Positions 1 to 37,409 of a stretch of 37,409 nucleotides of DNA are shown here, piece after piece. The DNA is taken from assembly GCA_007693395.1 (NCBI GenBank), contig REDS01000120.1:1-37409 (forward strand), in the 5' to 3' direction. Source of the stretch: Balneolaceae bacterium. Its GTDB lineage: Bacteria; Bacteroidota; Rhodothermia; Balneolales; Balneolaceae. Every line of letters begins with the position of its first letter. Positions within the stretch are counted from its first letter, which is position 1. Both the position numbers and the translations under genes were made by a program. The notes below the pieces were generated by a model. That model saw only the letters and a program-made list of their open reading frames with translations. It was not told the origin of the DNA and did no database searches.

Positions 1-65
1 TGCAGGTCGTCTAAATATAACAATTTATGGGCAGAAAGTCCGACAGACTCCTAGTGTGATTATTT

Positions 66-84
66 ATAACGCGTTTACCGGTTA
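66..84. repeat. Left terminal inverted repeat of the IS
   Basis: The 19-bp sequence at 66-84 is the exact reverse complement of 1120-1138. It lies 64 bp upstream of the transposase start, as expected for an IS end. Confidence 0.85.
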
Positions 85-148
85 GATTTTAATCCACGAG
101 TGGAGATCTAACATTAAATAATGTAACATTTTTATATTAAAAAAGGCC

Positions 149-1117
149 ATGCATCTAATTGATAATATTTATCATATAGGTGTTAATTATCACAAAAACA
201 CCAACCCTATGCATGACCTAAAGGCCAATTTCGATAAAATTTTACCCATCGTCAAACAATCCCTGGCTGATCAACTCGATGCTTTTGGCAACCTGCACCA
301 CTATCCCAACAAACCGGATCTGCCCGATAGCCATGTTATTGCCCTGTCGCTGCTTCAGCAAGCCCTGAGCATCGACAGTGAGCATTGGTATTGGAGCAAG
401 CTTCAAACCGACTATGCCCAGGCCTTTCCGGATCTGCCGCACCTGACCAACTATAACCGCCGCCGCAACTATTTGACTGGGTTTACCGTGCAGCTGGCCT
501 CGGTGTGGGGGCAGGCTCTTTGCCCTGATGAGGATACCTACATCGTTGATTCAATCCCCATTTCCATTGCCCATATTGCCCGTGAGCACAGCACAACCGC
601 CTGCCGGGAATCATTCCACAGCGCCCCTGACAAGGGCTATTGCGCAAGCCTTGACGACTATTATATTGGCTATAAGCTCCACCTTGTGGTGAGCCTGGAC
701 GGGGTGTATCACTCCATGGAGATGACCAAAGCCAGTGTCCATGATGTGCAGTATTTAAATGAACTTCACCATAGTGGTCTGCAGGACTGCCTGGTGTTGG
801 CCGATAAAGGGTATTTATCTGCCCACCGGCAGCTGGATCTGTTTTGCCAGACGGGGATTGAGGTTCAAACTCCAATGCGGAGAAACCAACATGGATACCG
901 GCCCTGGCCAACCGTTTTCAAAAATGCCCGAAGGAGGGTAGAAACTGTATTTTCACAGCTTAGTGATCAAATGATGCTCAAACGAAATTACGCCAAATCA
1001 TTTAATGGGCTGCGAGCACGTATCATTGCAAAAGTGACTTCGGTTACCTTCCTTCAGTACCTCAACAAACAAAACGATCGCCCCTTGAATCACATAAAAC
1101 ATGCCTTAGCTGCTTAA
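149..1117 (+). CDS. IS982-family DDE transposase
   Basis: A 322-residue transposase that would cut and rejoin the IS ends through a DDE active site in an RNase H fold. The three acidic positions can be placed: D in VDSIPI (about residue 133), D in LADKGY (about 218) and E in RRRVETVFSQL (about 263). The YIGYKLHLVVSLDG and SVHDVQYLNEL blocks match the IS982 layout. Length agrees with the family (about 270-320 residues). The reading frame is intact, so the enzyme may still be active. The start used is the first ATG; a second in-frame ATG lies 20 codons downstream (residue 21). The antisense reading frame inside it (483-911) is a shadow. Family membership is inferred from motif order; presence of a transposase is near certain. 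Confidence 0.9.
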   Translation: MHLIDNIYHIGVNYHKNTNPMHDLKANFDKILPIVKQSLADQLDAFGNLHHYPNKPDLPDSHVIALSLLQQALSIDSEHWYWSKLQTDYAQAFPDLPHLTNYNRRRNYLTGFTVQLASVWGQALCPDEDTYIVDSIPISIAHIAREHSTTACRESFHSAPDKGYCASLDDYYIGYKLHLVVSLDGVYHSMEMTKASVHDVQYLNELHHSGLQDCLVLADKGYLSAHRQLDLFCQTGIEVQTPMRRNQHGYRPWPTVFKNARRRVETVFSQLSDQMMLKRNYAKSFNGLRARIIAKVTSVTFLQYLNKQNDRPLNHIKHALAA

Positions 1118-1119
1118 TT

Positions 1120-1138
1120 TAACCGGTAAACGCGTTAT
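1120..1138. repeat. Right terminal inverted repeat of the IS
   Basis: This is the exact reverse complement of 66-84. It starts only 3 bp after the transposase stop codon, so the IS is very compact at its right end. Confidence 0.85.
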
Positions 1139-1553
1139 TTTCGTAAAAAATTGGGTGTAATTGATAAGTACCAGGAGCAGTATCTCACCAACAATATGCT
1201 GCGCGGGAAGGTGGATGAAGTGTTATTACTTAAAGATGGAAACGCCGCCCCGCTCGATTATAAATTCGCCCAATACGAAAGATAAATTATTCAACACCTA
1301 TAAAACACAGCTTGCCTGTTATGTCTGGCTTATTGAGGATAATTTTAACCGGCCGGTAAATCGAGGATACCTGGTATACACCCGAAGCAAAAGTAAACTT
1401 GTAAATGTGGAACTGGAAGAAGCATTTAAACAGGATGTAAAAGAAAAAGCTGCTGCCATTATCCGCATTATCGACAAGAATCAGTTCCCAAAAGCAACAC
1501 CCTACAAAAAACGATGCATTGAGTGCACATACCGAAATATTTGCATTAAATAG
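1139..1553 (+). pseudogene. cas4: Cas4-like PD-(D/E)XK nuclease, 5'-truncated and frameshifted
   Basis: Cas4 proteins are Fe-S exonucleases that help acquire CRISPR spacers. In the first frame (1139-1282) coding sequence runs straight out of the IS end. It contains GKVDEVLLLKDG (the acidic D motif) and PLDYKF (the D-x-K motif of PD-(D/E)XK nucleases), then hits a stop at 1283-1285. A one-base shift around 1277-1283 restores the rest: YKTQLACYVWLIE (the conserved Q/Y helix), RGYLVYTRS, and a C-terminal CIECTYRNIC cluster typical of the Cas4 Fe-S site. The N-terminal part with the first cysteine is missing; none of it is recognisable left of the IS. A related non-CRISPR PD-(D/E)XK protein is possible. 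The relic CRISPR repeats 250 bp downstream on the same strand favour Cas4. Confidence 0.75.
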
Positions 1554-1799
1554 CAGTTTTTGTAGTTTGGAGAATGTAGTGTAAAATACACTCTGGTTCC
1601 GGATGCAAAATTATTGAAGTAGCGCTCTTTTATATACTGTAAAAAGCTGAAAGGCATAGACTTATGTATAATAAGATGTACGGAAAAACAAACATTTTAC
1701 ACTTAAAGAAGATATTATGTTCTACATTTCAACACGATATAATAAAAAACCCGTGATGTTTAAAACAATAAATAATATCATTCTACATGTAAAAAGCTC
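1554..1799 (+). other. AT-rich non-coding gap, possible decayed leader or cas remnant
   Basis: This stretch is clearly richer in A/T than the flanking genes and carries stops in all frames. A short hairpin, AGTGTA-AAA-TACACT, lies at 1578-1592. A short frame from 1714 (MFYISTRYNKKPV...) is not recognisable as Cas1, Cas2 or anything else. By position, between the cas4 remnant and the repeats, it is where cas1/cas2 or a leader would be expected in an intact locus. That reading is inference. Confidence 0.35.
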
Positions 1800-1908
1800 C
1801 TCTCTTCACTAATCCACCAAAACAAGGATTGAAACAACTACTTCAGCAACACCAGACATAACAAGGGTAATTCTCTTTTCTTTAATCCATCATAAAAAAA
1901 ATCGAAGC
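1800..1908 (+). CRISPR. Relic two-repeat CRISPR array
   Basis: The 36-bp sequence at 1800-1835 reads like a type I/III repeat: it contains AATCCACCAAAACAAGG and ends with the classic 8-nt crRNA handle ATTGAAAC. After a 37-nt unique stretch (1836-1872), the 36 bp at 1873-1908 align without gaps to the first copy at 26 of 36 positions, sharing the CTCT start, AATCCA core and GAA-C end. A degenerate distal repeat is normal for the trailer end of an array, and 37 nt is a typical spacer length. Handle orientation puts transcription on the plus strand, with the leader toward the cas4 remnant. With only two copies, one degenerate, the call rests on repeat style, spacing and context. Confidence 0.6.
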
Positions 1909-1929
1909 TGGAGCTGCCTGAGTTATACG

Positions 1930-2469
1930 TTAACTCAAAAGTTCTTTCACATACTCATTACCAGGATCCATTTTAAGAGCCTGCTCGTAGTAGGTTTTTG
2001 CTTTTTCATCATGGCCGCCTTTTTTCATGAGATCGCCCATGAGGATCCAGTTTTCCACATCTCTGGGTTCGGTGCGTATTCTGTCGAGCAGGTAGGAAAT
2101 AGCTTCCTGGCCTTTGCCGGTCATCAGCTTATACAACACAAGATTTCTGTGGGCTGAGGCTAAATTATCGAGGGTAATAGCACGGTCAAAATCTTCTTTG
2201 GCTTTTTCAAGGTCATCTTTGTTTAGAAAAGCGTAACCGCGCAGGTTGTATAGCCTGCCGGATTCTGCATCAATTTCTATAGCTTCGTTCAGCGATTTGA
2301 TGCTTGCATCCCACTGGTTAAGTTTCTGCATCACTTCGGCTTCAAGCGTGTAGCCCTCCGGCGCGTCGGGTTTCATTTTTTGCAGCTTTCGGGCAATATC
2401 GAGGCTGCTGTCGAGGTCTTTTTCGTGGAGCAGTTCATACCCTTCTTTGTGTGTTTCTTCAAAGCTCAT
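1930..2469 (-). CDS. TPR-repeat protein
   Basis: A 179-residue soluble protein built almost entirely of tetratricopeptide repeats (helical hairpins for protein-protein contacts). Repeats are visible at about residues 8-33, 37-68 (PEGYTLEAEVMQKL...), 71-101 (SGRLYNLRGYAFLNKDDLEKA), 104-134 and 139-172 (ENWILMGDLMKKGGHDEKA...YYEQALKMDP). No signal peptide or membrane segment is seen. It is the last gene of a minus-strand operon and overlaps the stop of the DUF4834-like gene by 4 bp (ATGA), so the two are probably translationally coupled. The partner it scaffolds cannot be read from sequence. Confidence 0.85.
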   Translation of the reverse strand: MSFEETHKEGYELLHEKDLDSSLDIARKLQKMKPDAPEGYTLEAEVMQKLNQWDASIKSLNEAIEIDAESGRLYNLRGYAFLNKDDLEKAKEDFDRAITLDNLASAHRNLVLYKLMTGKGQEAISYLLDRIRTEPRDVENWILMGDLMKKGGHDEKAKTYYEQALKMDPGNEYVKELLS

Positions 2470-2687
2470 TGCTTGTTCTCTTTGTTTGCTTTTTCGGTTA
2501 TATCTTCAAATTCTGCTTCTTCAATTTCATCCAGTCGTGGTTTTCCAGGAGATGAACCCCTTCTGTTGTTGCCTCTTGGCATATTTCCAAAGTGAAACCG
2601 GAAAGCAGGCCTGTTTCTTCTTTTTGGCCCGCGAATCAGGCGTATTATTACGAAAATAAAAAGTGCTATAATCAGCCAGCGTATCAT
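2466..2687 (-). CDS. Small single-pass membrane protein, DUF4834-like
   Basis: A 73-residue protein with an N-terminal membrane helix (WLIIALFIFVIIRLI, residues 4-18), a basic and Gly/Arg/Asn-rich middle (RGPKRRNRP, RGNNRRG) and an acidic C-terminal tail (DEIEEAEFEDI). This layout matches the small DUF4834 proteins of Bacteroidota; function is unknown. It begins immediately after the nucleoside kinase stop codon and overlaps the TPR gene by 4 bp. The long plus-strand frames across this position are shadows. Confidence 0.75.
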   Translation of the reverse strand: MIRWLIIALFIFVIIRLIRGPKRRNRPAFRFHFGNMPRGNNRRGSSPGKPRLDEIEEAEFEDITEKANKENKQ

Positions 2688-3332
2688 CTAATCGGGGATA
2701 ATGTGTATATGAGTGTTACTTCGAATGGGTTGATCAAAAATTTGCTCTTCAATATAGGCAAGGTGATCGGGGTTGTTTACAAAATCGATCTCCGTTGAGT
2801 TAATGATCATTAACGGCGCTTTATTGTAATGGTAAAAAAATTGGTTGTAAGCATCGCTCAGCTCCTGCAGGTAATCCGGCGTGATATGGCGTTCATAATC
2901 GCGCCCGCGATTGTCGATGTTGCTCATGAGCCGATCAACTGTGCTTTGCAAATAGATAACAAGATCGGGCTTGGCAGAAATCCCGGTCATAATTCCATAG
3001 ATGTTATCATAAAGGGCGAGCTCATCTTCATCGAGATTTAGACGTGCGAAGATGCGGTCTTTTTCAAATATATAGTCAGAAATCACAAAGTCATCAAACA
3101 GGTCGCGGGTTGTCATTACCTGCTGTTGTTTAAAACGGCTTGCAAGAAAAGCCAGCTGAGTTTGAAATGCATACCGTTTGCGATCTTCATAAAACTTGGG
3201 TAAAAACGGGTTTTCCTCAAATTGCTCAAGCACCAGCCTGGCCTGGCTGCGTTCAGCAAGAAGCGAGGCCAGGGTTGTTTTTCCTGCCCCAATTACCCCT
3301 TCAATTGCAATAAAATCGAACTGATTTCGCAT
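2688..3332 (-). CDS. Deoxynucleoside kinase (deoxyadenosine/deoxyguanosine kinase type)
   Basis: A 214-residue kinase of the dNK/dCK family that would phosphorylate salvaged deoxynucleosides to dNMPs in the cytoplasm. The P-loop GVIGAGKTT lies at residues 13-21. The LEQFEENPFLPKFYED block follows at about 35-50, where the glutamate acts as base in family members. The DRIFARLNL block (ERS/DRY-like) and an Arg-rich lid, NRGRDYERHI (about 142-151), are also present. Length fits the family. It lies 27 bp after folK; in several Bacteroidota this kinase is adjacent or fused to folK, which supports the annotation. Exact base preference cannot be read off. Confidence 0.9.
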   Translation of the reverse strand: MRNQFDFIAIEGVIGAGKTTLASLLAERSQARLVLEQFEENPFLPKFYEDRKRYAFQTQLAFLASRFKQQQVMTTRDLFDDFVISDYIFEKDRIFARLNLDEDELALYDNIYGIMTGISAKPDLVIYLQSTVDRLMSNIDNRGRDYERHITPDYLQELSDAYNQFFYHYNKAPLMIINSTEIDFVNNPDHLAYIEEQIFDQPIRSNTHIHIIPD

Positions 3333-3359
3333 GATCTGTTTATATGTTGCCTTAACTTG

Positions 3360-3848
3360 CTACCAGATTAAATCTGTTTTGGATATTTCAATTTCAGGTG
3401 CATGTTCCATCATCTCGGCGATGGGTGTTTTGGTTTTAGGGTCGTGTAAATCCGGGTTAATCTCCTGAAGCGGGTAAAGTACAAATTGTCTTTTTTTGTA
3501 TTCCTGATGTGGAATGATAAGGGTATCGTAATGAATCACCAAGTTGCCGTAGAGAATTATATCCATGTCAAGAATTCGTGGTGCCCATCGTTCAGGGTTT
3601 TTTTCCCTGCCACACTTCTGTTCAAACGCCTTAAGACGGTTCAGTAAATCGAGTGGCTGCAGCGCAGTTTCTATCTGTGCCACGCTGTTATAGAACGAAA
3701 ATTTGGCTCCGCCAACCGGCTCAGACTCCCACACAGAAGCCTTCTTTACTTCTGATTCGGATAGCTCTTCAAGGAAAGCGCCCGCTTTTTGAAGCATGTT
3801 GAGACGATCTCCCAGATTGCTGCCAACGGCTATAATTACCTTTTCCAT
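3360..3848 (-). CDS. folK: 2-amino-4-hydroxy-6-hydroxymethyldihydropteridine pyrophosphokinase (HPPK)
   Basis: HPPK transfers pyrophosphate from ATP to 6-hydroxymethyl-7,8-dihydropterin, the step after FolB in folate synthesis. The 162-residue product opens with VIIAVGSNLGDR (residues 4-15). It has ASVWESEPVGG (about 38-48) and the signature RWAPRILDMDIILYG (about 86-100), whose two aspartates bind the catalytic Mg ions. IIPHQEYKKRQFVLYPL (about 111-127) is the conserved C-terminal block. Its start overlaps the end of folB by 13 bp, indicating coupled translation, and the nucleoside kinase follows after 27 bp. Confidence 0.96.
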   Translation of the reverse strand: MEKVIIAVGSNLGDRLNMLQKAGAFLEELSESEVKKASVWESEPVGGAKFSFYNSVAQIETALQPLDLLNRLKAFEQKCGREKNPERWAPRILDMDIILYGNLVIHYDTLIIPHQEYKKRQFVLYPLQEINPDLHDPKTKTPIAEMMEHAPEIEISKTDLIW

Positions 3849-4195
3849 GTCATGGTTATTTCTGCGTAATCGGCTGGTATATTTATGGGGGGATTTAATT
3901 TGCGCAGGGCAACGGTTAGCTTTTTTATACGGGGTGATTTTTCAAAGAGTTGGTCACCAATTTTCATGCAGAGTGTTTCAATAAGCTTTTCAGGCTCTCC
4001 ATGCAGCACATTTAGTGCAACAGTTTCTACATGCTCATAATTAAATGTGGAGGTAAGCTCTCTGTTTTGTGCTGCTTCCCTGAAATTTCCCCAGGCAGAG
4101 ACATCGAGCTCAAAATCGTTTCCCTCAAGCCGCTCGTTCTCATAGTAGCCGTGATTGCCCCTGAATTTGAGTGCTTTTATGGTAAGTTTATCCAA
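3836..4195 (-). CDS. folB: Dihydroneopterin aldolase
   Basis: FolB converts 7,8-dihydroneopterin to 6-hydroxymethyl-dihydropterin plus glycolaldehyde. The 119-residue sequence shows the conserved start (KLTIKALKFRGNHGYYENER, residues 3-22, with the substrate-binding Glu), the TFNYEHV block (about 50-56), LIETLCMKI (about 71-79) and VALRKLNPPI (about 95-104, with the catalytic Lys). It is the first gene of the five-gene minus-strand operon folB-folK-kinase-DUF4834-TPR. The promoter should lie in 4196-4470, but I could not pick out a convincing motif there. Confidence 0.94.
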   Translation of the reverse strand: MDKLTIKALKFRGNHGYYENERLEGNDFELDVSAWGNFREAAQNRELTSTFNYEHVETVALNVLHGEPEKLIETLCMKIGDQLFEKSPRIKKLTVALRKLNPPINIPADYAEITMTWKR

Positions 4196-4470
4196 AGAGT
4201 ATGTGTGCTTTTTTTTGATGCTCTAAAAATAGGCAGAAGATTGCTTACATACTTGGATTATATAGCATCCAAATTATGTTTACGTATTCAATAAACTGGA
4301 ATGCAGACGCACTGAATGCTTTGTGGTGATTCTGAGGGGTATGGGTATCGAGCAGAAAGACGTTGAATACCATCAAGCGCCGGCCATGATTTGAAAAATT
4401 AAATATCAGAAGCGATGCAAACAATCACATTTGTGAAGTGATGAGTAAATGGGAGGTGCGTTGCTGATAC

Positions 4471-5916
4471 TTAAAGTGTGGCTACTTCAATTTTCTGTTC
4501 CAGCTCTTTTAGCATCCGTTTGTGTTTGGCACTGGTTGACAGGCGTTCATCTACGGTTGAAATTGCGTGAATTACCGTGGAGTGATCCCTTCCGCCAAAC
4601 TGTAACCCAATGGTTTTAAGGCTCGATTTGGTGTACTTCTTAGCGAGATACATGGCAATTTGCCGGGCTTCCACAATCTCTTGCTTGCGGGTTTTTTCAC
4701 GAACTTTATTTGGGTCTATGCCAAAATAATCGCACACATAGTTTTGAATAAACTCAATGGAGATCTGGGTGTTTGAACTTTTAACCATGTCTTTGAGCAC
4801 GGTTTTAGCCATCTGCAGGTCAATTTCATCCACATGTTTGAGCGATGCGGTTGCGAGAAGTTTAATGATGGCCCCTTCAAGGTCTCGCACGTTCGATTTA
4901 AAATTGTAGGCGATAAACTCAATAATTTCGGGATTGAGAGAAATACCGTTATCTCCGGCTTTTCTTTCGAGGATAGCATAACGGGTTTCGTATTCAGGGA
5001 TCTGAAGGTCGGCACTTAACCCCCAGCTGAAGCGTGAGATAAGGCGCTCTTCAATATCGGGTATATCTTTTGGCGGCCTGTCGCTGCTTAGAATAATCTG
5101 TTTGCCATCCTGATGGAGGGCGTTGAAAATATGGAAAAACTCCTCTTGTGTTTTCTCTTTTCCGCTAAAGAACTGAATGTCATCAACAATTAATACATCA
5201 ATATTTCTGTAAAAAATAGAGAACTCACTTGCCCGGTTATTACGGATGGCCTGTACAAATTCGTTGGTAAATGTTTCTGATGAGACGTAAAGCACAGCTT
5301 TTTCATCTCCAAATTGCTGCTTGATCTTGTTGCCGATGCTCTGTACGAGGTGCGTTTTGCCCAAGCCGGTTCCGCCGTAAACAAACAGTGGATTAAACGA
5401 ATTACTTCCTGGATTATCAGCTATAGCCATTGCAGCTGAGCGTGCAAGCCGGTTGCAATCGCCCTCAATGTAGCGCTCAAATACATAGTTGCTATTGAGG
5501 TTTGAGTCGATATTTGTTTTGCGGATACCCGGAATTACAAAAGGATTCTCAATTTTTCCGGGATGGTAATCCGTGAAGGTGTTCATCTCTTGTGGTTTCT
5601 GAGGCGGCATTGGCCTTTGGGGCAGGCGGATAGATCGGTTGTCTTCTAATCTGTCCGATCGTTCAACAAGAACGGAATACTCAAGTTTGCCATCGTTTCC
5701 CAGCACTTTGGCAATGGTGGTACGAAGCATATTGTAGTAGTGCTCCTCGAGCCACTCATACCAGAACTGGCTTGGCACCTGTATGGTTAGTGTTTCCCCT
5801 TCGAGTTTTACCGGTTTAATCGGTTCAAACCACGATTTATATTTTTGATAGCTGATGTTATCCTGAATGATTTCCAAACATTCATTCCATGCAGACTCGG
5901 CTGTTGATAAATTCAA
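4471..5916 (-). CDS. dnaA: Chromosomal replication initiator protein DnaA
   Basis: DnaA binds 9-bp boxes at the origin, opens the duplex and helps load the helicase. With the start chosen here it has 481 residues: N-terminal domain I (AWNECLEIIQDN, WFEPIKPV), a variable linker with a Pro/Gln-rich stretch, the AAA+ core with Walker A GGTGLGKTHL (about 180-190) and Walker B VDDIQFF (about 243-249), and the C-terminal box-binding helix-turn-helix with GGRDHSTVIHA (about 440-450). No ATG is available. An upstream TTG at 5955 would add 13 residues, but the TTG at 5916 has a strong GGAGG ribosome-binding site 9 nt upstream and gives the normal family N-terminus MNLSTAESAWNECL. The upstream DnaA boxes suggest autoregulation. 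Confidence 0.96.
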   Translation of the reverse strand: MNLSTAESAWNECLEIIQDNISYQKYKSWFEPIKPVKLEGETLTIQVPSQFWYEWLEEHYYNMLRTTIAKVLGNDGKLEYSVLVERSDRLEDNRSIRLPQRPMPPQKPQEMNTFTDYHPGKIENPFVIPGIRKTNIDSNLNSNYVFERYIEGDCNRLARSAAMAIADNPGSNSFNPLFVYGGTGLGKTHLVQSIGNKIKQQFGDEKAVLYVSSETFTNEFVQAIRNNRASEFSIFYRNIDVLIVDDIQFFSGKEKTQEEFFHIFNALHQDGKQIILSSDRPPKDIPDIEERLISRFSWGLSADLQIPEYETRYAILERKAGDNGISLNPEIIEFIAYNFKSNVRDLEGAIIKLLATASLKHVDEIDLQMAKTVLKDMVKSSNTQISIEFIQNYVCDYFGIDPNKVREKTRKQEIVEARQIAMYLAKKYTKSSLKTIGLQFGGRDHSTVIHAISTVDERLSTSAKHKRMLKELEQKIEVATL

Positions 5917-5925
5917 CGTTGCGAT

Positions 5926-5931
5926 GCCTCC
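5926..5931 (-). promoter_or_regulatory. Shine-Dalgarno site deciding the dnaA TTG start
   Basis: On the minus strand GGAGGC lies 9 nt before the TTG at 5916. This spacing is ideal, whereas the upstream TTG at 5955 has only a poorly spaced AAGGGA 2 nt away. Most other genes here lack a strong SD, so this one stands out. Confidence 0.7.
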
Positions 5932-5965
5932 CAAAACGTTAAAAAAAGTTAGCAATATCCCTTAG

Positions 5966-5974
5966 TTATCCACA
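5966..5974 (+). promoter_or_regulatory. DnaA box, perfect consensus
   Basis: TTATCCACA on the plus strand, 50 bp upstream of the dnaA start codon. It could both seed the origin and repress dnaA transcription. Confidence 0.8.
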
Positions 5975-6061
5975 AGCTTAAGCGGATAGGTGGTCTTTCT
6001 CTGCCAAAAATGGGAATTTCTGACGCACAAGTCAAAAAAATATTTAGCTGTTATTGCAAAG

Positions 6062-6070
6062 TTATCCACA
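6062..6070 (+). promoter_or_regulatory. DnaA box, perfect consensus
   Basis: TTATCCACA on the plus strand in the same orientation as the box at 5966, 96 bp away. Confidence 0.8.
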
Positions 6071-6162
6071 TTTTAATTAACCGCTTAAACAATTGGTGCG
6101 CAATAATCTATAAGTTTGTTTATAAAATTATAAAATTTTCCTTGACAGTACATAACAATTCA

Positions 6163-6184
6163 TTAACACTGATTTAACACTGAT
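6163..6184. repeat. 11-bp tandem direct repeat in the candidate origin
   Basis: TTAACACTGAT occurs twice head to tail (6163-6173, 6174-6184). A degenerate third unit sharing TAACA precedes it (6152-6162). It lies beside the A/T-rich run, where origin-opening repeats would be expected. Confidence 0.65.
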
Positions 6185-6212
6185 TCCAAAAACGAAGCGG
6201 GCAGAAAAAAAC

Positions 6213-6232
6213 TTTTCCACAAGTTATCAACA
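6213..6232 (+). promoter_or_regulatory. Pair of near-consensus DnaA boxes
   Basis: TTTTCCACA (6213-6221) and TTATCAACA (6224-6232) each differ from TTATCCACA at one position. They lie 11 bp apart start to start, on one face of the helix and in the same orientation as the two perfect boxes. Confidence 0.65.
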
Positions 6233-6306
6233 ATATTTAATTGGGTGTGGGCGCGCTTATTTTAAATTGTACAGATAACCGCTTAAAACCAATGCCTTGT
6301 GGGTTG

Positions 6307-7173
6307 TTACGGCGTTTTTGCAACGACAAATCTACTGTTGCCGTCGAGGTCTTTTATTAGAGTAGTTTGATTATAGAATGCAGCGGCAACTTTTTTTACA
6401 TCAGCTGCTGTTTTGTCATTGCATTCCAGGTAGAGAGATGCGTTCATTTTTGATGCATATTCAATAATGCATTCATAGATTTGCAGCGGGTTATTATGAA
6501 AGAGTGCAAGTTCAGGCTCGTAGTTAAGTACCTGGGCATTCATCTCAACTTTCTCTTCCGGTTTGATGTAGGGTGGATTGGATACAATCACATCAAAATC
6601 CATTTCTTTCAACTCAGTTGATTGATCGAGGTATAGTAAATCTGCCGAAAAAAAAGTTACGCCAACCCTGTTAAGCTCCGCGTTGTGTTTTGCGAGATCT
6701 ATTGCCGGTTGAGAAACATCGAGCCCAAAACAGTGCCATTCAGGAAACTCTTTATTTATCGCGATGGGAATACATCCGCTACCCGTGCCAATATCGAGCA
6801 GACGAACAGGTTGATTTTTTTTATCGGCAAAATCAGAAAGAATCAGGTCAACCAGTTGTTCGGTTTCGATACGGGGAATGAGAACATCTCGGGTAACGTT
6901 GATCTCGGTATTAAAAAACTGGGCAGATCCGGTAATGTATTGTAACGGTTCGAACTCCGCGCGGCGCTTTACCATGGGGCGGATGGCATTAAGTTCATCT
7001 CCGGAAAGTGGCCTGTCGAACTGCAGATATAAATCTAACCGTTTGCAATGTAGTGCTTCGGCGAGAATCCATTCAATGCTAAGCCGGGGGTCAGGAATGT
7101 TTTTCGATGCAAAATAGCTGGTAGCCCACTCCAGCAAGGAGAGTACGGTCCAGACGGTTGGAATTTTACCCAT
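6307..7173 (-). CDS. prmC: Peptide chain release factor N5-glutamine methyltransferase
   Basis: PrmC methylates the glutamine of the GGQ motif in RF1/RF2 using S-adenosylmethionine. The 288-residue product has the N-terminal helical domain, then PLQYITGSAQFF (about 76-87), VLIPRIETE (97-105), the SAM-binding loop DIGTGSGCIPIAI (127-139) and the catalytic NPPY (199-202), followed by YEPELALF. Length is normal. It is read toward the origin and dnaA and lies 18 bp after the small unknown gene ending at 7192, so the two are probably one transcript. Confidence 0.95.
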   Translation of the reverse strand: MGKIPTVWTVLSLLEWATSYFASKNIPDPRLSIEWILAEALHCKRLDLYLQFDRPLSGDELNAIRPMVKRRAEFEPLQYITGSAQFFNTEINVTRDVLIPRIETEQLVDLILSDFADKKNQPVRLLDIGTGSGCIPIAINKEFPEWHCFGLDVSQPAIDLAKHNAELNRVGVTFFSADLLYLDQSTELKEMDFDVIVSNPPYIKPEEKVEMNAQVLNYEPELALFHNNPLQIYECIIEYASKMNASLYLECNDKTAADVKKVAAAFYNQTTLIKDLDGNSRFVVAKTP

Positions 7174-7191
7174 ATAAGTTAAAAGAAAAAA

Positions 7192-7587
7192 TCAGATTTC
7201 GTCTGAATCTTCTTGCTCTTCTTTTTCTACTTCTTCCTGAAGTGACAGGCCGAATCGTTTTGAGTAATCCATAATAAAATCCACAACATCCGATTCAACA
7301 TTTTTCTCCTCGGAAAGTGAGCTGCCACGAAATCCCATTCTGCCACCGGACTTTTTAAGCTCAATTCGATTATGAGTAGGTGTACATTCAACCACGCAGG
7401 TTAGTGTAATTGTGGCATTGATCTGTTTTTCGAATTGCTCAAAAACAGCAACATAGATCTGATCAGCTGAATCAGAAGAGTTGAATTTATAAAGATATTT
7501 TGGCTCGAATTTATCTAATAACTTGGCAGGAAGGCTTCGAAGAGTACTATTGGGCCCGTAAACCAGGTATTTTGTAATTGTATTCAT
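7192..7587 (-). CDS. Unknown small protein, acidic C-terminus
   Basis: A 131-residue soluble protein I do not recognise. It begins MNTITKYLVYGP and has a mixed beta/alpha body (IYVAVFEQFEKQINATITLTCVVECT) suggesting a small alpha/beta fold. A Gly/Arg/Ser stretch (KKSGGRMGFRGSS, about 78-90) and a strongly acidic tail (EEVEKEEQEDSDEI) follow. There is no signal peptide or membrane helix. It starts an apparent two-gene minus-strand unit with prmC. Coding is supported by length, codon-like composition and tight spacing, not by homology. Confidence 0.7.
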   Translation of the reverse strand: MNTITKYLVYGPNSTLRSLPAKLLDKFEPKYLYKFNSSDSADQIYVAVFEQFEKQINATITLTCVVECTPTHNRIELKKSGGRMGFRGSSLSEEKNVESDVVDFIMDYSKRFGLSLQEEVEKEEQEDSDEI

Positions 7588-7795
7588 AATCTGTTAAAAC
7601 CCGAATGGAAAGTATAAATTAAATAGTAAGGGCATTTTTTCTGCATGAATAAAAGCCAATTTGCAACAATAATCAAATATGTATTGTAAAGAATTTAAAC
7701 CCTGATTGATAAATGCTGTATTTTATTTTCAATCAATGCAATGCCACAGTTAAATTTTTCGTTTATTTAGCAAATCAGACTATAAAATCCCCCAC

Positions 7796-8650
7796 ATGAT
7801 TCGATTAGCTATTGCCATTACACTATCCAGTATATTTTTTTTATTGCCGGCACTTGAAAATGCAGGTGCACAAACTTTAGAGCCGGAAGTAATTCAGACA
7901 CCACTGAATGTTTCTGTATTGCAGGATGAGTACAGAACTGGTTTTGGCTTCAATATTGTAATGAACAACTTTGGTTTTGGCGCCGGTACTGAGTTTCGCA
8001 CTGTTGTTGCACCACAAACAGAGCTTACGGCATCTTTAAGGATAACCGCATTAAGAGACCCAAGCGAGCAAACATTCACAGACTTCTTTTTTGGCCAACA
8101 AATAGTTCCCAATAAATTTAATCGGGCATTTGCATTCCCGTTAATGCTTGGTATAAGGCAAAGGCTGTTTGCAAGCACCATTCAGGAGGATTACCGGTTA
8201 TTTTTGAGCGCATCGATAGGTCCGGCTGCGGCATTCACATTTCCCTATTTTGATGATCCCGAAAACTTCGGCTATAGATTTACCGGTAATGAACTGATTC
8301 TTATTGGGGAAGAGCTTTTCAGGCTGCAGCCAACGCAGGTGAATGATATTTTTACCGGCTGGAGCAGCGGTGAATGGCTGTTTGGAGGTGCAGGCGAGTT
8401 TAAGATTGGCCTCGATATAGGCAGCAATTTTGCCCGGCTCAACAGTGTTGAATTTGGTTACTATTTCTACTATTTCCCGGATGCTGTTCAGTTAATGATG
8501 CCTAATCAGCCGGTTTTCCGTACAGACATTCCGCGCAATAACGTGGTACAAACAACGCCTGAAGGAGATATTCTTTTTGAACCGTTTTTTGAACCACAAA
8601 GCTTTTTCGGAACTCCTCAGATTACATTCACATTTGGCTGGTTCTGGTAG
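7796..8650 (+). CDS. Outer-membrane beta-barrel-like protein
   Basis: A 284-residue exported protein of unknown role. Residues 1-25 form a signal peptide (basic start, hydrophobic IAITLSSIFFLLPAL, cleavage near AGAQ). The mature part is rich in alternating aromatic/hydrophobic strands (TGFGFNIVMNNFGFGAGTEF, VEFGYYFYYF) and ends in TFTFGWFW, a final aromatic strand typical of barrel proteins recognised by BamA. It is flanked by unrelated genes: 208 bp of upstream AT-rich DNA should hold its promoter, and the HAD gene converges on it with a 13-bp gap. The specific barrel family is not recognised. Confidence 0.75.
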   Translation: MIRLAIAITLSSIFFLLPALENAGAQTLEPEVIQTPLNVSVLQDEYRTGFGFNIVMNNFGFGAGTEFRTVVAPQTELTASLRITALRDPSEQTFTDFFFGQQIVPNKFNRAFAFPLMLGIRQRLFASTIQEDYRLFLSASIGPAAAFTFPYFDDPENFGYRFTGNELILIGEELFRLQPTQVNDIFTGWSSGEWLFGGAGEFKIGLDIGSNFARLNSVEFGYYFYYFPDAVQLMMPNQPVFRTDIPRNNVVQTTPEGDILFEPFFEPQSFFGTPQITFTFGWFW

Positions 8651-8663
8651 ATTGATATCTGAT

Positions 8664-9338
8664 CTATAAATTTGGCAGATCATCTATCAATTCTCTCAGA
8701 TCGGTTAGCAGGAAATCGGGCCTGCTTTCACGAAGCTGTCCGGCATCAAAACTCCCGGTAGTTACCGCAACAGAGACTGCCCCAAAATGTTTTGCACACC
8801 GAACGTCGTTGGGAGTGTCTCCAATCACGACAAACCGCTCAGGTGGCGGGGTATGCCCTTTCAGTTGTTTGAAATCGTTTAGCGCCTCACCGGGAATATA
8901 TTTTCTGTCTGCGTGGTTGCAGCCAAAGCCACCAAAGTGAAAGGTGTCTTTGTAGCCCGCTGCGTTAACTTTGTAATAAGCTGATTCTCTGTAGTTTCCG
9001 GTACAGAGGCCCATTTCAAGGTTCTCTCTCTTGCCATAGTTAACAAGCTCTGTAGCCCCGCCAATACGTTCAGTATCATTTGGAGAGAAATTTTGCTTCA
9101 TATAGCAGAGATACTTTTTTCTTACCTCGTCATATACTTTAGCGCTGTTTACACTACCGGATGTTAAATGTGTGAATATTTCTCTATCTGTTCTCCCGGC
9201 AAACGAGTAGCTTCCATCTTCAAGCGGATTCGATTCTATTCCAAAATCGAGCAGTATTTCAGCGATTAAATTTCGGGTAAAAGCCCGCTTCACGTGCATA
9301 AGTGTGCCGTCGATATCAAAAAGAAGTATAGGTTTCAT
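8664..9338 (-). CDS. HAD-superfamily phosphatase (phosphoglycolate phosphatase-like)
   Basis: A 224-residue cytoplasmic hydrolase of the haloacid dehalogenase superfamily. Motif I is FDIDGTLM (residues 7-14; the first Asp is the nucleophile), motif II LCTGNY (about 110-115), motif III around the lysine in EALNDFKQLKG, and motif IV VIGDTPNDVRCAKHFG (about 170-185). A helical cap lies between motifs I and II. Layout and length fit Gph/PGPase-like enzymes, but HAD substrates are poorly predicted by sequence. It converges with the barrel gene and is divergent from eno, sharing a 73-bp promoter gap. Confidence 0.85.
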   Translation of the reverse strand: MKPILLFDIDGTLMHVKRAFTRNLIAEILLDFGIESNPLEDGSYSFAGRTDREIFTHLTSGSVNSAKVYDEVRKKYLCYMKQNFSPNDTERIGGATELVNYGKRENLEMGLCTGNYRESAYYKVNAAGYKDTFHFGGFGCNHADRKYIPGEALNDFKQLKGHTPPPERFVVIGDTPNDVRCAKHFGAVSVAVTTGSFDAGQLRESRPDFLLTDLRELIDDLPNL

Positions 9339-9378
9339 CGGTTTTACTTTATGGTAACAGTATTTAGCAGTATTTTGA

Positions 9379-10698
<1,320 letters not shown>

Positions 10699-10721
10699 TA
10701 ATTAGCCGATAAAACCATTCA

Positions 10722-11810
10722 ATGAAAAACCGTGCAGGAATTTTTGTGCTGATCAGCGCCGGTGTAATTATCGGTTTACTGATCGCTGAAATTCTTGTGC
10801 GGATTTTTTTGCCCCAAAACCGGCTCACTACCTGGATAGAGATGCACCCTGATGGTTTTATGATGAACCAAAAAGGAGTTACGGCTATCCATCACTTTAA
10901 CGAAAGAACCGCGGAGTACAGGCTGAATCAATTTGGCTTACGTGGGTATGAACATTCCCCCGGTAATGATCTGAACATTCTTTTTCTGGGCGACTCTTTT
11001 ACCTTCGGGCTGCTCCTGGCAGAAGAGGATACCTTTATTGCAACTCTGCAGGAGAAAGTAAATAGTGCCTTTCCGCAAAAAGGCATAAACCTGCTGAACG
11101 GAGGTGTTGGCGGTGCGGGATTAGCTGATTGGCCGCTGTGGCTGGAAGAGCTTGGCAATAGCATAGCACCTGATATGATTATCTATATGATGCATACCGC
11201 AGATATAGACCGTTCAATTTCAAAAAACCTTTTTGTTGTAAACGAAGCAGACTCCTCACTAATTCAAAGCCAGCGATGGGAACCCCGCCAATTTTTGATG
11301 AGAACCGGCAGGCAGGGTTGGTACAGGGCCCTTCAGAAACGATCTGACCTGATGAATCTGTTGGTTAGCATTGCGTGGGATAAATTCTATTTTAAAGATC
11401 AAACCAACGGCTTTAATCAGGAAACCACACAAGTGCCAATCCCCTCGGAAGAGCAGCGATATATTGAATCGGGTTACTCTGATCTACTCGGTTTGCTGCT
11501 ATTTGAAAGGCTGAGTAACTGGTGCGCAGAAAATGAGTGCACCATATCGGCGGCTACAACAGGTTTTTTTGGTTTCGGGGAGGAGAACTACTACACCTAT
11601 CCGTTCTACCAAAAAATCAGCAATCAAGGCCTGCTTTCAATGTCTTTCTTCGATAATACAAGGTGCATGGTTGATAAAACCGGTGGCAGTAAAGAGCAGA
11701 TCATCATTGAAGGGGATGGCCACCCGAATGAAAAGGGAGCAGCACGTATTGCAGAATGCTCCTGGCACTGGCTGCAGGAAGTCATCAGAGAGGTATCTGA
11801 TGAGAATTAA
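10722..11810 (+). CDS. Membrane-anchored SGNH/GDSL-hydrolase-like protein
   Basis: A 362-residue protein with an N-terminal hydrophobic helix (about 5-29) that is either an uncleaved anchor or a signal sequence. A periplasmic SGNH-type hydrolase domain follows. Block I is ILFLGDSFTFGLLL (Ser in GDSF, about residue 92), the GGVGGAG block (oxyanion Gly) lies at about 127-133, and block V GDGHPNEKGAARIAE near the C-terminus supplies the Asp/His pair. Such domains de-esterify or acetylate polysaccharides or lipids; the substrate is not readable. Its end overlaps the recF start by 11 bp, an odd pairing of an envelope enzyme with a DNA-repair gene. Confidence 0.8.
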   Translation: MKNRAGIFVLISAGVIIGLLIAEILVRIFLPQNRLTTWIEMHPDGFMMNQKGVTAIHHFNERTAEYRLNQFGLRGYEHSPGNDLNILFLGDSFTFGLLLAEEDTFIATLQEKVNSAFPQKGINLLNGGVGGAGLADWPLWLEELGNSIAPDMIIYMMHTADIDRSISKNLFVVNEADSSLIQSQRWEPRQFLMRTGRQGWYRALQKRSDLMNLLVSIAWDKFYFKDQTNGFNQETTQVPIPSEEQRYIESGYSDLLGLLLFERLSNWCAENECTISAATTGFFGFGEENYYTYPFYQKISNQGLLSMSFFDNTRCMVDKTGGSKEQIIIEGDGHPNEKGAARIAECSWHWLQEVIREVSDEN

Positions 11811-12930
11811 CACACTTGCGCTTGAAGGGTACAGAAATCATGAGAAAACGGTGGTTGATTTTTCCCCGCATTTAAATCTCATTACAGGTTCAAATGGTTC
11901 AGGCAAAACCAGCCTGATTGATGCCATCCACTACCTCTGTATGTCACGCAGTTTTGTGGCTTCGAGCGACAGATATGTGGTACATCATGACAGTAAATAT
12001 TTTATGATTCACGGCCACTTCGAGGGTGAGATCCGCGAGGCATTCAAAATTAGCTGTAGTTACAGCAGGGGAGAAGGAAAGAAAATTTTTGTGAACGATA
12101 GCCCTCTCGATCGGTTTTCAGATTTGATTGGACGGGTACCTGTGGTAGTACTGAGCCCGGAAGACCTGAAACTAACCAGCGAAGGCCCTGTAGAGCGCCG
12201 CTCGTTTTTGGATAGTATGATCAGCCAGATTTCACCGGCCTATTTACGGAGCCTCATCGATTACAGAAAAATCAGGAAGCAACGGAACAAACTGCTTCAG
12301 GAGCATAACGGCCCATTAAGCCTGCTGAGAACCTACCTTGAACCGTGGGATATGCAGCTTATTGCAACTGGCTCAAAAATCATAGAGAAACGGGCAGAGA
12401 TACTCGAAACCTTTAAAGATTACTTGTTGAATCAATACCAACAAATAACAGGGCACGATATACAGCCCTCGCTTGAGTATCAAACCATTGCACCGGGCCT
12501 AAAAACCGCAGAAGAAATTGCGGCTGAATTTACCAGGCAGATTCAGGATAACTTTGAAAAGGAAGCAGAGCGCCAGCAAACCATGATTGGGCCGCACCGG
12601 GATGAAGTGGTTTTCTATCTGGATGATGCAGAGCTGAGAAATTACGGATCGCAGGGGCAACACCGGCTATTCTCCATGGCGTTAAAAATGGCTCAGCTTT
12701 TCTACTATACCGATCAGCTTGATGACCGACCAATTATGCTCCTGGACGATCTTTTTGGTAATCTTGATCAGCAAAAAACAGATATTATCACCGAAGCACT
12801 TACGAAACACCCCGGGCAAACGTTTATAACTTCCGCATCCGAAAAGCCTTTTGATGAGGCTCTATTTCAGGGAAGCAGCGAGAATGCGTGGTTTACAGTA
12901 ACATCAGGCACGGTAACTCAAAAAGTTTAA
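11800..12930 (+). CDS. recF: DNA replication/repair protein RecF
   Basis: RecF is an SMC-like ATPase that, with RecO and RecR, loads RecA at gaps and stalled forks. The ATG at 11800 gives 376 residues, the normal family size, starting MRINTLALEGYRNH. A longer in-frame opening to 11533 would only add residues antisense-free but overlapping the SGNH gene, with no family likeness. Walker A is GSNGSGKTSLID (30-41), the DR/RF block is SPEDLKLTSEGPVERRSFLD (about 121-140), the signature motif is YGSQGQHRL and Walker B IMLLDDLFGNLD. It is followed after 1 bp by the DciA-like gene. Confidence 0.95.
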   Translation: MRINTLALEGYRNHEKTVVDFSPHLNLITGSNGSGKTSLIDAIHYLCMSRSFVASSDRYVVHHDSKYFMIHGHFEGEIREAFKISCSYSRGEGKKIFVNDSPLDRFSDLIGRVPVVVLSPEDLKLTSEGPVERRSFLDSMISQISPAYLRSLIDYRKIRKQRNKLLQEHNGPLSLLRTYLEPWDMQLIATGSKIIEKRAEILETFKDYLLNQYQQITGHDIQPSLEYQTIAPGLKTAEEIAAEFTRQIQDNFEKEAERQQTMIGPHRDEVVFYLDDAELRNYGSQGQHRLFSMALKMAQLFYYTDQLDDRPIMLLDDLFGNLDQQKTDIITEALTKHPGQTFITSASEKPFDEALFQGSSENAWFTVTSGTVTQKV

Positions 12931-12931
12931 C

Positions 12932-13228
12932 ATGGCATTTGGCAGACCTCCCAAACCGATTAATGAGCTCTTAAAGGAGTTTATGAAAAAAATTCCTCAG
13001 CAGTCTGAGCTGAAGCGGGGAATGGTGCTGCATCAATGGCGGGAAGTGGTAGGTGAGCAGATCAGTGCGGTAACAAAAAATCTTAAGTTTGAAGGCAACA
13101 AGCTCATTGTAACAGTAACCACCGAGGCGTGGCGGTACGAACTGCATGCAAACCGGTATTCCATAGCAAAACGGCTCAACGAAAAGGTTGAATCTAAAGT
13201 AGTTAAAGAAATTATTGTTCGAACATGA
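12932..13228 (+). CDS. DUF721 protein, DciA-like helicase operator
   Basis: A 98-residue protein consisting of the DUF721 domain: a helical start (PPKPINELLKEFMKKIP), the conserved VLHQWREVVGEQISAVT (about 32-48), LIVTVTTEAWRYELHANRYSIAKRLNE (about 67-93) and a final strand (KEIIVRT). In bacteria lacking DnaC/DnaI, DUF721/DciA proteins help load the replicative helicase DnaB. This copy is the short form without an N-terminal extension. It starts 2 bp after the recF stop, a common recF-DUF721 pairing, so co-expression is very likely. The helicase role is transferred from family knowledge. Confidence 0.85.
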   Translation: MAFGRPPKPINELLKEFMKKIPQQSELKRGMVLHQWREVVGEQISAVTKNLKFEGNKLIVTVTTEAWRYELHANRYSIAKRLNEKVESKVVKEIIVRT

Positions 13229-13254
13229 GCAGATAATATGTATTTTCGGTAGTC

Positions 13255-14262
13255 ATGAAATTTCTACACTTCATATCAGACCGCTTCAAGAGCTTTTTTT
13301 CGGGCAGTACCATTGCACGAACGGAAGAGACTGACTCCGGCACATTTCAAAGCCGTGAAAAAGTAATTGCGTTTACCATTGCTACTGTAATTGCGCTCTC
13401 TTTATGGTTTATTGTTAACCTCAGCCGGGATTTCAATATTACCATTCAGGTACCCATTCAGCTTACCAACCTGCCGGCAGATCTTACCATCAGCAATGAA
13501 ATTCCGGAAACAGCATCGGTTAACCTTACCGGCGAGGGTTGGAAATTAATTACGGTTTACGGCAATCCACCCAGAGTACTGGTTAATGCGGAACTGCAGC
13601 AGGTGAATTTAATCGACCAGATAAGAAATCAGGTTGGGGCATTTTCTGATTTAAATATTGTGCAAGTGGAGCCGGCGCAGCTTGTTATTGAAACTGAGCG
13701 AAAAGCTACAAAACGTGTTCCCCTCAGAAGCCTTGTTGATGTTAGCCTGCGTGATCAATACGGGTTTTTAAGTGACCCGGTTATTGTTCCCGATAGCGTT
13801 ACTCTTACCGGGCCGGAAACGGTGCTTGCCGATATCTCTGAATGGGAAACAGAACAGCTGGAAAAGAGCGGATTAACCCGAAGCACCGAAGCCGAGGTAA
13901 GAATAAGGCCGGGTTCACAGGGCGTAACGGTATCACCTTCATCGGCTACGGTTTCTCTGGAAATCGCTGAGTTTACCGAAGCCGAAATGCGCGTACCCAT
14001 CCGAACAAGAAACCTGCCCAGCGGCCGGGCGGTTACCTACAATCCATCAACCATTACTGTACGGTTTGATGTACCCCTGCACCAATTTTCGCAGGTGGAG
14101 GGCACGCGGCCTTTTCAGGCGTTTGTTGATTACAACGATATTGAAGGGGATAACTCCGGCAGGGTAACACCTGAAGTTGAGATTACGGAGACCGGATACA
14201 TTGTGCGCATCAGAAGTTTCCAGCCGCCAAGAGTGTCGTACTTTCGGGTAATTGAGGATTAA
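13255..14262 (+). CDS. YbbR-domain (CdaR-like) membrane protein
   Basis: A 335-residue protein with a short cytoplasmic head, one transmembrane helix (VIAFTIATVIALSLWFIVNL, about 36-55) and an extracytoplasmic chain of YbbR-like domains. Each domain is marked by strand patterns such as IQVPIQLTNLPADLTI, RVPLRSLVDVSLRDQYG and MRVPIRTRNLPSGRAV. In Firmicutes CdaR regulates the diadenylate cyclase CdaA; no cyclase gene is in this window, so the partner here is unknown. It follows the DciA-like gene by 26 bp and its stop overlaps the ispH stop by 4 bp on the other strand. Confidence 0.85.
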   Translation: MKFLHFISDRFKSFFSGSTIARTEETDSGTFQSREKVIAFTIATVIALSLWFIVNLSRDFNITIQVPIQLTNLPADLTISNEIPETASVNLTGEGWKLITVYGNPPRVLVNAELQQVNLIDQIRNQVGAFSDLNIVQVEPAQLVIETERKATKRVPLRSLVDVSLRDQYGFLSDPVIVPDSVTLTGPETVLADISEWETEQLEKSGLTRSTEAEVRIRPGSQGVTVSPSSATVSLEIAEFTEAEMRVPIRTRNLPSGRAVTYNPSTITVRFDVPLHQFSQVEGTRPFQAFVDYNDIEGDNSGRVTPEVEITETGYIVRIRSFQPPRVSYFRVIED

Positions 14263-15521
14263 ACCTGGCCCTGTTGCGCTTCAGTAGCGGTTTTTTCAAA
14301 CGGGCTGATTACCTCACTGATATCTCTTGAATCCGGGAAGAAATCAAGAATCTTCAGCAATACTTCATCCACAAGTACATCCGGGCAAGAAGCACCGGAA
14401 GTGAGTGCGATCTTTAAACCATTCTTATTAACCGGCAGCCACTTTTCAGTTGTGAGGATCTCCTTTTTCCACTGGTTAAAGTGCTGAATTTTTTCAGGGG
14501 AATCGAACTCACCGGCATCACGCACATGATATGTTGGGCAGTGGTGCTCAAGAATTTCCACAAGGTGCATGGTATTCGATGAGTTATACCCACCCACTAC
14601 AATGGCAATATCCGGTTTGGCATCAGCAAGAGCGTACGTAGCTGATTGATTCTCATTTGTTGCATAACAGAGCGTGTCGGATGTATCCGCAAAGTGATTT
14701 AATACCTCTTTCTCGCCGAATCGCTCGGCAGCAGCCTGTTTCAGAATATCCATTACCTCCTGCGTTTCGGTAGCCAGCATGGTGGTTTGATTGATGACCC
14801 CGAAAAACTCAAGGTCTTTCAGCGGATTGAATCCCTCGGTACACTTATGGCCAAAGTAGGTATTAAAATCATCCAGGGGCCGTTTTTCTGTTAGGATATC
14901 TGCAAGAATGTGCGCTTCATCCGGGTTTAGCACCACTACAACCGGCGAGTGATCAGCGCTGTGTGAGAAGGTGGCACGGGTTTCCTCATGGGTATGTTTA
15001 CCGTGTACAACCAGGCTGTACCCTTTTTTGCCAAGCTGATTGCCCCGCTTCCATACTTTTTCTACAAACGGGCAGGTTGTATTGTATTGATAGGGATCGA
15101 TACCGCGTTGCTGTAGCTTCTCCTGAATTTCAAGCGTAGTGCCAAATGCGGGTACAATCACAATATCATCGGCATTCAGCGAGCTGATTGGCACAAGCTC
15201 TGTGCCGTCTGTTTCAAACAGAAACTTAACACCTTTTGCCTGCAAATCTTCATTCACGGTTGGGTTATGAATCATCTCACTAAGCAGGTAGATATTTTTG
15301 CCGGCATTCTCCTCAACCGTTCGGTAGGCAATGTCGATAGCATTTTCCACTCCGTAACAAAAACCGAAGTGCCGGGGTATCAGGAAAGAAACCGGGCCAA
15401 AATTTAAAAGGGTGGGCTCGAGGTCTTTCTTGCGCGGATCTGTAATGGCATTTGCTTCTTTAACATTTTTAATGATGGGCGATTTGTACATCGCCGGTAT
15501 TTCAAACTTTTTGCGTGCCAT
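14259..15521 (-). CDS. ispH: 4-hydroxy-3-methylbut-2-enyl diphosphate reductase
   Basis: IspH (LytB) is the Fe-S enzyme that makes IPP and DMAPP in the last step of the MEP isoprenoid pathway. The three conserved iron-sulfur cysteines are in FGFCYGVENA (Cys55), NTTCPFVEKVW (Cys150) and SGASCPDVLVDEVL (near 380). Substrate residues include the His in EMIHNP and in VVHGKHTHEE. At 420 residues it is the long form with an N-terminal extension and an extra loop around 215-240, as found in Bacteroidota/Cyanobacteria-type enzymes, versus about 310 in Escherichia coli. It presumably has its own promoter in the 15522-15891 gap. Confidence 0.95.
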   Translation of the reverse strand: MARKKFEIPAMYKSPIIKNVKEANAITDPRKKDLEPTLLNFGPVSFLIPRHFGFCYGVENAIDIAYRTVEENAGKNIYLLSEMIHNPTVNEDLQAKGVKFLFETDGTELVPISSLNADDIVIVPAFGTTLEIQEKLQQRGIDPYQYNTTCPFVEKVWKRGNQLGKKGYSLVVHGKHTHEETRATFSHSADHSPVVVVLNPDEAHILADILTEKRPLDDFNTYFGHKCTEGFNPLKDLEFFGVINQTTMLATETQEVMDILKQAAAERFGEKEVLNHFADTSDTLCYATNENQSATYALADAKPDIAIVVGGYNSSNTMHLVEILEHHCPTYHVRDAGEFDSPEKIQHFNQWKKEILTTEKWLPVNKNGLKIALTSGASCPDVLVDEVLLKILDFFPDSRDISEVISPFEKTATEAQQGQV

Positions 15522-15891
15522 ATATTTTTTGGATTATTCTCTGCTTCAAAGATACAAACTCTGAAAATTAAACTCGGATGCTTCTTTTATGTAATTGATG
15601 AATGAACCTTAACAATGTTCGGTACTAAAATAATTTCAGAGAATCCGTTCGGAATGCGTACCTTTATGCAAACATTGTTCAACAATACCCTGTCTGATAC
15701 GTTTTCTGATACACTTTTTGAGCTCACCTTGTTCTTATTGTTACCTAAAACGCGCTTTAGCCGGGAGAGAATCTTCGGCATATAAAAAATCAAATGCGGA
15801 GAAATGCGCTGGTTGAACCAAACTTCAGAACATAACGGCTGTTGCGAAAGAGCGTAATTTTGCGAAGCCGAACAATTTATACTTTACACAG
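15522..15891. other. Intergenic region between ispH and the DEAD-box gene, possible small ORF
   Basis: This 370-bp divergent gap should contain promoters for both neighbours. It also holds a 68-codon minus-strand frame (15587-15793; from an internal Met it reads MPKILSRLKRVLGNNKNKV...) and a 57-codon plus-strand frame (15614-15784) over the same bases. Neither is recognisable, and overlapping frames of this size arise by chance. The bases just before the helicase ATG (TTTATACTTTACACAG) are A/T-rich. No RNA gene or clear hairpin was seen. Confidence 0.3.
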
Positions 15892-17178
15892 ATGAACATT
15901 ACTTCTTTCTCAGAGCTGGGAATACAGCCTGAAATCCTCAAAGCCGTAGATGAAATGGGCTTTGAAGCACCAACCCCAATTCAAAACAAAACCATACCTG
16001 CTATTTTGAACGGCAATGATGTTGTTGGCCATGCTCAAACAGGTACCGGTAAAACAGCAGCGTTTGGCATACCTGCCATCCAGATGGCAGATAAAGGCTC
16101 AAGAACACCCAGTGTATTGATACTCTGCCCTACACGTGAGCTTGCAATACAGGTTACAGGCGAACTGATTAAACTTGCCAAATTTACTGATGGCGTATTT
16201 ACTGTACCTGTATATGGAGGCCAGTCGATTGGCCGGCAGCTGAATCAGCTAAAAAAGGGAGCACAAATTGTTGTGGGTACTCCCGGCAGGGTGATTGACC
16301 ACCTGAAACGCGGCACATTAAAACTCGGATCGCTGAAAATGGTTGTGCTTGATGAGGCAGACGAGATGCTGAATATGGGTTTTCGTGAAGATCTTGAAGA
16401 GATTTTAAGCTACAGCCATGGAAAATCCCAAACGGTGATGTTTTCTGCAACTGTACCTAAAACCATTCGCCAGATTATGAATCGGTGGATGGAAGATCCT
16501 GAGATGATTAAAGTGGAAGGTAAAGCTGAAACGGCTGCAGGAATTGATCAGTTTGTGATGGAAGTGCGGGACTCAGTACGTACGGAGGCCGTTTCACGTG
16601 TAATGGACATGGGGAATTTTAAACTTGCACTTGTATTCTGCAATACCAAACGCATGTGCGATAATCTTGTGCAGGAACTGCAATCTCGCGGTTTCTCTGC
16701 CGATGCCTTGCACGGTGATATGAGCCAGAATGTGCGCGATAAGGTGATGCAAAAATTCAGAACCGGCCAGATTGAGATGCTTGTGGCAACAGATGTAGCT
16801 GCCCGAGGGCTGGATGTGGAGAATGTGGATGTTGTGTTTAATTATGATATACCACAAGACCCCGAGTATTATGTGCATAGAATAGGCCGTACCGGAAGGG
16901 CCGGCCGCTCAGGAATGGCTATTACTTTCTCATCGGGGAGAGGAAGAAAGCGGATTCGTTTCATTGAAAAGATTATCAGAACACGCTTAAAACCGCTGCC
17001 AATGCCGTCGGTAAGAGAAGTTCAGATTTCAAAAATGGACAAGCATATTGATGAGCTTTTTGACACCCTGAACGCGGGTGGCCTCAGAGAGTACATCGAA
17101 CAGCTTGAGCCGGTGGCTGAAACCGGATTTACCCCAATTGAAATTGCTGCTGCACTTTTCAAAATGAGGGTTGAGTAG
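15892..17178 (+). CDS. DEAD-box ATP-dependent RNA helicase (DeaD/RhlE type)
   Basis: A 428-residue helicase for RNA unwinding (ribosome assembly, mRNA turnover, often cold-responsive). Motifs in order: Q-motif APTPIQ (26-31), Walker A AQTGTGKTAA (48-57), PTRELA (80-85), TPGR (130-133), DEAD (154-157), SAT (about 187), then in the second RecA domain HGDM, ARGLD and HRIGRTGRAGR. The tail after about 370 is short and not very basic, with no RRM-like domain, so it is shorter than E. coli DeaD. The gene is alone, with a non-coding gap on both sides. Confidence 0.95.
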   Translation: MNITSFSELGIQPEILKAVDEMGFEAPTPIQNKTIPAILNGNDVVGHAQTGTGKTAAFGIPAIQMADKGSRTPSVLILCPTRELAIQVTGELIKLAKFTDGVFTVPVYGGQSIGRQLNQLKKGAQIVVGTPGRVIDHLKRGTLKLGSLKMVVLDEADEMLNMGFREDLEEILSYSHGKSQTVMFSATVPKTIRQIMNRWMEDPEMIKVEGKAETAAGIDQFVMEVRDSVRTEAVSRVMDMGNFKLALVFCNTKRMCDNLVQELQSRGFSADALHGDMSQNVRDKVMQKFRTGQIEMLVATDVAARGLDVENVDVVFNYDIPQDPEYYVHRIGRTGRAGRSGMAITFSSGRGRKRIRFIEKIIRTRLKPLPMPSVREVQISKMDKHIDELFDTLNAGGLREYIEQLEPVAETGFTPIEIAAALFKMRVE

Positions 17179-17486
17179 TTAAAACCGTTGGGCATACGCC
17201 CCGGTACGCATCCGGCTACATTGAAGTGGTTAGAAATCGGGTATCACGTCGCAAGCGTCTCGCTTGCGACGTATCTGAATGTGGCAATCTTAAGGCTATC
17301 AACTAATTTCAAACGGATTTCCATCTTAGTTCAGAAAAGCCGGGGATTCTGTGATGAAGAAAAGTACAGGCGAGATGCTTACACTATTTCCATACCAGCG
17401 TGGCGGAGTGAAATAGCAATGAAGGGCACAAAATGAAAAGTACAAACGGTACTTTTGCGATATTTTCCCCGCTCTGTTTCTATGGC
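17179..17486. other. Intergenic region with a palindromic repeat-like unit
   Basis: About 300 bp between the helicase and the convergent M14 gene. It holds a near-perfect hairpin (17246-17272, listed separately) and otherwise nothing I recognise. An 82-codon plus-strand frame here (17188-17436) crosses the palindrome and has no protein-like features, so I do not call it. Confidence 0.5.
17246..17272. repeat. REP-like palindrome
   Basis: ACGTCGCAAGCG (17246-17257) and CGCTTGCGACGT (17261-17272) are exact complements around a 3-base loop TCT, a 12-bp G/C-rich stem. There is no T-run on either side, so it is not a standard terminator. It resembles repetitive extragenic palindromes that are moved by REP-associated (Y1) transposases. 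Confidence 0.6.
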
Positions 17487-17518
17487 AAAAAAAATGGCAC
17501 GAGTAAATTACCCGTGCC
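17487..17518 (-). terminator. Rho-independent terminator of the M14 peptidase gene
   Basis: On the minus strand, GGCACGGGTA and TACTCGTGCC pair (one G-T wobble) around a 3-base loop, followed by eight T residues (A-run at 17487-17494 on the plus strand). It lies 10 bp past the M14 stop codon. Confidence 0.85.
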
Positions 17519-17527
17519 CATTTACGA

Positions 17528-20053
17528 TCAGTTACCTACAAAGAAAACGGCATTTGCCATAAGCAGCTTTCCATTTTCCCAGAAACCGCGGAAGAGCGGA
17601 TTATCAATCATATAAATTACCTGCCCCGAGCCGTGCTGTTGAACGCCAAAATTGAGCGTATCTTCGAGCAATGCCTGTGCTTCATGCCCGGCAAAACCGC
17701 TGATGTGGGCATTGCCGCGTGATGTGCCCACATTCCAGCCGGAGTCGAGATAGCTAAACGCAGAGGCATCCGTTTTCAGAGAGAAGTACTCGTTATCCAT
17801 GCCAAATGCGAGAGGATGGGTTGTGTCTAACGTAACCCGGAAAATAGAGCCGGGTGTTCGGCTGCTTGCTGCTCTCCGAACTCTGTCTCCGTAGGGTTGA
17901 AGAAGGTCAACATTTGAGGGTTCTGCATCGGGAGCCACTTTTCGCTGAAGCTGGAATCCATTTCTGCCTGCCAGTGTAGAATTAGCTTGCCCAAAGAGAA
18001 TAAGTTTACCGCCATCGCGTGTCCAGGCGCTTAATCTTTCAATGCCTGCGTCGGTTAACACACCCCGGTAGTTTCCGGATGGCAGTACAATGGTATCATA
18101 ATCATTCAGGTTGGCTCGCATGAGGTGGTCGGCATGAAGCATGGTGGCCGGGTAGCCCAGCTGATGATCAAAAAAGTGCCAGATTTCACCTGCATTGAGC
18201 GATGCGGTACCTTCCCCAATCAGAACGGCAACACGTGGCTTATCTATAAAGCGAAGATTGGATGAACCAAAATCAGACCCTGAGGTTACAAATCCGGTAG
18301 ATACGCCAACTACATGTCGCTGATGAGATTCCGTAGCAGTTCGGATAATTTCATCAAATCGGTCTCCCAGGCTGCGGTTATTATCACGTGTAATAACCAG
18401 AGAACCCCGATGAAAACGGTTACCCTCAATTTCAAAGTCCACTTCAGAAAAACGGCTTCTTACACCTTCACGGGTAATATTAGCCAGAAAACGGGCATCA
18501 TCCATACTATTCCAGGATAATATGTATGCATAAGGCCTGTCACCACCGCTAACTCTATCCTGTCTGAAATCATACGCAGATATGGTTTGATTAGGATTGA
18601 TTCGGTTTTCAAGTGCGTACCCCTCAAGCCCAAAACGGTAATGCGCCTCCCAGGTTGTGATATCGTAGGTTACAGAATCGGCCAGCTCAGGGTTTGGTTC
18701 GAAAAACACACGTACCAGATTTCCCTGTGGCTGGTAGGCGCTGATCAAAATATCATCTGCTTCGATGCGTACACTCTCATTTTCTGCCGTGGTAAAGTTA
18801 AAGCCATTGGCATTTCTGGCTGAACCCGATGTACCATATTCTATTTGAAGATTATCAAGAAAAGAGAGCAGATTATAAACTTTGTCCGGGTTATTATCCG
18901 CTTTTACAACGAACGTTTTATAGGTTCCGCGGGCGTTGTTTGCGGATGTTTCAAAAAACTCGGCAAAGGCATCAATCATCTGTTCCGAATATCTGGAAGC
19001 AACCTCTACAGTAGACATACCTGTAGTGTGGTGTTGCAACAACCGCATAGCCAGTGTGAGTGTATCGCCTTCTGCTTTTTCAATGGCTAGGCCGGCAAGG
19101 CTGTGCCCCGGCATCTCATATGTCATACCAATGGAGCCGTGAAATGTAGGCCAGGTATCTCCAAAGCTTGGATAGAACAGGTCAAAGCGCTCACGGGTAA
19201 AGTAGAGCCAGTTTTCATCATCAAAATAACCGATGTGGTTTTCGCCAATGGTTGTTTGAAATTCACGCTGCCAGTCGGTAATGGCTTTATGAAACGGTTC
19301 AGCTGCCGGGGCAAAATAGTATGGAGCAGTGAAACTCTGTTCGTGATAATCTACATGAACATGCGGAAACCACTGCTTGTAAATATCGTATCGATGCTGA
19401 GACTCTTTCTGAACCTGCCATGCCCAGTCGCGGTTCAGATCAAAAAGGTAATGGTTTGAACGACCGCCAGGCCAGGGTTCATGATGTTCACGTGCATCAA
19501 ACGTGGGATTTACCTCAGCCCCAAGCATATTATTGAACCAGTTTACGTAACGGTCCCGTCCATCCGGGTTAAGCATGGGGTCCATGATAACCACAGTATT
19601 CTCAAGCCATTGTTTTGGTGTAGGGCTGTCAGGGCGAACAAGTTCATGAAGTGTGCGCATGGCGGCTTCACTGCTTGATGTTTCATTGCCATGTATGTTA
19701 TAACTGAGCCAAACAATTCCCTTTCTGTTTTCGGTAATATCGCCATCTTCAAGGCCGGTTAAACGAAGGTTATTGAGTCGTATCTCTTCAATATTCTCAT
19801 GATTTTCGGGGCTGGTAACAATCAGATAGACAAGCTCTCTGTGCTGATTGGTAGTACCGTAGTGATGAATGGTTACATACTCCGACTCTTCAGCCACGTG
19901 CTTCACATAGCTAAGCACCTGGTGATGGAGGGTCCACCGGTCGCCAAGTGTGTATCCTAAAAATTCATCGGGAGATTGTAGTTGTGCATATCCTGATGCT
20001 GCAAATACCGTTACAAACAGGGTAAGAATGAGATATCTGGCCTTGGTCATCAT
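17528..20053 (-). CDS. Exported M14-family zinc carboxypeptidase-like protein
   Basis: A large exported metallopeptidase, 841 residues from the ATG at 20053 chosen so the signal peptide (MMTKARYLILTLFVTVFAA...YAQ) is N-terminal. An in-frame opening to 20116 adds 21 residues in front of it. The M14 domain shows IHGNETSSSEA (zinc His/Glu, about 121/124), LNRDWAW, VDYHEQ (third zinc His, about 237) and YEMPGHS (catalytic Glu, about 313). The C-terminal third has a Rossmann-like, glutamine-amidotransferase-type segment (DTIVLPSGNYRG...WTRDGGKLILFG), a layout seen in secreted M14 proteins of Bacteroidota. It is monocistronic with its own terminator; substrate unknown. Confidence 0.9.
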   Translation of the reverse strand: MMTKARYLILTLFVTVFAASGYAQLQSPDEFLGYTLGDRWTLHHQVLSYVKHVAEESEYVTIHHYGTTNQHRELVYLIVTSPENHENIEEIRLNNLRLTGLEDGDITENRKGIVWLSYNIHGNETSSSEAAMRTLHELVRPDSPTPKQWLENTVVIMDPMLNPDGRDRYVNWFNNMLGAEVNPTFDAREHHEPWPGGRSNHYLFDLNRDWAWQVQKESQHRYDIYKQWFPHVHVDYHEQSFTAPYYFAPAAEPFHKAITDWQREFQTTIGENHIGYFDDENWLYFTRERFDLFYPSFGDTWPTFHGSIGMTYEMPGHSLAGLAIEKAEGDTLTLAMRLLQHHTTGMSTVEVASRYSEQMIDAFAEFFETSANNARGTYKTFVVKADNNPDKVYNLLSFLDNLQIEYGTSGSARNANGFNFTTAENESVRIEADDILISAYQPQGNLVRVFFEPNPELADSVTYDITTWEAHYRFGLEGYALENRINPNQTISAYDFRQDRVSGGDRPYAYILSWNSMDDARFLANITREGVRSRFSEVDFEIEGNRFHRGSLVITRDNNRSLGDRFDEIIRTATESHQRHVVGVSTGFVTSGSDFGSSNLRFIDKPRVAVLIGEGTASLNAGEIWHFFDHQLGYPATMLHADHLMRANLNDYDTIVLPSGNYRGVLTDAGIERLSAWTRDGGKLILFGQANSTLAGRNGFQLQRKVAPDAEPSNVDLLQPYGDRVRRAASSRTPGSIFRVTLDTTHPLAFGMDNEYFSLKTDASAFSYLDSGWNVGTSRGNAHISGFAGHEAQALLEDTLNFGVQQHGSGQVIYMIDNPLFRGFWENGKLLMANAVFFVGN

Positions 20054-20290
20054 AAAATTTAGAAGATTGAATTTTTGTGCAATTTTTTTAAAACCAAACA
20101 TAACCAAATCCCACATCTGCTAAAAGAGGGTTTTTTAACCGCAGAACAGTTGCATGGTTTACCAAAAACCTGATAAGTTTTTTCAATAACGTGATATGAT
20201 AATCTGCATCAATACTCAATCAGTTCATCAGTTTAATACTATTCTGCAGATTTACTACTTTAAGCAAGTTTCAACGATGATATTTATGTG

Positions 20291-22213
20291 ATGATGAAAA
20301 ATGTTTCTCTTCTTATAGTTTGTTCACTGATATTCACCTTAAGTGCGTTCAGCCAGTCCGGTGATGGCACCTACCGCTTTACCATTCTACATACCAATGA
20401 TGAGCACTCACATCTGATTCCGCATCCCGTAGCGGACTATCACCCGGAATATGGAGGCTCGGCGGTTGGGGGGTTTGCACGCCTTGCGGGAGCCATTAAT
20501 CAAATCAGAGCAGAGAAAGAGCAGTATAATGAACCGGTAATGATTTTTTCGGGAGGGGATATTCTTGGAGGGCCGGCGTTTGGCTGGCTGCCGTTAAAGG
20601 AGGGTGTGGCAGCAGAAATGAAGCTTTTTCAGGCTATTGGCTATGATGCGGTTACCATCGGGAACCACGAGTTTGACTACGGCCCCGATGTTCTGGCAAA
20701 TTATCTTAAAGCAGCGGGCTATCCCGAAGCGTCTTCAAAAACGGTGTTCCTGGGTACAAATACCCGCCCTCCGGCTGACCATCCTCTCAGCGATCTTGGC
20801 ATAAAGAAGCATTACATCAAAGAACTTGACAATGGGTTAACTATTGGTGTGCTGGGGTTACTGGGTGATGATGCCATCAACAAAACAGCTGTGCCCGGCC
20901 CGGTGGAATTTGATGACCCCATTGAAGCAGCCCGACAAGCCGTTGAGGAGCTGAAGGCTGCCGGAGCGGATCTGATTATTTCAGTGAACCACTCCGGAGT
21001 GTACGAAGATCGGCTGCTTGCACGAGAGGTGCCTGATATAAACATCATCGTTGGAGGACATACACATACGGCGCTTTATGAGCCGGTTTTTGAGGGTGAA
21101 ACTGTGATTGTACAGGCTGGAAGTTATTTACGCTACCTTGGAAGAGTTGAATTTGAGTGGATCCGTGGCGAAAATAAAATAACCGTGTTAAATGAAGAAA
21201 ATGGCAACGAATTTCTTATTCCACTGGATAGTTCTGTTGAACCTGACGAAGAGATTGCCGCAAAGGTTGAAGAGTACCGAAGCTTGTTGAACGGCTGGGT
21301 TGCAGAGCTTACAGATGGCCTTGTTACACATATTGAGCAACCGGTGGCCAGATCAAATTTTTCACTAACCGGAGGACGTTTTCAGCAGGAGTCCACAATT
21401 GGGAATTACGTCACAGATGCTATGCTGCACGCCGCGAGAGAAGCAACCGGCAACCAGGTTGATGTGGCTGCACAGGCAAATGGTGCTATCCGCGCAAATG
21501 TGAGACCGGGTGTGGAAGAGTGGTCTGAAGGGCTGATCACGTTTTATGATTTGATTATGGCTACGGGACTTGGTTCAGGCGATGATGGCAACCCCGGCTA
21601 CCCGCTGGTTTCGTTTTACTTAACGGAAGATGAGATGCGCCGTGCCCTTGAGGTTTCAGTGCTGCTTTCTGAACTGCTCGATAACAGCTACTTTCTTCAA
21701 TTCTCCGGCCTTAGAATGGCTTTTGATCCAAATCGGGCCGTGCTTCTTCGTATTCCGTTTCGCGGCACACCTATACCAACATCCCGGGCAGTACTGAGTG
21801 CCGAATTGCAAACCGGCGATGGAGAATTTCGTCCGCTGAGAAGAGGGAGCGATGAACTGATACATGTGGTAACTGACCGCTATATAGCCGGATTTTTACC
21901 ACTTGTAGGAGAGATAGTGCCGAACCTAAGCATTCAGTTCAGAGACGAATCGGGAAATCCCGTTGAACTTGACGATACCATCATCCGGCAGAATGGAGAG
22001 GAGTTAAAAGTGTGGCAGGCAGTTTTAAATTTCACCCTCTCTCACCAGGTTCGGGAAGTTGATCTTCCGGAAATCCCGGCACGCTACGAAACAACCGAGG
22101 AGAGAATGCGGGCAATCTATACCCTTCCTCTTTGGGTATGGCCTCTTGCTATAGTTGTGGTTATTGCAGCTTTTGTTATGTACATCATCAGAAGAAGGCG
22201 TAGCATAAATTAG
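20291..22213 (+). CDS. 5'-nucleotidase/UshA-family metallophosphoesterase with C-terminal membrane anchor
   Basis: A 640-residue exported enzyme of the bifunctional nucleotidase family, which dephosphorylates nucleotides outside the cytoplasm. A signal peptide (MMKNVSLLIVCSLIFTLSAFSQ) precedes the metal-binding blocks TILHTNDEHSH, GGDILGGP, IGNHEFDYGPD, SVNHSG and GGHTHT. The C-terminal substrate domain carries RFQQESTIGNYVTDAM (about 358-373) and a FSGLRMAFD block. The extreme C-terminus is LPLWVWPLAIVVVIAAFVMYII followed by RRRRS, a stop-transfer helix absent from soluble UshA. A GTG at 20288 precedes the ATG codons; I use the ATG at 20291. It is divergent from the M14 gene across 237 bp. 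Confidence 0.92.
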   Translation: MMKNVSLLIVCSLIFTLSAFSQSGDGTYRFTILHTNDEHSHLIPHPVADYHPEYGGSAVGGFARLAGAINQIRAEKEQYNEPVMIFSGGDILGGPAFGWLPLKEGVAAEMKLFQAIGYDAVTIGNHEFDYGPDVLANYLKAAGYPEASSKTVFLGTNTRPPADHPLSDLGIKKHYIKELDNGLTIGVLGLLGDDAINKTAVPGPVEFDDPIEAARQAVEELKAAGADLIISVNHSGVYEDRLLAREVPDINIIVGGHTHTALYEPVFEGETVIVQAGSYLRYLGRVEFEWIRGENKITVLNEENGNEFLIPLDSSVEPDEEIAAKVEEYRSLLNGWVAELTDGLVTHIEQPVARSNFSLTGGRFQQESTIGNYVTDAMLHAAREATGNQVDVAAQANGAIRANVRPGVEEWSEGLITFYDLIMATGLGSGDDGNPGYPLVSFYLTEDEMRRALEVSVLLSELLDNSYFLQFSGLRMAFDPNRAVLLRIPFRGTPIPTSRAVLSAELQTGDGEFRPLRRGSDELIHVVTDRYIAGFLPLVGEIVPNLSIQFRDESGNPVELDDTIIRQNGEELKVWQAVLNFTLSHQVREVDLPEIPARYETTEERMRAIYTLPLWVWPLAIVVVIAAFVMYIIRRRRSIN

Positions 22214-22352
22214 AAAGTGGTGATGTTGATAAACCATCAAAAAACCGATCATTCATAAAATAATCACTCCCTCCTAAAACTTTTTCAGTGAATGCGTCGT
22301 CATATCGCTGAAGAAAATTAATATTCACAAACATCCAACTGATTTGAGTGAT

Positions 22353-22922
22353 ATGAGCGATGCAGCCTTGGTAGAGCAAGCCTCTCAGGGTGATGATAAT
22401 GCCTTTGCACTGATTATGAATCGGTGGCAAAAGCGAATTCATCGTTTTGCATATCGCTATTTCGGTAATCGTGCCGATGCGGACGACATCACCCAGAAGA
22501 TATTTATTCGGGTATATCAAAAGCTCAATTCCCTCGATGATCCCGGTAAATTTTCTTCGTGGATCTACCGAATAGCCAATAATCTTTGCCTTGATGAACT
22601 GAAACGTGCCGGACGAAGGAGATCTGAAAGCCTGGATTTTGATAACACCGCCAGTATGCCTTTAAATAACCAGACACCAGCCACGGAGATGCATCAGAAA
22701 GAATTGAAAAAGATGGTGCAGCAGATGCTGGAATTGCTGCCGGATGATCAACGGGCTGTACTGATACTGAAAGAGTTTGAAGGGCTGAAGTTCCGCGAAA
22801 TCGCAGAAGTGCTTGATGAACCGGAGGGAACAGTGAAAACGAGATTGTATGCCGGGCTAACAGCACTACGAAAGAAATTACCAATGCAGAGTATTAAAAC
22901 AGAATATCTGAATTATGAATAA
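22353..22922 (+). CDS. ECF-type RNA polymerase sigma factor
   Basis: A 189-residue sigma-70-like factor of the extracytoplasmic-function group. Region 2 spans about residues 12-85 (FALIMNRWQKRIHRFAYRYFGNRADADDITQKIFIRVYQ), including the DADDITQ block and KFSSWIYRIANNLCLDELKR. Region 4 spans about 125-178, with LLPDDQRAVLILKEFEGLKFREIAEVLDEPEGTVKTRLY as the -35-binding helix-turn-helix. Regions 1 and 3 are absent, as expected. A TTG at 22344 would add three residues; I use the ATG. Its end overlaps the anti-sigma-like gene by 8 bp, the usual pairing. Confidence 0.93.
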   Translation: MSDAALVEQASQGDDNAFALIMNRWQKRIHRFAYRYFGNRADADDITQKIFIRVYQKLNSLDDPGKFSSWIYRIANNLCLDELKRAGRRRSESLDFDNTASMPLNNQTPATEMHQKELKKMVQQMLELLPDDQRAVLILKEFEGLKFREIAEVLDEPEGTVKTRLYAGLTALRKKLPMQSIKTEYLNYE

Positions 22923-23586
22923 AAACGAGATCAAACAGAAGTTAATGGACTATCTCTACGATGAGATGGGCGATACTGAACGAACAGAATTTGAGGAGTA
23001 CATCAGGAAAAATCCGGATGTGAAAAGAGAGTTCCATGAGCTGCAGGGTGTCCGCAAAGTTCTGGAAAAAGTGCCGGTACCGGAGAAAACGGAACCGATG
23101 GCAAACAAACCATTGCCGTTTACGCCTGTTTCAAATCAATCAGAAAACAGTAACCGAACCTATCACGCGATTCGGTACATGGTGGCAGTTGCTGCGATAT
23201 TTCTTGCCACACTTTTAACTTTTTCATTTATCAATCTTCAGGTTGGCAGTAATGAAAATGGGTTTTATGTGCTTTTTGGTGAGAATAACGTAGCACAGGA
23301 ACAGGCCGTAAATGAAGAGATGCTTGCAGATCTTTTGAACCAGATTCGTGATGAGAACGCACTTTTTGTTGCTGCGATGGTAGAGCAGAGCTCAGCACGG
23401 CAAACAGAGCAGATTGAAGAAGTTTTGAGTGCCCTTACAGACTACTACGACCAGAGGCGGCAGCAAGACCTGCTTTTAATTGCCGAAGGATTTTCCCAGC
23501 TCGAGCAGGATACATACTATCGGTTCATGCAAACCGATGAAGTGATAGGTGAGATCATTTTCGCACTTAGCAACCCGAATCAGTAA
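22915..23586 (+). CDS. Probable transmembrane anti-sigma factor
   Basis: A 223-residue single-pass protein. The N-terminal 50 residues (IKQKLMDYLYDEMGDTERTEFEEYIRK... in pieces) are a helical anti-sigma-type domain without the HxxxCxxC zinc site. A membrane helix lies at about 86-107 (YMVAVAAIFLATLLTFSFI). The extracytoplasmic part (110-223) is rich in Gln/Glu and looks helical or coiled coil (NEEMLADLLNQIRDENALF, QTEQIEEVLSALTDYYDQRRQQDLLL). Position, overlap with the sigma gene and topology imply it holds the sigma factor at the membrane. The specific stimulus is unknown. Confidence 0.82.
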   Translation: MNKNEIKQKLMDYLYDEMGDTERTEFEEYIRKNPDVKREFHELQGVRKVLEKVPVPEKTEPMANKPLPFTPVSNQSENSNRTYHAIRYMVAVAAIFLATLLTFSFINLQVGSNENGFYVLFGENNVAQEQAVNEEMLADLLNQIRDENALFVAAMVEQSSARQTEQIEEVLSALTDYYDQRRQQDLLLIAEGFSQLEQDTYYRFMQTDEVIGEIIFALSNPNQ

Positions 23587-23599
23587 AAAAGATAGTGAT

Positions 23600-24847
23600 A
23601 TGATTAGAATAAAAACGCTTAGCCTGCTTGGTGTAATATTACTGTTTAGTTCAATAACAGTGATGGCCCAAGCGGATCAACTTGAGAGGGATATCCGAAT
23701 TGCTGAGAGAATAATCGAGGAGATTTTTTCATCGAATACCAGCAATGGGCAGCTGATACGCCTGAGAACCGGCGCTGTTAGCGGTGAATATCTCTCCGGA
23801 ATTGGGGTTCATTTTACAATAAATCACAGTACGTTCAGGCTCATGGCCGGTGATCAGCATGGTGACAGAGATAACCGTCAGCAGTTCACCCTGGAAGATT
23901 TTGAAGTTGGCGTAATGGAGTATCTTACGGGTTATGCTTCACAGTTAAGAGGCTTGAATGAGAATGAACAGATACAGTTTACTTTCGGACGAAATAGAGG
24001 CAATACAGGTTTTATTGCTATGCCCGGCAGGGAGCAAATAGTGCAGAGAGCTCATGGTATTTTTATGGCTTATGTTCGTGTAGGTGATGTGAAGCGTTTC
24101 GCAGATGATACACTAACTGAAAGTGATTTCAGAGAGCGTGTAACAGTGATGGATCTCACTGAAGCAGAGCCAAAACGTGATCTTGATATATTTGCATCGG
24201 TAATTGAAACTGCTTTGAACCGAGAAACAGACAGCCAACTTCGTATAGCCAGGAAACCTGATTTTGTATACATGCCCGGTTTTGGAGCGGCTTTTGAGTT
24301 GAATGTGAGAAGCAGAACGGGATTCTCGCTGGACTCTTTCATAGCCCAAATTGATGAAATGGATCTCGATGATGTTCGAATTAATATCGATCTGGGGGAT
24401 GTTACAGGTCTGCACGATTCAGATATTCGTGTAAACTCTCCATCCGTTCGGATTGAAAGAGACAGCATTCGGATAGATCTCGAAAGAGTAAGGGATACAA
24501 TTCAGCAGAATTTAAATGGTGTAAAAGCACAAATAGCCGTTTTGGGAAGAGACTCTGTTTCATCCGATATCGGGGGAATGGCAGGCAGAAGATTCGAATT
24601 TAATTTTGCTGCGAATGATACAGTTGACCTAAGCGCCGACGCAACAAAAATGATTGATGAGCTTACCTCGGTAATGAAAGATTATGCTGGTACACTCAGC
24701 TCATTAAAAGATGACGAGATGGTGATGATAATCATCAATTGGCCGGCGAGAAACCAGACATTGCCTGCAAAAACACATATTCGTGCTACAAAAGAGGATC
24801 TCTTTTTCGGATGGGAACCATTGATTGAAGAGGTACAAAGGAGGTAG
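23600..24847 (+). CDS. Exported protein of unknown function in the sigma/anti-sigma operon
   Basis: A 415-residue protein I do not recognise. The ATG at 23600 gives a clean signal peptide (MIRIKTLSLLGVILLFSSITVMAQA); an in-frame opening to 23549 would run over the anti-sigma gene. The mature part is acidic and rich in charged residues, with stretches likely to be alternating strands and helices, including repeats of D-x-R/D-x-D patterns at about 250-310 (LDDVRINIDLGDV, SVRIERDSIRIDLERV). No catalytic motif is evident. It lies 13 bp after the anti-sigma-like gene and before a strong terminator, so it is the last gene of the operon and a candidate effector or sensor of that pathway. Confidence 0.8.
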   Translation: MIRIKTLSLLGVILLFSSITVMAQADQLERDIRIAERIIEEIFSSNTSNGQLIRLRTGAVSGEYLSGIGVHFTINHSTFRLMAGDQHGDRDNRQQFTLEDFEVGVMEYLTGYASQLRGLNENEQIQFTFGRNRGNTGFIAMPGREQIVQRAHGIFMAYVRVGDVKRFADDTLTESDFRERVTVMDLTEAEPKRDLDIFASVIETALNRETDSQLRIARKPDFVYMPGFGAAFELNVRSRTGFSLDSFIAQIDEMDLDDVRINIDLGDVTGLHDSDIRVNSPSVRIERDSIRIDLERVRDTIQQNLNGVKAQIAVLGRDSVSSDIGGMAGRRFEFNFAANDTVDLSADATKMIDELTSVMKDYAGTLSSLKDDEMVMIIINWPARNQTLPAKTHIRATKEDLFFGWEPLIEEVQRR

Positions 24848-24870
24848 AGTTTTAATAACCTCAGAAACAG

Positions 24871-24902
24871 AACCCCCTCTTTCTGGTGTGAAGGAGGGGG
24901 TT
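24871..24902 (+). terminator. Strong rho-independent terminator after the sigma operon
   Basis: AACCCCCTCTTTC (24871-24883) pairs with GAAGGAGGGGGTT (24890-24902), 13 bp with one G-T wobble and a 6-base loop. TTATTTTCTTT follows. It could stop transcription from the plus strand. Confidence 0.88.
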
Positions 24903-24960
24903 TATTTTCTTTGCCAGTACTTTATTTCAAAAAAGATGCATGTAAGGTACAGATAGTGAA

Positions 24961-26721
24961 TTACCCTGCCCCGCTCGATGCGCCTCCGCCAGCAGAGCCA
25001 ATAGAGGCGCCACTGCCACCCACTGAACCCGAAAACGAAGATGTGCCACTCGCTGATAGGGTAGATATGGATGATGCCACAGTTGCCGGTGTTGTGTTTG
25101 AGCCAGCCATCAAAACAATCCAGGGGAAAAGAATAGCTGTATCATCGCTGCTTTTTTCGAGGATCACAGTAATTTTTTTCTGACTAATTCCAAATGCCGT
25201 TGCATAGATAAAGTGGTGGCCAAGCATTTCCATATTGATGGTTCGCTTGTCTGCGTTTTGCAAACCCTTCAGGTATGCATTCCAGCGCCTGAACATGGTT
25301 TCGCCCTCTTCTGTGCGGCGCAAAATGGCGGCTGAAGCTCCGCACATAATCCCTGTGCTTACGATACCAATCACTGCAAACTCACTGCCAAAAATAAGCA
25401 TAGCCACAGCGGCAAGGAAAAGCAGTAACTGAATGATCAAATGAATCGCTAATCCGGTCATGCTTCGGCTGTCGATCCAGTTGAGTGCATCGTACTCTTT
25501 TTTTATCTCCTTCATCCATTGGGAATACCATTTTGTGAAGTTTTTGGAGGTGAAAAGTTTATCGAATGTGTTCGTTCCTCCTGAGATCTGTTCCTTCACA
25601 TAATGAATGGTTTGCTTTTCCCAGGCGGCCAGCTTACCGATCTCTTCAGGCTCTCTGTCTGAAACGCTGATTCTGAATTGCGTAGATTCGGATGAAAAAG
25701 ATGAACGATTCTCCTTTTTCTCTTCATGAATGCTAAACCATCCTCTTCGGGCCAGATCAAAAATAGTTGCAGTGAGATGATTACCTGTAGTTGTGGAATG
25801 GCTCAGCAGACGGCCAATAATGGCAGGCTTGGTTCGGTCTGGCAGCAGTATGGTTTGCTGATCAGAGATAGTTTTTGTTGTATGGCGCTTACCGTATTTC
25901 TGATAGAAAAAGATGAATACTGCGATACTGATTGCCACAAGAAGCAGCGTTACGGGTTGGGTGATGGAGGCATAAAATGCATCCCGTTCGGCCTTCCTCT
26001 GCATTTCTGCTGCAATTTCTTCTTCTTCCTCCATAATCATCTCAAGGGTGAGTAGTGGTTCATTTACGGGGAGAAGGGCTTCATCAAAAAGTGAACGGGG
26101 AAAAAGAGAGCGAATGGACACAAGCTGTCCTCGTGAAATATCACTGCCGGTTAATGTGATGCCGCGCTCATTAACTGCAATGGAGTGATTTTCGGCCGGC
26201 AAACGGGTCCATGCGTATATCGTTTCCGGTGAGGTTTCTTCCGGCAGTGTGATCTGAATGGTGAGATTGTCTGTGGATCTGCTCCGCCCCGATGCGAGAT
26301 AATTCCAGTAAAACTGCACCCACTCTTCCCCAACAGAAAGGGCACCGGTAAGATCGTACGAGATGGTAAATGTTCGGGTAGTATCTGTTGCCGAATAGTG
26401 CCATTTGATGATCAAATTACGATCGGTTTCTGAAACACTAAAGGTTCCGGGACTTTCGCTATTGTTATTGATGTAGGATTCATTCCCCTCAGAAACTGAG
26501 ATGTTTGTGGCTTCTCCAAACCCTTTTCTCGGAAAACGGTGATCTGCCCAGCTGAAGCTTCCATCGAATACGTAGGTGAGATGTTCTGTAAATCGAACCG
26601 TACCGTCATCCAGAATTTCAACTTCGATGGTTATCTCCGGAATGGAGTAATCATTCGCTATCGAAACGGTTACACTCATCATAAAAAGCAGTAAAATCAG
26701 GGGAGGTAATTTTTTCAGCAT
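24961..26721 (-). CDS. DUF2207-family membrane protein
   Basis: A 586-residue protein from the ATG at 26721, chosen because the signal peptide (LPPLILLLFMMSVTVSIAN) starts there; openings at 26745 and 26766 only add residues before it. The extracytoplasmic N-terminal half is the DUF2207 beta-rich domain (DDGTVRFTEHLTYVF, YDLTGALSVG...VQFYWNYLAS). A transmembrane helix follows at about 255-275, then a cytoplasmic segment (RTKPAIIGRLL, ATIFDLARRGWFSI), a helical hairpin membrane pair at about 425-470, and a Ser/Gly/Ala-rich tail ending GGGASSGAG. This is the standard order for DUF2207 (COG4907) proteins, whose function is unknown. It is read toward the sigma operon terminator. Confidence 0.85.
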   Translation of the reverse strand: MLKKLPPLILLLFMMSVTVSIANDYSIPEITIEVEILDDGTVRFTEHLTYVFDGSFSWADHRFPRKGFGEATNISVSEGNESYINNNSESPGTFSVSETDRNLIIKWHYSATDTTRTFTISYDLTGALSVGEEWVQFYWNYLASGRSRSTDNLTIQITLPEETSPETIYAWTRLPAENHSIAVNERGITLTGSDISRGQLVSIRSLFPRSLFDEALLPVNEPLLTLEMIMEEEEEIAAEMQRKAERDAFYASITQPVTLLLVAISIAVFIFFYQKYGKRHTTKTISDQQTILLPDRTKPAIIGRLLSHSTTTGNHLTATIFDLARRGWFSIHEEKKENRSSFSSESTQFRISVSDREPEEIGKLAAWEKQTIHYVKEQISGGTNTFDKLFTSKNFTKWYSQWMKEIKKEYDALNWIDSRSMTGLAIHLIIQLLLFLAAVAMLIFGSEFAVIGIVSTGIMCGASAAILRRTEEGETMFRRWNAYLKGLQNADKRTINMEMLGHHFIYATAFGISQKKITVILEKSSDDTAILFPWIVLMAGSNTTPATVASSISTLSASGTSSFSGSVGGSGASIGSAGGGASSGAG

Positions 26722-26783
26722 TCTTTTCGAATCTTCTGTTAACATTTCAGATAAGCCTACGATCAATTAAGTAAAATTGTTCG

Positions 26784-26822
26784 CATAAAAAAACCCTTTC
26801 TGATTGTTCAGATAAGGGTTTG
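26784..26822 (-). terminator. Rho-independent terminator of the osmC-like gene
   Basis: AAACCCTT-TCTGA and TCAGATAAGGGTTT (plus-strand reading) pair with one bulged base around a short loop. On the minus strand a T-run follows (A-run at 26787-26793). It lies just beyond the stop codon of the osmC-like gene; a T-run on the other side allows bidirectional action. Confidence 0.78.
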
Positions 26823-26848
26823 TTTTTTGAGAATTGTTAGATGGGAGT

Positions 26849-27280
26849 TTAGTTCAGCGTGTAATCAAGTGTGATTTCACAGTTGAGTACTTTCGACACA
26901 GGACAACCGGCTTTGGCTCCATTCGCGAGTTTATCAAACTCCTCATCAGATACTTCCGGTACCTTGGCTTCCAGTTTGAGAGCGATTTTGGTGATATCCC
27001 AGCCTGTATCGCTTTGGTCTAGCGATAGGGTAGCGTCAACCTTCAGCGTTTCTGCTGTGAAACCGGCTTTTTCCAGTTCAACGCTCAGAGCCATGGCGTA
27101 GCAGCCTGCATGGGCGGCGGCTATTAGTTCTTCGGGATTGGTACCCAGTTTTCCATCTTCATTTTCAAACCGTAGTTTGATTGAGTATGGTTGGCCGTCA
27201 AAAACTCCGCTCTGCGTAGATAGTGTTCCGCTTCCGCCAAAACCGGATCCGTTCCATTGTGCTTTTGCTGTGCGTTTCAT
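26849..27280 (-). CDS. OsmC/Ohr-family peroxiredoxin
   Basis: A 143-residue OsmC-subfamily protein that would reduce organic hydroperoxides with a pair of cysteines. They are visible in AAHAGCYAMALS (Cys60) and AKAGCPVSKVL (Cys126). The N-terminal WNGSGFGGSGTLST and GTNPEELIAAAHA blocks are family hallmarks and point to OsmC rather than Ohr. Length is normal. It lies between an upstream gene (27303) and the terminator at 26784-26822, so it may be the second gene of a two-gene unit with the glycosidase-domain gene. Confidence 0.93.
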   Translation of the reverse strand: MKRTAKAQWNGSGFGGSGTLSTQSGVFDGQPYSIKLRFENEDGKLGTNPEELIAAAHAGCYAMALSVELEKAGFTAETLKVDATLSLDQSDTGWDITKIALKLEAKVPEVSDEEFDKLANGAKAGCPVSKVLNCEITLDYTLN

Positions 27281-27302
27281 AATTACTCCTGTTTGGTTTG
27301 AT

Positions 27303-28199
27303 TTAGTTGTTTAATAATAACAATGCATTAGATACTCTGCGTTCGCCCTCGTGATCGAACTCAAAATTATCACTGGGATAGTTTACAATACCATCGGTTT
27401 TTTTGTCTTTAATCCACATGGCTGTGGAGCCGCCGCCATCGAGATTTAATGCATCCACAGCACCCATGCTCTCCAAAAATTCGGCAAGTTCAGGGATGGT
27501 CATTCCATAAGATTGAAAGGAACGTCCATCAACTGTAATCAGTAAAAGGTTATTATCTTGCGTGATGGCTACCGCCGTTCTTGGGTGGCGGTTTTCATGA
27601 AACGGGTCGTTCCTGAAATTTCTTTGTTTACCATTATAAATCAGCAATGGTCCGGAACTCATCAGGTTGCCTAATACCACATTCTGCCATCCATCATCCG
27701 GCTTCGCAAGAATGGTAATCATACCATCTTCACCCCACCCGATTCCTCCGTTTTCAGTATAAGGATTGCGTTCTCCGGCACCCTCTGAAATGATGGTTCC
27801 ATCAACCCGTAAAAAAACAACTGCGCCACCTGCCCGGGGATTAAAAAAAGAACCGTTAATGGCCGCAAGTGCACCATATTTTTCAGCAAATTCACTTGTC
27901 TTAACCAGATCATCCCGCTCAAAAGCTATTTTCATTGATGCTCCAGCTGCATCAAGATCTATTTTAATGACGTTAATACTGAGCCGCGCATCAAAAAGAT
28001 CATCGCCCAGATAGCTTTTCCACTCTATTCCACCAGCAATGGTTTCAACTTCCCAGGCCAGTTCCTGAGCTTTGACAGAGTCACTGCTCTGAGCTGAAAC
28101 GGCAAAGGGCAGTAATGTGCATGCGAGAAAAAGAACAAATGTATAGCGAAGTTGCTTAAAAGGCAGCTTGGTGCTTCTGTAGCGTGTAAAGTTTTTCAT
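27303..28199 (-). CDS. Exported phosphodiester glycosidase (NAGPA-domain) protein
   Basis: A 298-residue exported protein with a long signal peptide (basic start, LRYTFVLFLACTLLPFAVSAQ). The NAGPA/DUF2233 domain is marked by LAAINGSFFNPRAGG (about 110-124), HPRTAVAIT (about 210-218), LITVDGRS, the GMTIPELAEFL helix, and DALNLDGGGSTAMW (about 250-263, an acidic/Gly catalytic loop) followed by RRVSNALLLL. Family members cleave sugar-phosphodiester bonds, for example in cell-wall glycopolymers; the substrate here is not known. A 22-bp gap separates it from the osmC-like gene. Confidence 0.87.
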   Translation of the reverse strand: MKNFTRYRSTKLPFKQLRYTFVLFLACTLLPFAVSAQSSDSVKAQELAWEVETIAGGIEWKSYLGDDLFDARLSINVIKIDLDAAGASMKIAFERDDLVKTSEFAEKYGALAAINGSFFNPRAGGAVVFLRVDGTIISEGAGERNPYTENGGIGWGEDGMITILAKPDDGWQNVVLGNLMSSGPLLIYNGKQRNFRNDPFHENRHPRTAVAITQDNNLLLITVDGRSFQSYGMTIPELAEFLESMGAVDALNLDGGGSTAMWIKDKKTDGIVNYPSDNFEFDHEGERRVSNALLLLNN

Positions 28200-28343
28200 T
28201 TTAGCAGATCAGTAATCCCTGGGATTGTATCAATACTCTATGAAACAAAATGTTATGATACTATTGTGTAAGGTAAAGTTCCAAAAATCATGCAGTACCG
28301 CTGTAATTTAATTGAAATTTAACAGAACACCTTCCCAAAAATT

Positions 28344-28378
28344 AAAAAGCCCCGGTGAAACAGAATCATCAGGGGCTT
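28344..28378 (-). terminator. Rho-independent terminator of the S9 peptidase gene
   Basis: AAGCCCC (28347-28353) pairs with GGGGCTT (28372-28378); the 18-base loop can fold further. On the minus strand TTTTTAAT follows. It lies about 45 bp beyond the peptidase stop. Confidence 0.7.
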
Positions 28379-28423
28379 CGGGGTTTGGTTAATGATTGTA
28401 CTGCAAAGTGATGCAGTTAAACA

Positions 28424-30712
28424 TCATCTGCTTATTCTGTAAGCATCAGGTGGCGTTTGTCCGGCAAGGTGCCTCACAAAATGATCCCAGGTTCGCCGTA
28501 TGTGATACGGTTCATTGGCATAGCCGTGGCCGCGGTTTGGCATCACAATAAGGTCGAAATCTTTGTTGTGGCGAATCAGTTCGTCAACAAGCAACAGGGT
28601 CATGGCGGGATGTACGTTTGTATCCATCGTGCCGTAGCTAATCAGGAGCTTTCCTTCAAGATTTTCGGCCATATGATGCACGGCCTGATTTTCATAATTA
28701 TCCCCTTCAAGCAGGCCCTGAAATTTCTCGCCCCAGTAGTACGTGTACCCGCGGTTATCGTGGTTTCCGGCACTGGATACACCTACTTTGAAAAAATCAG
28801 GGTATTGCAATAGTGCTGCCGCAGTGGCGTACCCGCCTCCGGAATGGCCATAAATTCCTGCCCTATCGATATCGATAAATGGATATCGTTCAGCAAGTTC
28901 TTTCATTCCTGCAATTTGATCGGGCAGCCCGTTGTCAGCCATGTTACCGTGATAGTAGGTGTGAAATTCCCGCGAACGGATCGGGCTGCTGCCAAGCGCG
29001 TCAATTGCAACAACCACAAAGCCAAGCTCTGCAAGTGCATATGCCTGCAGCCGCTGGAATGGAGAAAAGTTGCGGGCACCAAGGCTGCCGCCCTGCGGGC
29101 CGGGATAGATGGCGTTTACAATCGGGTAAGATCTGTTTTCGTCAAAATCCGTTGGCAGAATCATAATGCCATACAGATCTGTTTCTCCGTGGCGGTCTTT
29201 AACGCTGAAGGGAACCGGTTTTTGCCAGCCGGTTGCCATAAGGTCTTCAATGTCGGCCTCTTCAAGTTCCATAATGAGATTACCATCACGATCGCGAACT
29301 ACGCTTTTTTGTGGCTCTGTAAATGTGGAGAAGGTATCCACAAACCAGGATGCATCGCTGCTGAGGGTTACTTCATGATTGGCATCTTCCGGTGTGAGAA
29401 GAGTAAGATCGGAGCCATCAAAGTTTACCCTGTAAAGATGGTAAAAGTAGGGATCGCGCCCCTCTTCTCGCCCTACTCCGGTAAAGAAAATTTCACGCAG
29501 TTCATGATCTATGTGCAGAATATCAACCACATTCCAGTCACCATCGGTTATCTGATTAATCAGCTGGCCAGTCTCAAGATCGTGCAGGTAGAGATGTCCC
29601 CAGTTGCTCTTTCGGGTGAACCAGATAAATTCGTTCGTATCATGAAAAACCCTCCAGTTTGGAATACCACGGGAGGTAAGGTTCGATTCAAAGAAAATAT
29701 CGTCACGCTCGTGATAGATTTCACGAACACTACCTGTTTCCGGATCGGCTATGCGGAGGCGCACATCCTTATAATCGCGCGAAGTGGAAACGAATGCCAG
29801 CTTGCCTGAGTCACTGCTCCACTCATTATCCACCCATACACCATCACGTATCAGTCCACAGCAGTTCGAGCTGCGATGGTGATCCGGTTCGATATCAAGA
29901 AACGTGGTGGATTGATGCTCCACATCAATGATTACGCGTTCCAGCATCGGCACAATGGAATCACCCGGCAGGGCATATGGCCAGATATCTGCTTCGGGAC
30001 GGCCTTCGCGGGTTCGCCAGAGTGTCATTGTGCCAACTTCACGCTCATCCTGCCGGAATGTGCTTATTTTTTTTGAATCGGGCGACCATTTCATCAGCGG
30101 CCTGTCTGATCGTCGCCAGCCGTGATTGTCGGTTGCATAACCGAAATGGTGTTCTCCATCCGTAGTAAGCTGAATGCGTTCATCGGTTTCAATTACCTGC
30201 ACCCAGAGATTGTTGTCATCAATATAAGCGGCGAGTGTGCCATCGGGTGAGATTACCGAAAAGGGTACCGGCCGTTGTACAGTTCGAACAGAAGAGCATT
30301 CATACGTTTGTAACGAGCAACTCCAGACCGATTGTTCTCGCTCAAAACGGATAGTGGTTGCATCATCATAAAACCTAAGGTTTTGCAGCCCGAAGTTTTC
30401 CGGGTTAACCGATGTGCCTGTTGCTTCTTCAATCGCACCGGCAAGGCGCACATGATCAAACGCCTCTTCACGTGTTTGTGCCGCTACATCAACCAATGTG
30501 TAACGGTTGCCATCGCGTGAATTCAGCATATACCAGAAGCGGTTTTCGTCAATCTGGTTAGGGTTAACATTGCTGTTAAAAACTTTGCCTGTCAGGTTCC
30601 ATGTGAGCATGGCTTCGGCTCGTTCGTAAGCTTCCTGCATATCCTGAGCAGCAGCAGAAAGGTTTATTCCGAGTAAAAGCAGTAAAGCGACTGGTAGTAT
30701 CCGTTTTTTCAT
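28424..30712 (-). CDS. Exported S9-family dipeptidyl-peptidase IV-like serine peptidase
   Basis: A 762-residue exported peptidase. The ATG at 30712 places the signal peptide (MKKRILPVALLLLLGINLSAAAQ) at the N-terminus; an in-frame opening to 30745 adds 11 residues. The first 480 residues are the DPPIV beta-propeller (DGTLAAYIDDNNLWV, MKWSPDSKKIS, EWSSDSGKLAFVS). The last 250 are the alpha/beta hydrolase domain with the nucleophile in GIYGHSGGGYA (Ser624), the Asp in SYGTMDTNVHP and the His in NRGHGY. Family members release dipeptides or cleave peptides in the periplasm. The 321-codon antisense frame at 28844-29809 is a shadow. Confidence 0.94.
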   Translation of the reverse strand: MKKRILPVALLLLLGINLSAAAQDMQEAYERAEAMLTWNLTGKVFNSNVNPNQIDENRFWYMLNSRDGNRYTLVDVAAQTREEAFDHVRLAGAIEEATGTSVNPENFGLQNLRFYDDATTIRFEREQSVWSCSLQTYECSSVRTVQRPVPFSVISPDGTLAAYIDDNNLWVQVIETDERIQLTTDGEHHFGYATDNHGWRRSDRPLMKWSPDSKKISTFRQDEREVGTMTLWRTREGRPEADIWPYALPGDSIVPMLERVIIDVEHQSTTFLDIEPDHHRSSNCCGLIRDGVWVDNEWSSDSGKLAFVSTSRDYKDVRLRIADPETGSVREIYHERDDIFFESNLTSRGIPNWRVFHDTNEFIWFTRKSNWGHLYLHDLETGQLINQITDGDWNVVDILHIDHELREIFFTGVGREEGRDPYFYHLYRVNFDGSDLTLLTPEDANHEVTLSSDASWFVDTFSTFTEPQKSVVRDRDGNLIMELEEADIEDLMATGWQKPVPFSVKDRHGETDLYGIMILPTDFDENRSYPIVNAIYPGPQGGSLGARNFSPFQRLQAYALAELGFVVVAIDALGSSPIRSREFHTYYHGNMADNGLPDQIAGMKELAERYPFIDIDRAGIYGHSGGGYATAAALLQYPDFFKVGVSSAGNHDNRGYTYYWGEKFQGLLEGDNYENQAVHHMAENLEGKLLISYGTMDTNVHPAMTLLLVDELIRHNKDFDLIVMPNRGHGYANEPYHIRRTWDHFVRHLAGQTPPDAYRISR

Positions 30713-30979
30713 AAATAGAGCGTTCTGAAATTTTTGTTTTATCAAGCGGTATAAATAACCGGTTTTGAGGCATTAAAATAAAGACAAAATTCTTTGCTGC
30801 ATCGCGGAGTTGAAACTTTTAACAGAGTTTGTGCGAATACAATCCAGTTTCAGCTTGCAAACAGCATATGTAGGAATTATGAAACTATTAAGTTAGCAGG
30901 TATTAAAACGGTGGAATCAATAAAAAAAAGTCATTACCCATTAAACCTCGCTGTAATAGATTGGGATAAAGAGCCGTGT

Positions 30980-31087
30980 TTATCCATCACAAATGATATT
31001 GTGAAAGCTCATGGCGGTGAACTATATTTGTCAAGCAATCCACAAATTGGTACGAAGTTCAGGATCGCTTTTCCACGCAAACAATAA
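30980..31087 (+). pseudogene. Histidine-kinase C-terminal relic
   Basis: The 35 residues LSITNDIVKAHGGE...FRIAFPRKQ match the end of a HATPase_c domain (G2 box and the last strands). They closely resemble the C-terminus of the downstream kinase (LSITNDIIKAHGGS...FSIKL). The N, G1 and F boxes, the HisKA domain and everything upstream are absent. The opening that contains it starts at 30794, but the residues before LSITNDIV have no kinase features. It is read as the leftover of a deleted paralogous kinase, 21 bp before the intact one. Confidence 0.75.
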
Positions 31088-31108
31088 CCAAAAGGAAGAG
31101 TGAATATA

Positions 31109-34100
31109 ATGTTGCAACCTGCATTGTTGAACTTTTTATGTAAGAGGTTGGCCTGCCTGTCTCTATTCGTAATGATCATCCCTTTTAGTGGAGCTTTTGA
31201 TCTTCTGGCTCAGCGCATAGTTAACACGCAAGCCGGAGCCACACACAGAATCTATTCACCGGAAGACGGTATTCCAAGCCATATGCCTACCAATGCCATT
31301 TTATCGAAAGATGGCTATTTATGGATAAGCACCACCGCGGGTACAGTAAGGATGTCGGGTAGTGAGATTGAAGATTTCGGGGCAGAGTTTGGCCTGAACA
31401 TGATGCAAAATATCTACTACGACCGAACACGAAATGTAATGTGGTTCAGTGATTCTGAAACACTTGCAAGATTTGATGGCGAGAAAATTACACTGTTTGG
31501 AATTGAAGATGGGTTCGACCCACCCGGAGGCGGAAGAAAAGAAGCAAGGCCGGTACTTGCAGACAGCGAAGGTCGGCTCTGGATCGGTTCATATACATTG
31601 CCGCTCGATAGCCCTCAAAATGGCGGACTTACCCTCTTTGAGGACGGTGAGTTTAAAACCTTCTCGGTTGATGAACTGCCACTACATAATATAAGTGGTG
31701 CATTTGAGGCTTCAGATGGTTCCATCTGGTTTAGCTCTCTTGGCTACAGTTCTGAGGGCATTTTCCAGAAAGAGGCACATTTTGCCCGGTTTAAAAACAA
31801 TGAGTTTGAAATTTTTGATGAACAAACCGGCTGTTCAAACATCATGACCATTTTCAGAGATCCTGAAGGCTTTGCAATCAGCATCACCGAAGATAATAGC
31901 GGCAATCTTTGGTTTTTGTGCAACGGTTTATTCGACTCGTCATCAAGTGAACGGCAAAATAACGGGTTATTTCGATTTACTGATGGCATTTTTGAACCTG
32001 TAGAGTATGTTAACGATCACTTATCATCAAGCCAGGGTGGAATGTTTCTGCTCTACGATGATGCCGCAGATGAAATCTACATTACATATTCGCCACAAAA
32101 TGGTTTTAAAGAAGATAATTTCTACAAACATATGTTTGTTCATCGTGATGGAGAATGGAATACAGAAGAAATCATAACCTGGGAAGAATTACAACTCTAT
32201 AACGGGCATTTAAGTGAAAATGCCAACTATTTTGGTTTTTATCTGCTTCGAAGTAATAGTGGCCAAATTATGGCAAATCTTCAGGTAACCCAATCCGGGG
32301 TAAACGGAGTACAAAGTATCGTTTTCAGAAAAAATGACAGCAACTGGGAATGGATTGATAACACAAGTGGCTTTTTTCTCATTAATCTATCGGGTGATGT
32401 TTTTCTAACGGCACAGGCTGAACCCGATGTGATTGGCATCTACACTCCAACCTATTCCCGGCTTTTAACAGTGGACGATGGCTTACTTAGGGTGCCACAG
32501 GAATCCACCCTTGGCGGGAGCTACTTCAGGCAGCGGTTTTTTACCGACAGGGATGGCAACGTCTGGATTAACTACATGAATAATTACAATCCCGAAACAG
32601 ATTCGTATGATGCTCTGGGCACATCATTCTGGGATGGTGAACAATTCAGGAATTTGTCGATGGATAATGGTTTTTCCAGCAACAATCTCTTTTTTGTGAA
32701 CCAGTCATCCGATGGTGCGCTCTGGTTTCCGTCTGACAGAGGCGTGAACCGGTTGATTTGGGAAGGTGAAGAACCACAAATTACTACCTTTACCGATTCT
32801 GATGGATCCCCATTTTTCTCAAAGAAAATGGTTGAACGTGCCAATGGCGAAATATTCACATACAACAATTATGTAACACCAGCTTCTGATGTTGTGCCTG
32901 AGCAGCCCTTTTTTCTTGGTAAGTTTGATGGCGACTCCTTTATACGGTTCGAATCGCCTTTCCCCGACAGCCTGATGACACTGCCTTATCAGGGCTATGA
33001 ATTAACAGCTGATCGTGAAAACCGATTATGGCTTTCTGCACAGTTTGCCCAAACTACAGGTGATGCACTTTTCCTGGCAAGAACTCACCATCGCGTTTTA
33101 ATTGATGACACCTGGATTGTTCCGCCGGAAGAGTGGAATATTCCTGATGACCGACTTTTTTACGTGGGCGAATTACAGGATGGCCGCTATTACTTAAAAG
33201 AGGGTGGATTTGCAAAATTTGACTTCGACAGACTGCAGTTTGTTGATCTTTCAGACAGTACCAGTGCAACGGTAAATTTCAGGTTGTTACAACGGGTAAA
33301 TACTGCTGGTATGTATTTTAACATTGAAACTGACAACCACCTGTATGTACGATTTCGCGATATGGGTTTGGCCATTTTTGATGGCACCAACCTCACCTAT
33401 CTCGATCGCAGGGATGGGCTGCCGAGCTTGCGCATCAGCTACCCACACAGGGATCGTAATGATGATCTGCTATTTACCACACCCACCGGGGGTATCATTT
33501 TCAGCGGCACGGATTTTACCTCCGTTCGTGATGACGCGGTGAGTGGTTTATCGGCAAGGGGAATCGCCCGTGACAGAAACGGAAATATTCTCATCTCCCA
33601 TCTGGATCAGGGAATTACAATCACCCGTATGGACACCATTCGGTATCCCGTGCGAATATCAGCCATTCTGGCCGAAGATGAGCGATTTTATGAATCACAA
33701 TCACCACGGCTGGCATACAGCAAGAATAATCTGCAGTTTCGGTTTAACACCCTGAATTTTTCAAGACCTGAAGATGTGAAATTCTCTTATTTGCTTGATG
33801 GACTTGGTACAGAGTGGTCACCACCTACGGAATCTAATTTTATAGAATTCAGAAGCTTGCCTCCCGGAGATTATACCCTTCGGGTAAGAAGTGTAGGCCC
33901 GGGTACATTGGTATCAGTTCCAACGGAGTTCTCCTTCAGTGTGGCCCCTCCATGGTGGCGCACCTGGTGGGCATACTCATTTTATGGTTTACTTTTTATT
34001 TTGGGAATTGTAGCTACAGATCGCGTTCAGCGCCGAAGATTGCTGGCTAAAGCACGCGAACGCGAACGGGAAAAAGAACTTGCCCATGCCCGCGAAATCG

Positions 34101-35071
34101 AGAAAGCGTACAAAAATCTTGAAGTTGCCCATCAAAACCTGAAATCAGCGCAGGAACAGCTCGTTCAGCAGGAAAAACTTGCATCACTTGGGCAACTTAC
34201 TGCAGGGATTGCTCACGAGATCAAAAACCCACTGAACTTCGTGAATAATTTTTCGGAAGTGAGTATTGAGTTGGTTGATGAAGCACGGGAAGAAGTGAGG
34301 AGTGAAAAGGCAAAAGTGATTCGGAACGAAGTGGAGAACCGCGAAGCCGTACAGGGGGATGACGCGGTGTCCAGCCATGCCTCCAACCCAGACCTCATCC
34401 TCGAAATTCTCGATGACATCGAAGCAAATCTCCGTAAAATACATGAACACGGATCGCGGGCTGATAACATCGTGAGATCGATGCTGCTGCACAGCCGTGG
34501 GGGTAGTGGTGAAATGGAGCCCACAACTCTGAATCCTCTGATAAAAGAGTATGTAAACCTTGCTTTCCACGGAATGCGTGCAGGGAAAGAACCCATTAAT
34601 GTGGATATTGATCTACAACTGGATGAATCCGTTGGTGAAGTACCACTTATAGCCGAGGATTTTTCCCGGGTGATTTTGAATCTTTGCAATAATGCATTTG
34701 ATGCTATGAGGAGCAAGCTGACGGGAGACGGGGGACCGGAGGCCGGGAAAAAGTCCCCCTTCGAAGGGGGAAAGGACGGCGAAGCCGGCCAGGGGGATGC
34801 CTCGTCGTTAAGCTACCATCCAAAATTAACGGTGCGTACCCTTCAAACCGAAAACGGCACCATAACCATCGAAATCGAAGACAACGGCCCGGGCATCCCA
34901 GACGAGATCAAAGACAAAATCCTGCAGCCGTTTTTTACCACCAAAAAAGGGACGCAGGGAACGGGTTTGGGGCTGAGCATTACCAACGATATTATTAAAG
35001 CACATGGGGGTAGTTTGGATGTGCATTCACAACCGGGGCAAACGGTTTTCTCAATCAAACTTAACAATTGA
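31109..35071 (+). CDS. Two-component-regulator-propeller hybrid-type sensor histidine kinase
   Basis: A 1320-residue sensor. A signal peptide or N-terminal helix (residues 8-36) precedes a long periplasmic beta-propeller region (about 40-850) of Reg_prop repeats (GYLWISTTAG, GRLWIGSY, GSIWFSS, GNLWFLC, GNVWINY, GALWFPSDRG, NRLWLSAQ). A Y_Y_Y domain (about 869-947) and one transmembrane helix (about 950-972) follow. In the cytoplasm come a coiled coil, the HisKA domain with phospho-acceptor GIAHEIKNPLNF (His1036), and HATPase_c with N box NLCNNAFDAM (about 1191), G1 DNGPGIP (about 1257) and G2 GTGLGLS (about 1284). There is no receiver domain. The ATG at 31109 has AAAGGAAG 10 nt upstream and is preferred over the GTG at 31100. 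Two stretches relative to the next kinase look inserted in frame. Such kinases usually sense extracellular polysaccharides; signal unknown. Confidence 0.92.
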   Translation: MLQPALLNFLCKRLACLSLFVMIIPFSGAFDLLAQRIVNTQAGATHRIYSPEDGIPSHMPTNAILSKDGYLWISTTAGTVRMSGSEIEDFGAEFGLNMMQNIYYDRTRNVMWFSDSETLARFDGEKITLFGIEDGFDPPGGGRKEARPVLADSEGRLWIGSYTLPLDSPQNGGLTLFEDGEFKTFSVDELPLHNISGAFEASDGSIWFSSLGYSSEGIFQKEAHFARFKNNEFEIFDEQTGCSNIMTIFRDPEGFAISITEDNSGNLWFLCNGLFDSSSSERQNNGLFRFTDGIFEPVEYVNDHLSSSQGGMFLLYDDAADEIYITYSPQNGFKEDNFYKHMFVHRDGEWNTEEIITWEELQLYNGHLSENANYFGFYLLRSNSGQIMANLQVTQSGVNGVQSIVFRKNDSNWEWIDNTSGFFLINLSGDVFLTAQAEPDVIGIYTPTYSRLLTVDDGLLRVPQESTLGGSYFRQRFFTDRDGNVWINYMNNYNPETDSYDALGTSFWDGEQFRNLSMDNGFSSNNLFFVNQSSDGALWFPSDRGVNRLIWEGEEPQITTFTDSDGSPFFSKKMVERANGEIFTYNNYVTPASDVVPEQPFFLGKFDGDSFIRFESPFPDSLMTLPYQGYELTADRENRLWLSAQFAQTTGDALFLARTHHRVLIDDTWIVPPEEWNIPDDRLFYVGELQDGRYYLKEGGFAKFDFDRLQFVDLSDSTSATVNFRLLQRVNTAGMYFNIETDNHLYVRFRDMGLAIFDGTNLTYLDRRDGLPSLRISYPHRDRNDDLLFTTPTGGIIFSGTDFTSVRDDAVSGLSARGIARDRNGNILISHLDQGITITRMDTIRYPVRISAILAEDERFYESQSPRLAYSKNNLQFRFNTLNFSRPEDVKFSYLLDGLGTEWSPPTESNFIEFRSLPPGDYTLRVRSVGPGTLVSVPTEFSFSVAPPWWRTWWAYSFYGLLFILGIVATDRVQRRRLLAKAREREREKELAHAREIEKAYKNLEVAHQNLKSAQEQLVQQEKLASLGQLTAGIAHEIKNPLNFVNNFSEVSIELVDEAREEVRSEKAKVIRNEVENREAVQGDDAVSSHASNPDLILEILDDIEANLRKIHEHGSRADNIVRSMLLHSRGGSGEMEPTTLNPLIKEYVNLAFHGMRAGKEPINVDIDLQLDESVGEVPLIAEDFSRVILNLCNNAFDAMRSKLTGDGGPEAGKKSPFEGGKDGEAGQGDASSLSYHPKLTVRTLQTENGTITIEIEDNGPGIPDEIKDKILQPFFTTKKGTQGTGLGLSITNDIIKAHGGSLDVHSQPGQTVFSIKLNN
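34345..34370 (+). repeat. Second, half copy of the REP-like segment in the same gene
   Basis: GAAGCCGTACAGGGGGATG at 34347-34365 matches GAAGCCGGCCAGGGGGATG at 34781-34799 in 17 of 19 positions. It encodes NREAVQGDD in the HisKA helical region, within a 26-residue stretch that the neighbouring kinase lacks. Confidence 0.5.
34745..34800 (+). repeat. REP-like palindromic segment inside the kinase coding sequence
   Basis: A perfect 18-bp palindrome TCCCCCTTCGAAGGGGGA (34754-34771) is followed by GGCGAAGCCGGCCAGGGGGATG (in two pieces GGCGAAGCC, GGCCAGGGGGATG). It is G/C-rich unlike its surroundings, stays in frame, and encodes the low-complexity linker KSPFEGGKDGEAGQGD between the N and G1 boxes. 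The same GAAGCC..CAGGGGGATG string occurs at 34347-34364. Confidence 0.6.
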
Positions 35072-35215
35072 ATCCCATGCTGGTGTTCTTTCGAAAAATC
35101 CAAAAATATCTTCGGCAACTATCTGCTGCCAGTGATTGGGATATTGATTTCAAGCTGGGTTAATAAATGTAATGTTGGGGAATAAATAATCTTAATTGCT
35201 TATAGCAGCGTCATC

Positions 35216-37409
35216 ATGAAATACTCCATCTTATTTATTGTGTTCGCCTTATGGTTTTTCCCTGATGACGTCTTTTCGCAGGAACAGGCACTTCTTCAAC
35301 TTACCGCTGATATGATGGAAAGAAACGGCCTCTTACTGATTAGTAACTCCGAGGCATGGAAATACCAGCCCGGTGATGACCTCCGGTGGGCAGACCCGGA
35401 GTTTGATGATTTCGGTTGGAACGCGATGCCTCCCGGCGACCTGGGTATCGACGAAATGCCCGATTCGCTCTGGAACGGCTATGGCTGGTGGCGATACACG
35501 TTTACCGCTGACAGCTCATTCTACAACGAAAACTGGAACTTCTATTTTTCCGGTTGGGGTGCAGCAGAGGTGTACCTAGATGGACAACTTGTACATCGGT
35601 TTGGAAGTTTTTCCATCAATCCGGATGATGAAGAGACCTATTCTCCGAGGAATCAAATCTTCCCTCCCGTTAATATTTCTGAAAATGTTACGCATACCCT
35701 TGCGGTTCGATACTCCTATCATCAGGCAAAGAGATACAATTTGTTGATGAAGGAAAATGCCGGGGATTTAGGTTTCGAATTCGGTTTCGGAACACATGCA
35801 TTCAATCAGCTCAGAGCTCAAATAATAACTTATAGAAGTTTTACCCTCTTCTTCTCTGCGGCTGTACTTTTTGTGCTTTTACTGCTTCACCTGATGCTCT
35901 ACTATAAATTTCCGGAAGACCAGTCTAATCTTCTTATTTCTATTATCGTTGGATTATTGTTGATCTCTGATGTGGCTGTACACAGCTATGTTTATTCGGA
36001 TCTAACAGCATATTGGTACACTGTTTTGAGATTGATATGGGCATATACTTCATCATTTGCTTATATTTTTCTACCGTATGTTACGGCTACTATATTTGGA
36101 TTAAAAAAGCTGAAAAAAGTAATCTGGCTGATAGCCGGATATCCTCTGTTAGTACTATCTAGTATATTCGCTCCAGAGCTTCTCAATTATATAGCGCTAC
36201 TCCTTTTTTCAATTTCAATTTTTCTGCTTGGGTATATTTGTTGGCAGGCCTACACATCAAGGAAGAGAGGGGTCTATTTTGTTGCTTTTGGCGTTCTGGG
36301 GGCGCTGATTCTAACCATAATGTATATGTTATATGCGTTAAGCCTCATTGAAATCAACATTGGCATTTATTCTGTGATGATTGCCTTCAATTACACCCTG
36401 TTTCCGTTGGGTATGACACTCTATGTGGCTGACAGCTACGGCTATTTATTTACATCAATGGAAAACGAAGTTTCTGACCGCACCCATGAGCTTCAGGAAA
36501 AATCGAAAGAGATCACCCGCCAGGCTGCTGCTGATCGTGTCCGTGCTGAAATCTCCTCCATGCGCAATATCCGGGATCTGCAGAAAATTACGCCGTTAAT
36601 CTGGAAAGAGCTGCACGTACTGGGTGTGCCATTTTCGAGATGTGGAACATTTATTATCGATGAAGAAGCGGAAATGGTGCAAATGCACCTCTCCAATCCT
36701 GATGGAAAAGCGCTGGCAGCAACAACCCTAACTTTCAGCGATATGGATTATATCGGGGAGGCACTCCAACACTGGCGAAATGGAACTATTTTCACCGTTC
36801 AATGGAATGCCGAACGGCTGACAAACTGGGCCCGTATGCTGGCAGAACGGGGGTTAATCGATTCAACGGATACCTATTTAAACTCCGCTACCCCTATAGA
36901 ATCTCTTCATCTTCATTTTGTCCCTTTTAAACAAGGCATGCTCTATGTTGGAAGCAGTGAACCACTTGGCAGCGACGAGTTGAAAAATATAGAAGAACTC
37001 GCTGAAGCATTTTCCGTGGCCTATGCACGTTACGAAGATTTTACGCAGTTGGAAGAGAAAAACAACGAATTACTAACGGCACTCCAAAATCTTGAAGCTG
37101 CCCAGGATCAGCTCGTCCAGCAAGAAAAACTCGCCTCCCTTGGCCAGCTCACCGCCGGAATCGCCCATGAGATTAAGAATCCGTTGAACTTTGTGAATAA
37201 TTTTTCGGAGGTGAGTGACGAGATGATTACCGAGTTAATCGAAGCTTTGAATAAAGGAGATATCGACGAATCGCTGGCGCTTTCAAAAGATATTGGAGCC
37301 AACCTGCGAAAAATCCACGAGCACGGTTCGCGGGCCGATGGTATCGTGAAATCGATGCTGCAACACTCCCGTGGCGGGGATGGCAAAATGGAACCGACAC
37401 CTATCAATC
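35216..37409 (+). CDS. 7TM sensor histidine kinase, 3' end beyond window
   Basis: An open frame of 731 codons from the ATG at 35216 to the window edge with no stop. A signal peptide (FIVFALWFFPDDVFSQ) precedes a jelly-roll, beta-galactosidase-like sugar-binding domain (residues about 45-200; WNAMPPGD, WNGYGWWRYTF, GAAEVYLDGQLV). A seven-helix membrane region (about 210-415) resembles 7TMR-DISM. Then come a short coiled coil, a GAF-like domain (about 445-605; LHVLGVPFSRCGTFIID), a second coiled coil, and HisKA with GIAHEIKNPLNF (His651). HATPase_c is beyond the edge. The HisKA segment is nearly identical to that of the preceding kinase, so one is a duplicate or they share a partner. It lies 144 bp after that gene. 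Confidence 0.88.
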   Translation, partial: MKYSILFIVFALWFFPDDVFSQEQALLQLTADMMERNGLLLISNSEAWKYQPGDDLRWADPEFDDFGWNAMPPGDLGIDEMPDSLWNGYGWWRYTFTADSSFYNENWNFYFSGWGAAEVYLDGQLVHRFGSFSINPDDEETYSPRNQIFPPVNISENVTHTLAVRYSYHQAKRYNLLMKENAGDLGFEFGFGTHAFNQLRAQIITYRSFTLFFSAAVLFVLLLLHLMLYYKFPEDQSNLLISIIVGLLLISDVAVHSYVYSDLTAYWYTVLRLIWAYTSSFAYIFLPYVTATIFGLKKLKKVIWLIAGYPLLVLSSIFAPELLNYIALLLFSISIFLLGYICWQAYTSRKRGVYFVAFGVLGALILTIMYMLYALSLIEINIGIYSVMIAFNYTLFPLGMTLYVADSYGYLFTSMENEVSDRTHELQEKSKEITRQAAADRVRAEISSMRNIRDLQKITPLIWKELHVLGVPFSRCGTFIIDEEAEMVQMHLSNPDGKALAATTLTFSDMDYIGEALQHWRNGTIFTVQWNAERLTNWARMLAERGLIDSTDTYLNSATPIESLHLHFVPFKQGMLYVGSSEPLGSDELKNIEELAEAFSVAYARYEDFTQLEEKNNELLTALQNLEAAQDQLVQQEKLASLGQLTAGIAHEIKNPLNFVNNFSEVSDEMITELIEALNKGDIDESLALSKDIGANLRKIHEHGSRADGIVKSMLQHSRGGDGKMEPTPIN

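Follow-up and report, generated by a model that had tools for sequence, protein, structure and literature searches.

The window, the 37,409-nt stretch of Balneolaceae DNA analysed here, is one whole contig (C226) of a draft assembly of 227 contigs that is 97.97% complete, and its left edge is therefore a contig end. Next to this edge, it carries a complete IS982-family insertion sequence, a subtype I-B cas4 gene truncated to its 3' part and broken into two reading frames, a remnant CRISPR leader, and a single spacer between two repeats (Table 1). No known RNA families were detected within the window.

Table 1. Features of the CRISPR-Cas remnant and its left flank in the window
Feature	Position	Strand	Remarks
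End of a second repeated element, probably an IS	1..54	.	Same 54 bases end contig C12; CTAG junction; contig edge
Complete IS982-family insertion sequence bordering the cas4 fragment	66..1138	+	Transposase 149-1117; NF033520; inverted repeats
cas4 remnant, first frame	1139..1285	+	About codons 56-103 of the intact gene; premature stop after frameshift; tblastn and translation
cas4 remnant, second frame	~1278..1553	+	C-terminal Fe-S cysteines CIECTYRNIC; tblastn and Pfam
Remnant CRISPR leader between cas4 and array	1554..1799	+	Position as in relatives; junction sequence shared
CRISPR repeat 1, intact, leader side	1800..1835	+	2-7 mismatches to relatives' repeats
Single 37-nt spacer	1836..1872	+	No convincing target match
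Degenerate terminal CRISPR repeat	1873..1908	+	26/36 identical to repeat 1; period 73 nt

The cas4 remnant is 77% identical at the DNA level to the gene of an intact relative. Its first frame translates as FRKKLGVIDKYQEQYLTNNMLRGKVDEVLLLKDGNAAPLDYKFAQYER followed by a stop, while the second, shifted by one, reads KDKLFNTYKTQ... and also KDKLFNTYKTQLACYVWLIEDNF...CIECTYRNICIK up to its own stop; compared with relatives, a one-base frameshift lies near 1275. When both frames were joined, Cas4b was the top PADLOC family (E = 3e-60), the same model that is matched by the intact Cas4 of a relative (G036), and the TIGR00372 cas4 score was 76.3 bits, above the cut-off of 65. The second frame alone scored 62.4 bits, under this cut-off, and passed Pfam Cas_Cas4 at 41.7 bits. 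In tblastn, the first frame aligned with residues 53-122 of the intact G036 Cas4 (E = 2.7e-23) and the second with residues 102-192 (79% identity, E = 4.7e-47). These two fragments were the only matches of that query in the whole genome, and the 5' part of the gene, coding for the first ~53 residues, was absent from the rest of it. The sequence-only reading had described a frameshifted, cas4-like PD-(D/E)XK gene at this place, and we found it at the stated coordinates. The remnant is thus an I-B Cas4 by curated profile. It is not an uninterrupted reading frame that contains every Fe-S cysteine and nuclease motif: the N-terminal cysteine, as located in an intact homologue, sits in the missing first ~53 codons. 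Because these codons are lost and a frameshift splits the remainder, the remnant is a pseudogene rather than a working Cas4.

The repeat adjoining the leader differs at 2-7 positions from the repeats that related genomes have in regular arrays or remnants, and a scan of a public genome collection returned near-identical repeats in Rhodohalobacter halophilus and a Balneolaceae MAG. At three or fewer mismatches, the 36-mer occurs once in the genome. Of 131,676 positions scored across the window and two further contigs of the genome, counting both strands, only the two repeat copies reached 24/36 or more, and none of 20,000 local shuffles reached 26/36 at a CRISPR-like period; the second copy is therefore not due to chance. 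We took a CRISPR array to have repeats of 23-47 nt, a regular period, unique spacers, and a repeat common to the arrays of relatives. The unit has a 36-nt repeat and a period of 73 nt, in just two copies of which one is degenerate. Arrays of related Balneolaceae have the same 36-nt repeat type at periods of 71-75 nt, with 11 copies in G012, at least nine in G086, and at least four in G036; near-identical 36-mers at CRISPR periods thus exist in relatives, two of them directly after an intact cas4. The leaders of the window, G036, and G016 have AAAAAGCTC in common at the leader-repeat junction, and their identity is weak further upstream. Given this alignment and the second copy at the 73-nt period, the window array comprises the repeat next to the leader, a single spacer, and a terminal repeat that has decayed, exactly at the coordinates proposed from the sequence. 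Its place beside the terminal repeat suggests that this spacer is probably the oldest, left after contraction of the array. As a separate observation, the genome G046 has three diverged repeats of this family (L029 9095-9274), and the first of the spacers between them forms a near-perfect palindrome (GACGACCTACGCT...AGCGTAGGTCGTC), an unusual feature in a spacer.

The suggestion that the spacer records an old invader gained no support from the spacer search, which gave no convincing protospacer among phage, plasmid, and viral-contig matches. No copy with three or fewer mismatches was present elsewhere in the genome. Exact 24-mer and 21-mer spacer patterns matched no viral contigs; the first 18 bases were present in 18 viral contigs, where the remainder agreed at about the chance level and the best total was 26/37. 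Among phages, the top BLAST match was to Vibrio phage 1.240.O (E = 0.04); it was rejected because just 27/37 positions agreed across the whole spacer and this phage has an unrelated host. Plasmid matches (E = 5) were likewise set aside. A degenerate pattern of the peptide read from the spacer gave no match.

The nearest intact homologues of the cas4 remnant lie inside complete I-B loci beside arrays. In G086 and G045, the gene order is cas8b-cas7-cas5-cas3-cas6-cas1-cas2-cas4-array, and from a partial cas7 on, the G036 locus agrees with this order; PADLOC typed all three loci as I-B. A leader lies between cas4 and the array in these loci, and in G036 and G086 the array directly downstream of the intact cas4 is of the same repeat family as that of the window. 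The intact counterpart that the sequence-only reading had proposed to look for in related genomes therefore exists, with the order cas1-cas2-cas4-leader-array. As the relatives' order ends in cas4-leader-array, the cas4-array junction in the window is the end of the ancestral locus, and everything to the left of about codon 55 of cas4 is gone. The earlier assignment to type I or III was right as to type I, specifically I-B according to the Cas4b match and the relatives' loci, and too wide in leaving the choice between I and III undetermined; a type III link of the repeat was rejected, as no Cas10 turned up in the window's genome or in any of 18 genomes of the same genus that were searched. G086 also contains a partial extra cas6 start between cas3 and the full-length cas6 (L022 11103-11237; 73% identity over 45 residues).

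Genome-wide, protein-by-protein searches of the 227 contigs found no Cas1, Cas6, Cas7, or Cas10, no credible Cas2, and no helicase of the Cas3 type that exceeded the cut-off. Measured against the set of a functional I-B system (Cas1, Cas2, Cas3, Cas5-Cas7-Cas8b, and Cas6), the assembly falls short, with Cas5 and Cas8b outside these single-protein searches. The loss of cas1, cas2, and effectors that had been surmised from the sequence was borne out, since the genome yielded neither these genes nor cas6. Because the assembly is an incomplete draft, missing cas genes could sit in unassembled DNA.

The insertion sequence has a transposase that matches NF033520 transpos_IS982 at 195 bits (cut-off 130, E = 1.5e-57) and perfect 19-bp terminal inverted repeats (66-84 and 1120-1138), as befits an IS982 element. 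It directly abuts the break in cas4; on its other side lies unrelated, non-cas4 DNA, and the 15 bases to its left (CTAGTGTGATTATTT) do not encode the preceding Cas4 residues. We observed no clear target duplication and no pre-deletion intermediate, and so infer the role of IS982 from its position alone. The lack of a clear target duplication fits a deletion beside the IS, short of proof. The sequence-only reading had recognized the relic and missed this element at the fragment edge, which is the probable agent of the loss; the loss is most likely an IS982-linked deletion or rearrangement rather than the effect of the frameshift alone. Further to the left, window positions 1-54 are identical to the end of contig C12, and CTAG adjoins both. 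Contig C92 overlaps the left end of the IS982 element by 55 bases and then enters a gene with a sulfatase-like product, judged by its sequence. It represents the same place without the second element, suggesting that the population sequenced had mixed alleles. The simplest reading is that a single IS982 copy has C92 as its left neighbour and that the second element lies at CTAG in part of this population.

Cas1 of the window's system type was found only in G012 among the 27 same-genus genomes searched. Five genomes (G010, G016, G017, G018, and G019) have one or few repeats, with no Cas1 of this type found; in G010, G017, and G018 the repeat is at a contig end, so the array may continue there. 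The remnant in G016 (L034 2540-2900) comprises the first 30 cas4 codons, a leader, and one damaged repeat, and that in G019 (L027 9385-9421) is a solitary repeat. The relic in the window neighbours a TPR gene that is conserved across the genus. Homology to every relative ends near the 3' end of this gene, at ~1934-1950, and the two close relatives examined have differing genes past this point, which points to a junction that is variable in the genus. A site in common with the intact loci was rejected: the window's downstream genes were unmatched in the fetched repeat-bearing loci, bar one weak, chance-level match. The window's site differs from those of the intact loci examined, and a same-site ancestor was not observed among them.

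We consider it very probable that the locus represents the distal end of what was once a subtype I-B system (cas1-cas2-cas4-leader-array), lost through IS982-bounded decay. The initial impression of a relic CRISPR-Cas locus is supported by intact I-B relatives with the same junction and repeat family and by finding none of the cas genes searched for elsewhere in the genome; neither of the two outcomes that it had named as refuting it came about. The host of the former locus would have been a Rhodohalobacter-type Balneolaceae genome, in which an IS982 element may have become lodged in cas4 at about codon 55. What lay beyond it (the start of cas4 together with cas2, cas1, cas6, and the effector genes) would have been lost, probably by IS-linked deletion or recombination, and owing to this loss the cas4 stump is now linked through IS982 to unrelated DNA. 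With the adaptation and interference genes gone, the stump would have become frameshifted, and the array may have contracted until one spacer was left between the leader-side repeat and the degenerate end repeat. The remnant should be non-functional, since there is no Cas6 for transcript processing, no Cascade or Cas3 for crRNA use, and no Cas1-Cas2 for spacer addition.

The window begins at a contig end within repeated DNA, and the assembly holds two alternative left neighbours, as might be seen if a complete locus existed and the assembly had been split at repeated IS or CRISPR DNA, the frameshift being a base-call error. However, both assembled versions agree on the 15 non-Cas4-coding bases to the left of IS982, the 5' part of cas4, cas1, cas2, cas6, and cas7 were on none of the 227 contigs, and the second repeat is also decayed; such an artefact is thus very unlikely. 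An accidental meeting of a stray RecB-like nuclease pseudogene with CRISPR-like repeats, for which a match of the fragment to the general PD-(D/E)XK family PDDEXK_1 might speak, is scarcely credible: Cas4b is by far the best family, the fragment belongs to the I-B branch of Cas4 rather than to a nuclease family found away from CRISPR loci, and in G036 and G086 the intact homologue directly precedes an array of the same repeat family, which refutes the idea.

It is also highly improbable that the repeat-spacer unit has been kept for a function that needs no cas genes of its own, for instance as an anti-cas spacer or as a crRNA-like regulator that Cas proteins from elsewhere would serve. In favour of this, repeat 1 is intact, the five same-genus genomes mentioned above keep one or few such repeats with no matching Cas1 found, and 12 nt of the spacer (1852-1863) are perfectly complementary to the cas4 stump (1317-1328). 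This 12-mer lies mid-spacer, however, and not in the 5' seed; together with a partial direct repeat with 1493-1509, we took it as chance. The best overall spacer match to the stump was 20/37, which 25% of shuffles equalled, and matches to the cas regions of four relatives were 20-22/37, equalled by 39-98% of shuffles; at this level, an anti-cas role is unsupported. Moreover, no Cas6 or effector was found that could use the unit, and relatives do not share the unit at the corresponding place. There is only a very slight chance that solitary I-B-family units recur in several genomes of the genus without matching cas genes because they are still useful, for instance where a re-acquired system could land or as small guide RNAs that Cas proteins supplied in trans would use.

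As the end of a decayed I-B system, the locus is an ordinary CRISPR relic, and such decay has been known since at least 2010. Its value therefore lies in a documented example and a caution for annotation. The death of an immune locus is well resolved here, with an IS at the breakpoint, a frameshifted stump, and an array reduced to one spacer; the stump should not be annotated as a working Cas4, nor the array as active. Together with the remnants in sister genomes, the window suggests repeated loss of I-B CRISPR immunity in a halophilic genus, Rhodohalobacter in the broad sense, for which our literature search found no published account of CRISPR.

The relic resembles the intact I-B loci of Balneolaceae (G036, G045, and G086, and G012 of the same genus) in cas4 sequence, cas4-leader-array order, repeat family, and period, whereas those loci keep cas1, cas2, cas6, and effector genes and the window keeps none. 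It is similar to the I-B remnants of G016 and G019 in the same genus, but these lie at another chromosomal site, common to both, beside a different gene. Degraded CRISPR/cas loci have been described in Escherichia, Salmonella, and Shigella, where frameshifts, truncations, and IS insertions have disrupted cas genes, a cas deletion has IS elements at its edges, and a degenerate terminal repeat occurs (Touchon and Rocha 2010, PMC2886076). The relic in the window shares with these enterobacterial loci a broken cas gene, an IS at the edge of the cas loss, and a degenerate terminal repeat; they are of other subtypes in other hosts, whereas the window holds a I-B relic in Balneolaceae with IS982 at the break.
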